Positions 1 to 64,000 of a stretch of DNA of 64,000 nucleotides are shown one piece after another. The notes under the pieces were generated by a model. The model saw only the letters and a program-made list of their open reading frames with translations. It was not told the origin of the DNA and did no database searches. The DNA is from Cyclobacteriaceae bacterium (GTDB lineage Bacteria; Bacteroidota; Bacteroidia; Cytophagales; Cyclobacteriaceae): contig JALSJD010000048.1 in NCBI GenBank assembly GCA_026989535.1, positions 24,702-88,701 on the forward strand, in the 5' to 3' direction. The translations under genes were made by a program, and so were the position numbers. How positions within the stretch are numbered: position 1 is the first letter of the stretch; each line of letters starts with the position of its first letter.

Positions 1-1
1 A

Positions 2-178
2 ACAGTAATAAGAATAAAAAAACCATTTATCATTAAACGAAATCCAGATAAATCCACTGATAACTTAATTGTAGGGATTGTTAATGGATATAAATTATCA
101 TTAAAACACACGAACATAACTAGTGCTAAACGTATTATTGAAAAGTTAAATAACTATTTCTTTGATTTAAAAACATAA
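2..178 (+). CDS. C-terminal fragment of a CDS that starts before the window (unknown function)
   Basis: Open frame from base 2 (TVIRIKKPFIIKRNPDKSTDNLIVGIVNGYKLSLKH...YFFDLKT*) to TAA at 176-178; no start in window. Confidence 0.5.
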   Translation, partial: TVIRIKKPFIIKRNPDKSTDNLIVGIVNGYKLSLKHTNITSAKRIIEKLNNYFFDLKT

Positions 179-345
179 ACAAATACACTGCTACATTCGC
201 TCAAACAGCATAAGGGGCTAGTGCTAAACTGTAAATTCGTGGTTTTAGATTTTCCTACGCGGCTTAGTGTGCCGTTAGAGTCAATAAGCACTATGCATTA
301 GCAAACCTAAACACGAAACCGTTAAAACGGTTTTCAAAATAAATT

Positions 346-942
346 ATGAACATAAATTACGACAAAACCACAGGTCTAGTGCCTGCCATTATCCAAGATT
401 ATTACACTCATAAAGTATTGATGTTGGGCTATATGAACGAGGAAGCATTTACCCGCACCCAAGAACTTGGCAAAGTTACTTTTTTTAGTCGCTCGCGTAA
501 AAGGTTATGGACAAAGGGCGAAACGAGCGGCAATTTTTTATGGGTGAAAGAAATAAAAAATGACTGCGATAGTGATTCTTTATTAATTAAGGCGACCCCT
601 GTTGGCCCAGTTTGCCACACCGGTGCAGATACGTGTTGGAACGAAGAGAACAAATCCAACCTCCAATTTTTAAGTACGCTGGAAAACATCATAGAAAGCC
701 GCAAAAAGAACCCAACAGACACCTCTTACACATCCTTATTATTTAAAAAAGGCATTAATAAAGTAGCCCAAAAAGTAGGGGAAGAAGCGGTAGAGTTAGT
801 AATTGAAGCCAAGGATAATGATAAGAACTTATTTTTAAACGAAGCCGCTGATTTACTTTACCACTATCTAATCTTATTGCAAGCCAAAGAATATAATCTA
901 AATGAGGTGATTAAGGTGCTAGAAGAAAGGCATAATAAGTAA
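346..942 (+). CDS. hisI: Bifunctional phosphoribosyl-AMP cyclohydrolase / phosphoribosyl-ATP pyrophosphatase (HisIE)
   Basis: Contains KVTFFSRSRKRLWTKGETSGN and CHTGADTCW cyclohydrolase motifs, plus C-terminal KVGEEAVELVIEAK pyrophosphohydrolase domain. Confidence 0.95.
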   Translation: MNINYDKTTGLVPAIIQDYYTHKVLMLGYMNEEAFTRTQELGKVTFFSRSRKRLWTKGETSGNFLWVKEIKNDCDSDSLLIKATPVGPVCHTGADTCWNEENKSNLQFLSTLENIIESRKKNPTDTSYTSLLFKKGINKVAQKVGEEAVELVIEAKDNDKNLFLNEAADLLYHYLILLQAKEYNLNEVIKVLEERHNK

Positions 943-1051
943 GCCAAGCTTTCCTGTATTCAAAAATGCAGTTTGCAAACGGATGCCTCGCAGGGGATCT
1001 TGGTTTATAAAACGGTTGCTTGCAAGCTAGAATAATACCCATGTAAAATCT

Positions 1052-2371
1052 TTAAAAATTGGCCTGCAATAACCTTCCGCTTAACTGCAATAGTGTAAGC
1101 TCGGCTACTTTGGCGCTATACTTAGCTTGGTTGTAATTTAAGCTGGCATTTAGGTAGTTTAATTGTGCCTGCCTAAACTCAATAGAGGTTACCTGCCCTA
1201 AGGTATATTGCTCTTGTGTTCGGCTAAAATTACGTTTATTGGTTTGTAAATTTTTCTTTTCGGCCTGCAACACAAATAAGGCTGTTTGGTAAATAGTCCA
1301 GGCATTGCTCACATTACGTTGAGTTTCAAGTTGAGTTCGTTCAAGGTTTAATTGCTGGTTTTCCATTAAAATGAACGTGTTTTGTTTCCTTGTTTTGGTA
1401 AGGCCTCCATCAAAAATATTCCAGGTAAGGCTAGCTCCTATTGTAGGGCCCGCGCTATTTTGCCTATCAAAAAACGAGGTGGCACCAAAGTTATTAATCG
1501 AGTAATTATAAGCAGCACTTAGCCCTATTTTAGGAATGGCGGCTGTGCTAACAATGCGTTGGTCGTGTTGGGTGTTGATGAGCAAAGCCTGTTCTTGCAA
1601 AATGCTTATATTGGTGGTTTTTGCTTCATCAAGCAAAGTGGCTACATGTAAGCCTTGTGCATAGGCAATGGTGGTATCCACCATAAATTGTGTTTGTACA
1701 TCGCGCCCAATAAGTAAATTAAGATTTCTTTTTTGATTTTCGAGCTCTTGCAAAATGGTAAGATAACTGATGCTATCGTTATTATAATCTACCTCGGCAT
1801 TAAGTAAATCCAATTGTGTATTTTGCCCATAATCCGAGCTGTACTTAGCCCTGATAAGCCTGTCTCCTGAAATATCTAACCCACGCCTTTGTGTACGAAT
1901 ATTTTGAGTTAGCCGAGCAACCTCGTAATAAGCAGTAAAAATATTGAGCAACGAATTTTCGATGATTAATCGGGCTTGCAGTTCTGAAAGTTGGTAGGTA
2001 TCTTTTAATTTTTGATAATTATAAGATCTTCCAAACCCATCAAAAAGGGTGTATGCTAAACCTATAGAGCCGTTATAGCGTTTGGTTTGCACTCCACTAA
2101 CACTTTGCACATCGCCACTTTGCAATGTATTTTCTACATCAGAAAAGGAGAAATTTGCACTTCCTGTACCCGTTACCGAAGGCAGATAGCCGCTATTCAT
2201 TAACCCTGCATTATTTTGGGCTATTATTATATTATTTTGGGCTGTTCTTATATCAAAATTATGAGCCAGTGCCAAAGCTACTGCTTCGGTTTTGGTAAGT
2301 ATATTTTGTGCAGTGGCAGGGGCAAAACCAACCCACAATATGGTTGCTATAATTATATTTTTATACCTCAT
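1052..2371 (-). CDS. TolC-family outer membrane efflux protein
   Basis: Signal peptide and coiled-coil OEP repeats; the internal start MRYKN (2371) overlaps the RND stop and is preferred over the ORF-track start at 2440. Confidence 0.9.
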   Translation of the reverse strand: MRYKNIIIATILWVGFAPATAQNILTKTEAVALALAHNFDIRTAQNNIIIAQNNAGLMNSGYLPSVTGTGSANFSFSDVENTLQSGDVQSVSGVQTKRYNGSIGLAYTLFDGFGRSYNYQKLKDTYQLSELQARLIIENSLLNIFTAYYEVARLTQNIRTQRRGLDISGDRLIRAKYSSDYGQNTQLDLLNAEVDYNNDSISYLTILQELENQKRNLNLLIGRDVQTQFMVDTTIAYAQGLHVATLLDEAKTTNISILQEQALLINTQHDQRIVSTAAIPKIGLSAAYNYSINNFGATSFFDRQNSAGPTIGASLTWNIFDGGLTKTRKQNTFILMENQQLNLERTQLETQRNVSNAWTIYQTALFVLQAEKKNLQTNKRNFSRTQEQYTLGQVTSIEFRQAQLNYLNASLNYNQAKYSAKVAELTLLQLSGRLLQANF

Positions 2372-5300
2372 TTTCTTCATAATTTTTTTCAATAATAGCT
2401 CTGGTAACTTCTTCTTTAGTAACTTTTTTACCGGTAACATACCACCTAAAAAATACGGTTAAGGAGTTGCTTACCGATAGTAGCAAAGGCAGCATAAGTA
2501 GGGTTAAAAAAGTGCCAACTGCAAGGCCATACGATATTGAAATGGCCATAGGTTTTAAAAACTGAGCCTGACGACTTTTTTCGAGTAAAAGTGGTGCCAA
2601 ACCGGCAATGGTAGTAATGGTAGTTAAAAAAATAGCCCTAAACCTGGATACCCCTGCCTTAACCAGTGCATCGTCAAATTTTAGCCCTTCTTTTAGGTAA
2701 CTGTTAAACTTGCCCACCAGCACCAGCCCATCGTTAACCATAATGCCCACCAAAGCAATAATGCCTAACCACGATAAAATATTAATAGAAAAGTTGTGTA
2801 CATAATGCCCCCAAACAATGCCTATTAAACTAAAGGGTACCATTAAAATTAGCAATAGTGGTTGGCTGTACGATCTAAATGTAAATGCAATAACCACATA
2901 AATTAGCATAATAATTACCAAGCCCACCGAGTTTACCGAGTTTTTGGTTTTTTCGGCTTCCCTGTTTTGCCCTTCGTAACTTGCAGAAACCGTTGGGTAT
3001 CTTGAAATAATATCTGGCATTATGTGGGTTTTAATGGTGTTCATTACGGCTACTTCGCTGTCATCCGGAGATTTTAAATCGGCTGTTACCTGAATCTCTC
3101 TTTTACCGTTTAAGTGGTTTATAGCCACTTCGCCTCGCTCAATTTGATAGCTAGCAATTTCTGAAAAAGGCACTTTAGATCCGTCAGGAGTAGATATCCA
3201 CATATCGTCTAGGTGTTTGATAGACGACCTGTTTTTTTTATGATACCGTACCCATACTTTAACTTCATCTTGTCCACGTTGGAAACGTTGTACCTGAAAA
3301 CCAAAAAAACCTGAACGTACTTGGTTCATAACCGATTGCAGGTTTAGCCCGAGTAGGTAGGCATCATTTTTTAACTTAACTCGTATTTCTTTAATACCAG
3401 CAGGGTCGTTATCTGAAATATCTTTTAAAGCAGGGTTACTGATTAGGTACTCTTTGAGTTCTTTTTTTGCGGCTTTTAGCTCAGGAATGTTGTTACCCAA
3501 TAACGATACAGCCACAGGGCTTCCGCCAAAATTCATTCCTGAACCAAACGTGAGGCTTTCTACTCCATAAAAGGTTCCAGATTTTTCGCGGATGGCATTG
3601 GTTATTTCATACGAAGCAAAATCGCGCAACTCGCCCGGTAGCAGGTTTACAGTTAAGCTTGCTTTGTTGGTGCCAGGCCCAATACGTTTTATAATATTTT
3701 GAACCACCTGCTCATTATCGGTCTGTTTTTTAGTATAATCGTTGTTTACCAACCACGCAGCCTTTTCTATCTGCGAAATGATAGAATCGGTAATTTTTTC
3801 GTTAGTGCCCTGAGGCATTGTGAGGCTAATCGAAATCCGATCGCTGGCCATTCTTGGGAAAAAAGAAGTTTTAACTATTCCACTTGCAATTCCTCCCACA
3901 GAAAATATTAGCAGAGCAATTGGTATGGCAAATCCTAAAAATTTATTTTTTAAGAAAAACATCAGATAGGGAGCATACATTTTATCTCTTATAAACATTA
4001 AGAATTGATCTGCTCTTTTGTTTATATGGGAGAAAACCTTAAACAATCCTGTGGGTTCTTTCTTTTTACGAATTAGCGCCTTTGAGTGTGCAATATGAGC
4101 GGGCAAAATAATGAGTGCTTCTATTAAAGAAACTCCTAAAGTTAAGATGACAACGGTTGACACTTCTTTAAAAAATTCGCCCATTCGCCCATCTAAAAAG
4201 TAGAAAGTAGAAAAAGCCAACATGGTAGTTAAAATAGCCGAAACGATAGGGGGTATTACCTCAATGGTGCCATCAATAGCTGCCCTAATAGGCGATTTTC
4301 CTTTTTCGTAATGCTGAAAAATATTTTCACCAATTACAATGCCATCATCTACCAAAATACCAATAACGATAATCATACCAAAAAGCGATAATACGTTAAT
4401 GGTAACACCCAATTGCCCCGCAAAAATAAACATGCCAAAAAAGGCAATGGGTAAACCTGCTGCTACCCAAAAGGCAATGCGTACATTTAAAAATAATGCC
4501 AAAAGCAGTAGCACTAATAACATACCAATAACGGCATTTTCGGTGAGCAGTTTTGTTCTTTGTACTAAGGTAATTGAGCGGTCGCTTGCAATATGTAGTA
4601 CCACATTATCGTGCTGTTGGTTAAAGGTTTTAATATAGGATTTAATATCAGTAGCCGAAACTATCAGATCTTCGTTATTGGTGTTATTTACCTGAATATT
4701 GATGGCAATGTCTCCATTATAGAATATCCTATCGGGATTTTCATTCCAAATATCTTTAACATCAGCTACATCTTTTAAGTAAATAATAGTACCGGCTTGG
4801 TTCGCTTTAACAATAATATGACTTAGCTCATTGCCATAATACTGCCTGTTTTTAGCTCTAATCAGGTAATCTTCGGCTTCGGTTTTTATATTTCCTCCTG
4901 TAATTAGCAAATTCGACTGGCTAACCGCATTGGCCACATCTGCAAATGATAAGTTATACGCTCTTAGGTCTATTTCGCGTACGGCAATTTCAATCTCTTC
5001 TTCGGGAAAACCCGTAACAAATACTTGCGAAATGCCGCGCATTGTGCGTAAATCGTTTTCTACATCTCTGGCATATTGCTTTAATGTTGTTAAGGGCACG
5101 TTTTTGCCGCTTAATGTAAAACTTATAGTGGGGGTGGTGTTTTCTACTTTGGCTATTACTGGAGGATCCATGCCCGAAGGAAAAGAGGGTACTCTGTCAA
5201 CGGCATTTTTTACATCGGCCAGCACCACATCAATGTCTTTGTTCATTTCAATTTCCACATTTATAGTGGCGGTGTTTTCGCGCGATACCGATGTAACCCT

Positions 5301-5537
5301 GTCAATGCCAACTACTCCTTTTAAGTTGTCTTCTATTTTTAGCACAATGCCTTCTTCCATCTCTTCAGGAGAAGCCCCGGGGTAAAACAGCGTGATGGTA
5401 ATATTTTTCGAATCGGTTAAAGGGAAAAAGGAGGACTTCATGGTTTTAGCACCTAAAATTCCGAATACTATAAAAGCCATTATTATAACGTTTATAGCAA
5501 CAGGAAATTTAATAAAGTAGGCTATTACTTTTTTCAT
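2361..5537 (-). CDS. RND-family efflux transporter permease (AcrB/MexB-like)
   Basis: About 1060 aa with the typical RND layout (FPLTDSKNITITLFYPGASPEEMEEGI, GILVDDGIVIGENI, GIMVNDGLVLVGKFN); start chosen at MKKVIAYFIKFPVAINV. Confidence 0.93.
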   Translation of the reverse strand: MKKVIAYFIKFPVAINVIIMAFIVFGILGAKTMKSSFFPLTDSKNITITLFYPGASPEEMEEGIVLKIEDNLKGVVGIDRVTSVSRENTATINVEIEMNKDIDVVLADVKNAVDRVPSFPSGMDPPVIAKVENTTPTISFTLSGKNVPLTTLKQYARDVENDLRTMRGISQVFVTGFPEEEIEIAVREIDLRAYNLSFADVANAVSQSNLLITGGNIKTEAEDYLIRAKNRQYYGNELSHIIVKANQAGTIIYLKDVADVKDIWNENPDRIFYNGDIAINIQVNNTNNEDLIVSATDIKSYIKTFNQQHDNVVLHIASDRSITLVQRTKLLTENAVIGMLLVLLLLALFLNVRIAFWVAAGLPIAFFGMFIFAGQLGVTINVLSLFGMIIVIGILVDDGIVIGENIFQHYEKGKSPIRAAIDGTIEVIPPIVSAILTTMLAFSTFYFLDGRMGEFFKEVSTVVILTLGVSLIEALIILPAHIAHSKALIRKKKEPTGLFKVFSHINKRADQFLMFIRDKMYAPYLMFFLKNKFLGFAIPIALLIFSVGGIASGIVKTSFFPRMASDRISISLTMPQGTNEKITDSIISQIEKAAWLVNNDYTKKQTDNEQVVQNIIKRIGPGTNKASLTVNLLPGELRDFASYEITNAIREKSGTFYGVESLTFGSGMNFGGSPVAVSLLGNNIPELKAAKKELKEYLISNPALKDISDNDPAGIKEIRVKLKNDAYLLGLNLQSVMNQVRSGFFGFQVQRFQRGQDEVKVWVRYHKKNRSSIKHLDDMWISTPDGSKVPFSEIASYQIERGEVAINHLNGKREIQVTADLKSPDDSEVAVMNTIKTHIMPDIISRYPTVSASYEGQNREAEKTKNSVNSVGLVIIMLIYVVIAFTFRSYSQPLLLILMVPFSLIGIVWGHYVHNFSINILSWLGIIALVGIMVNDGLVLVGKFNSYLKEGLKFDDALVKAGVSRFRAIFLTTITTIAGLAPLLLEKSRQAQFLKPMAISISYGLAVGTFLTLLMLPLLLSVSNSLTVFFRWYVTGKKVTKEEVTRAIIEKNYEENEV

Positions 5538-5562
5538 AACAGATATGGGGCTGAGTGTAAAC

Positions 5563-6687
5563 TTATTTAGGTGTTGATGCACTGTTATAAACCTTAACAG
5601 CCATGCCATAGTAGGCTCCTGGTACAGGTTTAGATATAATTACAGTACCCTCTTTTAGGCCTTTGACCACTACCGTTTTATCTTTAAAGTAAACCGGGGT
5701 TACCTTAACCAACGCAAGTACTGTATCTTGCAACACAAATACTTTTTCGTTATTTATCAACAGTTTTCGTGCGATTTCATAGGCGTTTTTTTCTTGTTTG
5801 GCCACCAAATGGGCTTCAAGGTACATCCCTTCTTTTAAGCCTTTGCCAGCTACCTGAACAAAGGTTTTTACAGTTTGTGTGGCTTGATCAACCTTGCCAT
5901 TAACTCGTATTATTTTCCCCTCCCAACTTTGCGAGCTGTCCAAGGTTTTTAATGTAACAGGGTTGCCTATTTTAAGCAAGTCGATATAACTTGCATTAAT
6001 GGCTACCTCCATTTCATATACATTGGGGTTTATAAACTCGCCTAACTTTTGCCCAGGCCGCACCAACGACCCTGGGTTTACCAATGTTTCGGTTAAAATG
6101 CCATTATAAGAGGCACGAATGGTGTATTTACGTAGCCTTACTTCTAAATTTTTTACGTTGTAGTACGTGGTGTAAATATTTCTGCTCGATACAAAAAACT
6201 TTTCTTTTTCTGAGTTTGTTTGAGGTAATTTGGGTATTGGTTTATTAAAATCAAATCCTGTTAAGTAATTACGCCACTTCTCATATTCCGCAGGAAAATC
6301 AAGCCGAACATCGGGCATAATAGAAGTAATGGTATTGTACAAATTGCTTTTTTGTGCCTGCAAAGTCGCATACTCTTCCTCCTTATTAATCTTTAAGATT
6401 ACTTCTCCCTTTTTATAGGCAACACCAGCTTTAAACTCTTTGGCTGTAGGGTGTAAAACTCCTTGCACTTCGCTAAAAATCTCGATTCTGTTTTTAGCAA
6501 CCAAGTTGCCATTAACTTTAATGGTAATAGGAATGTCCTTGTTTTTAACAATATCAACAAATACTGTTTTAATAATTTTTCTGGCTTTCCGTTCAGGTTT
6601 TTGGTTTGCTGCAATCATGGCTTCAACAATAAAATACGAAGCAATAATTAATGCAATGCCTAATGCGATGGTTATATATTTTCTCAT
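5563..6687 (-). CDS. RND efflux periplasmic adaptor (membrane fusion protein)
   Basis: N-terminal TM, lipoyl/barrel-sandwich pattern, RASYNGILTETLVNPGSLVRPGQKLGEF. Confidence 0.9.
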   Translation of the reverse strand: MRKYITIALGIALIIASYFIVEAMIAANQKPERKARKIIKTVFVDIVKNKDIPITIKVNGNLVAKNRIEIFSEVQGVLHPTAKEFKAGVAYKKGEVILKINKEEEYATLQAQKSNLYNTITSIMPDVRLDFPAEYEKWRNYLTGFDFNKPIPKLPQTNSEKEKFFVSSRNIYTTYYNVKNLEVRLRKYTIRASYNGILTETLVNPGSLVRPGQKLGEFINPNVYEMEVAINASYIDLLKIGNPVTLKTLDSSQSWEGKIIRVNGKVDQATQTVKTFVQVAGKGLKEGMYLEAHLVAKQEKNAYEIARKLLINNEKVFVLQDTVLALVKVTPVYFKDKTVVVKGLKEGTVIISKPVPGAYYGMAVKVYNSASTPK

Positions 6688-6698
6688 AATATCAGTTA

Positions 6699-7160
6699 TT
6701 AGGGGTTAGAATTGCCTTCTGCCAGTTTTATATTGGTTACAATTTTTTTTAATACCTGTACAGTAGTGTCTAATTCTGTTTCAGAGATGTTTTTTTGGAT
6801 AGTGTTAATTACATTGTGCAATACTGGAAAAGCCTTTAGCAAGGTATTCCTTCCATATTCAGTTAAATAAACAAGGTTTACCCTTTTGTCATTTTTGGCA
6901 GGCAAGCGTTTAACTAAATTTTTCTTCTCCATTGTATCTACAAGGCGCGCCAACGATGCTTTGTTGCGATTGGTTAAAAAAGCCAGGCTATTTTGGGGTT
7001 GTCCATTATTCTTCATTAACATAATAAGCATAACCAATTGGGGTTGCGATAGCTCAATTCCGTGTGTTCTAAAACTATCGGCTATAAAATAATCTGTTAG
7101 TTTCATCGACCTGCCTAACCAAGGCAAAATCGATTTTTCTATTTCTAAAGGTGCGCTCAT
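6699..7160 (-). CDS. MarR-family transcriptional regulator
   Basis: wHTH pattern LTNRNKASLARLVDTMEKKNLVKRLPAKNDKRVNLVYLTEYG; first gene of the efflux operon. Confidence 0.9.
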   Translation of the reverse strand: MSAPLEIEKSILPWLGRSMKLTDYFIADSFRTHGIELSQPQLVMLIMLMKNNGQPQNSLAFLTNRNKASLARLVDTMEKKNLVKRLPAKNDKRVNLVYLTEYGRNTLLKAFPVLHNVINTIQKNISETELDTTVQVLKKIVTNIKLAEGNSNP

Positions 7161-7200
7161 CTAAAATTAATTTTGCACAAAACTAAGGGGGTTACACTTA

Positions 7201-7269
7201 AAAGGTTGCAGATGCAACTAATAGTTAGCAAAAACTATATTAGTTGTAAATGGAACTGATTTTGGGAGT
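7201..7269. repeat. Direct repeat copy 1, upstream of marR
   Basis: 69 nt with 4 mismatches to 8764-8832; contains TTGCA-ga-TGCAA and TAGTT-agcaaa-AACTA inverted repeats. Confidence 0.85.
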
Positions 7270-7651
7270 TAAATCAGGATAGGTGGTAATTGCAAAAAGC
7301 TCTCCGCTTTTAATCGCAGGGCGATATCCCTTTTGATTTAATTCCTCGACCCAAGGGGAGAAAATATTTTGTTTAAAAGGTTGCAGGAGTTGGTGGCTTT
7401 GGGGAATATTAAAACTAAGACTGTTTTAAATAAAAGCAATAACCCCAAACTTGTACGACACAGCACATTAGATTTCGTTTTCTAAATATTATATAATATT
7501 TTTTCTAATTTATTATATTTCGTTTTACATTTGATTTAGTATCAAGTATCTTTAACTTATAAGAAATTTTTTCTAATTAGTGTTGTATCGCAAAAGTTGA
7601 TGTTATTTAACTTGACACTAACTTTCAGAAACTGACCTAAAGCCAAATATT

Positions 7652-8470
7652 ATGAATAGTCTCATTAAAATAACTTTATTTCTATCATTCACTTTTATAA
7701 TTTGCTTTTCAGCTCTGGCTCAGGACAAAATTTATAAGAAGAACAAAGAAGTAATAGAATGTACTATCAAGGAAGTTGGAAGTGAGGATATTAAATATTA
7801 CACTCCGGAAGTTCCAGAAGGTGTTTTACTTTCAATTGCCATTGATAAAATATTAAAAATAGAATTTGCCAATGGCAATCAAATGGCTTTTCAGGATAAC
7901 TTTTCGAATCCTGAAAACTATGTAGATCAGCGAAAAAATGCTATAAAAGCTAATTTTTTAGAACCGTTGAGAGGTAGCACAAGTTTTACACTTGAGCGAA
8001 GTTTAAAGCCTGGGAGAAGCATTGAAGGAACTGTTGGAATAATTGGATTGGGATGGGATCCCAACGGCTATAAAGGTGCTGGTGCGTATGTAGGTTTTGG
8101 GATAAAGTTTTTGTCTAAGCCAGATTATTACTTTAGAAAAATGCGTTATGCGCATATTCTAAAAGGATTTTATGTCAAGCCTGAAATCCTCATCAGTTCT
8201 TACAAAGTACTTCCATTTGAAAGCGGTTATTTTGGTTTGCCAGGAGCACCTGCAAGCTCTTCACAAGAAAAGGTTTCGGTAACCTCCGCTGTGTTTCTGA
8301 TAAATGTTGGCAAACAATGGGTTTTTGATGACGCCTTTGTGTTAGAGTTATTTGGGGGAGTTGGATATGGCTCCAAATCGAGAAATGATGTGCCTCAATA
8401 TTCCATATTTGTTGGAGACGAGACCCCGTTAACAGGGAAGCTTGGTTTTAGGATTGGCTTTCTTTATTGA
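7652..8470 (+). CDS. Hypothetical secreted protein
   Basis: Signal peptide (MNSLIKITLFLSFTFIICFSALAQ), ORF of 272 aa; C-terminal part resembles beta-barrel strands. Confidence 0.7.
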   Translation: MNSLIKITLFLSFTFIICFSALAQDKIYKKNKEVIECTIKEVGSEDIKYYTPEVPEGVLLSIAIDKILKIEFANGNQMAFQDNFSNPENYVDQRKNAIKANFLEPLRGSTSFTLERSLKPGRSIEGTVGIIGLGWDPNGYKGAGAYVGFGIKFLSKPDYYFRKMRYAHILKGFYVKPEILISSYKVLPFESGYFGLPGAPASSSQEKVSVTSAVFLINVGKQWVFDDAFVLELFGGVGYGSKSRNDVPQYSIFVGDETPLTGKLGFRIGFLY

Positions 8471-8763
8471 CTCCATAAGAGCAACTCATGCTTTAATTCT
8501 CAATTAAAAGCCGAAATGATTTGTCCCCAATTGTCTAGACAGTTTTCTTACTATTTGTTATTTGTAAATAAGCAACCATCAGGATTTTCGTCATTACCGA
8601 GCCTTACGCTCGGTAATCTCTGGGTTCAACCAAGTCCAAATTAGCATTCCGTTTTACATACTTTTTTATTGTGTTACCTCCTAACTCAAAGGTTATCAAA
8701 ATAAACAATAGAGGCTTGCCATTAATTGACTAAGAAGTGCTGTCGGCTTTAAAGAATGGAGTA

Positions 8764-8832
8764 AAATGTTGCAGGTGCAACCAATAGTTAGCAAAAACTA
8801 TATTAGTTGTAAATGGAGCTGATTTTGGGAGT
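8764..8832. repeat. Direct repeat copy 2, upstream of the ChaN-family gene
   Basis: Same as copy 1 with both inverted repeats preserved (TTGCA-gg-TGCAA; TAGTT-agcaaa-AACTA). Confidence 0.85.
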
Positions 8833-8959
8833 ATTTAAAGGATAAATGGTAAGTGGCTAAACCAAATAGCACCGAAGCTCCAATAAGGTAAAATGAGATA
8901 CGAAAAGGATTCCCTATTTTTGAGTAATTAGTTAATTTAATCACTTGCAAACAACTCAA

Positions 8960-9832
8960 ATGAAAAACATATTATTCTCTCTTATTGCCATTTTTGCTAT
9001 CGAATTTGCTGCTTTAGCACAAGATAAGCCTGCTTACCAAATCTATAATCAAAAAGGGAAACCGGCTAACTACAATAAAATGATAGAAGATTTAGTCGAA
9101 AGTGATATGGTGTTTTTTGGGGAGTATCATACCAATCCAATCTCGCACTGGTTACAAATTGAAATGGCCAAAAATTTTTATGAAATTAAAGGAGATAAAT
9201 TGTTTTTTGGAGCCGAAATGTTTGAAAATGGTAACCAATTGGTGCTTGATGAGTATTTAGCAGGGCTCTATCCTGAAAAGAAAATGATGCCTGAAATAAC
9301 ACAATTGTGGAAGAACTATAAAACGGATTATAAACCTTTGGTAGAATTTGCCAAAGAGAACAAACTACGTTTTATTGCCACTAATATTCCCAGAAGGTAT
9401 GCTGCCATGATAAATAAGAAGGGGATGGATGCTTTGGATAGCCTAAGCCCCAAAGCTCTTGCAATGATTGGCCCCCTAAAAGCCCATTTCGACTCAACTG
9501 TATATGCAACCATGGCCGATGTAATGGGAGAACATGTGCCTCCTAATATGCTAAACATTCAAACAGCACAAGCGGCTAAAGATGCCACAATGGCTCATTT
9601 TAGTTTAAAAAATTATACAAAAGGAAATCTTCTGCTCCATTTTGAGGGCACCTACCACTCTAATTATAACAGAGGTATTATCTGGTGGGTTAACAAAATA
9701 CAACCCGGTTTAACTATTAAATCAATTACAACCGTAGAGCAATCGGAATGGGATGAGATGACCGAAGATCAAAAAGCTACAATTGCTAACTATACCATTG
9801 TAGTGGTTGATAATATGACACAGACCAATTAG
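8960..9832 (+). CDS. ChaN-family (haem-binding uptake / Tiki-like) protein
   Basis: DMVFFGEYHTNPISHWLQ, FFGAEMFENGNQ, LLHFEGTYHSNYNRGI motifs; start moved to MKNILFSLIA. Confidence 0.85.
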   Translation: MKNILFSLIAIFAIEFAALAQDKPAYQIYNQKGKPANYNKMIEDLVESDMVFFGEYHTNPISHWLQIEMAKNFYEIKGDKLFFGAEMFENGNQLVLDEYLAGLYPEKKMMPEITQLWKNYKTDYKPLVEFAKENKLRFIATNIPRRYAAMINKKGMDALDSLSPKALAMIGPLKAHFDSTVYATMADVMGEHVPPNMLNIQTAQAAKDATMAHFSLKNYTKGNLLLHFEGTYHSNYNRGIIWWVNKIQPGLTIKSITTVEQSEWDEMTEDQKATIANYTIVVVDNMTQTN

Positions 9833-10038
9833 ATCACGTCCTGAAATAGGTTAACTAAAATAATAATAAAAAGTCAACCTAAAACAGGACAAAAATGTCT
9901 GCCAATCCAGGCAGGCTTATCGCTTTAGTGAATCACTCAATTTAGGCAATAGAGAGTTGGCACGACACTAGCAACTCCATGGCTTCATCGGATGCAATCC
10001 CCCTAAAACAAAAGTTATCAAAATAGATAATAGGTATT

Positions 10039-10070
10039 AACCTGAGCTCGACCAAGGAATAGCTCAGGTT
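10039..10070. promoter_or_regulatory. Perfect 10-bp inverted repeat upstream of the TPR gene
   Basis: AACCTGAGCT (10039-10048) / AGCTCAGGTT (10061-10070), 12-nt loop. Confidence 0.5.
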
Positions 10071-10091
10071 ATTAATTATCTTTGGGTTTAT

Positions 10092-11852
10092 ATGCAGATA
10101 AATTTAGTCGTAAAATTAACCCTCATCCTTGTTTTTGGCTTTTCACTCAATGCAAACGCACAACGTAAAAGCAAAAAAGCTAAACCCAAAAGTGGTTTAT
10201 ACATTCAGCAAGAGGCCGAATATTACTTTATTGAAGGTGAAAAGCAATATATTTTAGAAGATTATGCCAAGGCAGTAACTAACTTTAGGTCGAGCATTCA
10301 GCTAGTGCCAACTAATGATGTTGCCTATTTTAAACTCGCTCAAATTTATAATAAAACCAACCAACTGGCTGCGGCTAAATTATCTATTAAAAAGGCACTA
10401 GAGCTAAATAATAAAAATTCCTATTATTATTTATTAGCGGCCGATATTTACACAAATGCTAATAATCTAAAAGAGGCCACCCAATATTACGAGCTACTTA
10501 TCAGCAAAGTGCCAGGCGAGGAGCATGTTTTTTTTCAACTTGGTGCTATTTATTTATACCTACAAGAGTATGAAAATGCCCTTTTTACCTACCAAAGAGC
10601 CGAAAATCACTTTGGCGTAAATGAGCAAACGAGTGTTCAAAAACAAAAAATATATTTAAAACAAAATCAAATTGATAAGGCGATAGCTGAAGGGCAGAAA
10701 TTAATAGGTGCGTTTCCTAACAACCCCAAGTATGTAATTATGTTAGCGGAGGTATTATCTGCTAATGGTAAAGAAACTGAGGCCATCGGCTTAATTGAAA
10801 ACTTGCTAAACAAATCGGATGATATTGAGGATGTTCGGCTACTTTTGGCAGATTTATACCGCAAAACAAAGCAACTCGATAATTTCGAAGCCCAACTAAA
10901 TCTTGCTTTTGGATCACCCAAGGTGCCAATTGATGCAAAAATAAAAGCGGTTATGAAATACATGGCTTTACTGCCGGATACTAGGTTAGAGGCTATTTTA
11001 CCCAAACTTTGCGATAAAATAGTGAAGGTTCACCCAACGGATTTTAACAGCTTTTTATTACAAGGGGATGTGTATTCTACTTTCTTAGAAAACCAGTTAG
11101 TTAATGATAGCGAAATAAATATGTTTAAGGAGAAAGCTGTACAAGGCTACACCAATTACATACGGTTTGATGAGTCTAAATTTAATGTGTGGCAAAACCT
11201 GCTTAATTTAGAGTTACAGCAAAATGCGTTTGATAGTGTAATTGTTCATAGCCAACAAGCCTTAGCCGTTTTCCCGAATCAAACTTGGTTGTATTTGGTA
11301 AGTGGCGTAGCAAACTTAAGTGCTAATAACTGGAAAGAATCTATCTTCTATTTTGAAGAAGGGGTAAAAAGATCGGGTACCAATAACCAAATGCTTGAGC
11401 TGTTTTACGGCTATTTAGGTGATGGCTATCATAAGATTAAGGAGTATCAAAAATCGGATGAGTATTACGACAAAGCGCTAATGATTAACCCCAATAACGA
11501 ATTAGTATTAAACAACTATAGTTATTATCTATCTTTGCGCGAGCAAAAACTTGAAAAGGCCCATAAAATGTCGCTTAAACTTATGCGACTTAATTCTGAA
11601 AATTTAGCTTATTTAGATACCTACGCTTGGGTGCAGTATAAAATGGGTAATTATGATGAAGCCAAACGTGTACTCAAAAAAGTAGTGGAGAATAAAGAGG
11701 CAAATGCTGAGAATTACGACCATTACGGAGACGTACTTTATAAATTAGGTGAAATAGAAAATGCTAAAATACAGTGGTTAAAAGCCAAAGAGATGGATGC
11801 TGGCATAGAAAACATAAATAAAAAAATTGAACAAGGTAAAATTATTCAGTAA
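10092..11852 (+). CDS. Tetratricopeptide-repeat protein, secreted
   Basis: Signal peptide followed by multiple TPR motifs (e.g. DEYYDKALMINPNNELVLNNYSYYLS). Confidence 0.88.
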   Translation: MQINLVVKLTLILVFGFSLNANAQRKSKKAKPKSGLYIQQEAEYYFIEGEKQYILEDYAKAVTNFRSSIQLVPTNDVAYFKLAQIYNKTNQLAAAKLSIKKALELNNKNSYYYLLAADIYTNANNLKEATQYYELLISKVPGEEHVFFQLGAIYLYLQEYENALFTYQRAENHFGVNEQTSVQKQKIYLKQNQIDKAIAEGQKLIGAFPNNPKYVIMLAEVLSANGKETEAIGLIENLLNKSDDIEDVRLLLADLYRKTKQLDNFEAQLNLAFGSPKVPIDAKIKAVMKYMALLPDTRLEAILPKLCDKIVKVHPTDFNSFLLQGDVYSTFLENQLVNDSEINMFKEKAVQGYTNYIRFDESKFNVWQNLLNLELQQNAFDSVIVHSQQALAVFPNQTWLYLVSGVANLSANNWKESIFYFEEGVKRSGTNNQMLELFYGYLGDGYHKIKEYQKSDEYYDKALMINPNNELVLNNYSYYLSLREQKLEKAHKMSLKLMRLNSENLAYLDTYAWVQYKMGNYDEAKRVLKKVVENKEANAENYDHYGDVLYKLGEIENAKIQWLKAKEMDAGIENINKKIEQGKIIQ

Positions 11853-12600
11853 GCAATTAAGTTTCGTGTTGGTGAGCTTAATTATGCTACAATCATGTAG
11901 TAGTAGTAAACTATCGGTATTTAGCAAATCTTATTCTGCCGAAGACCTTAAAATTGAAAAATTAGACTTTGATTACCTTACAATCAAATCTAAAATACAA
12001 TTTAAAGAAACGCACAAAACCACCAAAGCCACCGCTCTTATTCGAATGAAAAAAGACAGCATAATCTGGTTTAACCTTTCAGGAGCATTAGGGGTGCAGG
12101 GCGTGAGAGCTATTATAACCAAAGACTCTGTGAAAATTATAAACAGGGTAGAAAAAAAATACTACCTCTACGATTTTGATGAAGTAAGCAAGGAATTTAA
12201 GTTTCCGATAGATTTTAACCTCATACAGTCTATGATTGTTGGCGATATGCCCAAACCACTTGATAATTCAAACTCCATTAAAAAAAGCGGAGAACAGTAC
12301 ATTATTAAGCAAAATATTGAAAATATTAGGATTACCAACTTGGTAAACTTGCAAACAATGAAACTCGTAGAGGTTAATGTAACAGAGAAAGAAACCGATA
12401 ACTCGTTAAAGTTGCTATACAAAGATTTTAAAGATGTGAACGGGCAAGGGCTACCCTTTTCTATTTTTATTTCCCTCATTCATTATAACGAGTTTGGGGA
12501 GTTAGAAACTCAACTCACCATCAACCATAGTAGAGCAGAGGCTTCTGATAAACCCCTTAGATTTCCTTTCTCCATACCTAAAAAGTATGAAGCCCAATAA
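11827..12600 (+). CDS. DUF4292-type lipoprotein
   Basis: Lipobox-like SLIMLQSCSSS; usual neighbour of the TPR/EnvC block in Bacteroidetes; TTG start overlapping the upstream gene. Confidence 0.75.
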   Translation: MNKVKLFSKQLSFVLVSLIMLQSCSSSKLSVFSKSYSAEDLKIEKLDFDYLTIKSKIQFKETHKTTKATALIRMKKDSIIWFNLSGALGVQGVRAIITKDSVKIINRVEKKYYLYDFDEVSKEFKFPIDFNLIQSMIVGDMPKPLDNSNSIKKSGEQYIIKQNIENIRITNLVNLQTMKLVEVNVTEKETDNSLKLLYKDFKDVNGQGLPFSIFISLIHYNEFGELETQLTINHSRAEASDKPLRFPFSIPKKYEAQ

Positions 12601-13900
12601 ATCATTTTGCAACGCTATTGCAAACGAAACCGATAGCTATCGGGTAGAGAAATCTACCAAAAGAAATAATTGCGTACGCCCACTTTTTACATTTATAAAT
12701 AGCAGTGCAAAGGTCTATTCCTCTCTTTTTTTGTTGCTTTTACTTGTTTTTGGTCCAGCTGCGTTTGCTCAAAAAACGAAGGCGCAGCTTCAAAAAGAAA
12801 AAAAAGAAAACCTCTTAAAAATTAAAGAAGCACAAGCCACGCTTAAAAAAACTTCGGCTCAAAAAGAAGTAAGTATTGGCCAGCTTAATGCCTTTCAATT
12901 TCAAATTAATGCACAAGCAAATTTAATTGCTAATTACAAAAGTGAAATAGCCCTTTTAACCAATGGAATTGAGCAAGACCAACAAATAATTAATGCCTTA
13001 GAAAAAGATGTGCATAACTTAAAGCAGGAGTATGGGGCAATGATTTATGCAGCCTATAAAGCTAGTAAGGGGCAAGATAAGCTCACTTTTTTATTTTCAT
13101 CCAACTCTTTTAATCAGTTTTTTAGGCGCATTCACTACCTAAACCAATACACCGAAGCTCGCAAAAAGCAAGTGCAACAAATAAATGCGGTGCGCAAGAT
13201 GCTTTCTTCCCAAATAAATACTACTGAAGCAAAAAAAACAGAGCAGGTTGAGCTACTAACTGCCCAGTTGCAAGAAAAAGAAAAGCTGGAAAAATTAAAA
13301 AGAAAAGAGCAATCTGCCATTGCCTCATTAGGAAGCAGGGAAAAAGAAATAAAAAAAGAAATAAAAAAGAGGAACAAATCACTTGCTACGCTCAATAAAT
13401 TAATAGACAACATTATTGCCAAAGAAATTAGAGCTGCCGCAGCTGCCGCAGTAAAATCGAAAAGCAGTGCCACTACAACCAAAACATTATCAGCCGATTT
13501 TGCTAAAAACAAAGCCAAATTAACTTGGCCTGTAAAAGGTTTTGTCTCTCAACGTTTTGGCATTTCTAAAGACCCTGTACTTAAAGGAGTGCAGCATAAT
13601 AATCCGGGCATAGATATTCAAACAGAGCCAAACTCGCAAGTTGCCTGTGTGTCAGATGGCAAAGTTTCGCGCGTGTTTATTGTACAAGGGTTTAATAGAG
13701 GGGTTCTTGTTAACCACGGAGACTATTATTCTGTTTATGCAAAATTAAGTACCGTTACAGTAGAAAAAGGACAACTAATTAAAGCAGGCGAAAGCATTGG
13801 TACAGTACACACAGGGGGGGATGGCATTGCTGAACTCCATTTCGAAATTTGGAAGTCGTTTACCAAACTCAACCCAGAAAAGTGGTTGATGGGTAAGTAA
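12587..13900 (+). CDS. Murein hydrolase activator, EnvC-like, M23 peptidase domain
   Basis: Coiled-coil N-terminus and C-terminal GIDIQTEPNSQVACVSDGKVSRVF...VNHGDYYSVYAKLS...ELHFEIWK. Confidence 0.9.
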   Translation: MKPNKSFCNAIANETDSYRVEKSTKRNNCVRPLFTFINSSAKVYSSLFLLLLLVFGPAAFAQKTKAQLQKEKKENLLKIKEAQATLKKTSAQKEVSIGQLNAFQFQINAQANLIANYKSEIALLTNGIEQDQQIINALEKDVHNLKQEYGAMIYAAYKASKGQDKLTFLFSSNSFNQFFRRIHYLNQYTEARKKQVQQINAVRKMLSSQINTTEAKKTEQVELLTAQLQEKEKLEKLKRKEQSAIASLGSREKEIKKEIKKRNKSLATLNKLIDNIIAKEIRAAAAAAVKSKSSATTTKTLSADFAKNKAKLTWPVKGFVSQRFGISKDPVLKGVQHNNPGIDIQTEPNSQVACVSDGKVSRVFIVQGFNRGVLVNHGDYYSVYAKLSTVTVEKGQLIKAGESIGTVHTGGDGIAELHFEIWKSFTKLNPEKWLMGK

Positions 13901-13991
13901 TGTAGGTTATATCTATTTATTTTATAGGCTAATCTATATGAGTTAACCTCTTAATACCTATCTTTACAGCTTAATTTAAGCATATAAAAAA

Positions 13992-14195
13992 ATGAATCTA
14001 CAATTTGCATTTCTAGGAAGCTTAGGTGGTTTTGAAATATTCGTAATAATTTTTGCATTACTTCTTCTTTTTGGAGCTAAAAAAATACCCGAATTAGCAC
14101 GTGGTATGGGTAAAGGCATCAGAGAGTTTAAAGATGCTACCAAAGAAATTAAAGACGAAATTGAAGACGGCATTAGCGAAAAGCCTGTTAAATAA
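13992..14195 (+). CDS. tatA: Sec-independent translocase protein TatA/E
   Basis: [36 protein letters not shown]. Confidence 0.95.
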
Positions 14196-14290
14196 AGGTT
14201 AAGCACCTTGTTTTAAGCCACATTCATTGCTTTTTTAAGTGTAATGTGGCAGAATTAAAATCTGCATTAGATTTAAGGGAATTTCTATTA

Positions 14291-15625
14291 ATGAAGCATA
14301 CATTTATACTCACACTCCTTATACTTAGCCAATTTTCGATGGCACAAACAGGAGTAGATGCATTTATAGAAAACACCACCTACGATTTAGTACAAGACCG
14401 CTTAAGTTGTATGCAGGGCGAAATGCCCTTGCATTTTAACAATAAGGTCTATGGGTTTATCAACTATTTTGCGGTAAGAAACAGAGACTACACCAAAGAA
14501 GTAATTCGCAGGTCAACCATTTACTTTCCTATTTTTGAGGCCTATTTAAAGCAGTATAACCTACCCGAAGCACTTAAATATTTGGCTATTGTTGAGAGTG
14601 GGTTACGCCCTCAAATTATTTCGAGAGCAGGAGCTGGCGGCCTTTGGCAGTTTATGCCTTATACAGGCAGTATGTTTAAATTGCACCAAGATTGGTATAT
14701 TGACGAACGCTTCGACCCCTATAAAGCTACGGAAGCTGCGTGCAAGTATTTAAGCAGTTTGTACGCTATGTTTGGCGATTGGGAGTTAGCACTGGCCGCT
14801 TATAACTCCGGCCCAGGCAATGTACGAAAAGCCATTCGCAGGTCAGGCTATAAAAAAGGATTTTGGGAAATTTATAAATACCTGCCGCGCGAAACTCGCT
14901 CGTATGTGCCACAATTTGTAGCAGTGGCCTACACCATGCACTATGCAGAAGAGTATAACCTGCTGCCAAACGCCCCAGCTTTTTTTATTGAAAGTGACAC
15001 CCTTATGATAAAAGGATATGCCAATTTAAAAACCTTAGCTCAAAATTTAGATTTTTGCTACGCTGACCTCCAAAAGCTAAACCCTAACCTAAAACGATTT
15101 GGTATAAAATCCACTAAAGTGGCTTACCCCGTACGCCTGCCTGTTGATAAAATTGAAGAAGCTAGAACCAACCGTGATACCTTACTTTACTTGGCTGCTT
15201 TAAATGGCAAAAAAGACTTAGAGTATTTAGCAAGAAAAAGCCCCGGGAGTACTTACGGAAGGGATAAGCATACGTATAAAGTAAAAAGTGGTGATGTATT
15301 AGGCGTTATTGCAAATAGGTATAACGTGCGGGTGTCTGATGTTAAAAAATGGAACAGGCTAAGAAGCAACACCATCCGAATTGGGCAAAAATTAACTATT
15401 TGGACCTATCCTAATACAAAAATAAAAGCTGCCCCTGTTGCTGCACCAGTGGCAAAGCATGTGCCTATAAACTTTAATGGCAAAAAAACCCATACCGTAC
15501 AACCAGGCGATACCCTTTGGGATATTTCTAACATGTACAAAGGTCTAAACATCGAAAAAATAAAGACACTTAATAACCTGCAAACCGACAGGCTAAAACC
15601 AGGGCAAATATTAATTATTGGCTAA
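14291..15625 (+). CDS. Lytic transglycosylase with two LysM domains (MltD-like)
   Basis: SLT motif ESGLRPQIISRAGAGGLWQFMPYTG and AYNSGPGNVRKAI; two C-terminal LysM repeats. Confidence 0.93.
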   Translation: MKHTFILTLLILSQFSMAQTGVDAFIENTTYDLVQDRLSCMQGEMPLHFNNKVYGFINYFAVRNRDYTKEVIRRSTIYFPIFEAYLKQYNLPEALKYLAIVESGLRPQIISRAGAGGLWQFMPYTGSMFKLHQDWYIDERFDPYKATEAACKYLSSLYAMFGDWELALAAYNSGPGNVRKAIRRSGYKKGFWEIYKYLPRETRSYVPQFVAVAYTMHYAEEYNLLPNAPAFFIESDTLMIKGYANLKTLAQNLDFCYADLQKLNPNLKRFGIKSTKVAYPVRLPVDKIEEARTNRDTLLYLAALNGKKDLEYLARKSPGSTYGRDKHTYKVKSGDVLGVIANRYNVRVSDVKKWNRLRSNTIRIGQKLTIWTYPNTKIKAAPVAAPVAKHVPINFNGKKTHTVQPGDTLWDISNMYKGLNIEKIKTLNNLQTDRLKPGQILIIG

Positions 15626-15649
15626 CACACGAGTAAATGACAGTAAGAT

Positions 15650-15780
15650 CGTCATTCCTGCGCAGGCAGGAATCCGTAAATATCGGAAAGCTGCAATGAG
15701 AACAAAAACATTAAAACTTAGTCATTACGGCCTTTTTGCAATATCCTGTAGGGCAGATTCCTGCCTGCGCAGGAATGACG
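15650..15780. repeat. 131-bp palindrome-bounded intergenic repeat
   Basis: Perfect 25-bp inverted repeat CGTCATTCCTGCGCAGGCAGGAATC (15650-15674) / GATTCCTGCCTGCGCAGGAATGACG (15756-15780). Confidence 0.8.
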
Positions 15781-16085
15781 TGCCACGAGTATTTATGGTT
15801 TGGTAGAGGGTGTTTTGCGGTTAATAGATTACTTCTCCCTCGCCCTTCCGCTTTAAATATTAGAAGGTAGGATGGGGTTCGTAATGATGTTTAGGCTTAA
15901 ATTTGTTAGCAACAACCACACAAAAATAAAATACTGATAATGAGGCACTTATAAGGCATATCAATGGTAGAGCAAAAATGCGGATTGCCACGCTACGCTC
16001 GCAATGACGTGAATTGTTTTGCGTAACATCAGTTATATAAGTACCTTTACTAGTTACCTTATCAAAAACTTATTTTCGAATTTAT

Positions 16086-17186
16086 ATGCAAAAACTGTTC
16101 TCTAAAATTATACTATTAACCCTATTAACAGGCTCATTTTCTTGCTCCGAAGAAATGATGAATGAAAGGTTGCTAGTTAAAGCCTCAGGAAAACCGGGAG
16201 AGTTATTTATAGTAATGGATTCTATCCAGTGGAAAGGCGAACTTGGAGAGCTCATTAAAAGCTCAGTTAAATCTCATGTGCCCGGCCTTCCTCAAGATGA
16301 GCCTTACTTTAAAATACATTATATTGAGCCTACACAATTCAAATCCTTTTTAAGAAACGTAACCAATATACTTTTTGTAGCTACACTCGATAGTAAAACG
16401 AAAGGAGGAGCTATTGTAAGGAGTTATATTACCAAAAAATACATTGAGGAACATCCAGATAAATACCGCATTTCGCAACAAGACGTCTATGCCAAAGGGC
16501 AATCTGTACTCTATCTTTTTGGAGCTAACCAAGAAGAACTGGCAAATAAAATTGCGGAAGACTCCGAATTTATCCGTAACTTTTTTAATAAAAAAGAAAA
16601 GGAACGACTTACAAAAGCACTGTATAAAAGCAAAGAACGAAAGGGCATAAATAATACATTGCTTAAAAAGCATAATTTTTATATGCGAATTCCTAATGGC
16701 TACCGAATTGAAGAAGACGTGCCGGGTTTTGTTTGGCTTAGGCAACCCGACCAACGTAATTTAGGAATTGATAAAAACATTTTTGTTTCTTACACTACTT
16801 ATATGTCCGAAGATGCCTTTAAAAAAAGTGCGATTATAGCATGGCGAAACGAAATTACAAGAGAAAGAATTTTTGAAGACCCAGATATGGAAGGTTCGTA
16901 TATGGAAACAGATACGATTAATATTCGTGTAGCGTATAATACAGTGGAAATTGGTGGTAATTTTGCCAAAGAAATTAGAGGGATTTGGAGAACGCACACC
17001 AAAGGTATTGGAGGTCCTTACCTGAGTTATGTAGTGCTGGATAAAGAAGCAAATCAAATTTTTTATATTGACGGTTTTGTAGTGAGCCCAGGCGTACCAA
17101 AACGAGAAACTATGCGCGAACTCGAAACTATTTTAAGTACTTTTAGAACAAAAAGCCAAAGAGTTAAAGCCACAAAGGTCAAATAA
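16086..17186 (+). CDS. DUF4837-family lipoprotein
   Basis: Lipobox TGSFSCSEE and overall layout (KASGKPGELFIVMDSIQWKGELG...). Confidence 0.75.
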   Translation: MQKLFSKIILLTLLTGSFSCSEEMMNERLLVKASGKPGELFIVMDSIQWKGELGELIKSSVKSHVPGLPQDEPYFKIHYIEPTQFKSFLRNVTNILFVATLDSKTKGGAIVRSYITKKYIEEHPDKYRISQQDVYAKGQSVLYLFGANQEELANKIAEDSEFIRNFFNKKEKERLTKALYKSKERKGINNTLLKKHNFYMRIPNGYRIEEDVPGFVWLRQPDQRNLGIDKNIFVSYTTYMSEDAFKKSAIIAWRNEITRERIFEDPDMEGSYMETDTINIRVAYNTVEIGGNFAKEIRGIWRTHTKGIGGPYLSYVVLDKEANQIFYIDGFVVSPGVPKRETMRELETILSTFRTKSQRVKATKVK

Positions 17187-17265
17187 AACGATTGAGTGAT
17201 AGTCCTTCAATAGTAAATAAATTCACTTGTAATTTTATTACATATAATGTAACTTTGATGCATTA

Positions 17266-17559
17266 ATGAGAGTAGTAAGCCGTAAGAAACTTGTTGACTA
17301 TTATAGTAATCATTCAACCAGTAAAGTAGCATTAGAAGATTGGTATAAAAAAGTTAACAAGGCAAAATGGATTAATTTCAATCAGCTTAAAAATGATTTT
17401 CTAAGTGCTGATTATGTGGGGAACAATAGAGTTGTTTTCAATATTAAGGGGAATAAATTTAGGTTGATAGCTATTATTATTTACATCTCGCAGAAAGTAT
17501 ATGTTAGATGGATAGGTACTCATGCAGCGTATGACAAGATAAATGCAAAAGAACTTTAG
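17266..17559 (+). CDS. HigB-type mRNA interferase toxin
   Basis: MRVVSRKKLVDYYSNHSTSKVALEDWYKKV...RLIAIIIYISQKVYVRWIGTHAAYDKI, HigB-like signature. Confidence 0.9.
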   Translation: MRVVSRKKLVDYYSNHSTSKVALEDWYKKVNKAKWINFNQLKNDFLSADYVGNNRVVFNIKGNKFRLIAIIIYISQKVYVRWIGTHAAYDKINAKEL

Positions 17560-17561
17560 AA

Positions 17562-17924
17562 ATGGTAGTAATTAATACAATAAGTCAATATCAAGAAGCT
17601 TTGAACAAAATTGATGTGCTGATGTCGAAAGTGGGTGACAACCTTTCTTATGATAATCCAGAATTTGTTATGTTAGATAGCCTTTCTAACCTAGTTGCTG
17701 ATTATGAGGATAAAAATATAAAAATAGAAACACCTTCTCTTACTGATGTTATTAAGCTCAGAATGTTTGAAATGGGATTAAAACAAACAGATCTTGCCGA
17801 TACTCTTCAGGTTCCAAAAGCAAGGGTAAGTGAATATCTCAGAGGTAAAAGAGATATCACTTTAGAGGTTGCTAGAAAACTTCATCACGAGCTTAAAATT
17901 GATGGTGATATTATATTACAATAG
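17562..17924 (+). CDS. HigA-type antitoxin (HTH-XRE)
   Basis: MGLKQTDLADTLQVPKARVSEYLRGKRDITLEVARKLHHELKI; 2 nt downstream of the toxin. Confidence 0.9.
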   Translation: MVVINTISQYQEALNKIDVLMSKVGDNLSYDNPEFVMLDSLSNLVADYEDKNIKIETPSLTDVIKLRMFEMGLKQTDLADTLQVPKARVSEYLRGKRDITLEVARKLHHELKIDGDIILQ

Positions 17925-17942
17925 CCTCACAAAACAATAAGT

Positions 17943-18548
17943 ATGAATAGTTTACATTATACACCAAATAATAATTTATTAAGGCTGGCTAAATTGAATG
18001 CTTTTGCTCAAAAAATGTATGATGCCAACCTTGACAACGATCATTTTAAAATGATGGATATAACTAATCAAGAAGTACAAGATTTTTTGCAGAGTTTATA
18101 TGATAATAAAGTTCAGTATATGCTTGTTGGTGGAGTGGCAACTGTTTTTCACGGACATATTCGTACTACTCAAGACTTGGATTTATGGGTAAAAGAAACA
18201 CCCGATAACAAAAAACGATTAATAAAGGCATTCCATCAAGTAGATGTTTCAGCAGCCGATCGTTATGAAAACGTTCCTATGATTCCTGGTTGGAGTACAG
18301 TTACTATTGGAGATAATGGCTTTGTTGCTGACCTTATGGGTTATATGAAGTTATTTAAAAAAGAGCATTTTGACGAGTGCTACAAAAGGGCTAGACACGG
18401 AGAATTTGATGGCATACCCATTACTGTTATAATGCTTAACGATTTAATTGAAGAGAAAGAGAAATCTGCTAGGCCAAAGGATTTAGAAGATGTTAAACAT
18501 CTTAAAATTATTCAAAAGAAAAACAAGAATAAAGGGCTATCTATGTAG
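17943..18548 (+). CDS. Nucleotidyltransferase-fold protein (MNT/DUF6036/AbiEii-like)
   Basis: YMLVGGVATVFHGHIRTTQDLDLWVKET (GG...TxDxD nucleotidyltransferase motif). Confidence 0.8.
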   Translation: MNSLHYTPNNNLLRLAKLNAFAQKMYDANLDNDHFKMMDITNQEVQDFLQSLYDNKVQYMLVGGVATVFHGHIRTTQDLDLWVKETPDNKKRLIKAFHQVDVSAADRYENVPMIPGWSTVTIGDNGFVADLMGYMKLFKKEHFDECYKRARHGEFDGIPITVIMLNDLIEEKEKSARPKDLEDVKHLKIIQKKNKNKGLSM

Positions 18549-18608
18549 TCTCACAAAAAGATAAATTATTTCGTAACAATCCCTTACCACCTTGTATCGA
18601 AAAGGAAA

Positions 18609-20891
18609 ATGAAACTAAAAATCAACAAACAGGATGCCCTTGATTATCATGAGCAAGGCCAACCGGGTAAAATAGAAGTTGTTCCAACCAAATCAATGGA
18701 TTCGCAGTTGGATCTGGCCTTGGCATACTCGCCAGGCGTAGCCGAACCTTGCAACGAAATAGCCAAAAACAAAGAAGATGTGTATAAATACACGGCCAAG
18801 GGCAACTTGGTGGGCGTAATATCTAACGGTACAGCGGTACTTGGCTTAGGTAATATTGGCCCCGAAGCCTCCAAACCAGTAATGGAAGGCAAAGGTGTTT
18901 TGTTTAAAAAATTTGCAGGCATTGATGTATTCGATATTGAAGTTGACTCCACCGACCCCGATGAATTTATAAAAATTGTGAAAGCCTTAGAGCCAACATT
19001 TGGGGGCATAAATTTAGAAGATATTAAAGCCCCCGAAAGCTTTAAAATCGAAAAAGCCCTTAAAGAGCAAATGAATATTCCGGTAATGCATGACGACCAA
19101 CATGGAACCGCCATTATCTCTTCGGCTGCTCTTATTAATGCACTCGAAATTATAGGTAAAAAAATAGGCAAAGTTAAACTGGTGGTAAATGGTGCGGGCG
19201 CAGCGGCCATTTCGTGTACTAAGCTGTATAAAAGCCTTGGTGTAAAAGCCGAAAACATTGTTATGTGCGATAGCAAAGGGGTTATTAGGCAAGACCGAGA
19301 AGGGCTGGATGATTCTAAAAAAGAATTTGCCACTTCCAAAAACCTTCATACTTTATCAGATGCCGTTAAAAAAGCAGATGTTTTTATTGGTTTATCCATT
19401 GGCAATATTTTAACAGCCGAAAACCTTAAGTCGATGGCAAAAAAGCCTATCGTATTTGCATTGGCCAACCCAACACCCGAAATAAGCTACGAGCTAGCCA
19501 TTGCCACTCGAAAAGACGTGCTGATGGCTACAGGCAGATCCGATCACCCCAACCAAGTGAATAATGTGCTGGGGTTTCCCTATATTTTTAGAGGAGCCTT
19601 GGATGTTAGAGCCACCAAAATTAATGAAGCAATGAAATTGGCAGCCGTAAAAGCCATTGCTGAATTAACCAAAGAACCTGTACCCGAATTAGTGCTAAAA
19701 GCTTATGGAGACAGAACCATGAATTTTGGCCCTAACTATTTAATTCCCAAACCATTAGACCCTCGCCTAATTTATACTATTTCGCCTGCGGTTGCCAAAG
19801 CTGCGATGGAATCGGGGGTTGCCAAAAAAGAAATAACCGACTGGAATCAATATGAGAATGAGCTCAAAAGCAGAGTTGGAGCTGATCAAAAAATTGTATC
19901 CAACGTAATTGCAAGAGCTAAGCAAAAGCCCAAAAGAGTGGTTTTTGCAGAAGCCGACCATTACAAAATTTTAAAAGCAGCAGAAATCACCTGTTCTGAA
20001 GGCATCTCGATACCTATACTTTTGGGTAATAAAGAAAAAATTGAAGGATTGATAAATCAATACCAAATGAATTTATCAGAAGCCACCATTATTGACCCAA
20101 TGGATGCAGCAACCAAAGATACCATTAAACGGTATGCTGATATTTTTTATAAACTACGAAAACGAAAAGGGGTAACCAATAAGGAGTGCCAAAAATTAAT
20201 GCAAAACCGTAATCATTTTGGTCCTATGATGGTAGAGCAAGGCGAAGCCGATGCCTTTATTTCTGGTCTTACCAAAGATTACGCTCAATCGGTAAAACCC
20301 TCATTACAAATAATTGGCAAAGCCAAAGGTGTTAATAAAGTAACAGGTATGTTTATTATTTCGAGTAAAAAAGGAGATTTCTTTTTTGCAGACACCACCA
20401 TTCAGCTAAATCCAACAGCCGAAGAAATGGTAGAAATCATTGACCTTACTTCTCAAGCGGTAAAAATATTTACCAATAAACCTCCTCGCGTGGCCGTATT
20501 GTCGTATTCAAACTTTGGGTCTTCAAGTGGCGAAGTGCCTCTAAAAGCTAGAAAAGCAGTAAAATTAGCCAAAGAAAAATTTCCTAACCTGGTTATTGAT
20601 GGCGAGATACAAGCCAATATAGCGTTAAACCCAAGCATTCAGCAAGAGGTGTATCCATTTAGCGAAATTGCCGAAGAAGGCGCAAACACATTAATTTTTC
20701 CTGATTTAGCCTCTGGCAATATTGCGTATAAATTATTAATGGAGCTCGGTGGAGCAAGTGCCATAGGGCCTATTTTATTAGGCATGAAAAAACCTGTACA
20801 TATTTTACAAATTGGTACTTCGGTAAAAGAAATAGTTAATATGACAGCCGTTGCAGTGCTTCATGCCCAACTCTTGAATAAAGAAAAATGA
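18609..20891 (+). CDS. maeB: NADP-dependent malic enzyme with C-terminal phosphotransacetylase-like domain
   Basis: 760 aa; [44 protein letters not shown]-terminal PTA domain. Confidence 0.95.
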
Positions 20892-21481
20892 TTGCTTACG
20901 TTAAAGGAAAACTTGCACATAAAGATCCAGCTCATGTAATAATTGATGCCAATGGCATTGGGTATTATATCCATATTTCGCTTAATACATTTGCTCAAAT
21001 TAAAGACCAGGAAGCCTGCCAGTTGCATACGTATATGCATGTAAGAGAGGACGCCCAAACACTTTACGGGTTTAGTGGTCATGCTGAAAAAAAACTATTT
21101 ATGCACTTAATTTCTGTTTCTGGTATTGGCCCCTCCACAGGGCTGGTAATGCTTTCGTCTTTATCTTCAGAAGAAATCACTTCCGCCATTATAAATGAAG
21201 AAGTAAGTGTGATCCAGAGTGTAAAAGGAATAGGGAGTAAAACTGCCCAAAGAGCTATTTTAGAACTTAAAGACAAACTACGAAAAGAAGGGTTTGAGCC
21301 TGCAGATGATAAACTTTTAGCGGGTTCAAACAATACCTTAAAGCAAGAAGCGTTATCTGCATTACTAACCTTGGGTATTAATAAAAATATTGCCCAAAAA
21401 AGTATTGAAACTATTCTTAAAAAGAGCGATAATTCCATTAATTTGGAAACTTTAATTAAGAAAGCACTTCAAAACGCATAA
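20888..21481 (+). CDS. ruvA: Holliday junction DNA helicase subunit RuvA
   Basis: [31 protein letters not shown]; helix-hairpin-helix [14 protein letters not shown] and [20 protein letters not shown]. Confidence 0.95.
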
Positions 21482-21496
21482 GCAACCTAAAGCTTA

Positions 21497-24400
21497 GTGA
21501 TACAATACAATCATAACATATGTTTGATAAGGAGAGGATTGTTTGTTTTTCTCATACTATTTTTTGGCACAAATGCGAATGCTGCATTTCAACAGCCTTC
21601 TGATAGTACAACTGTAAAACAGGATACGATACCCACGAGCCAAGATAATCAGTATCAAAAATATATTCCTTCTACAAGGCCTTCTTTTAGTTCGCCCGAT
21701 AGACTCGGGGACCCTTTTAGTAATAAAACGGGGTATTCCCCCTTATTATTTGGCAACCCATCCAATTTAGAACTTCAATATGAAATAGATACCTCCTTTA
21801 ATTATACTATTTCTGAACGAATGGGAGCCATTTACTATCGACCTATTTCGTCTATTTCTTTTTCAGAGTATGATCGATACCAAACTGAAATAATGCTAAA
21901 ATCCTATTGGAAAGGAAGGGGCGAAGAAGCAGACGGAGAAACCGCACTTACGGGAAGGCGACTCATCCCTAAAATTTACATAAGCCCAGTATTTGACCGG
22001 GTTTTTGGTGGTAGTTATGTAGAAATAAACCCACGAGGATTAGTAAACCTCGATTTTGGCGGCAAGTTCCAACGGATTGATAACCCAAGTTTGCCATTGA
22101 GGCAACAAAGAAATGGAGGATTTGAATTTGACCAACAAATAAGCATGAACGTGACAGGTAAAATTGGCGAAAAACTAAGAGTTACCGCCAATTTTGATAA
22201 TAATAATTCGTTCGATTTTCAAAATAACTTAAAAGTAGAGTTTACAGGCTTTGACGAAGACATTATTAAAAAATTAGAAATTGGCAATGTAAGTATGCCC
22301 ATTAGCAACAGCCTTATTTCTGGCGCACAAAATCTTTTTGGTGTAAAAACGCAACTTCAGTTTGGCAAACTATTTATAACAGGAGTGGCCTCTACCCAGC
22401 GTGGTAAACAAGATCAAGTTACCGTTGATGCCGGAGGTGTTCAGTCGCGAGAATTCAATATTAAAGCCTCTGGTTATGACGAACAAAGGCACTTTTTTCT
22501 TGGGCACTTTTTTAGAGACCACTACGAAGAATGGCTTCAAAACATACCCCGAGTTACTTCTGGTGTTCAGATTAACCGTGTTGAAGTGTACATTATTAAC
22601 ATAAACAATAACACTGAATTTCAACGCAACATAGCTGCCTTTATGGATTTAGGGGAAGGCAGAGTGATTTACCAAAAAAACCAAGGAATAATTAGCGATT
22701 CCGGAAAAGGAGATGTGCCAAACGATAATAGTGCCAACAACTTATTTGAGCAATTACGTGGGCTTAATAGAAACGTAGATGCCATCGATCAAGTGTTAGA
22801 GTCATCTCCTTTTGATATGGTTCAGGCGACACATTATAACAAATTACAGGCCCGTAAGCTAAACGAGCGAGAGTTTTACATAAACGAGCAGTTAGGTTAT
22901 ATATCGCTAACCAGTAAGCTTAATAACGACCAAATGTTGGCTGTTGCTTACGAATATACCTATAATGGCATTCGTAAACAAGTTGGGGAACTTACCGAAG
23001 ATTATGCCTCATTGCCAGAAAATGAGGTTATTTATTTAAAAATGTTAAAACCCAACAAAATTGCTCCATTAGATAATTTTGGCAAAAGAATCCCCACTTG
23101 GGATTTGATGATGAAAAACATCTATTCTTTGGGCGGAAGCCAAGTGAGTAAAGAAGGGTTTCAACTAAGAATTTTATACCGTGATGATAAAACAGGTACC
23201 GAAAAGCCAAGTATAAACGAAGGAGTAAACACAACAGATGTTCCGCTTATTGAGCTATTAGGCCTCGATCAGTTAAATCAAGCTGGAGACCCTCAAAAAG
23301 ATGGAAATTTCGATTTTATCGAAAATATTACCATCAACACCCTGTCTGGTCAAATTGTTTTTCCTGTAGTAGAACCATTCGGGGATTATTTATCGAGCAG
23401 GTTCGAGCCTTTTGAGTTTGAGCTCAAGCAACGATATGTGTACGACACATTATACGGCACCACCAAAGCAGATGCAGAGCAAGACACTAATAAAGATAAG
23501 TTTTTTTTACAAGGCGCTTACAAAGCGGGTTCTTCGAGCGAAATACTTTTAAATGGTATAAAAATCTCCAAAGGCTCTGTAGAAGTTTCTGCTGGTGGTA
23601 TTCCTTTGGTAGAAGGGGTTGATTTTACGGTAGATTATAATTTTGGCAAAGTTCAGATATTAAATGAAAGCATTATAAATTCCGGAAAAGCCTTAAAAGT
23701 TACCTATGAAAAAGCAGACATTTTTAATTTTCAATCGCGTACCTTACTCGGTGCCCGAGCCGATTATCGATTAAGTGATGACATAACCTTTGGTGCCACT
23801 CTTTTACACCATTTTGAGCGGCCATTAAGATCGAGGCCAACCATTGGAGAAGAACCTCCTAAAAATACCAAGTATGGGTTTGATCTAAATTTTAAAAAAG
23901 AGTCAATTCTAGTTACCAAATTAGTGGATGCTATTCCTCTTATTCAAACCAAAGAAAGGTCTATTATAACTGCCAATGGAGAGTTTGCGCAATTAATACC
24001 GGGCACTTCTAACCTGGTGAATGGAGAAGGCACATCGTATATAGATGATTTTGAAAATACCGCTACCCCGTATAGCATGAGTAATTGGATTCGTTGGAAA
24101 CACGCATCAACTCCTAAAACAGAAGATAACCGGTTCGACCCCAGTGCAGGTGCTCAAGATGATATTACGGCTATGTATAAGCGGGCAAAGTTATCGTGGT
24201 ACACCATCGATAATGTTTTTTATAGAACAGGAGGACGCTCTAAACCTCAAAATATAACCGATGAAGACATTGCCAACCATTTTGTAAGACCTATTTCTCC
24301 CCAAGAGCTGTTTCCACAAAGAGATAGAGAAGTAATAAACACTAATTTTCCTACGTTTGATATTGCGTACTTCCCCTCCGAAAAAGGGATTTATAATTTA

Positions 24401-27400
24401 AATCCGGATGTAACTAATAATGGCCTTTTAAGAAATCCGGAAAGGAATTGGGGAGGAATAACTGCCGCAGTAACTACCGAGGTGGATTTTGACAAAGCAA
24501 ATATTGCTTATATCGAGTTTTGGCTGATGGATCCTTTTCTGCAAAGTAGCAGTGGCCTAAATGTAGTGCAAGATGGCATCATCAACCAACCCAATGTAAC
24601 GGGTGGCCAAATGTATTTTAACCTAGGTAATGTATCTGAAGATATTATACGCGACCGTAAAATGGCTTTTGAAAACGGGCTGCCTGCTAATGGTGATAAA
24701 ACAACCGCTACTATTACCGAAAACAACTGGGGCTTTGTTACCAATGCACAATATATTAATAATGCCTTCGATAACGAACCAACCGCTAGGCTAAACCAAG
24801 ACGTTGGGCTGGATGGAATGAATAATGACGAAGAGCTTATAAAATTTCAAAACGAACTAAGCCAACTACCTCCAACCTTAAACTCTGATATAGTTGATAA
24901 GTTTAGGGCGGATCCTTCGAGTGATGATTTTGAATATTTTTTAAGTGAAAAACTGGATCAGGAAAATGCGAAAGTATTGCAACGCTATAAAAATTTTAAT
25001 GGAGTTGATCAAAACTCCCCTGATTTATCAAGCAATACCCTGCCCTATTCTCCTTCGGGCAATACCATACCAGATAACGAAGATTTAAATAATGACCACA
25101 GTATAGGCAACTTAGAAGAATATTATGAATACAAAGTTGACCTAAAACCCGGGCAGCTAAAAGTGGGCGAAGGTTATATTATGGATAAAGTAACGGATAC
25201 CCGCACGGGAGACGAAGTTAATTGGTACTTATTTAGAATTCCAATATCGCAACCGGATAAGGCAGTTGGCAATATCTCGGGGTTTAAATCAATACGATAT
25301 ATACGTATGTATTTAACAGGGTGGTCGCAACCTGTAGTGCTAAGAACCGCTAATTTTAGATTTGTTGGAAGCCAGTGGCGAAGGTTTACAGGCAATCTGG
25401 AAAGCAAAAGGTTTGATGAAATTCCTGAAAGTCAGGATTCGAAACTAACTATATCGGTTGTTAATATTGAAGAAAACAGCCAAGGAGGAGAAACCGGGAT
25501 TCCTTATGTGTTGCCGCCTGGCATACGCAGAGACAGAGACAATACCTCTGTAATTGAAAGAAGCCTCAACGAACAATCGATACAGCTTTGTGTAGAAGAT
25601 TTACCAGATAAAAATGCACAAGCTGCATTTAAAAATGTGGATATGAACTTGGTAAATTATGGGCGAATTAAAATGTTTTTACATGCACAAAGTCAAACAG
25701 CTCAAGATGACGAACTTACTGGCTTTTTTAGGTTTGGCTCAGGTTTCGATAATTATTACGAAATAGAAGTGCCTCTAAAAATTACCCAGCCAGGCACCAA
25801 CGATGCCACCGAAATATGGCCACTAGAAAACGAAATTAATGTACCATTTCCTGAGCTTTACAAGCTTAAAGCCAGTAGAAATGCAAATGGCGTGGGTCTT
25901 GAGTTACCATTTTCTGATACTTTTAACCAATATACCCTTACCATTGTTGGTAACCCAAAACTTAGTGTGGTAACCAACATTATGATTGGTATTAGAAACC
26001 CCGAAAGCCCAGATCAGCTGCCAAAAACCGCTTGTATTTGGGCAAATGAGTTACGTGTAACCGATTTTAACAGGCAAGCTGGTTGGGCAGGCAAGGCCAA
26101 TGTTAACTTAAAACTGGCTGATTTTGCCACCATTAGTGCTTCAACCCGGTACACCAGCTTTGGGTTTGGGGGTGTTCAGTCAAAAATATCAGACCGAACC
26201 CAAGAAACCAGTTTCGATTACGATGTGTCGGGTAATGTAAACCTTGATAAATTTTTGCCCTCAAAAATGGGCATTAAAATACCTGTTTTTGCCAGTTACG
26301 AAAACAAAACAATTACTCCTTTTTTCGACCCACTTGATTCCGATATTCCCTTGGAAAGCAGCCTCGAAGGCAAAGGTGATATTGAGGCTCAGGCAGAATA
26401 TAGGAATGCGGTTATAGATCAAACCGAAAGGCGAAGTTTGAATTTATCGAATATGCGCAAAGAAAAAACCAATCCTGATAAAAAAGACAGGATTTATAAT
26501 ATAGAAAACTTCAGTCTTTCATTGGCCTACAGCGATAGAACCCAGACTAACGCCAGCATTCAATCATACCAACTTAGAAAATATTCGGGAGCTATAAACT
26601 ATAATTTTAGCCCTCAACCCATGGTTTTTGAGCCTTTTAAAAACGCTGAAAAAATGAAATCGGATTGGTTAAAACTAATCAAAGACCTTAATTTTAATTT
26701 TGCGCCTTCTAATATTACCTTACGTGGAGAGTTAGACAGAAGCTACCTAAAAACACAATACAGAAATAAGGATTTAACGATTGATGGAGTGGAGGCCAAT
26801 TATGAAAAGATTTTTACTTTTAATAGAATTTATGGGGTGAAATGGAATTTTACCAAAGCCTTATCATTCGATTATTCTGCTATGGTTCGCTCCATTATTG
26901 ATGAGCCTGAAGGTGAAATAACCGAACAAGCCAAGGAGGTTATTGTAACTAACCTGCAAGGGTTTGGGCGGATGAAAAGTTTTGATCAAAAAATAGGCGT
27001 TAACCTCAAACTACCGTTAGATAAATTGCCTATTATCGATTGGATAAATGCAGATGTTCGGTATTCAACCGATTATAGGTGGACGTCTGCAGCCTTAAAT
27101 CAGATAGATACCTTAGGAAATAGAATTGAAAACGCACGAACAATATCAACCACAGGCAAATTTGATTTAGTAAAATTATATAATAAAGTTCCCTATCTTA
27201 AAAAAATTAACTCACCCAGTAGAAGGCGGTCGAGTAGGTCGAAAACACAAGCAGCTGATACCCTTAAAAAATCTGAATCAAAAGCTGGGAAAGCCTTTTT
27301 AAGGGCATTAATGATGGTGCGCTCCATTAATGCAACCTATAGTATTAAAGACGGAACCACTTTATCCGGCTTTAAAAAGAGCCCCTATTTATTTGGTATG

Positions 27401-28675
27401 GATACCGCTTGGGCTGCCCCAGGCTGGGATTTTATTTTAGGAAACCAAGACCCCTCCATTAGAACGAGGGCTGCCGAAAATGGCTGGCTGGTAAATAATG
27501 CGTTACTAAACGACCCATTTAAACAGTATCAAACCATTGACTTAAACATAAAGGCAACCATTGAGCCATTTAAAGATTTTAAAATTCAAATTGATATAAA
27601 GAAAAATAAAACGGCACAATATCAAGAGATTTTTAGAATTGACTCCCTCGGACAAAATTATGAATCTTTCGCTCCCTCCAGAACAGGTAGTTATAGCATC
27701 ACATTTTTAGCCATCAAAACTTCATTTTTAGACAATCGTACAGATAACGAATCCATTATATTTGAACAATTTATTGAAAACAGAAATGTCATTAGCAGTA
27801 GGCTTAATCAACTTACTGGAGATACGCTATATACAGTTAATAATCAAGATGTGCTGATTCCTGCTTTTATTGCAGCCTATGGTGGCCAAAATGCAGCCAC
27901 AACCGAGTTAACTTCATTTCCAAAAATTCCATTGCCCAATTGGCGGTTAGATTATTCTGGCTTAGGGAAAATAGCGAGTTTACGAAAAAAATTCTCTTCC
28001 ATTACCATTTCACATGCCTATATTTCATCTTTTAGTGTAGCTAATTATGCCAATTCTTTATTTTATAATAATGCCAATGACCTTACACTAACAAACAACA
28101 TCGAAAATCAAAAACCAGCTACAGTTGTTAACGACCAAGGAACATTGGTGCCCACATTCGTGTTTAATCAGGTGTTAATTACCGAGCGTTTTGCACCACT
28201 TATTAAAATAGCCATTAGAACCAGAACAAGGCTTAATGCCTCCATAGAGTATAAAACTGAAAGAAGCATTGCCTTAAACATTGCTAATACTCAAATTACC
28301 GAAATTCAAGGGAAAGACTTTGTCATTTCATTAGGGTTTACAAAGGCCAATGTAAAATTGCCATTTAAAATTCAGGGTAGAACTACCACCCTAAAAAACG
28401 ACCTTGACTTTAGAATGGATTTTACCCTAAAAGACACCAAAACCGTACAACGAAAATACAATGATGGGTTAACAAGTGAAGAGAAACCCACAAGTGAAAT
28501 AACTGGTGGCAATATTAATTTTCAGCTAAGGCCTAACGTAGGGTATTCATTAAACAACAGGCTAACCTTACAGTTTTATTACGAACAAAACATTAATGAA
28601 CCTCGTATATCAAACTCTTTTAAACGAAGCACAAACTCTTTTGGTGTTCAGGTTAGGTTTAGCTTAGCGCAATAA
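21497..28675 (+). CDS. sprA: SprA, giant outer membrane translocon protein of the type IX secretion system / gliding machinery
   Basis: 2392 aa; typical SprA sequence (GTSYIDDFENTATPYSMSNWIRWKHAS..., KVTYEKADIFNFQSRTLLGARADY) and ruvA-sprA synteny. Confidence 0.95.
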   Translation: MIQYNHNICLIRRGLFVFLILFFGTNANAAFQQPSDSTTVKQDTIPTSQDNQYQKYIPSTRPSFSSPDRLGDPFSNKTGYSPLLFGNPSNLELQYEIDTSFNYTISERMGAIYYRPISSISFSEYDRYQTEIMLKSYWKGRGEEADGETALTGRRLIPKIYISPVFDRVFGGSYVEINPRGLVNLDFGGKFQRIDNPSLPLRQQRNGGFEFDQQISMNVTGKIGEKLRVTANFDNNNSFDFQNNLKVEFTGFDEDIIKKLEIGNVSMPISNSLISGAQNLFGVKTQLQFGKLFITGVASTQRGKQDQVTVDAGGVQSREFNIKASGYDEQRHFFLGHFFRDHYEEWLQNIPRVTSGVQINRVEVYIININNNTEFQRNIAAFMDLGEGRVIYQKNQGIISDSGKGDVPNDNSANNLFEQLRGLNRNVDAIDQVLESSPFDMVQATHYNKLQARKLNEREFYINEQLGYISLTSKLNNDQMLAVAYEYTYNGIRKQVGELTEDYASLPENEVIYLKMLKPNKIAPLDNFGKRIPTWDLMMKNIYSLGGSQVSKEGFQLRILYRDDKTGTEKPSINEGVNTTDVPLIELLGLDQLNQAGDPQKDGNFDFIENITINTLSGQIVFPVVEPFGDYLSSRFEPFEFELKQRYVYDTLYGTTKADAEQDTNKDKFFLQGAYKAGSSSEILLNGIKISKGSVEVSAGGIPLVEGVDFTVDYNFGKVQILNESIINSGKALKVTYEKADIFNFQSRTLLGARADYRLSDDITFGATLLHHFERPLRSRPTIGEEPPKNTKYGFDLNFKKESILVTKLVDAIPLIQTKERSIITANGEFAQLIPGTSNLVNGEGTSYIDDFENTATPYSMSNWIRWKHASTPKTEDNRFDPSAGAQDDITAMYKRAKLSWYTIDNVFYRTGGRSKPQNITDEDIANHFVRPISPQELFPQRDREVINTNFPTFDIAYFPSEKGIYNLNPDVTNNGLLRNPERNWGGITAAVTTEVDFDKANIAYIEFWLMDPFLQSSSGLNVVQDGIINQPNVTGGQMYFNLGNVSEDIIRDRKMAFENGLPANGDKTTATITENNWGFVTNAQYINNAFDNEPTARLNQDVGLDGMNNDEELIKFQNELSQLPPTLNSDIVDKFRADPSSDDFEYFLSEKLDQENAKVLQRYKNFNGVDQNSPDLSSNTLPYSPSGNTIPDNEDLNNDHSIGNLEEYYEYKVDLKPGQLKVGEGYIMDKVTDTRTGDEVNWYLFRIPISQPDKAVGNISGFKSIRYIRMYLTGWSQPVVLRTANFRFVGSQWRRFTGNLESKRFDEIPESQDSKLTISVVNIEENSQGGETGIPYVLPPGIRRDRDNTSVIERSLNEQSIQLCVEDLPDKNAQAAFKNVDMNLVNYGRIKMFLHAQSQTAQDDELTGFFRFGSGFDNYYEIEVPLKITQPGTNDATEIWPLENEINVPFPELYKLKASRNANGVGLELPFSDTFNQYTLTIVGNPKLSVVTNIMIGIRNPESPDQLPKTACIWANELRVTDFNRQAGWAGKANVNLKLADFATISASTRYTSFGFGGVQSKISDRTQETSFDYDVSGNVNLDKFLPSKMGIKIPVFASYENKTITPFFDPLDSDIPLESSLEGKGDIEAQAEYRNAVIDQTERRSLNLSNMRKEKTNPDKKDRIYNIENFSLSLAYSDRTQTNASIQSYQLRKYSGAINYNFSPQPMVFEPFKNAEKMKSDWLKLIKDLNFNFAPSNITLRGELDRSYLKTQYRNKDLTIDGVEANYEKIFTFNRIYGVKWNFTKALSFDYSAMVRSIIDEPEGEITEQAKEVIVTNLQGFGRMKSFDQKIGVNLKLPLDKLPIIDWINADVRYSTDYRWTSAALNQIDTLGNRIENARTISTTGKFDLVKLYNKVPYLKKINSPSRRRSSRSKTQAADTLKKSESKAGKAFLRALMMVRSINATYSIKDGTTLSGFKKSPYLFGMDTAWAAPGWDFILGNQDPSIRTRAAENGWLVNNALLNDPFKQYQTIDLNIKATIEPFKDFKIQIDIKKNKTAQYQEIFRIDSLGQNYESFAPSRTGSYSITFLAIKTSFLDNRTDNESIIFEQFIENRNVISSRLNQLTGDTLYTVNNQDVLIPAFIAAYGGQNAATTELTSFPKIPLPNWRLDYSGLGKIASLRKKFSSITISHAYISSFSVANYANSLFYNNANDLTLTNNIENQKPATVVNDQGTLVPTFVFNQVLITERFAPLIKIAIRTRTRLNASIEYKTERSIALNIANTQITEIQGKDFVISLGFTKANVKLPFKIQGRTTTLKNDLDFRMDFTLKDTKTVQRKYNDGLTSEEKPTSEITGGNINFQLRPNVGYSLNNRLTLQFYYEQNINEPRISNSFKRSTNSFGVQVRFSLAQ

Positions 28676-28940
28676 ATTATAACCTGTTTATAGAGAAGAG
28701 GAGCTACTAAAAAGCTATAAACTTTGCTAAACAACGTTTATAGAGGCTATGCAACTGTTTTAGTATTTGCAACTGTTCAACCCGAAACATGCAATAGCAA
28801 CCCTATCGCATCACCCGAGTTCAAGTGTATTAAATTTTAAAAACTTGGGCTCGGTAGAACCCATAGATTACCGAGCCTTACCTGCCCTCCGTACAACTTT
28901 GGGAGGCGGGCGCTCGGTAAAAACGTTGGTCTCAAGCCTT

Positions 28941-29099
28941 AGGAACTGTAAAGAAATAAGTCGTTGAAATTGACGCATTTATTTTTTTCTTTATCGAGGC
29001 AAAATTTTCAAGCGTAGCCGTAGCTACGGTTTAAAATTTTAACGATGAGAAAGAGCAAGAGAAAAAGTCAAAACGATGAGTTATTTCTTTACAATTCCT
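28941..29099. repeat. About 159-bp imperfect palindromic repeat element (MITE-like) between convergent sprA and rho
   Basis: Ends AGGAACTGTAAAGAAATAAGTCGTTG... / ...GATGAGTTATTTCTTTACAATTCCT are inverted copies; internal hairpin AAAATTTTCAAGCGTAGCCGTAGCTACGGTTTAAAATTTT. Confidence 0.75.
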
Positions 29100-29120
29100 T
29101 AGTTAAATAAGAGGTGGACT

Positions 29121-30803
29121 TTATCCGTTCATAGAAACCAAGAACTCTGCGTTGTTTCGAGTGCCTTTCATTTTTTGCAATAAAAACTCCATCGACTCTA
29201 CAGAATTCATATCGCTCATAAACTTCCTCAATATCCAAATACGCTGAAGCTCCTCTTTATCCATTAATAAATCTTCTCTTCTAGTACCAGAAGCTGGCAC
29301 ATCAATGGCAGGGTAAACACGCTTGTTAGCAAGCTTTCTGTCAAGCACAAGTTCCCAGTTACCTGTTCCTTTAAACTCTTCAAAAATAACCTCGTCCATT
29401 TTAGAACCGGTATCAATAAGGGCAGTAGCCATAATGGTTAACGAGCCGCCATTTTCTACATTACGAGCCGCACCAAAAAAGCGCTTAGGCTTATGCAAGG
29501 CATTAGCATCTACACCACCTGAAAGTATTTTACCTGAGGAAGGCACTGTTGTGTTATGCGCTCTTGCCAATCGAGTAATTGAATCGAGTAAGATAACTAC
29601 ATCGTGCCCACATTCAACCATTCTTTTGGCTTTTTCAAGTACGATATTGGCCACTTTTACGTGCCTATCGGCTTGTTCATCAAAAGTAGAAGATACCACT
29701 TCTGCTTTTACGCTTCGGGCCATATCCGTTACTTCTTCCGGGCGTTCATCAATTAATAAAATAATAAGGTAAACTTCCGGATGATTTTCGGCAATGGCAT
29801 TGGCCACTTCTTTTAATAAAACCGTTTTACCTGTTTTAGGTTGTGCCACAATCATCCCTCTTTGGCCTTTGCCAATGGGCGCAAATAAATCAACTATTCG
29901 GGTGGAGTAGCGGTCAGCTTTAGAACTAAGGTTTAATTTTTCGTCAGGAAAAAGAGGGGTTAAAAATTCAAAAGGAATTCGGTCTCTAATTTCTTCGGTT
30001 GTTCTTCCGTTTACCAAACTTACCTTGATTAGAGCAAAATACTTTTCGCCTTCTTTAGGAGGCCTAATTTGCCCTCTAACGGTATCGCCTGTTTTTAAGC
30101 CAAATAATTTAATTTGAGAAGGAGATACATAAATATCATCTGGGCTTGCCAAGTAATTATAATCGGATGAGCGCAAAAAGCCGTAGCCATCTTGCATCAT
30201 TTCCAGCACTCCTTCGTTTTCAATGAGTCCTTCAAACTCGCGAATAGTAGCAAGGTTTTTTTTCTTTTCTTGAAAACGCTCACTTCTAACAGGTTTTTCT
30301 ACAGGCTTCGTCTCCTTATTACTCGCTTCCGTTTCACTTTCTGCTTCTGGCTTTTCAGTATTCCCTTTATTTTTTTCTCGTAACTTCAACACGTCAGGAT
30401 GAACACGTCTTTCCTTTTTTTGTTTCGATTCAGGTTTTTTGTCAGTCTTTTCTTTCACGTCTGGCTTAGGAGTAGCTCCTTCTTCAAGGTCAAACGATTT
30501 TAACAAATCATCTGCATTTTCTTTTTCTTCCTTTTTTGTAGCTGGCTTTCTAGGATTTTTTCGAGCAGGACGGGCGTCTTGCTTGGGTTCAGCCTTTGGC
30601 TTGGGTTCAGTCTTTGGCTTAGCTTCTACTTTAGCTTTAGGCTTACTTGGTAAATCTTTTTCAGGTGTAATGGCCTGCTTATCCAAAATTTTGTAGATAA
30701 GTTCTTTTTTTGGTAGTTTTTTAAAGTTAGTTACCTCTAACTTTTCGGCAATCTCCTTTAATTCAGAAAGGAGGTGCACATTTAATTCTTCTAATGTGTA
30801 CAT
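29121..30803 (-). CDS. rho: Transcription termination factor Rho with long disordered N-terminal insertion
   Basis: [52 protein letters not shown]; Lys/Glu/Pro-rich insert after the Rho_N domain. Confidence 0.97.
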
Positions 30804-31088
30804 AAATTTGTGTAATGTGTGTTCTTGATTAAGAACATGGTAGTCTGTTAAGATCTATAAAATGTTATTTGTGTGGTCGTTTTAACTATCGGAATGCAAT
30901 AAACGATTTTGATTGAACGGCTACCAGAAATGGCTTTGTTCGTTATTGGTAGTGCAAGTATAGGGGTTTGCTTTATTATTTTCAAAGAATAATCGAGTAT
31001 TTGTACAAAATCAATATTTATGGCAGTGTTAAGTAGCTTTTATTGATGCTTATTACCTTATTTTGCAGCTTAAACACTGCCTAAGGTT

Positions 31089-32363
31089 ATGTTACAAATT
31101 GCCCAAATCAAAGAAAATAAAGAAGTTGCAATTAGCGGATTACTAAGAAGAAACTTTAAAGAGGCTGAAAAAGCAATTAATTCACTTTTGAGTTTGGATG
31201 ACCAACGGAAAGCCATTCAACAGAAAAATGATGATGCATTAGCGGAGGCAAATCAGCTCTCGAAACAAATTGGGCAACTTATGAGCCAGGGCAAAAAAGA
31301 AGAAGCCGAGGATGCAAAAAAGAAAACAGCCGTTTATAAAGCTGAAAGCAAGCAATTTGGCGAAGAGCTAAAAAGTGTGGAGGAAGAATTACAACAATTA
31401 CTTTACACCATTCCTAATGTACCCAACCCTAAAGTGCCAGCGGGCAACTCCGATAAAGACAATAAAGTACTAAGCACGCATGGAGATGTGCCCTCGCTAT
31501 ATGATGGTGCCACTCCTCATTGGGATCTTATTGAAAAATATGACATAATCGATTTTGAGCTGGGTAATAAAATAACAGGTGCAGGGTTTCCTGTGTATAA
31601 AGGCAAAGGAGCTAAACTGCAACGAGCTTTGGTAAATTTTTTTTTAGATGAAGCCACCAATGCAGGTTATAATGAGGTGCAGCCTCCCATTTTAATTAAC
31701 CAAGCTTCGGGTATTGCTACAGGGCAGTTGCCCGATAAAGAAGGGCAAATGTACCATGCCACCGAAGACGATTATTATTTAATACCTACAGCCGAAGTGC
31801 CTATTACCAATATGTACCGTGGCGAAATTTTGAAAGAAGAAGACTTGCCTAAAAAACATGCAGGTTTTACACCTTGTTTTAGGCGAGAGGCTGGTTCTTG
31901 GGGCGCGCATGTACGCGGGCTAAACCGACTTCATCAATTTGATAAAGTAGAAATTGTGCAAATTCAACATCCTGATAAATCGTATAAAGCGTTGGACGAA
32001 ATGAGTAATTACATTCAATCTTTACTTAAAAAACTGGAGCTGCCTTACCGGGTATTGCTGCTTTGTGGAGGCGATTTAGGTTTTACATCGGCCATCACTT
32101 ACGATATGGAAGTATTTTCGGCAGCGCAGAAAAAATGGTTGGAGGTTAGCTCGGTAAGTAATTTTGAAACCTACCAAGCAAACAGATTAAAACTTCGCTT
32201 TAAAGGAGTGGATAAAAAAACGCAATTATTGCACACGCTTAATGGAAGTGCCTTGGCTTTACCACGAATTGTGGCTGCTATTTTAGAAAATAATCAAACG
32301 GCCAACGGTATTAAAATACCGAAGGTATTAGTGCCGTATTGTGGATTTGAGATGATTAGTTGA
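31089..32363 (+). CDS. serS: Seryl-tRNA synthetase
   Basis: Class II motifs HAGFTPCFRREAGSWGAHVRGLNRLHQFDKVE, NGSALALPRIVAAILENNQ. Confidence 0.97.
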   Translation: MLQIAQIKENKEVAISGLLRRNFKEAEKAINSLLSLDDQRKAIQQKNDDALAEANQLSKQIGQLMSQGKKEEAEDAKKKTAVYKAESKQFGEELKSVEEELQQLLYTIPNVPNPKVPAGNSDKDNKVLSTHGDVPSLYDGATPHWDLIEKYDIIDFELGNKITGAGFPVYKGKGAKLQRALVNFFLDEATNAGYNEVQPPILINQASGIATGQLPDKEGQMYHATEDDYYLIPTAEVPITNMYRGEILKEEDLPKKHAGFTPCFRREAGSWGAHVRGLNRLHQFDKVEIVQIQHPDKSYKALDEMSNYIQSLLKKLELPYRVLLLCGGDLGFTSAITYDMEVFSAAQKKWLEVSSVSNFETYQANRLKLRFKGVDKKTQLLHTLNGSALALPRIVAAILENNQTANGIKIPKVLVPYCGFEMIS

Positions 32364-32433
32364 GTCCACTCCGAAAACACCCAAAACCAAAATAACTCTT
32401 TTTGTGAAAATTGTCTGTTTTCGGAGTGGCCTC
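32362..32433. repeat. 72-bp short derivative of a TIR element (family GAGTCCACTCCGAAAACA)
   Basis: Stem CCACTCCGAAAACA / TGTTTTCGGAGTGG; its reverse complement matches the first ~46 nt of the 58020 element with 2 mismatches. Confidence 0.75.
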
Positions 32434-32575
32434 AATACTAAAAAGGGCATAAATAGTAGATTTTCAAAGCTTAAGATTGGTTTTGAGTTCATTTTTAAAA
32501 TATTTATAAATAGTTCGGGCTAGTTCGTAATTAGTCGGTCAACAACTCTACCTAATGCCACGGTTTAAACTGGCC

Positions 32576-32617
32576 ATTAAAAAAGCCTCTCCAAAAATTT
32601 GGAGAGGCTTTTTTAAT
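32576..32617. terminator. Bidirectional intrinsic terminator between serS and rpmA
   Basis: Perfect 20-bp stem ATTAAAAAAGCCTCTCCAAA-aa-TTTGGAGAGGCTTTTTTAAT. Confidence 0.92.
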
Positions 32618-32635
32618 ATTAGGGGACAAACAATC

Positions 32636-32896
32636 TTATGCTTCTACTTCATCCACCGAAACATACGAACGATTGTTTCTTCCTTTAGTGAAATTTACCA
32701 CACCTGATTTGAGTGCAAACAAGGTGTGGTCTTTACCTAAACCAACATTGATTCCCGGGTGGTGTTTCGTTCCTCTTTGACGAACAATAATATTGCCTGC
32801 GATTGCAGCCTGACCACCATATATTTTAACGCCAAGTCGTTTACTTTCCGACTCTCTTCCGTTTTTAGAACTACCTGCTCCTTTCTTATGTGCCAT
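32636..32896 (-). CDS. rpmA: 50S ribosomal protein L27
   Basis: [48 protein letters not shown]. Confidence 0.98.
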
Positions 32897-32904
32897 TATC
32901 TATC

Positions 32905-33216
32905 TTAGTTAGAAATACCTTCAATTAAAACCTTTGTGAAGTCTTGGCGATGCCCGTTACGAACCTTATAGCCTTTCCTCCTCTTTTTCTTAAAGACAAT
33001 TACTTTGTCTCCTCTTACATGCCCCAGAATTTTACCTGAAACCTTGGCGCCCTTAACTGTGGGTGCTCCTACTTCAACCTTGCCATCGTTATCCATTAAC
33101 AATACTCGGTCGAATTCTACGGAAGCGCCTTCCTCGCCTTGCATTTTTGGTGCATAAACGAATTGGTCTTGTGTTACTTTGAACTGCTTGCCGCCTATTT
33201 CTACTATTGCGTACAT
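32905..33216 (-). CDS. rplU: 50S ribosomal protein L21
   Basis: MYAIVEIGGKQFKVTQDQFVYAPKM...KKRRKGYKVRNGHRQ. Confidence 0.98.
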   Translation of the reverse strand: MYAIVEIGGKQFKVTQDQFVYAPKMQGEEGASVEFDRVLLMDNDGKVEVGAPTVKGAKVSGKILGHVRGDKVIVFKKKRRKGYKVRNGHRQDFTKVLIEGISN

Positions 33217-33714
33217 CTTAATTATTTAACTTTATCTCAGATTTTCCAAAATGGAGTGCAAATTTAGGGGTTTAGTTTTCTAAAACCAAGCCTTTTTAAA
33301 ATGTGGCAATTATTTACAAAAACCTCAACTTGTTAGGCATCAATATTTTTGAGCGCATATTACAAATATTTTCAAATTTGCAATTGTCTCAAAATGAGAT
33401 ATATAGAATTAAGTTATAAATTCAACACTTGTACATATATAGTTGATTATCAATAAGATATACTAGTTTTTTGTATTATTTTAATAGCAAATATGGCAAA
33501 AAAATCTTTTTTTAAAGTGCTTGATTTTTCCATATTGTTTCCTCTTTTTTGTAGGCGGTGAACCCACCAAAAAGCGCTTTTTTGTAGCAATTTCAATTGT
33601 GAAATAAATATCGTTTCTCCCGATTGCTATCGGGATGCTTTTTATTGATTACACACAATATTTAGCGGGGAGTACTATGTTTAATTTGAGCAGTAATTAT
33701 AAATTATAAGTCTA

Positions 33715-34686
33715 ATGTCTGAAGAACCCATATTAAAAGAAAACAAAGGACGGTTTGTTCTTTTCCCGATAGAGCATGATGATATATGGGAATATTATAA
33801 AAAAGCAGAAGCAAGCTTTTGGACAGCCGAAGAAATAGACCTTAGCCAGGACATAAAAGATTGGGCTAATTTAAACGATGGCGAACGCCACTTTATTAGC
33901 CACGTACTAGCCTTTTTTGCGGCAAGCGATGGCATTGTAAACGAAAATTTAGCAGAAAATTTTGTATCTGAAGTACAATACACCGAAGCTAAATTCTTTT
34001 ATGGTTTTCAAATTGCCATCGAAAACATACATTCGGAAACATACTCATTACTTATAGATACCTACATTAAGGACAATAAAGAAAAAGACAAATTATTTAA
34101 TGCCATTGATACCCTGCCGTTTGTAAAGAAAAAAGCGGACTGGGCTTTACGTTGGATTGATGAAGGCTCTTTTGCAGAAAGACTTATTGCTTTTGCTGCC
34201 GTAGAAGGCATTTTCTTTTCTGGTAGTTTTTGCTCTATTTTTTGGCTAAAAAAGAGGGGTTTAATGCCCGGCTTAAGCTTTTCTAACGAATTAATATCAA
34301 GAGACGAAGGTTTGCATTGTGATTTTGCCTGCCTCCTTTATAATAACCACGTGGTTAACAAACTCGACCCTCAGGTTATCACCAATATAATTGTAGATGC
34401 GGTGGATATGGAAAAAGAATTTGTGACAGAAGCATTGCCCGTTGGCCTTATTGGTATGAATGCTGAACTAATGTGCCAATACATTGAATTTGTGGCCGAC
34501 CGTCTATTAATGGAGGTAGGTTGCAAAAAACAATATGGAGTATCTAATCCATTCGATTTTATGGAGCTTATTTCCTTGCAAGGCAAAACCAACTTTTTTG
34601 AGAAAAGAGTTGGAGAGTACAAAAAAGCAGGCGTTACCTCCGACCAAGACGAAACACCTAAGTTTAGTTTAGACGAAGACTTTTAA
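33715..34686 (+). CDS. nrdB: Ribonucleoside-diphosphate reductase beta subunit
   Basis: Class I RNR small subunit motifs ([52 protein letters not shown]). Confidence 0.96.
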
Positions 34687-34723
34687 AACCCATTTATTAT
34701 CCTACCCAAACCTGAATAACCCA

Positions 34724-37087
34724 ATGCTAGTAGTAAAAAGAGATGGCCGACACGAATCGGTAAAGTTTGACAAAATAACAGCGCGAATTGAGAAGCTTTG
34801 CTATGGATTAGATTCTAAATACATCACTCCGATTGATATTGCCAAAAAAGTAATTGCAGGTATTTACGATGGTGTTTCTACGGTTGAGCTTGATAATTTG
34901 GCAGCTGAAACTGCTGCTTCGCTAACCACAAGCCACCCCGATTATGCCAAGCTAGCAGCAAGGGTAGCCATTTCAAATCTCCATAAAACTACTAGTAAAT
35001 CTTTTTCAAACACTATGAAAAGGCTTTACACCTATATTGACCCTAAAACCAATAAAAATGCACCTCTAATTTCGAAAGAAGCCTATGGGGTAATTAATAA
35101 GCATGCCGCTTTATTAGATTCTAGCATTATTTATGACCGTGATTTTGGGTACGATTATTTTGGATTTAGAACACTAGAGCGTTCGTATTTAATGCGATTA
35201 GATGGGCAAGTGGTGGAACGCCCTCAGCATATGTTAATGCGTGTGGCTATTGGTATCCACATGAGTGATGTGGATGCAGCCATTGAAACCTACAACTTAA
35301 TGAGCGAAAAGTGGTTTACGCATGCCACACCTACGCTGTTTAATGCGGCTACCCCTAAACCACAAATGTCATCCTGCTTTTTACTTACCATGAAAGACGA
35401 TAGCATTGATGGGATTTATGACACGCTAAAGCAAACCGCTAAAATTTCGCAATCAGCGGGTGGTATTGGCATAAGCATTCATAATGTACGGGCAACAGGC
35501 TCTTACATTCGGGGCACCAACGGCATCTCCAATGGCATTGTTCCTATGCTTCGCAACTTTGATATGACCGCCCGCTACGTTGACCAAGGGGGGGGCAAAC
35601 GTAAAGGCAGCTTTGCCATTTATTTAGAGCCTTGGCACGATGATATTTTCTCTTTCTTAGACCTTAAGAAAAACCACGGTAAAGAAGAATTAAGAGCCAG
35701 AGATTTGTTTTATGCCCTTTGGATTCCTGATTTATTTATGCAAAAAGTAGAAGCCAACGAAGATTGGGCACTATTTTGCCCGAACGAAGCACCCGGCTTA
35801 GCCGATTGCTATGGCAATGATTTTGAAAGACTTTATAATAAATATGTAAAGGAAGGCAAGCAGCGTAGAATGGTGAAAGCCCAAGATTTATGGTTCGAAA
35901 TCCTTGAATCGCAAATGGAAACAGGCACGCCTTATATGATGTATAAGGATGCCGCCAATAAAAAATCGAATCAAAAGAATTTAGGGGTAATTAAGTCTAG
36001 TAATCTTTGTACTGAGATTATTGAGTACTCTGCCCCTGATGAAGTGGCCGTGTGTAATTTAGCTTCATTATCGTTACCCAAATTCGTCATTGATGGCACC
36101 TTCGATCATCAAAGATTATACGATGTAACTTATACCGCTACTAAAAACCTGAATAAGGTAATTGATGGGAATTATTACCCGGTAGAAGAGGCAAAAACCT
36201 CAAATATGCGCCACCGCCCTATTGGGCTAGGCGTGCAAGGGTTAGCCGATACGTTTTTATTGCTTCGTATGCCATTTGAATCGGAAGAAGCAAAAGCATT
36301 GAACAAAGACATCTTTGAAACGATGTACTTTGCTTCGATGACGGCATCTAAAGATTTAGCGATTAAAGATGGTGCGTATGAAACCTTTAAAGGGTCACCT
36401 GTTTCTAAAGGAATCTTCCAGTTTGATATGTGGGGTGTAAATCCTTCAGATAGATGGGATTGGGCAGGGTTGAAAAAAGAAGTGAAGAAAAATGGAGTTA
36501 GAAACTCTTTATTGATGGCACCTATGCCAACGGCTTCAACTTCTCAAATAATGGGCAATAACGAAACGTTTGAGCCTTACACCACCAATATTTATAATAG
36601 AAGGGTGCTTTCGGGTGAGTTTGTGGTGGTTAATAAGCATTTATTAAAAGACCTCATCAAATTAAACCTTTGGGATGATGCAATGAAAAACCGATTGATT
36701 CAAGCCAATGGGTCGGTACAGGATATTCCTAACATTCCTCAACATATAAAAGACCTGTATAAAACGGTGTGGGAGATTTCGCAAAAAACGATAATTGATA
36801 TGGCGGCAGACCGAGGTGCCTATGTATGCCAATCGCAAAGTATGAATGTGCATATATTAGACCCTAACTTTGGCAAATTAACCTCTATGCACTTCCACGC
36901 TTGGAAAAAAGGGTTGAAGACTGGCATGTATTATTTACGTTCTAATGCGGCCACTAATGCCATTCAGTTTACGGTAACCAAAGAACACGAACAAGAAGTA
37001 AATACCGAAGCACTTAAAGAGCAAAACCAAGCAGATATGGCTTGCTCATTGGATAACCCCGATGAGTGTATTGCGTGTGGTAGTTAG
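34724..37087 (+). CDS. nrdA: Ribonucleoside-diphosphate reductase alpha subunit
   Basis: ATP-cone N-terminus; [24 protein letters not shown]-terminal CIACGS. Confidence 0.97.
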
Positions 37088-37120
37088 AACTTTTTTTAGA
37101 TGTACATAAAAAGAACGTTT

Positions 37121-37139
37121 CCCCGCACTTGTTGCGGGG
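37121..37139 (+). terminator. Probable terminator after nrdA
   Basis: CCCCGCA-cttgt-TGCGGGG perfect 7-bp stem followed by TCTCCATTTTT. Confidence 0.65.
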
Positions 37140-37262
37140 TCTCCATTTTTAAGGACGGGACAGGACATGTTTTCTGTCATTTACCTACGCTGATCCGCCA
37201 ACTGGTCGGATTCCATTCTTGCAATGACGTATAATTAATATTATCTTTCGTATCTTTACTAT

Positions 37263-37484
37263 ATGAATTATCAACAGGTTTTGGAGATACGAGCAGACAA
37301 GCGATTTGGGAAACCTTGCATCAAAGGAACTCGAATCACCGTTTACGATGTATTAAACTGGCTCTCTAATGGAATGAGTCGGGAAGACATAAAGTCGGAT
37401 TTTGAAGAACTAACTGATGAGATGATTGATGCCTGCCTTGCATACGCTGCGGACAAAGAAAGAAGGTTGATTACTGTTACGTGA
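37263..37484 (+). CDS. DUF433 (VapB-like) antitoxin
   Basis: RFGKPCIKGTRITVYDVLNWLSNGMSREDIKSDF. Confidence 0.9.
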   Translation: MNYQQVLEIRADKRFGKPCIKGTRITVYDVLNWLSNGMSREDIKSDFEELTDEMIDACLAYAADKERRLITVT

Positions 37485-37819
37485 ACCTCCTGTTTGATCA
37501 GAACATATCACCCAAAATACTAAAATTTCTACCCTCTGGTTTTTCCAATTGTCAACAAGTGCGCTTCGTTGGATTGGAAAATTCATCAGACTTTGAAATT
37601 TTTGAGTACGCCAAAAATAATAATTTTGCGGTGGTCACTTTTGATTCAGATTTTGTTGACCTTAATGCTATGTATGGGACACCTCCGAAAATAGTGTATC
37701 TTAACACAGGAAATCTAACAACCAATAATGTTTCTGAGCTGCTTATTTGCAATGTTTTGAGAATTAATCACTACTTAAATTCAGAATCTGACGATATACT
37801 TGAGATATTAAAGAATTAA
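37481..37819 (+). CDS. DUF5615 PIN-like toxin
   Basis: NLLFDQNISPKILKFL...FAVVTFDSDFVDL; GTG start overlapping the antitoxin stop. Confidence 0.9.
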   Translation: MNLLFDQNISPKILKFLPSGFSNCQQVRFVGLENSSDFEIFEYAKNNNFAVVTFDSDFVDLNAMYGTPPKIVYLNTGNLTTNNVSELLICNVLRINHYLNSESDDILEILKN

Positions 37820-38197
37820 CACGTTATTTCGTAGTGCAACGGAAAAGTCTTATTCATTTATAAAGGCCTCCTAATGGTTAAGACTCCTGCGGAGTGACTT
37901 TCTAAATTAATGAGAGATTCCCTACCATTGACGCTACTACTACCCGCCATTATCCTGCTTGACGAACCACCTGACAAGCACGAAGTCCATCAATGTTCTG
38001 TATACGCGTAACAGTACCGTTAATCACTTTACCAACAACGCCTACTACAATCGTCATTGTCTGGTCGTATGCCAGACAATCTCGTCCGTAACCAACGGAC
38101 ATTTACAAGGTGGTTATGGTCTAAGGGATCCCCCGACATTTCTGAAGAAGAAATTCGTGGTATGACGTGCAGGAGTGGTGAAAAGGAAATTAGGAGA

Positions 38198-38371
38198 ATG
38201 ACGTTTGTTAAGAGCAGTTTTATTTCTAGTATTTCTATTGCCTCGCAACAATTCCTGTTTTACATTTGCCCCCTCGTGAATAACAGACAAACCATATTTA
38301 CTACCATAACTGCCATTCAAGGCAGGATGATGTTTGGTATTACGATGACATGTATTACCCGTAGGGGTTAA
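38198..38371 (+). CDS. Candidate Thr/Ile-rich leader peptide of the thr operon (57 aa from ATG; 31 aa if GTG at 38276 is used)
   Basis: C-terminal ...QTIFTTITAIQGRMMFGITMTCITRRG*; stop 72 nt before thrA; followed by hairpin GGAGTTTA-tgcg-TAAACTCC. Confidence 0.5.
   Translation: MTFVKSSFISSISIASQQFLFYICPLVNNRQTIFTTITAIQGRMMFGITMTCITRRG
38237..38268 (+). promoter_or_regulatory. Candidate Bacteroidetes promoter upstream of thrA leader
   Basis: ATTG (38237-38240), 20-nt spacer, TACATTTG (38261-38268) matching the TTTG/TANNTTTG consensus. Confidence 0.5.
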
Positions 38372-38390
38372 TATATCTTACCTCCGCCAC

Positions 38391-38410
38391 GGAGTTTATG
38401 CGTAAACTCC
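38391..38410 (+). promoter_or_regulatory. Hairpin in the thrA leader, possible attenuator
   Basis: GGAGTTTA-tgcg-TAAACTCC; competing stem CTCCG-cca-CGGAG at 38382-38394; downstream tract TCTCTCAATT is not strongly U-rich. Confidence 0.5.
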
Positions 38411-38443
38411 TCTCTCAATTACAACACTTTTCTTACTACAATA

Positions 38444-40879
38444 ATGCAAATTTTAAAATTTGGTGGCACTTCCGTTGCCAACGCAGAAAACATAAAACGC
38501 GTAAAGGACATTATAAAGTCCAAATCGCAAGAACAGCCGCTCATTATCGTGGTTTCGGCCTTTAGTGGTGTTACTAATAAGCTAGAGCAAATAGCCAAAG
38601 AAGCTGCCAATGCAGATAAGTTTTACATTAAAAGCATTTCAACACTTGAAAACCAGCACAAAGAAGCGGTTGCTCAATTATTTGAGCATAAGAACACTGC
38701 TGCTCTTTTAGCAAAGGTTGATGAACTCATTATTAAACTTCAGGAGGTGTGTAAGGGGGTTTCTTTGGTAGATGAACTAACCACCAGAACCTACAGCCAA
38801 GTTGTAAGCTTTGGAGAGCGACTTTCTTCATTAATTATAGCAGAATATGTAAAGTTAGAATTGCCAGAAGCCACATTGCTCGACCCAAGAACTTTTATTT
38901 TTACCCAAACAGGTACTTCTTCGGTAGATTTTAATAAAACCAACAAAGCCATTATTGCGGAGCTAGGCAATTGCCAAGGCATCCATATTTGCCCGGGTTT
39001 TATTGCCTCCTCCAAAGCCGGGTTCTTATCTACCCTCGGCCGAGGAGGCTCCGACTATACGGCTGCCATTATTGCTGGGGCTTTAGGTGCTTCTATCTTA
39101 GAAATTTGGACTGATGTAAGTGGTATGATGACGGCTGACCCTCGAATTGTGAAGCGAGCGCACGTTATCGAAAAAATCTCTTACGAAGAGGCGATGGAAC
39201 TATCTCACTTTGGGGCTAAGGTGATTTATCCTCCCTCTATAATGCCTGTTTTAAAGAAAAAGATACCTATTCAAATTAAAAACACCTTTGCCCCTGCCCA
39301 TCCTGGCACCTTAATTTCAGAAGACTCGAATGGTTCAAGTACCATTATTAAAGGCCTAACCAGCATAAAAGATATCGCCTTGATTTCCCTCCGAGGGCCA
39401 GGAATGGTAGGAATCCCTAATTTTTCTCACCGCTTATTTAGGGCATTATCCAATGCAGAAGTAAACGTAATTTTAATTACGCAAGCCTCCTCAGAGCATT
39501 CTATTTCGGTGGCTATTTTGCCCGATGTAGTTGAAGCCGCTCGCGAAGCCATTGAACAAGAATTTGAGTTGGAAATAAATGTGGGAAAAGTAGCCCCCCT
39601 TAAAATTAAAACTACACTTTCCATTATTTCCATTGTGGGCAATAAAATGCGCGACCAGGTAGGTGTAAGTGGTAAAATGTTTAATACCCTTGGCCATAAT
39701 GGGGTAAATGTGGTGGCCATTGCCAATGGTTCTTCGCAACGAAATATTTCGGTGGTAATCTATTATAAAGATTTAAAAAAGGCCTTAAACAGTGTACACG
39801 AAGCCTTCTTTTTATCAGACACTAAATCACTAAACGTATTTATTGTGGGTGTAGGTAATGTGGGAGCCACTTTATTAGATCAGATAAAATCGCAACAATC
39901 CTATTTATATACCAAACACCAACTAGATGTAAAAGTGGTAGGCTTGGCCAATAGCCGCACGATGAGTTTTGACACAGATGGGGTTTCTTTAGAAAATTGG
40001 AAAGAGGTGTTGGGCAAAGGACAACCGATGCAAATTAACTCGTTTATAGCAAAAATGAGTGAACTCAACCTACGAAACACCGTTTTTGTTGATAATACAG
40101 CTTCCGAAGACGTTGCCTCTACTTATGCCCGTGTGTTAGCAGAGAGTATTTCTATTGTAACTCCAAACAAAGTAGCTTGTTCTTCTAGTTATGCCAATTA
40201 CAGTGAGTTGAAGACATTAGAGCAAAAATTTAGAACTACCTTTTTGTTTGAAACCAATGTGGGCGCAGGGTTACCCGTAATTTCTACCCTTAATGATATG
40301 GTGAAAAGTGGAGATGAAATTTTGGAAGTGCAAGGAGTTCTTTCGGGGAGTCTTAATTTTATTTTTAACACCTATAATGGCATCAAAAGTTTTGCCTCCG
40401 TGGTGCGCCAAGCCAAAGACGAAGGTTATACCGAACCCGACCCAAGGCTTGATATTAGTGGCAAAGATGTAATGAGAAAACTACTCATTCTCGCCCGTGA
40501 AGCAGGAAATGAATTGGAAGAAAAGGATATTAAAACAACTCCTTGTGTGCCTGTTCATTGTATGGAGTATGAAGGGGAAGCCTTTTTTGAAGCTCTTGAA
40601 AAAGAGGAAGCCTTTTTTAAGAAGCAATACGAAGCCGCTCAAAAAAATGGCAAAAAGCTAAAGTATGTAGCCAAATTTAATGCCGAAGAAGCTTCTACAC
40701 AACCAATGGAGGTAGCTTCTGATCATCCATTTTACCATTTAGATGGCAAGGACAATATTGTATCTTTTAAAAGTAGAAGGTATTTTTCGCAGCCTTTGGT
40801 AATTAAAGGTGCCGGTGCCGGTGCCGAAGTTACGGCCAGTGGTATTTTTGCCGATATTATTAAGTCGGCCAATACGTGA
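38444..40879 (+). CDS. thrA: Bifunctional aspartate kinase / homoserine dehydrogenase I
   Basis: MQILKFGGTSVANAENIKRV; GRGGSDYTAAIIAGAL; VGVGNVGATLLDQI; ETNVGAGLPVISTLNDMVKSGDEI. Confidence 0.97.
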   Translation: MQILKFGGTSVANAENIKRVKDIIKSKSQEQPLIIVVSAFSGVTNKLEQIAKEAANADKFYIKSISTLENQHKEAVAQLFEHKNTAALLAKVDELIIKLQEVCKGVSLVDELTTRTYSQVVSFGERLSSLIIAEYVKLELPEATLLDPRTFIFTQTGTSSVDFNKTNKAIIAELGNCQGIHICPGFIASSKAGFLSTLGRGGSDYTAAIIAGALGASILEIWTDVSGMMTADPRIVKRAHVIEKISYEEAMELSHFGAKVIYPPSIMPVLKKKIPIQIKNTFAPAHPGTLISEDSNGSSTIIKGLTSIKDIALISLRGPGMVGIPNFSHRLFRALSNAEVNVILITQASSEHSISVAILPDVVEAAREAIEQEFELEINVGKVAPLKIKTTLSIISIVGNKMRDQVGVSGKMFNTLGHNGVNVVAIANGSSQRNISVVIYYKDLKKALNSVHEAFFLSDTKSLNVFIVGVGNVGATLLDQIKSQQSYLYTKHQLDVKVVGLANSRTMSFDTDGVSLENWKEVLGKGQPMQINSFIAKMSELNLRNTVFVDNTASEDVASTYARVLAESISIVTPNKVACSSSYANYSELKTLEQKFRTTFLFETNVGAGLPVISTLNDMVKSGDEILEVQGVLSGSLNFIFNTYNGIKSFASVVRQAKDEGYTEPDPRLDISGKDVMRKLLILAREAGNELEEKDIKTTPCVPVHCMEYEGEAFFEALEKEEAFFKKQYEAAQKNGKKLKYVAKFNAEEASTQPMEVASDHPFYHLDGKDNIVSFKSRRYFSQPLVIKGAGAGAEVTASGIFADIIKSANT

Positions 40880-40965
40880 AATTCAACGCCATTCTGTAGC
40901 GACACGAAGTGAGTGAATAATCTCATCAATATATAAAGGGATTCTTCAGTCGTTCCTCCTTCTGA

Positions 40966-41913
40966 ATGACGAAAAAACAAACAATGACGAATAATAAAAT
41001 AAAAGTATTTGCCCCAGCCTCCATCGCAAACGTATCGTGTGGGTTTGATGTATTTGGGTTTGCAATACCTAAGCTGGGTGATTTTGTGGAGGTGTGGTTT
41101 AACGACACAGGCAAACTCATCATCGAGTCGATTACGGGAGCAGAAGGATTGCCAACCGAACCCGAGCTAAATGTAACCACGGTAGCTGCTAAAGCTCTGC
41201 TTGATGCCGTGGGAGAAAAAAGAGGCGTTTCGTTCAGCATTCAAAAAACCGTAATGCCAGGTAGTGGGCTAGGTTCTTCTTCCTCGGCAGCAGTAGCAGG
41301 AGCTTTTGCGGTTAATGAGCTATTGGGCAACCCATTTACCCGAAAAGAGTTACTGCCCTTTGCTGGGGCAGGCGAGCAGCTAGCCTCCAATCAGCTTCAT
41401 TTCGATAATGTGGCTCCTTCTTTACTAGGTGGATTTTCGGTAATTAGGAGCAATAAAGAAATGGATGTGTTGTCCATTTCTTATCCTGATGATTTATGGA
41501 TAGTAGCAGCTCACCAGCAAGTAGAAATTAAAACCAAACAAGCCAAGCGAATGCTAGGTCAAACAATGCCTATTTCTAATGCCGTTATTCAATTTGGCAA
41601 TGTGGCGGGTTTGGTGCTGGCGTTAACCTCTCATAATTACGATTTGCTAGGCCGCTCGATGGTGGATATGCTTGCCGAACCTAAGCGGTCAACCCTTATT
41701 CCTCAGTACGATGAAGCCAAAAAAGCAACCTTAGCCGCAGGTGCCATCGGTACCAATATTGCAGGCTCAGGGCCCACCATTTTTAGCTTTTGCAAAGGAA
41801 AAGAATCTGCCCAAAAAGTGCTGCAAGCCTATAAAAAGGTTTTTCAGCACGCCAATATTAAAGTCAATTATTATCAATTTCAAATTAATCCACAAGGAGC
41901 TATCCGTGTATAA
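40966..41913 (+). CDS. thrB: Homoserine kinase
   Basis: GHMP kinase motif VMPGSGLGSSSSAAVAGAFAVNELLG; start may be at MTNNKIKVFAPASIANV (40984). Confidence 0.96.
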   Translation: MTKKQTMTNNKIKVFAPASIANVSCGFDVFGFAIPKLGDFVEVWFNDTGKLIIESITGAEGLPTEPELNVTTVAAKALLDAVGEKRGVSFSIQKTVMPGSGLGSSSSAAVAGAFAVNELLGNPFTRKELLPFAGAGEQLASNQLHFDNVAPSLLGGFSVIRSNKEMDVLSISYPDDLWIVAAHQQVEIKTKQAKRMLGQTMPISNAVIQFGNVAGLVLALTSHNYDLLGRSMVDMLAEPKRSTLIPQYDEAKKATLAAGAIGTNIAGSGPTIFSFCKGKESAQKVLQAYKKVFQHANIKVNYYQFQINPQGAIRV

Positions 41914-41915
41914 AT

Positions 41916-43211
41916 ATGAATTATTTTAGTACCAATAACCCCTCCCAAAAAATAAGTTTTCAAGAAGCCGTTCGTAAAGGATTGCCCGAGGATAATGGCC
42001 TTTTTTTGCCCGAAGAAATCCCTGTTTTGCCCGATGCTTTTTTTAACAACCTACCCAACCTAAGCTTACAAGAAATTGGGTTTGAGGTAGCCAAATTATT
42101 TATTGGAAACGAAATTCCTGAAAATGAGCTAAAAACATTGGTGTACGAAGTGCTTTCGTTTGAAACCCCTGTGGTTAAGGTGGAAGAAGATGTGTATTCG
42201 CTAGAGCTTTACCACGGCCCCACGTTAGCATTTAAAGATGTAGGTGCTCGGTTTATGGCACGTTGTTTAAGTTATTTTAACAGAGTTAAAAAAGAAGAAG
42301 TAACTGTGCTGGCTGCCACTTCTGGCGATACAGGCAGTGCCGTAGCCAATGGGTTTTTAGGCGTTGAAGGCGTGCAAGTTGTGCTGCTTTACCCCAAAGG
42401 AAAAGTAAGCCCATTCCAAGAAAAACAAATGACTACCCTTGGTAAAAATATTAAAGCCATAGAAATTGAGGGGAACTTTGACGACTGCCAACACTTGGTA
42501 AAAAAGGCCTTTTTAGATAAAGATTTGAACCAAGAGTTAGGTTTAACCTCTGCCAACTCCATTAATATTGCACGGTTAATACCGCAGACTTTTTATTATT
42601 TTTATGCCTATGGGCAATTACAAAAAAGCACCAACAAACCCATCGTGTTTTCAGTGCCCAGTGGTAATTATGGCAACTTAACCGCAGGCTATTTTGCCCA
42701 ACAAATGGGGGCACCCATTCATCATTTTGTGGCCTCCACTAATGCAAATGATATTGTGCCTAACTACTTAGCTACTGGAGTATTTACACCTAAACCAAGC
42801 GTGCAAACCATTTCCAATGCTATGGATGTGGGCAACCCAAGTAATTTTACCCGCCTTAATTATTTATTTGGCAAATCTCAAAACAAGTTTAAAGCGGCTG
42901 TTTCTGGATATACTTACACCGATAAGGAAACCAAAGTATCGTTAAAGCATCTTCAGCAACTGGGCTACACAGCCGACCCACACGGAGCTGTAGGCTATTT
43001 AGGGCTAAAGGAATATCAAAAAGGGCATGAGGTAACGGGCGTATTTTTAGAAACTGCTCATCCTATCAAGTTTAAAGAAGTGGTAGAACCTACACTAGGC
43101 ATTAAATTGGAAATTCCTGATTCGCTAAAAGTGTTTTTAGAAAAAGAAAAGGAGGCGCTTAGTTGTTCAGCTAACTACGAAGATTTTAAAAATATCATAC
43201 AGCATTTATAG
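41916..43211 (+). CDS. thrC: Threonine synthase
   Basis: GPTLAFKDVGARFMAR; LAATSGDTGSAVANGF; PSGNYGNLTAG. Confidence 0.97.
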   Translation: MNYFSTNNPSQKISFQEAVRKGLPEDNGLFLPEEIPVLPDAFFNNLPNLSLQEIGFEVAKLFIGNEIPENELKTLVYEVLSFETPVVKVEEDVYSLELYHGPTLAFKDVGARFMARCLSYFNRVKKEEVTVLAATSGDTGSAVANGFLGVEGVQVVLLYPKGKVSPFQEKQMTTLGKNIKAIEIEGNFDDCQHLVKKAFLDKDLNQELGLTSANSINIARLIPQTFYYFYAYGQLQKSTNKPIVFSVPSGNYGNLTAGYFAQQMGAPIHHFVASTNANDIVPNYLATGVFTPKPSVQTISNAMDVGNPSNFTRLNYLFGKSQNKFKAAVSGYTYTDKETKVSLKHLQQLGYTADPHGAVGYLGLKEYQKGHEVTGVFLETAHPIKFKEVVEPTLGIKLEIPDSLKVFLEKEKEALSCSANYEDFKNIIQHL

Positions 43212-43250
43212 CATAAAAAAGGGAAGCAATTGCTTCCCTTTTTTATGCTA
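43209..43250. terminator. Perfect 42-nt palindromic bidirectional terminator
   Basis: TAGCATAAAAAAGGGAAGCAA / TTGCTTCCCTTTTTTATGCTA between convergent genes. Confidence 0.92.
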
Positions 43251-43257
43251 ATTTCTT

Positions 43258-43686
43258 CTACATTTTCATGGTTACTCCAACTCCGCCTAGTACACCAGTA
43301 CCACCACCAACTTCAGCATTTACACCCCATTTGTCATCCCAAAACCACCTAGCTCCAACTTGAAGACCAAAATTAACACCATCATTGCCTGTCTCAACTC
43401 TCCAACCAAGGTTAGCTCCTGCATACACATCCCATGAGCTATCCAATTCAAATACCTCATCTAAATAAAAGTTGGCCTTTCCTGCAATTACAAGTGTATT
43501 AAAATTGTAGTTAGTACTAAACTGAGGCGCAACAGTTATTACTGAGCTGACAGGAAATTCTATACTTCCATAAAACCCTGTGCCGGCTCCGCCAATATTT
43601 AAATATTTTTGTGCCTGCGCATTTGCTACATTCGAGCCAAAAAACATTACTCCTACAAGCGCAATAGTCGTTAATAATTTCTTCAT
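43258..43686 (-). CDS. Small outer membrane beta-barrel-like protein
   Basis: Signal peptide, alternating hydrophobic strands, Gly-rich, ends GVGVTMKM. Confidence 0.75.
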   Translation of the reverse strand: MKKLLTTIALVGVMFFGSNVANAQAQKYLNIGGAGTGFYGSIEFPVSSVITVAPQFSTNYNFNTLVIAGKANFYLDEVFELDSSWDVYAGANLGWRVETGNDGVNFGLQVGARWFWDDKWGVNAEVGGGTGVLGGVGVTMKM

Positions 43687-43862
43687 GGTTTTTAAAATTA
43701 ATTTAATTATATAATGAGACCCAAATATACAATAAATCTTGATTTGGTCTGTACAGCGTATTATCTAATTTTTGCTCTAATGCCAAAGTGCTATTTTTTT
43801 ATTATGATAGGTTTATAAATAATAGGATTTAACTTTACATACTATAAGCACTTAAATTAGTT

Positions 43863-44624
43863 ATGAGAAAAAAGATTGTTGCAGGAAACTGGAAATTGAA
43901 TAATACCTTGGAAGAGGGGTTAAAACTTGCGTCTGAAATTACCAATATGGTAACCGATGAGCTAAGAGATGAAGTAACTGTGGTTTTAGGAACACCGTAT
44001 ATTCACCTTTCGGCTGTTGGTAAATTAACCGAAAATGTGGAGAAGCTGCATGTAGCTGCACAAGATTGTAGCACACATGAATCTGGTGCTTACACAGGCG
44101 AAATATCTGTTTCAATGATTCAATCGACAGGTGCAAGCTATGTAATTATTGGGCATAGCGAGCGAAGAGAATACCATAACGAAACCAATGAGCAACTAGC
44201 CACCAAGGTTGAGTTGGCCTTAAAAGCCGATTTAACCCCCATATTTTGCTGTGGCGAATCATTGAACATAAGAGAATCTGGCAAACATGAACGTTTTGTG
44301 AGTGCCCAAATTACAGAAAGCTTGTTTCACCTAACGGAAGAACAAATGAGCAAAGTGGTAATTGCCTACGAACCTATATGGGCCATTGGCACAGGAGTTA
44401 CGGCTTCCTCAGACCAAGCACAAGAAATGCACAAGGCATTGCGTGCACATATTGCTTCCAAATTTGGAAATACAATAGCCGATGAGGCTTCTATTTTATA
44501 CGGGGGCAGTTGTAAACCAACCAATGCCAATGAGCTATTTAGCCAACCAGATATCGATGGGGGGCTTATCGGTGGAGCCTCTTTAAAATCGCGCGATTTT
44601 ATGGACATAATCAACTCATTTTAG
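43863..44624 (+). CDS. tpiA: Triosephosphate isomerase
   Basis: MRKKIVAGNWKLNNT; VIIGHSERREYHNE; VIAYEPIWAIGTG; LYGGSCKPTNA. Confidence 0.97.
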   Translation: MRKKIVAGNWKLNNTLEEGLKLASEITNMVTDELRDEVTVVLGTPYIHLSAVGKLTENVEKLHVAAQDCSTHESGAYTGEISVSMIQSTGASYVIIGHSERREYHNETNEQLATKVELALKADLTPIFCCGESLNIRESGKHERFVSAQITESLFHLTEEQMSKVVIAYEPIWAIGTGVTASSDQAQEMHKALRAHIASKFGNTIADEASILYGGSCKPTNANELFSQPDIDGGLIGGASLKSRDFMDIINSF

Positions 44625-44625
44625 C

Positions 44626-44961
44626 TTGGTAAAGTATCTCATATTCCTCGTAGCTTTTTTTGCAATAGGGTTTAGCTCAACTGCTCAAAACCAACCCTAT
44701 TGCCGTTTGCAAGGAGCCGTTTACGAAACCCCCACCAAGCAAGGGGCAGACTTTTGGGTATTTGAAGAAGAATCAGAAGCTTTTGCTGATATGCTTATTT
44801 ATGAGGAAGAAAATAAGTTATATGCCGACCAGCCAGGGATGTGGTTTTTTGTGGAGAATATAGGATTAGCTGATTTTGCTATTTATTTTACCAAGGATAA
44901 AAGCGAAGCTGACTTTGTTGTCTGTTTTACTGAATCACCCACGTTTGCCGGCTGCCAATAA
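44626..44961 (+). CDS. DUF6150-like small secreted protein
   Basis: Signal peptide and repeated KSEADFVVCFTES / EESEAFADMLIYE-like units; TTG start 1 nt after the tpiA stop. Confidence 0.65.
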   Translation: MVKYLIFLVAFFAIGFSSTAQNQPYCRLQGAVYETPTKQGADFWVFEEESEAFADMLIYEEENKLYADQPGMWFFVENIGLADFAIYFTKDKSEADFVVCFTESPTFAGCQ

Positions 44962-44971
44962 CGCCTTTGCT

Positions 44972-45796
44972 ATGAGCTACCAAGAGTTTACAATTACATG
45001 CCGCCCCGAGTTTACGGAAATACTCATTGCAGAATTTTCAACCTTGGGGTTCGATACCTTTCAAGAAACAGCCACAGGTTTTATTACTTTTTTAGAAGAG
45101 GAATTTAACGAAGCACTCTTAAATGACATCCATGAGCGATACTCCTCAACAGCCAATTTTAGCTTTGTACACAAAGAAACGATAAAACAAAATTGGAATA
45201 AGGAATGGGAAAAAAATTACGACCCCATCATTATAGACGAAACTTGTGTGGTAAAAGCACCTTTTCATACCCATTTGCCTGTTTACCCCATTGAGTTAAT
45301 CATAACCCCAAAAATGAGTTTTGGTACGGGACACCACGAAACTACCCACCTAATGTTGGCAGAAATGTTAACGTTAGATGTTAAAGATAAATCTGTGATG
45401 GATGCGGGTACAGGAACAGGCGTTTTAGCTATTCTGGCAAAAAAGCAAGGAGCCAAATCCGTATTTGCCTTTGATATTGACGACTGGTGTGTGGAAAACA
45501 CAATGGAAAATGCCGAAGTGAATAATGTTAGGGTTCAAGTAGTGAAAGCATCCATTGAGGAGGTAAAAATAGATAATGGCTACGATGTTATTTTAGCCAA
45601 CATCAACAAAAATATATTAATAAGCCAAATGCATTATTATAAAAAATCGTTGAGTGCCAAAGGCGGAACCGTTTTGTTAAGTGGCTTTTATGAAACAGAT
45701 TTGGGTGATATAATTAAATGTGCAAAGGAAGTTAATCTCGACTATGTACATCATAAAGTGCGCAATAAATGGACAATGGCTCGTTTTAAAGGATAA
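44972..45796 (+). CDS. prmA: Ribosomal protein L11 methyltransferase
   Basis: PKMSFGTGHHETTHLMLAEM; MDAGTGTGVLAILAKKQGA; VILANINKNI; start reset to MSYQEFTITCRPEF. Confidence 0.93.
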   Translation: MSYQEFTITCRPEFTEILIAEFSTLGFDTFQETATGFITFLEEEFNEALLNDIHERYSSTANFSFVHKETIKQNWNKEWEKNYDPIIIDETCVVKAPFHTHLPVYPIELIITPKMSFGTGHHETTHLMLAEMLTLDVKDKSVMDAGTGTGVLAILAKKQGAKSVFAFDIDDWCVENTMENAEVNNVRVQVVKASIEEVKIDNGYDVILANINKNILISQMHYYKKSLSAKGGTVLLSGFYETDLGDIIKCAKEVNLDYVHHKVRNKWTMARFKG

Positions 45797-45816
45797 TTGT
45801 CATTCCTGCGAAAGTG

Positions 45817-45846
45817 CAAAGAAACAAGTTTTTTAGTGTTTCTTTG
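45817..45846 (+). terminator. Probable terminator after prmA
   Basis: CAAAGAAACA-agttttttag-TGTTTCTTTG, 10-bp perfect stem. Confidence 0.55.
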
Positions 45847-45943
45847 AGCCTTAGGGTCTTAGTGGCGTAGTTTTACTACCTTAATAATTACTAAAAAATA
45901 AACATCTCACCTCTATTCTTCCTAAATTTCGTGGTTTAAACAA

Positions 45944-48900
45944 ATGAAGAAACTTCTCATCATAGCTGTTCTTGGAATATTAAGCCTCAAAGGGCAAGGG
46001 CAAGAGTTTGAATTTACCTATAAGTTAGGGGTATTTGGTGATGAGGTACGCACATTGCTAAGCCAAACCAATAATGAAGAAATAGCCGCCATTGGCGAAT
46101 CTTTTGCCATTGCCTGGAAAGACTACTCGCCCGAATTGCAAGCAAAAATTACCAAGCAAACCAAACAATTAAAAAACCAAGGAGCTAAAACGAGGGGTCA
46201 CCTTAAAGAGTATTTTGGAGCCCTTGCTTCCGCCATAAATGACGAACACGCATCGGCAAAAGTACTCACCAGCTTTTTGCTCGTTTCTCAAAAAGTGCTT
46301 AACGAATATCCATTAAGCAAATCTATCACATTTTACCAAACAACTCGCCTCTTTTTTGAAACCGGAGCATTATACCACTCCAAAGGGTATCAACTTTATG
46401 CACAAAATAGAGAGTATGTATTTTTATATGGAGTCGAAGAAATTGAGCCTATTGAAGAACCTCCGGCAACCGAAGAAGACGTATTTGAGGATTGGAACGA
46501 AGAAGAAAACTACGATGATGCTTGGGGAACTAGCTGGGAAGAGGACACCACCAATTTTGAGGAAGAGCCTGTTAATGAAATAGTAGTAGAGGAAGTACTT
46601 ACAAGACCCATATTAGGTCCAGCCATCGTTTTTGAACGAGTAAATTTGGAAATTACTACTCCTTTTGATACCAGTGTGGTAAAAAATAGCAAAGGGGCTC
46701 TTCTTATTATGGCCCAAGTGTTTGTTGGCCAAAAGGGGCAATTCGATTGGTCTTCGGTTGGCTTATCTCCCGATTCTGTGTATGTGGAGTTTAAAGGATT
46801 TGAATTTGATATTACTCAAACACTTTTTTATGCAAAAGGGGCTAATCTTACATACATTCCTATGTTGGAAGAGCCAATACCAGGTGTTTTTGAATACAAA
46901 CCACAAGAGAACAAAGACCCCAACAAACTCTCATATCCAAGATTTAAATCATTAAGTAATACGGTAAATGTGCAACACCTTGGAGGGGCTGAGTTTTATT
47001 ATAAAGGAGGGTTTTCCCTTGCCGGCAAAAAAATAGTAAGCGAAGGCAAGTTTAAGGGGCTTGCAGAAATTAGGGTAGAAAGCGCAGGAGGAACTAAGTT
47101 TAAAGCTAAATCATTTCGGTTTGTTTTTGCAGATTCTATTGTAACAGCCCAATTAGCCTCTATCGTAATTTATGATAAATATGATTCTATCTATCACCCA
47201 GCCGTGCAGGTTAGTTACAACCTTAACTCACAAACACTCATCGTTACGCGCGAAAAAGGCGATTTTAGAAATACCCCTTATGTAGCAAGTATGTACGATA
47301 TTAACTTTACAGCTGATATGATTAAATGGCACTTGCCAGAGGACAGCCTTTATGTATCTACGATATCTGCCCGCACCGAAATACCCTTATTAATTCAATC
47401 AAATGAATATTACGATCGTAATATGTTTAATGAAGTGGTTGGTTTATACGATTATAACCCATTAAAACTAGTGCTTTACTATGCGCAAAAAGAAAAAACA
47501 GACCAGTTCTACTCCGATGATTTAGCTGAAGCCAGAAAACTTGACCCGAAAGTATTGAGAGGAGCTATGCTCGATTTAATGAGGAGAGGGTATATAAATT
47601 ATAACACCCTATCCGGAGAGATTACACTTACCGAAAAAGCCAAACATAAGGGCCGTGCGCAAAAAGGAAAAGCAGATTATGATAACATCTTGTTATTCTC
47701 TAAAATTGATCGTGGCTTTAATGGAATTTTAGACCTTGCTTCTCAAGAATTTCATTTTAATGGTGTTGATAAATTTTACCTCTCTCAAATCTTAGATGTT
47801 TCGGTTGACCCCGATAGCAATAGGGTAACTATGATGCCCAATAAAGACATTAAATTTAACGGAAAGCTAGCGGCAGGTAATTTTGATTACGTGGGCCACG
47901 AATTTATTTTTAGGTATGATAGTTTCTTGGTGGAAATGAATCAAATTGATTCTATCCAGTTCTACATACTCGAAGAAGACAGCCGAGGGGGCAAACGAAA
48001 AAAAGTGGACAACTCTTTGGCGGGTATTCCCAAAGAAGGGTTAGAAGTAAAAATAGACTCCTCGGCTACCCAACCACCAGCAGGCACTACAACAACCGGC
48101 TTTGACCAAACCGAAGCACCTACCATAGCCAACAATAACCAGCCCAAAGACATGTCGGCCATTAGTGGCACCTCGGGGGTGCTTTACATTAGCAAGCCCA
48201 ATAATAAAGCAGGAAAGGAGGTAATACCCAATTACCCCAAATTTAAAGGGGGAGGTACAGGCTCGGTTGTTTATTTTGATAGGCCCGAAATATTAGGTGG
48301 AGCCTACGACAAATCAATGTATTTTAAGCTACCCCCTTTCGACTTAGATAGCTTAAGCGATAGTGATTTTTCGGCTATTCAGTTTGTTGGCACCTTTTTT
48401 TCAAATGGCTGGTTTCCTGAATTTGCCGAAAACCTGCATATTATGCCCGATTATTCCTTGGGCTTCGAGCACAGTGTTCCACCCGAAGGGTACCAACTAT
48501 TTGGAGGCAACGGGCGATTATTTAATAGGCTATCGCTCGATAAAAGAGGCTTAGTTGGCAATGGGAAACTAGAGTTTTTAACCACGGTACTCGAAAGTGA
48601 AGCTTTTATTTTCTACCCCGACTCTGTTGCCAGTAGTGGATTTCAGTACGAAATGCGCAACGAAGAGTTTAATGGCGTGACCTTTCCCCACGCCACAGCC
48701 GCTACTTATCACATGCAGTGGTTGCCTCAAAAAGACAGTATGTATGTGCGTAATATAGGCGAGCCGTTTAGCCTTTACGAGGGCGATGGAACGCTAGACG
48801 GTTCTTTAATTGTAACCAATAAAGGGGTAAAGGGTAGTGGTACATTGCTCACCCATAATTCAGAAACCTTTTCTTCCAATTACAGCTTGGGTGGCGAAAG

Positions 48901-50827
48901 CTATAAAGCAAGGCATGCCCGGTTTAATATTAAATCAGACAACCCGGAAAAGCCTGCCTTTTTGGGTAATAACGTGAGAGTGAGCTTTGATTTACCTTCT
49001 AAAAAGGCCGAAATTAATCCCGAAATAGCCGGAGATGCCGCCATCGAGTTTCCGTATGCCCAATTTAACACCTCCATTACACGAGCCGTTTGGGATTTGG
49101 AGAACCAGAAAGTGTTTATGTCTAAGCCCGAAAATGTACCCATAGAAGATTCGTACTTTTATACGACACGCAAAGATTTGGACTCCTTGGCATTTAATGC
49201 TACTGCGGCTGAATACGATATGCAAACGTTGGAGCTTAAAGTAAGCGGTATTCCGTACATTATAGTGGCCGATTCTAAAATTACACCCGAAAACGGAGAA
49301 GTGCTTATTTTAGAAGATGCAAGAATTGGCACATTAGTAAATACAACCATTATTTTAGATACATTAAATGAGTTTCATGAAGTATATGATGCCACTGTAA
49401 CTGTTATTTCCAGAAACGAGTTTGAAGGAGATGGAACCTACCGTTTTATCAACTCAGAAGAAGATACTTTTGCCATTCAACTAAGCGATTTTCACTTAGA
49501 AGAGTTTTCCGAAGGAAAAAGAGGACGAACAGCCAAGCACACCGTAGCAAATGGCACGATTGAAGAAGCAGACCAATTGGTAATATCGCCAGGTATGTTT
49601 TACCGTGGCAATGTAAAAATGTTGGCTCACAAGCCGGCCCTTGAGTTGGATGGTTTTGTTAAACTCGACCTAAAAAGTATTCCTGATTATGACACTTGGA
49701 TTGCGTATAATAGTAGTGGAGAACAAGAACAAGTGGTATTTAAATTTGATGAAAGTTTAACCTCTCAAGGCAAACTACTATCTGCCGGCCTCCATTTTAA
49801 GTACCAGGATTTTAGCTTATATAGTACGTTTTGTTATGATAAAGAAGACGAGCAGGACGAAGACTTTTTTAAACCTTCGGGTTTTTTAAGCTTTAAAGCG
49901 GATAGTAATGAGTTTGTGATTATAAGCAGAGATAAAGACCTTGGTTTATCCTACTCTGGCAAAGTATTTGGATATGACGAAATAACTCGAAATATTAGGT
50001 TCGAAGGTCCAGTGCGCTTTATTGATAATAGTAAAACGCGTGCCATTAAGGCCTCCGCCATTGGGCTGGGCAATATGGCTACCAACGAGCTCGAATTTAC
50101 CAGTTTTATGACTATGAATTTTAAAATACCAAGCGCATTATTTGATATGATGGGTGATGATTTTAAAAATGTGGTGGAAGAAATTGGTGCACCCGAAGCC
50201 ATTGAAGACCGAACGGAATTACTCTATTTAATGGCCGAAATCATAGGCAACCGAGCCACCAAAGCGTACGAAGAAAAATCATCTTTGGAGTATGTGCCAC
50301 TTGCATCAATGTCGCCAAATTTAGTAAGACCCCTTGTTTTTTCTAACATAAAATTTAAATGGAGCGAAGACCAAAAAGCTTTTTACAACGATGGGTTTGC
50401 GGGTATTTCTAATGTATTACGAACAGATATAAACGCAGAGTTTGAAAGCTTTTTCGAAATTAGAAAAACCGAAGGAGGAGAAACCATTAACTTATTTATA
50501 AAAGCATCTCCCGACTCATGGTATTATTTTAGTATGGAAGAAGATAAGCTGTTAATGTACTCCTCCAACGAAGCATTTAATACTTTTTTAACCAGTAAAA
50601 GCAATATGGGCAAAGCCAAAATTGGTGAGTTTCAATTTGGCCCCATCGACCGAGCTGAAACACTCCAATTTATTAATACATTTAGAGCCATCTATTTTGA
50701 TATTGATGAAGACTATAACCTTAGCGACCCTACTGCCATTGATGACTCCCCCATTACCCCCACAGATGACCTGCCTAAAGAAGACGATGGGTTTGGCGAT
50801 GAGGAGGAAGATGATGACGGGTTTTAA
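45944..50827 (+). CDS. Giant secreted protein of unknown function (1627 aa)
   Basis: Signal peptide MKKLLIIAVLGILSLKGQGQ; beta-rich repetitive body; acidic segments near residues 165-220 and at the C-terminus (DDLPKEDDGFGDEEEDDDGF). Confidence 0.85.
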   Translation: MKKLLIIAVLGILSLKGQGQEFEFTYKLGVFGDEVRTLLSQTNNEEIAAIGESFAIAWKDYSPELQAKITKQTKQLKNQGAKTRGHLKEYFGALASAINDEHASAKVLTSFLLVSQKVLNEYPLSKSITFYQTTRLFFETGALYHSKGYQLYAQNREYVFLYGVEEIEPIEEPPATEEDVFEDWNEEENYDDAWGTSWEEDTTNFEEEPVNEIVVEEVLTRPILGPAIVFERVNLEITTPFDTSVVKNSKGALLIMAQVFVGQKGQFDWSSVGLSPDSVYVEFKGFEFDITQTLFYAKGANLTYIPMLEEPIPGVFEYKPQENKDPNKLSYPRFKSLSNTVNVQHLGGAEFYYKGGFSLAGKKIVSEGKFKGLAEIRVESAGGTKFKAKSFRFVFADSIVTAQLASIVIYDKYDSIYHPAVQVSYNLNSQTLIVTREKGDFRNTPYVASMYDINFTADMIKWHLPEDSLYVSTISARTEIPLLIQSNEYYDRNMFNEVVGLYDYNPLKLVLYYAQKEKTDQFYSDDLAEARKLDPKVLRGAMLDLMRRGYINYNTLSGEITLTEKAKHKGRAQKGKADYDNILLFSKIDRGFNGILDLASQEFHFNGVDKFYLSQILDVSVDPDSNRVTMMPNKDIKFNGKLAAGNFDYVGHEFIFRYDSFLVEMNQIDSIQFYILEEDSRGGKRKKVDNSLAGIPKEGLEVKIDSSATQPPAGTTTTGFDQTEAPTIANNNQPKDMSAISGTSGVLYISKPNNKAGKEVIPNYPKFKGGGTGSVVYFDRPEILGGAYDKSMYFKLPPFDLDSLSDSDFSAIQFVGTFFSNGWFPEFAENLHIMPDYSLGFEHSVPPEGYQLFGGNGRLFNRLSLDKRGLVGNGKLEFLTTVLESEAFIFYPDSVASSGFQYEMRNEEFNGVTFPHATAATYHMQWLPQKDSMYVRNIGEPFSLYEGDGTLDGSLIVTNKGVKGSGTLLTHNSETFSSNYSLGGESYKARHARFNIKSDNPEKPAFLGNNVRVSFDLPSKKAEINPEIAGDAAIEFPYAQFNTSITRAVWDLENQKVFMSKPENVPIEDSYFYTTRKDLDSLAFNATAAEYDMQTLELKVSGIPYIIVADSKITPENGEVLILEDARIGTLVNTTIILDTLNEFHEVYDATVTVISRNEFEGDGTYRFINSEEDTFAIQLSDFHLEEFSEGKRGRTAKHTVANGTIEEADQLVISPGMFYRGNVKMLAHKPALELDGFVKLDLKSIPDYDTWIAYNSSGEQEQVVFKFDESLTSQGKLLSAGLHFKYQDFSLYSTFCYDKEDEQDEDFFKPSGFLSFKADSNEFVIISRDKDLGLSYSGKVFGYDEITRNIRFEGPVRFIDNSKTRAIKASAIGLGNMATNELEFTSFMTMNFKIPSALFDMMGDDFKNVVEEIGAPEAIEDRTELLYLMAEIIGNRATKAYEEKSSLEYVPLASMSPNLVRPLVFSNIKFKWSEDQKAFYNDGFAGISNVLRTDINAEFESFFEIRKTEGGETINLFIKASPDSWYYFSMEEDKLLMYSSNEAFNTFLTSKSNMGKAKIGEFQFGPIDRAETLQFINTFRAIYFDIDEDYNLSDPTAIDDSPITPTDDLPKEDDGFGDEEEDDDGF

Positions 50828-50891
50828 AGGCAGGAATCTTATAAAGAAACATAAACCAACTTATAAAGTATCTGCTAAAGGCTAGTAAAAA

Positions 50892-52163
50892 CTAACCAAT
50901 TGTTAGTTTTATGGTGATAATGCGTTTTTCTTCCATTTCAACTATTTGTGCGGAAAAACCCTCAAAGTCAATCACTTGGCCTGCTTTCGGAATATCTCCT
51001 ATAATGGAGAGAATTAGACCTCCTAATGTTTCATATTCGCCTTCTGGGAGGTTCCAGCCGTACTTATCGTTTAGATACTCAACCTCGTGCCGTGCACTTA
51101 GTGTATAAGTGTTCTCATTTATTTTCTCTTCTTCCAAGGCTTCAACATCATGCTCGTCATGAATTTCGCCTACAATCTCCTCAATTAAGTCCTCTAAACA
51201 TACAAGGCCACTTGTGCCTCCGTATTCATCTACCACTACAGCAATTCCTTTTTTATCGGTTATAAATTTAACCATTAGCTCCTGAGCACGCATCGTTTCA
51301 GGCACAATCACTATGGGTGTCATAATTTGCTTTATGCCTTCGGGCTTTTTAAAAAGCTCATGTGCATGGCAGTACCCTAAAATATTATCGATATTGTACT
51401 CATACACCAGTACCTTGGAGTGGCCACTTTCTATTAACGATTCTGCGAGGTCTTCTATTTTAGCTGTAATATCAATCGCTACAATCTCCGTTCTGGGAAT
51501 CATACAGTCACGTATTTGTAAATTTTTAAACTCTATGGCATTTGTAAATATTTCTTCATCTACATCTGGTATGTCTTCTGCCCCAGGCACTAAGCCGGTT
51601 GGGGTTACTAAGTTTTTAAGGTAGGTGTTTAAATCGGCCAGCCCATATACAGGTTTAGATTCGCTGTATGGAAGCCTAAAAACGTAGGTAATTAATTGTT
51701 TAGATACCCACGTGATTATAGAAGTGAGTACCCAAAGCAAATAGTAGATTAACAACATAGGCAGAGCTAACCACTTAAGCACTCGGTTAGGCTCTAGCAT
51801 AAACAAACTTTTGGGCAAAAACTCGGCTGTAAACAACACAATGAGCGTAGATATTAACGTTTGCAGCACCAAGTGGCTGATTGGCTGATTGATAACAGCA
51901 GGTAGTGTTTGGCTTAGCCAAGGGTCAATGGCTTTGGCCATAAAGATGCCGTAAACTACCAAGGCAATATTATTGCCAATAAGCGTAGTGCCTAAAAAGC
52001 CTGATTGGTTGGTTAAAAATTTAGCTAATATCTTATCAGACCAATCTCCACTTTTTGCTTGCACTTCTAACTGCAATTTATTAGCAGAGATAAAAGCTAT
52101 TTCTATTCCTGAGAAAAAAGCAGAAAAGAATAAGGCAATCAGTATGATATTTAGGTCTTCCAA
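50892..52163 (-). CDS. CNNM/CBS-domain transporter-like protein (HlyC/CorC family)
   Basis: DUF21 N-terminus ALFFSAFFSGIEIAFISANKLQLE; CBS pair; VVVDEYGGTSGLVCLEDLIEEIVGEIHDEHD. Confidence 0.93.
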   Translation of the reverse strand: MEDLNIILIALFFSAFFSGIEIAFISANKLQLEVQAKSGDWSDKILAKFLTNQSGFLGTTLIGNNIALVVYGIFMAKAIDPWLSQTLPAVINQPISHLVLQTLISTLIVLFTAEFLPKSLFMLEPNRVLKWLALPMLLIYYLLWVLTSIITWVSKQLITYVFRLPYSESKPVYGLADLNTYLKNLVTPTGLVPGAEDIPDVDEEIFTNAIEFKNLQIRDCMIPRTEIVAIDITAKIEDLAESLIESGHSKVLVYEYNIDNILGYCHAHELFKKPEGIKQIMTPIVIVPETMRAQELMVKFITDKKGIAVVVDEYGGTSGLVCLEDLIEEIVGEIHDEHDVEALEEEKINENTYTLSARHEVEYLNDKYGWNLPEGEYETLGGLILSIIGDIPKAGQVIDFEGFSAQIVEMEEKRIITIKLTIG

Positions 52164-52177
52164 CGAATTTTGTTCTC

Positions 52178-52417
52178 CTAATGATTTCGATTCATATAGC
52201 GCTTAGCCCTTCGGTTCATCGGAGGTTTGTTTTCTTCTTGTTTTTTCTTGTTTTTTCTAATTTGGTAATATAAAAACAAGGCAATTGATACCATAAAAAT
52301 CCAATACGAATTTTCAAATCCACTATTAATGGTTTCGTTAATTCCTATTATTATTATACCTCCACTAAAAAATAGCAGTAATATATTTATAAGGTTCGTT
52401 TTTGGCTTTTCTTGCAT
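52178..52417 (-). CDS. Small membrane protein, hypothetical
   Basis: 79 aa, two predicted hydrophobic segments, basic C-terminus NRRAKRYMNRNH. Confidence 0.6.
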   Translation of the reverse strand: MQEKPKTNLINILLLFFSGGIIIIGINETINSGFENSYWIFMVSIALFLYYQIRKNKKKQEENKPPMNRRAKRYMNRNH

Positions 52418-52612
52418 TTTGTTATACGCGTTACAATATTATTAGCAAAAGTAAATATTTAGGAGGAACAAACAGAACCTGTGATAGATTACTGCTTTTT
52501 AGCTCCTGTTCATAAACGCCAATAAACAAAAATCAAATACCTGCCGACTGGCTGAAACCTCCATAATAAAAATTAAAAAAAACCTGCTAAGAGTTTGATT
52601 ATTAGATATTAA

Positions 52613-52650
52613 CCCCCATCAGAGTCCTCTGCGAGAGACTCTGATGGGGG
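52613..52650. terminator. Strong isolated hairpin, terminator-like
   Basis: CCCCCATCAGAGTC / GACTCTGATGGGGG, 14-bp perfect stem; not directly downstream of any called gene on either strand. Confidence 0.6.
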
Positions 52651-52790
52651 TACTTTGTCATAACTTTAGTTTTTTTTATAAAGTTAAACAATTGCGACAA
52701 TTTGAAAGGCATCCTTTTTTTTAGCAGACCCTCAATAATAGCCCAAGAAAAAGGTTCTATTATAAAAACCCTATATTTTTCGCAAACTTA

Positions 52791-52822
52791 TTTGGAAACA
52801 TTCTAAATGCTATTTAGGTTTG
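52791..52822 (+). promoter_or_regulatory. Bacteroidetes-type promoter of the OsmC-metY-metX leader
   Basis: TTTG (52791-52794), 20-nt spacer, TAGGTTTG (52815-52822); fits TTTG-N~20-TANNTTTG. Confidence 0.75.
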
Positions 52823-52835
52823 CACCTTCAATTAG

Positions 52836-52992
52836 ATACTCGTTCAAGAGTGTCCAGTTTATAAAGAAGCGTGGAGAGGCAGGCTCTAAGAAGCGCTAGC
52901 AACCACTCTGGTTCTGCATTAAAGAAACAGAAAAGGTGCTAAATCCTGATCCCAAGGAACGTTTATCAAGTGATAAACACGGGAGAATATAA
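52836..52992 (+). ncRNA. SAM-I (S-box) riboswitch-like aptamer
   Basis: Contains TTCAAGAGTG, GGAGAGGCAGGCTCTAAGAAGCGCTAGCAACC and AAGGTGCTAAATCCTG core motifs; P3-like TTCTG/CAGAA and P4-like GTTTATC-aagt-GATAAAC stems; sits upstream of metY-metX. Confidence 0.82.
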
Positions 52993-53002
52993 GTTGTATA
53001 TA

Positions 53003-53122
53003 ATGAAAAATTCAATTCAACACCAGTCAGGATATCAAAGCACCAACTTGTCGCTTTGCGATACCCTTCTTTCTTTTTTTAAGCACTCATATTATAGTAT
53101 GTGTTGCTGTAGCTGCTGCTAA
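53003..53122 (+). CDS. Candidate cysteine leader peptide, 39 aa (MKNSIQHQSGYQSTNLSLCDTLLSFFKHSYYSMCCCSCC)
   Basis: ATG 53003, TAA 53120-53122; 5 of the last 6 codons before the stop are Cys; lies between the SAM riboswitch and OsmC-metY-metX; too short for the ORF track. Confidence 0.6.
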   Translation: MKNSIQHQSGYQSTNLSLCDTLLSFFKHSYYSMCCCSCC

Positions 53123-53293
53123 GGCACACTTTTAAGTAAGGCTCTTAGCTTGCTAATAGTTTTTCTCCCTGTTAAAATGGGTGTAGAAAACACTATCGCA
53201 AAAATCCAATCTCTTACCGGCAGTTTGCAAAATTTGTAAACAGAGTTGTCGGTTCAATCTTTATTTTACACCATTTCAAAAATAAGTATCATT

Positions 53294-55055
<1,762 letters not shown>

Positions 55056-55056
<1 letters not shown>

Positions 55057-56081
55057 TGAACCAATTGCCGTCTAAAGTTTCTGTTTTTAAATATAACCAA
55101 GAGTTTAGTTTGGAGTGTGGCAGCACACTCCCTAAACTGGAGGTTGCCTATACAACCCATGGTACATTATCGGCCAATAAAAACAATGTAGTATGGGTGT
55201 TTCATGCCCTTACGGCAAATGCAAATCCTTTAGAATGGTGGCCGGGGCTAGTTGGTAAAGATTTCCTTCTCAACCCTGATAACTATTTTATTGTGTGTGC
55301 TAACATACTGGGTTCTTGCTATGGCACCACGGGCCCTGGTAGCATTAACCCTGCCACTGGGCAAAAATACGGCATGGATTTTCCTTTAATTACCATTAGA
55401 GATATGGTAAATGCACATGAGCTTTTGAGAAAAGAATTAGGTATTGATAGCATTTATTTAGGAATTGGGGGTTCAATGGGAGGGCAGCAATTATTAGAGT
55501 GGAATGTAATGAACCCTAGCTTATTTAAAAACAGTTGCCTTATTGCAGCTAATATGAGGCATTCGGCCTGGGGAATCGCTTTTAACTCGGCACAGCGGCT
55601 GGCCATGGAAGCAGACCAAACGCTACATTTTAAAGAGGAAGGGGCAGGCAGAAATGGATTGAAGGCTGCACGAGCCATCGCAATGCTTTCGTATAGAAAC
55701 GCCACTATTTATAGAAAAAAACAAACCGATACCGAAGATAAAATTGATGGTTTTAAGGCAGATAGTTACCAATACTATCAAGGCGAAAAACTATGTAATA
55801 GATTTACTGCACATGCTTATTGGTATTTAACCAAGGCTATGGATAGCCATAATGTTGGAAGAAACAGGAAGGCAATTCGTAAAGAACTTAAACAGGTAGA
55901 GTCCAATGTATTGGTAATTGGTATTAAAACAGATTTGCTTTTTTCGTATATAGAGCAAAAATTTATAGCCGCAAATTTTAAAAATGGCAAATTCGAACTA
56001 ATAGAATCGTTATACGGGCACGATGGGTTTTTAATTGAAACCGATAAAATTAGTGACCTTATTAAAGGTTTTTTGGATTAA
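55056..56081 (+). CDS. metX: Homoserine O-acetyltransferase
   Basis: VWVFHALTANANPLEWWPGLVGKDFLLNPDNYFIVCANILGSCYGTTGP; GGSMGGQQLLEW; TAATG overlap with metY. Confidence 0.94.
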
Positions 56082-56102
56082 TTAAGTGTCTGTCCATAAG
56101 GT

Positions 56103-56308
56103 CGGCTCTCTGCGTTATACCTAAATTGAGCGATTCACTAAAGCGATAAGCACTAATGTACTGAGTTAAAAAGACTTCCAAAAATCCTCACAATACCTTT
56201 CAGGTGTTCCTGCGTTTTTTGTAAGCTTTTAATTCTCAGTCTCTTAGCACCAGCCAAAAGGCAGGCAGGCTTTCTCACCTCTACTGAATCGCTCAATCTA
56301 GGTTATAC
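56103..56308. repeat. About 206-bp inverted-repeat-bounded intergenic element; left arm also present at 9914-9959
   Basis: CCTAAATTGAGCGATTCACT (left) versus ACTGAATCGCTCAATCTAGG (right); CCTAAATTGAGYGATTCACTAAAGCGATAAGC is shared with the reverse complement of 9914-9959. Confidence 0.65.
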
Positions 56309-56790
56309 TCATTTTAAAAATGCTCATCCCGAGTATCGGAACTCCACTTTTTGAAATTTCGCAAGCCTTTGCCCACCGTACTTTGTACTAAGGAAGGCGA
56401 GGCTTAATAGCCAACTTTCTGAATCAGACACCGAGTTTATAGATGGGTACTTTTGTATGCAGGCATGTTCTTTCGGCTATGCCTATACTTGGTGGCATAA
56501 AATGAATAATGAATATCTCCGCCTGCCACATAAATAACTTGCAAAGTTGGGCCAGGGTTAACCTCCGCCAATTGGCAGATAAGAGATGTCTTGAATACTT
56601 CAAAATTCGTTAATCGATGTTCGATATGTTTTAAAACATGCGTGTCGCTTCGCAACCGCTAAAGCTTTTAGCGAACGCGGAGAAGCTTTAGCATAAGCAC
56701 AAAAACTGCCAAAGCCCCCTTCTAAAAAGGTGTATTTTACTCCGTTTAAAATAATGTTGTAAAGGTGCTACTGCTTATTTTTGAGAACAA

Positions 56791-57984
56791 TTGAAAACAA
56801 AAACCCTCATAGCCTTTGCTTATTTTTTAGTTGCCGCTGTTTTCGGTTTGCTTATGCGGTTTGCTTTTGTACAAAATCTTGGAGTACCCTATAAACACCT
56901 ACTACATACGCATTCGCATATTGCATTGCTAGGCTGGCTATATAATTTAACCTTGTTATTTATTGGCTACCAGTTTTTTAAAGAGGATTTAAAAACGTTT
57001 AATCGTATATTTTGGGTTAGCCAAATTACCTTTTTAGGGATGATGTTTTCATTTCCTTTTCAAGGGTATGCATTTTGGTCAATTAGCTTTTCAACGCTGT
57101 ACTTATTTGCCAGTTATTGGTTAATCTTCAAGATTTACAAATCATCCCAAAAGCTGAAGCAGCAAGCTGAATACAAGCTCATAAGGGCAGGATCTGTGTT
57201 TCTGTTTTTATCGAGCATCGGGCCATTTGCACTTGGTGGCATACTTGCAACAGGTTTGCACCAAACTATTTGGTATAACCTATCTGTCTTTTGGTTTTTG
57301 CATTTTTTATTTAATGGATTTTTCTACACTGTTTTTTTGGCTTTACTCATCAAAGAACTAAAAAAACCTATTGCTATTTCTGCTAAAAAAATTAAATGGG
57401 TGTATGCTTTAACCGTGTTTTCGGTTATCCCATTATATGCTGAGTTTGCGCTCGATTTAGTGGAGCTTAATTGGCTAATAATAATTGCATTTTTAGGGGC
57501 ATTTGCCCAATTGGTAAGTGTAGGGTTACTGTTTAAAGAACTCACACTTTATTTTAAGCAAATCAAGTCGTTCTTAAAAAAAGTTATTTTTGGGTTGTCG
57601 GTTATTAGTTTACTGCTAAAAGTAAGTTTCCAATTACTAGCTAGTTTTCCAGCATTAAACGCCTTGGTGTTTAACTCTAAGCCAACCCTCATTATTGGGT
57701 ATTTGCACCTGGTAATGTTGGGTATGTTTAGCTTATTCTTTATTTGGGCATTGCTGCAACAAAAAATTATAAAGGCTAACAAACTCTTTAAGTGGGGTGT
57801 TTGGGTTTTTATTTCAGGGATTCTATCTTCTGAAATCGTATTATTTACCCAAGGGTTAGCCAATTATTTTTGGCAATATAACCTGCCTAATTATTATGTG
57901 GTATTATACTCGGCAAGTGCACTTTTGCCTTTAGGGATTTTGGGGATGCTAGTTTCATTGTTTTTCTCTCGCAAATTGCGCTGA
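56791..57984 (+). CDS. Polytopic membrane protein with conserved-looking HTHSH motif
   Basis: About 12 hydrophobic segments; HLLHTHSHIALLGWLYNL near the N-terminus; family not firmly recognised. Confidence 0.75.
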   Translation: MKTKTLIAFAYFLVAAVFGLLMRFAFVQNLGVPYKHLLHTHSHIALLGWLYNLTLLFIGYQFFKEDLKTFNRIFWVSQITFLGMMFSFPFQGYAFWSISFSTLYLFASYWLIFKIYKSSQKLKQQAEYKLIRAGSVFLFLSSIGPFALGGILATGLHQTIWYNLSVFWFLHFLFNGFFYTVFLALLIKELKKPIAISAKKIKWVYALTVFSVIPLYAEFALDLVELNWLIIIAFLGAFAQLVSVGLLFKELTLYFKQIKSFLKKVIFGLSVISLLLKVSFQLLASFPALNALVFNSKPTLIIGYLHLVMLGMFSLFFIWALLQQKIIKANKLFKWGVWVFISGILSSEIVLFTQGLANYFWQYNLPNYYVVLYSASALLPLGILGMLVSLFFSRKLR

Positions 57985-58019
57985 TTTTTCGCAGAAGGGG
58001 CAGCTCTTATTTTACAGAG

Positions 58020-58218
58020 GAGTCCACTCCGAAAACAGACATTTTTCACAAAAAGAGTTATTTTGGATGAGATTTTTATTTTTCGAGATTCGGTAATGCC
58101 TTGCTCTGCCATAGCGGCTACGCAAAGGCGATGCTTGAGTATCAGCTAATTGAGGGAAACGAAAAGGTCGCCATCCGCGGTTGGCAGGATTGATTTTGAG
58201 TGTTTTCAGAGTGGACTC
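58020..58218. mobile_element. 199-bp MITE-like element (TIR GAGTCCACTCNGAAAACA)
   Basis: GAGTCCACTCCGAAAACAGAC... / ...GTGTTTTCAGAGTGGACTC; related copy at 32362-32433. Confidence 0.72.
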
Positions 58219-58765
58219 ACAGATACAACCCAATAGCCTCCTCTAAAATCTCATTAATCACTTCAATGGGCAGGTCTTCTTTAGCCTGTATAATTCATGA
58301 ATCTTCGTGATGAGCATTTCAAGTGGCTGTTAATCAGGTACTCACGGAGAATTTTGAAACGGAAGCGTAGCGAGCTACGTTGAGTAGCAAAATTTGAGTA
58401 AAGCCTGTACCGTACTTTAGTCGGTATGCCTGAGTGATAGTCAATTGGAATGCGTAATAGATTATTCATGAATTATACAGGTTAGGGTTAATTCGTAAAA
58501 TTTTCATTCGTTTACGATTGCCTTGCTCTAGTAATGGGTGGTCTATATTTCTGCCTTCTACAAAGCCAATGTAGGGCAAGCCTGTTTTTCGGTCGCTCCA
58601 AAAGTAGCAGAACATTTTTTTCTTATAAAGAAAAAAGGGCAGGCGGTATTTCCAAGCCTCTGTAATATGCTCATTATACTCTACAATATAATCTCGTAGG
58701 GCTTGCATACAGCTTTTGGTTGGCTCTTGCAGGTTAAGGAAGTAATTATCTATATCGCGTAGCAT
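58217..58765 (-). pseudogene. DUF1801 protein gene interrupted by a MITE
   Basis: N-terminal part 58765 down to 58482 (...MKILRINP) and C-terminal part 58284 down to 58217 (KEDLPIEVINEILEEAIGLYL*) rejoin in frame after removing the element and one TTAG copy. Confidence 0.82.
58285..58481. mobile_element. 197-bp MITE with perfect 18-bp TIRs and 4-bp TSD (TTAG)
   Basis: CCTGTATAATTCATGAAT (58285-58302) / ATTCATGAATTATACAGG (58464-58481), flanked by TTAG at 58281-58284 and 58482-58485. Confidence 0.88.
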
Positions 58766-59030
58766 TTATTTTAGTTGTTACCCAGAACCTAGGTTAAGAG
58801 GCAATTCAAAGGTTCTGTCTCCTCTCAAATGGGCTATATCCTTTCAATTATAAAAAACAAAAATGGGCTAACCCAAAAGATCTGCTCAAATTTTATCCCG
58901 TTGAGCAGGAAAAATAAAATAAAGGCTTCCGTTTTTATTATTATTGTGGCTAAAGCGCAAATTGGTTGAAACTTGCTCTTTATGCTATTTTATTGCATAC
59001 TTTATACTATAAATATTGTATTATTATCTT

Positions 59031-60872
59031 ATGTCCGCAAAGCTGTTATATTCTATTGTTGATAATCAACAAGTTAAAAAGGTTGTAAAACTCGCATCAT
59101 ACAGGCAACTATACACTTTTTATGTACTGTTCCTAGTAGTTGGCACCCCCCATTTAGTAAGGGCTCAGGAGAATATGAGCAATTCAGCAATTGAAAAAGC
59201 ACTGAGTATGGCATCCAAGTATGAAGCTGAAGGGGATTTTAAAGAGGCTACACGCTATATTAATGAAGCAGGCATTACAGCTTGGGAGAACAAGGATTAT
59301 TTGAATGCAATAGATTACTTTAACCGATCAATTGAGCTTAATAGCAAAATAAATAATGAAAGCGGTATTTCTAAATTGCAAAGCAATTTGGGTATGATAT
59401 ATACCGATATGAGGCAATATAAAAACTCGTTAAACTATTTTCAATTAGCACTAGATTATCGTTTGGTATATGGGCAAAGAACAGAAATTATTTCTACTTA
59501 CATAAATGTAGCTGTTGTACTTAATAACTTAAAACGATACGAAGAAGCCGCAAAAAACTTGGAAAAAGCACTAACTATTGCCACCGAAATGAACGATGCC
59601 GCACAAATGAAAAGCTGCTATGGTATGTTGGCCGAAACCTACGAAAGAGCAGGCAATAATGAAAAAATGATTCATTATTTTAACCTTTATAAAACTTTTC
59701 ATGAAATGATTCAGCGCAATAAAGTAAACAAAGCCCAAAAACAGGTTGAATCAGAGCATTTGCATGCATTACAAGTAGAATTGGAGAGAAAAGAAAAGGA
59801 ACTGCAACTGATAGCCGCTAACAAAGAACTAGAGCAAACAGAAGAAGAACTATCTAATTTAAGCCTGGCAGCCAGGGAGTTATATTCGGCTAATAGCAAA
59901 CAGGAATTGGCAATTAGCCTGCTTGAAAGCGAAAATAAACTTGATAAATCGATAATTCGGGCCAATAAGATAACGCAGGGTTTTCAAAGAAAAATAATAT
60001 TGATTTCAATTGCTGGACTGGTTATTCTGATTTTGCTGGTGTTAGTGCTTTACCGGAATTACCGATATAAGAAACAAGTAAATATTCAGTTGGTTTCTCA
60101 AAACAAAAAAATTATTGAACTGAACGACAATTTGGAAGCAAGAGTGAAAAACAGAACTAGGGAGCTAGAGATTACAATGCAACAACTGGAAAGAAAAAAT
60201 AAAGACTTGGATGAGTTTTCGCATGTTATTTCGCATAATTTACGTGCACCTGTTGCAACTATTTTAGGTTTAAATGAGATAATAGACACTAAAAACCCTG
60301 GAGCACCTACAAACCTTAAAATATTTAGCCACTTGGCTGGGGTTGTTAAAAATCTTGATGAAATAGTAAAAGACCTTTCAATTATTCTTGAAGTAAGGGA
60401 TGCCATATCATTACCATTTAAAAATGTTGAAGTTAATAAGGTGTTAGATGCAGTTAAAGTACAATTACAGCAAAGTATCAGCAAATCAAAAATCACAATA
60501 AATTTTGACGATTCAGAGGCTCCTGTTGTGCGAACAGTTGAATCCTATTTTGATAATATCCTTTATAATTTACTGTCTAATGCTATTAAATACAGGTCAT
60601 TAAAGCACCCCAAAGTTAAGATTAAAACTAGGAGGGTGGATGCCGGTTTTAAAATGATTGTAGCTGATAACGGGATTGGAATAAGTGAGGAACACCTTTC
60701 TAAAATTTTTATGCCATACAAACAATTTGCTAATACCGAAGAAGGTAAAGGGTTAGGGCTTTACCTAGTACATGTACAAATAGAAGCACTGGGTGGAGAG
60801 ATTAACGTGTCGAGCAAGTTAAAAGTAGGTACTACATTTGAAATAATTCTTCCTGATAACACTACTAATTGA
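59031..60872 (+). CDS. TPR-containing sensor histidine kinase
   Basis: N-terminal TPRs, TM segment ILISIAGLVILILLVLVLY, DHp DEFSHVISHNLRAPVATILGL, HATPase NAIKYRS...IVADNGIGISEEHLSKIF. Confidence 0.92.
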   Translation: MSAKLLYSIVDNQQVKKVVKLASYRQLYTFYVLFLVVGTPHLVRAQENMSNSAIEKALSMASKYEAEGDFKEATRYINEAGITAWENKDYLNAIDYFNRSIELNSKINNESGISKLQSNLGMIYTDMRQYKNSLNYFQLALDYRLVYGQRTEIISTYINVAVVLNNLKRYEEAAKNLEKALTIATEMNDAAQMKSCYGMLAETYERAGNNEKMIHYFNLYKTFHEMIQRNKVNKAQKQVESEHLHALQVELERKEKELQLIAANKELEQTEEELSNLSLAARELYSANSKQELAISLLESENKLDKSIIRANKITQGFQRKIILISIAGLVILILLVLVLYRNYRYKKQVNIQLVSQNKKIIELNDNLEARVKNRTRELEITMQQLERKNKDLDEFSHVISHNLRAPVATILGLNEIIDTKNPGAPTNLKIFSHLAGVVKNLDEIVKDLSIILEVRDAISLPFKNVEVNKVLDAVKVQLQQSISKSKITINFDDSEAPVVRTVESYFDNILYNLLSNAIKYRSLKHPKVKIKTRRVDAGFKMIVADNGIGISEEHLSKIFMPYKQFANTEEGKGLGLYLVHVQIEALGGEINVSSKLKVGTTFEIILPDNTTN

Positions 60873-60879
60873 TAAAAAA

Positions 60880-62544
60880 ATGAAACATTACTATTTAACC
60901 TTATTTTTATTTTTGCCAATTATTATTTTTGGTCAGCACCCCGAGCACCCAAAAAAAATGTTTGTAGATAGCACTGGGCGCTATTATCAACAGGCATCTC
61001 TCCCACTCTTTTTTTTTATAGGTACATCGGCTAATGATAAACCGCTACCATTACAAGCTGTACAAAAAACAGAACTCTATCTTGAGGGGCATGGAGTACA
61101 TTCTTTTAAGCATAAAAACTCTATAACTAATAAATTTGATGTGCTTACAATTTATGCAGATGGAAGAGCACCTATTACCACTCCTAAATTTTTAAATGCG
61201 CCCTCTTATAGTACCAATAATAATGTATTTTATGGCTCAAATCTTGAAATAACACTTAGTTCTAAAGACGAAATGTCTGGGGTTGATGCCATCTATCATT
61301 CTTTAAGCGGCAGTAGTTTTTCTAAGCATGATGGCAAATCGACCTCGTTTAAAACAGAGGGCGATTTTGTGTATAAATATTATGCGGTTGACCGCACCGG
61401 AAACGTAGAAAACATTAAAGAAAAGAATTTTACGGTTGACTTAACCGCTCCTTCGTCTTTTCATAACATTATCAGCATTTCTTCTGATAATGTTATTTCA
61501 ACTAATTCATCAATATATCTTTCCGTATCTGATAGTACATCAGGAGTAGCTAAAACCTATTATAAATTTGATAAGGAAAAGTTTAGAACCTATTCAGGAA
61601 AAAATATCGCCTTCAAATATTTGCCTGATGGCTACCATACAATCACCTATTACTCGGTTGATCATGTTAAGAATAAAGAAACAGCCAAAAGCTTTACATT
61701 TTATTTGGATAAAACAGCACCAATTATGTCGGCCGATATTTTAGGCGATAAATTTTTAGTAGGCGATAAAGTTTATTTTTCTGGCCGTACTAAACTTAAA
61801 TTAACTGCGGTTGACAATAAATCAGGCATAAAGCGTGTAATGTTTTCGATTAATGGGCGAAAAGAAGTAGCATATTCTACCCCTTTTTATTTACCTAACA
61901 AATCTGGGTTGCATAATGTAGAGTTTTATGCAATAGACAATACAGATAACCGCATAAAAAGCGATTTTAAGCATAGTGTGGGTGTTATCTATGTTGATTT
62001 AACAGGCCCCTCAATAAACCACTCGTTTACAAACCCTAATTTTGTAAAAGCAGATACTGTTTATATAAGCCCAGCAACAAAAATTGTTTTAAAAGGAAAT
62101 GATCCTGAGGCCGGGTTGAAGAAAGTTACCTATAGTTTGGGCGATACTAAGAGCGAAACCTCTTATATAAAACCTTTTAGCATAGAAACTAAAGGGCTGT
62201 ATCATCTTAACTATTTTGCGTATGACAACGTAAACAACAGAAATTCTAAAGCAACCTATTTTATTGTTGATGCAAATGGGCCTGAAATCACCCACCAATT
62301 TTCAACTCAACCAAGTAAAGATGGGAAATATCCCTCTTATACCACCATTTATCTTGCGGCAGTAGATATAGAAGTGGGTGCCGGAAAAATCCGTTATCGT
62401 ATAAATGATGGAGCAGAACAATTCTATAATGCCCCATTGCAGGGGTTTAAAAAAGATAAAGAGTATAAGATTACAATAAAGGGCTATGATTTACTTGGTA
62501 ACCTTTCTGAAACAGAGCTTATTTTTAAAACAGACACTTATTAA
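60880..62544 (+). CDS. Secreted protein with repeated OmpL47/Ig-like beta domains
   Basis: Signal peptide; repeated units such as TSFKTEGDFVYKYYAVDRTGNVE, YLPDGYHTITYYSVDHVKNKETAKSFTFYLDKTAP. Confidence 0.75.
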   Translation: MKHYYLTLFLFLPIIIFGQHPEHPKKMFVDSTGRYYQQASLPLFFFIGTSANDKPLPLQAVQKTELYLEGHGVHSFKHKNSITNKFDVLTIYADGRAPITTPKFLNAPSYSTNNNVFYGSNLEITLSSKDEMSGVDAIYHSLSGSSFSKHDGKSTSFKTEGDFVYKYYAVDRTGNVENIKEKNFTVDLTAPSSFHNIISISSDNVISTNSSIYLSVSDSTSGVAKTYYKFDKEKFRTYSGKNIAFKYLPDGYHTITYYSVDHVKNKETAKSFTFYLDKTAPIMSADILGDKFLVGDKVYFSGRTKLKLTAVDNKSGIKRVMFSINGRKEVAYSTPFYLPNKSGLHNVEFYAIDNTDNRIKSDFKHSVGVIYVDLTGPSINHSFTNPNFVKADTVYISPATKIVLKGNDPEAGLKKVTYSLGDTKSETSYIKPFSIETKGLYHLNYFAYDNVNNRNSKATYFIVDANGPEITHQFSTQPSKDGKYPSYTTIYLAAVDIEVGAGKIRYRINDGAEQFYNAPLQGFKKDKEYKITIKGYDLLGNLSETELIFKTDTY

Positions 62545-62649
62545 TAGTTTCATTGCTTTTCTCCCGCTGATTTCGCAGAAGAAATCGCTCATTTATTAAA
62601 ACATAGGTGCTATCATAGTTTTCTGTAAAAGACAAAGAGGCAGTAAAAA

Positions 62650-63870
62650 CCATTTGTTTTCTCAGAGTTAAATATTACTCTGGAAAGAGTCAAAGTTGCT
62701 ACTGCCCATTCACCAGATACTGGCTTGTAATTTCAGAACAACTGACCCATACCATCAGAAAAAAATTTATATAATTGATTTTCAATGATCTGGTACAAAC
62801 CTCCAGAGTTGAAGGAAAAGTAAAACAACGGGTCATTCTTTATCTCGGATCTGACCCCATGCTTAAAGATAAAGACAACAGATCAACTGTTTTACAAATC
62901 CTAAAGGCCAAAATATTTAGCCAGCCTGAGCTATTTCCATCAGAAACCCCTCAACCCCTCTAGGTTTTGGCTGAAAGTTATTTTAAAAAGTATGAGGTAA
63001 AATATGGCACAGAGGCCATTGGGAGAGTTTCCTTGCCTCCCAAACCTGATAAGGCCGATTACCATCGAGTAGATATTGAAGGGCTGGAAGTGGAAGATGT
63101 TAGAACCTTTGGGGGCGAGCATTTATGCCATCAAACACTTGAGAAGTTACAATTGGAAGAATGCCTGTTAAGCTCCAAAGAAGCTGACAAGGCATTAATC
63201 AGCATCGCAGCACGCGCATTATTTGCCAGTTCTGAGCACAAAACAGCGAATTACAACACTGTTTTGGTTTTAATGAAACCATTTCACACAGAGCACTTTA
63301 CAGTGCATCTGACACGCTTTACAAACATAAAAGCACGATAGATAAATTTCTATATCAACGCCTTAGCCATATGTTTGAGCTCAATGATAAGTTAGTAATC
63401 TTTGACATAAGTAATACGTATTTTGAGACCACCAAACGCAAAAGCAAATTAGCCAAGCATGGCCGAAGAAAAGCGAAGCGACTGCCCGTTAGTTGTATTT
63501 ACAGGCGTTATAGATTCTTGTGGGTTATCCGGCACTCTCGCATATATGAGGGCAACAAAGCCGATGCCAGCACGTTGGCTGATATGCTCTCAGACCCAAC
63601 CTACGGTGGTGATGCCTGCGGCAAGGATGCAGGCATTGCCACCGTAGAGAACCTGAAACTAATCACAGAAAAAGGATACAGGTATGTATGTACAAAGCGA
63701 TTCAAAACGAAAAAAGGAACAATCCATAGATGAAAAACTTAGCAAACAATGTGAGCAAGAAATTGATACTATTAAAAATGCCCTCTATAAAAAAGGGGGG
63801 AACCAAGCTAATAAACAAAGTATGGGAGCGCATTGGCAGGCTCAAAGAGCGGAACAAAAGAGTAGCTGCT
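62650..63870 (+). pseudogene. Decayed IS1634-family transposase (multiple frameshifts)
   Basis: Fragments in different frames: SRVEGKVKQRVILYLGS; VIFDISNTYFETTKRKSKLAKHGR; SDCPLVVFTGVIDSCG; RIYEGNKADASTLADML; DAGIATVENLKLITEKGYRYVCTKR; EQEIDTIKNALYKKGG. Confidence 0.82.
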
Positions 63871-64000
63871 AACTAGTGCCTGTTTGAAAAGGCAAAAAGC
63901 GGTTTTTTATTGTTCCCAAGTTTTTTTTTGCACAAAAAAGCATTTTGAATGTGAGACGAAGTAGTTACGTATTTGCAAATAAAGAAGGGTTAGCTATTTT

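Follow-up and report, generated by a model that had tools for sequence, protein, structure and literature searches.

In mycobacteria, short upstream open reading frames (uORFs) with runs of Cys codons have been described as attenuators of cys operons (Canestrari et al. 2020, as cited in PMC9094748), and the Cys leader ORFs of Actinobacteria were first predicted in PMC1262725. In Rhodobacterales, the cysS leader uORFC-8-2 carries tandem Cys codons, and ribosome-mediated attenuation was inferred for it (PMC8632094). Two inputs meet at sulfur genes in other systems: the SAM-I riboswitch of Xanthomonas also senses uncharged initiator tRNA (PMC7270179), and the clostridial ubiG operon is under a Cys T-box and a SAM (S-box)-controlled antisense RNA (PMC2940859). 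S-boxes have long been noted in Bacteroidetes/Chlorobi (PMC2211319). In our literature search, Actinobacteria and Rhodobacterales were the only groups with Cys leaders, and it returned neither a Cys leader in Bacteroidota nor a case of a SAM-I aptamer coupled to a leader peptide; subscription papers were mostly uncovered, and the absence is unproven. To our knowledge no other leader-peptide amino-acid sensor has been described in Bacteroidota, and the one reported here would be the first.

The window, which is the whole 64-kb stretch of DNA that was analysed, contains a short ORF upstream of a sulfur operon whose genes serve to make homocysteine. The sequence-only reading had taken this ORF for a candidate Cys-sensing leader peptide in front of the genes for MetY and MetX and had regarded such a sensor in a Bacteroidetes Met operon as outside standard annotation; the searched literature gave no precedent for one in Bacteroidota. 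Its coordinates, its length and its five Cys in the last six codons agreed exactly with our check of the sequence, and the operon assignment was borne out by profile matches, the MetX match lying below the equivalog cut-off. The features concerned are as follows.

53003..53122, plus strand: leader peptide ORF of 39 codons, ATG at 53003 and stop TAA at 53120-53122 (sequence and conservation)
53102..53119, plus strand: Cys codon tract CCCSCC (TGT TGC TGT AGC TGC TGC), with the stop at 53120 (sequence)
53294..53734, plus strand: OsmC-like protein, first gene of the operon (PF02566, 9e-17)
53746..55056, plus strand: MetY, O-acetylhomoserine sulfhydrylase (TIGR01326, 670.8 bits against a cut-off of 495.1)
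55056..56081, plus strand: MetX-like homoserine O-acetyltransferase (best match TIGR01392, 5.6e-102, 341 bits, which falls short of the equivalog cut-off of 500)

The deduced product of the ORF is MKNSIQHQSGYQSTNLSLCDTLLSFFKHSYYSMCCCSCC, in which five of the six terminal codons are Cys. Such an ending (at least five Cys in the last six codons) occurred in none of 26,128 simulated ORFs of 15-70 aa, generated with a second-order Markov model from the window's own trinucleotide statistics. The window has 712 ORFs of 8-70 codons that begin with ATG; just three of them have at least three Cys in the last nine codons, and the leader ORF alone ends with five Cys in six. Two features expected of an attenuator are present, namely a short ORF whose cognate codons form a run close to the stop, and conservation upstream of Cys-metabolism genes (metY, cysH, sulfite reductase and ferredoxin-MetZ operons).

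The sequence-only reading had overlooked a SAM-I riboswitch that abuts the ORF, and therefore the leader probably has two inputs, not one. Its proposal of a Cys-sensing leader peptide is supported by comparison and incomplete in this respect, and the response to Cys remains an inference without experiment. The upstream features are the following.

52791..52822, plus strand: Bacteroidota-type promoter-like boxes, TTTG (52791-52794), 20 nt, TAGGTTTG (52815-52822) (inferred from sequence)
52856..52995, plus strand: SAM-I riboswitch aptamer, subtype B (RF00162 and family-specific model; 3' end by homology)
52856..52863, plus strand: 5' strand of helix P1, AGTTTATA (sequence and consensus alignment)
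52988..52995, plus strand: 3' strand of helix P1, TATAAGTT (sequence and alignment of homologues)

The Rfam model RF00162 matched 52856-52979 with 52.4 bits (E 3.4e-9, above the gathering score of 44.4; homologous aptamers score 48-98 bits) and was the sole Rfam match in the window; the same search gave no covariance-model match in the window to a T-box (Cys). The Rfam boundary is too short because the last stem of the window copy contains an additional hairpin, and the family-specific model R1, built from 36 relatives, covers contig positions 77557-77708, which are 52856-53007 of the window. CAACC and GGTGC, which we take to belong to the SAM-I ligand pocket, are invariant in 36 subtype-B aptamers and are both present here. 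The element is thus a SAM-I riboswitch by homology, while SAM binding and control of expression are inferred. The promoter-like boxes resemble what we assume to be the Bacteroidota consensus (TTTG / TAnnTTTG), so the transcript probably starts just about 25 nt 5' of the aptamer (predicted start near 52830). Further upstream, the window has a long near-perfect palindrome at 52612-52651 (CCCCCATCAGAGTC...GACTCTGATGGGGG, fold -35.7 kcal/mol), which is probably a terminator 5' of the leader. At the other side of the aptamer, the leader ATG lies 8 nt past helix P1, and the P1 3' strand sits 8-15 nt 5' of this ATG, inside the ribosome initiation footprint.

Compared with the mycobacterial polycysteine uORFs, the locus has in common a short ORF with a Cys run at the stop, a position 5' of sulfur-assimilation genes and the lack of a consistent intrinsic terminator, whereas those uORFs are leaderless and without a riboswitch and here an aptamer of about 140 nt precedes the ATG. 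They also belong to a different phylum, no sequence relationship has been demonstrated, and the unmasking of the ribosome-binding site proposed for them is unsupported here (open start, n = 96, prediction only). The element is not a member of the mycobacterial leaderless class, with the aptamer preceding the ATG and a start region that is open in prediction and stays so when stalling is modelled. Similar to uORFC-8-2, the window ORF has tandem Cys codons; however, uORFC-8-2 has two internal Cys codons and an intrinsic terminator, controls a tRNA synthetase and lacks a riboswitch. The Xanthomonas SAM-I leader likewise joins an aptamer with a second input that reports translation status, but there the tRNA itself makes contact with the expression platform, without a leader peptide, and the signal is Met, not Cys. 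In clostridial ubiG, Cys availability and SAM signals also act on sulfur genes, but through a T-box and an antisense RNA on separate transcripts, while the window leader has an aptamer and a leader peptide on one mRNA and no T-box.

We compared about 210 aptamer loci, drawn from 112 aptamer loci of related genomes, the leaders of 76 named metY loci and 30 phylum-wide loci. SAM-I aptamers occurred in 53 of 61 related genomes, and the SAM-I aptamers of Bacteroidota fall into two subtypes that differ in how P1 begins: subtype A (P1 CTTATC...GATAAG) stands mostly before metH and also before metB/metZ, and subtype B (P1 TTTATA...TATAAA) stands above all before metY, and also before cysH, sulfite reductase, a ferredoxin-MetZ-sulfite reductase operon, some transporters and TonB receptors. 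The closing pair of P1 is C-G in subtype A and A-U in subtype B, with a change from GAGGGA to GAGAGA alongside; this paired change may mark a tertiary contact. When the first ATG after the aptamer was taken without selection for Cys, the resulting ORF had at least three Cys in its last nine codons in 90/147 subtype-B leaders (at least two in 99/147) and in 0/61 subtype-A leaders, against a background of 0.57% of 10,606 short ORFs with at least three. Subtype-B aptamers with a Cys ORF precede metY, cysH, sulfite reductase and the ferredoxin-MetZ-sulfite reductase operon. At least one element of aptamer plus Cys ORF was found in 30 of the 61 genomes, and the named carriers include Chryseolinea, Chryseosolibacter, Pontibacter, Rufibacter, Cesiribacter, Hymenobacter, Mucilaginibacter, Thermonema, and Saprospiraceae and Lewinella MAGs. 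Twenty further phylum-wide loci outside the Cys-bearing groups were nearly all of subtype A without a Cys ORF. In the subtype-A family f26, several of the leaders L223-L225 and L227 share a well conserved short ORF of 26-31 codons (MKxESILYAGYELLNSIFEEN...), which starts about 40 nt past the model end, has no Cys tail, and could encode either a small protein or a further leader peptide.

The distance between aptamer and ORF also separates the subtypes. The offset of the ATG from the aptamer end is tight in subtype B (median 9 nt, 10-90% range 5-13), and the first ATG is scattered in subtype A (median 60 nt). The near-fixed distance in subtype B therefore puts the P1 3' strand inside the footprint of the initiating ribosome, and from this arrangement we infer that SAM binding would close P1 and block translation of the leader ORF. 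About one third of the subtype-B aptamers (Algoriphagus/Cyclobacterium group, Spirosoma) keep the ATG and have no Cys tail, so the riboswitch can work without the tail, and the existence of such lineages (Algoriphagus relatives, Spirosoma) fits gating of the ORF as the more basic function. Leaders of this kind include L054, L130, L141, L142 and L176.

We consider it likely that the leader is a two-input regulatory device, in which SAM gates translation of the leader peptide, the supply of Cys-tRNA decides on stalling, and transcription of the operon is set by the outcome. With SAM bound, the A/U-rich P1 would close and ribosome loading on the leader ORF would be blocked; with SAM low, the ORF, whose translation is itself inferred, would be read up to the Cys run before the stop. 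If Cys-tRNA were short, the ribosome would stall in the tract, the structured spacer between the ORF stop and the operon would refold, and transcription into metY-metX would be favoured; if Cys were plentiful, the ribosome would reach the stop and the attenuated form would prevail. The stalling step is borrowed from leader-peptide attenuation, and stalling on Cys shortage, the direction of control and the transcriptional output are all inferred, without expression, ribosome-profiling or ligand-binding data. Under SAM gating and Cys stalling together, SAM and Cys, the two end products of sulfide assimilation, would thus each act to repress the operon. Apart from its translation, the leader peptide probably serves no purpose.

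The region between the ORF and the first gene bears on the output. Between the ORF stop and a point 40 nt ahead of the first gene, the leaders are significantly more structured than shuffled sequences (mean z -1.41, s.e. 0.15, n = 90), and the start of the main gene is A-rich and open in prediction (accessibility 0.64, 96 leaders). A structured spacer together with an open gene start speaks for control of transcription over unmasking of the start. Which fold would serve as expression platform is inferred only, and in the window the candidates are the following.

53118..53149, plus strand: hairpin of GCTAAG (last Cys codon and stop) with CTTAGC (RNAfold with masked footprints; weak evidence)
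53156..53200, plus strand: second leader hairpin (prediction; the leader L112 has a hairpin at the same place with a different sequence)

The first hairpin was predicted with a ribosome held at the first Cys codon (3' arm 53141-53149), and a competing hairpin at 53135-53154 was predicted with a ribosome at the stop (RNAfold, masked footprints). GCTAAG/CTTAGC is kept in L112, the leader of a sister species. The terminator candidate of the window is weak, and its T-run is absent in L112.

Two more general candidates were rejected. A universal intrinsic terminator was not supported, as hairpin-plus-T sites were just moderately enriched (56% vs 30% at -9 kcal/mol), and a general hairpin of the tract with an antisense segment was confined to one clade, with the cross-locus control equal to own-locus pairing: pairing of the Cys tract to downstream sequence was modestly above shuffles, and the cognate tract was no stronger than that of another locus.

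The transcriptional step might instead be made by Rho. The ORF body is rich in C and poor in G (C 26%, G 15%, C > G in 96% of cases; main genes C 23%, G 24%) and seldom structured (3% below z -2). Rho must therefore be taken seriously as an alternative, in which the body is a Rho loading site shielded by translation, SAM causes termination by blocking that translation, and Cys supply modulates how far ribosomes shield the RNA. A composition bias is by itself not a rut site, however, and some leaders have clear intrinsic terminators, namely those of sulfite reductase L073, L083 and L284; we regard this version as possible and less probable than not. Translational attenuation as in mycobacteria, where the tract and a partner hide the ribosome-binding region of the first gene until a stalled ribosome frees it, has in its favour a like tract at like genes and a model cited for mycobacterial cys genes (PMC13236596). 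But the structured part lies well 5' of the gene start, and a modelled ribosome on the tract shifted the accessibility of the already open start region (0.64) by just +0.015 across the 96 leaders, and we judge this explanation unlikely.

Some loci depart from the common arrangement. Genome G041 alone has poly-Cys ORFs that lack a SAM aptamer altogether and stand at a TonB-dependent receptor (L252), a sulfite reductase (L284) and an AhpC/TSA-family gene (L287), and it is possible that these three form a Cys-only regulon; L284 also has a second Cys-containing ORF and an intrinsic terminator. Two sulfite-reductase leaders, L073 and L083, combine the aptamer with a second poly-Cys segment downstream, and in both a strong intrinsic terminator lies right before the gene. 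In L083, uORF1 and uORF2 lie at +9 and +161 from the aptamer end and the second ORF is CCMCCVCCCML, and in L073 the second Cys run has just a possible TTG start ahead. A genome-wide search for the pattern TGYTGYTGYTGY-stop was set aside; the roughly 50 loci inspected were nearly all frame noise without an ATG ORF, with three true leaders in one genome.

Returning to the proposed two-input leader, we found that its Cys codons are kept as codons. Runs of TGY (at least four TGY within 260 nt of the aptamer) shared the frame of the first ATG in 68 of 71 subtype-B cases, where one third would be expected, and no such run was present near any of 47 subtype-A aptamers checked. Loss of the frame or of the Cys tract in orthologous leaders was to have refuted the sequence-only reading; the opposite was seen, with the tract present in 90 of 147 subtype-B leaders of Bacteroidota. 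The synonymous-versus-nonsynonymous comparison it had suggested agreed, with pN/pS of 0.57 in close relatives and exchange of TGT and TGC in the Cys columns, where Cys was retained in 244 of 277 pairwise comparisons, 68 of them TGT vs TGC. Cys frequency has its maximum within the last eight codons of the leader ORFs. Outside the tract, the peptides (15 to 64 codons) cannot be aligned between families and belong to no Pfam or NCBIfam family; an unconserved peptide body is as expected for a cis-acting leader. This conservation pattern, read from alignments, is the mark of selection on the codons of a leader peptide and not that of a functional small protein.

A functional small Cys-rich protein, for example a metal- or sulfide-binding one, would agree with pN/pS below 1 in the closely related sets, but is very improbable given peptides that align only in their Cys tract, the absence of a Pfam or NCBIfam family, a tract always right before the stop and an ORF start tied to the aptamer. 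Equally remote is the idea that the TGY repeat is an RNA pairing element with an incidental Cys reading, for in one clade the tract does pair with a conserved downstream CAGCAACA, but the runs keep to the Cys frame of the first ATG, their changes are mostly synonymous at the third position, and tracts pair no better within their own locus than with other loci.

Met codons occur scattered within and ahead of the Cys tract in some leaders (such as L122, L140, L179 and L209), and Met makes up 14% of the non-Cys residues in the tails vs 4% in background ORFs. Met supply may therefore also be read, so that the leaders would respond to Met as well as Cys; this is a lead rather than a result.

As a combination the device is without precedent in the searched literature, and its parts are known: a SAM-I aptamer, and a leader that would act in the manner of a leader-peptide attenuator. 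The modules also occur separately, with the aptamer alone at metH and the Cys leader alone at some sulfur genes. Further, we think it rather probable that these leaders form a widespread class in Bacteroidota, in which a dedicated SAM-I subtype evolved to control ribosome access to a leader that counts Cys (perhaps also Met) codons and so makes a gate for SAM and Cys on a single mRNA, with the modules in separate use elsewhere and the whole forming a ribosome-run sulfur regulon. If this is true, the element would be a rare natural riboswitch whose output is translation of a sensory leader peptide and not of the gene itself, and these bacteria could adjust sulfate and sulfide assimilation to two end products with no transcription factor devoted to the task. 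A family of ORFs without a detectable database relative thereby becomes a testable regulon, and its recurrence across Bacteroidota suggests that sulfur assimilation is set there by reading two end products on one messenger.
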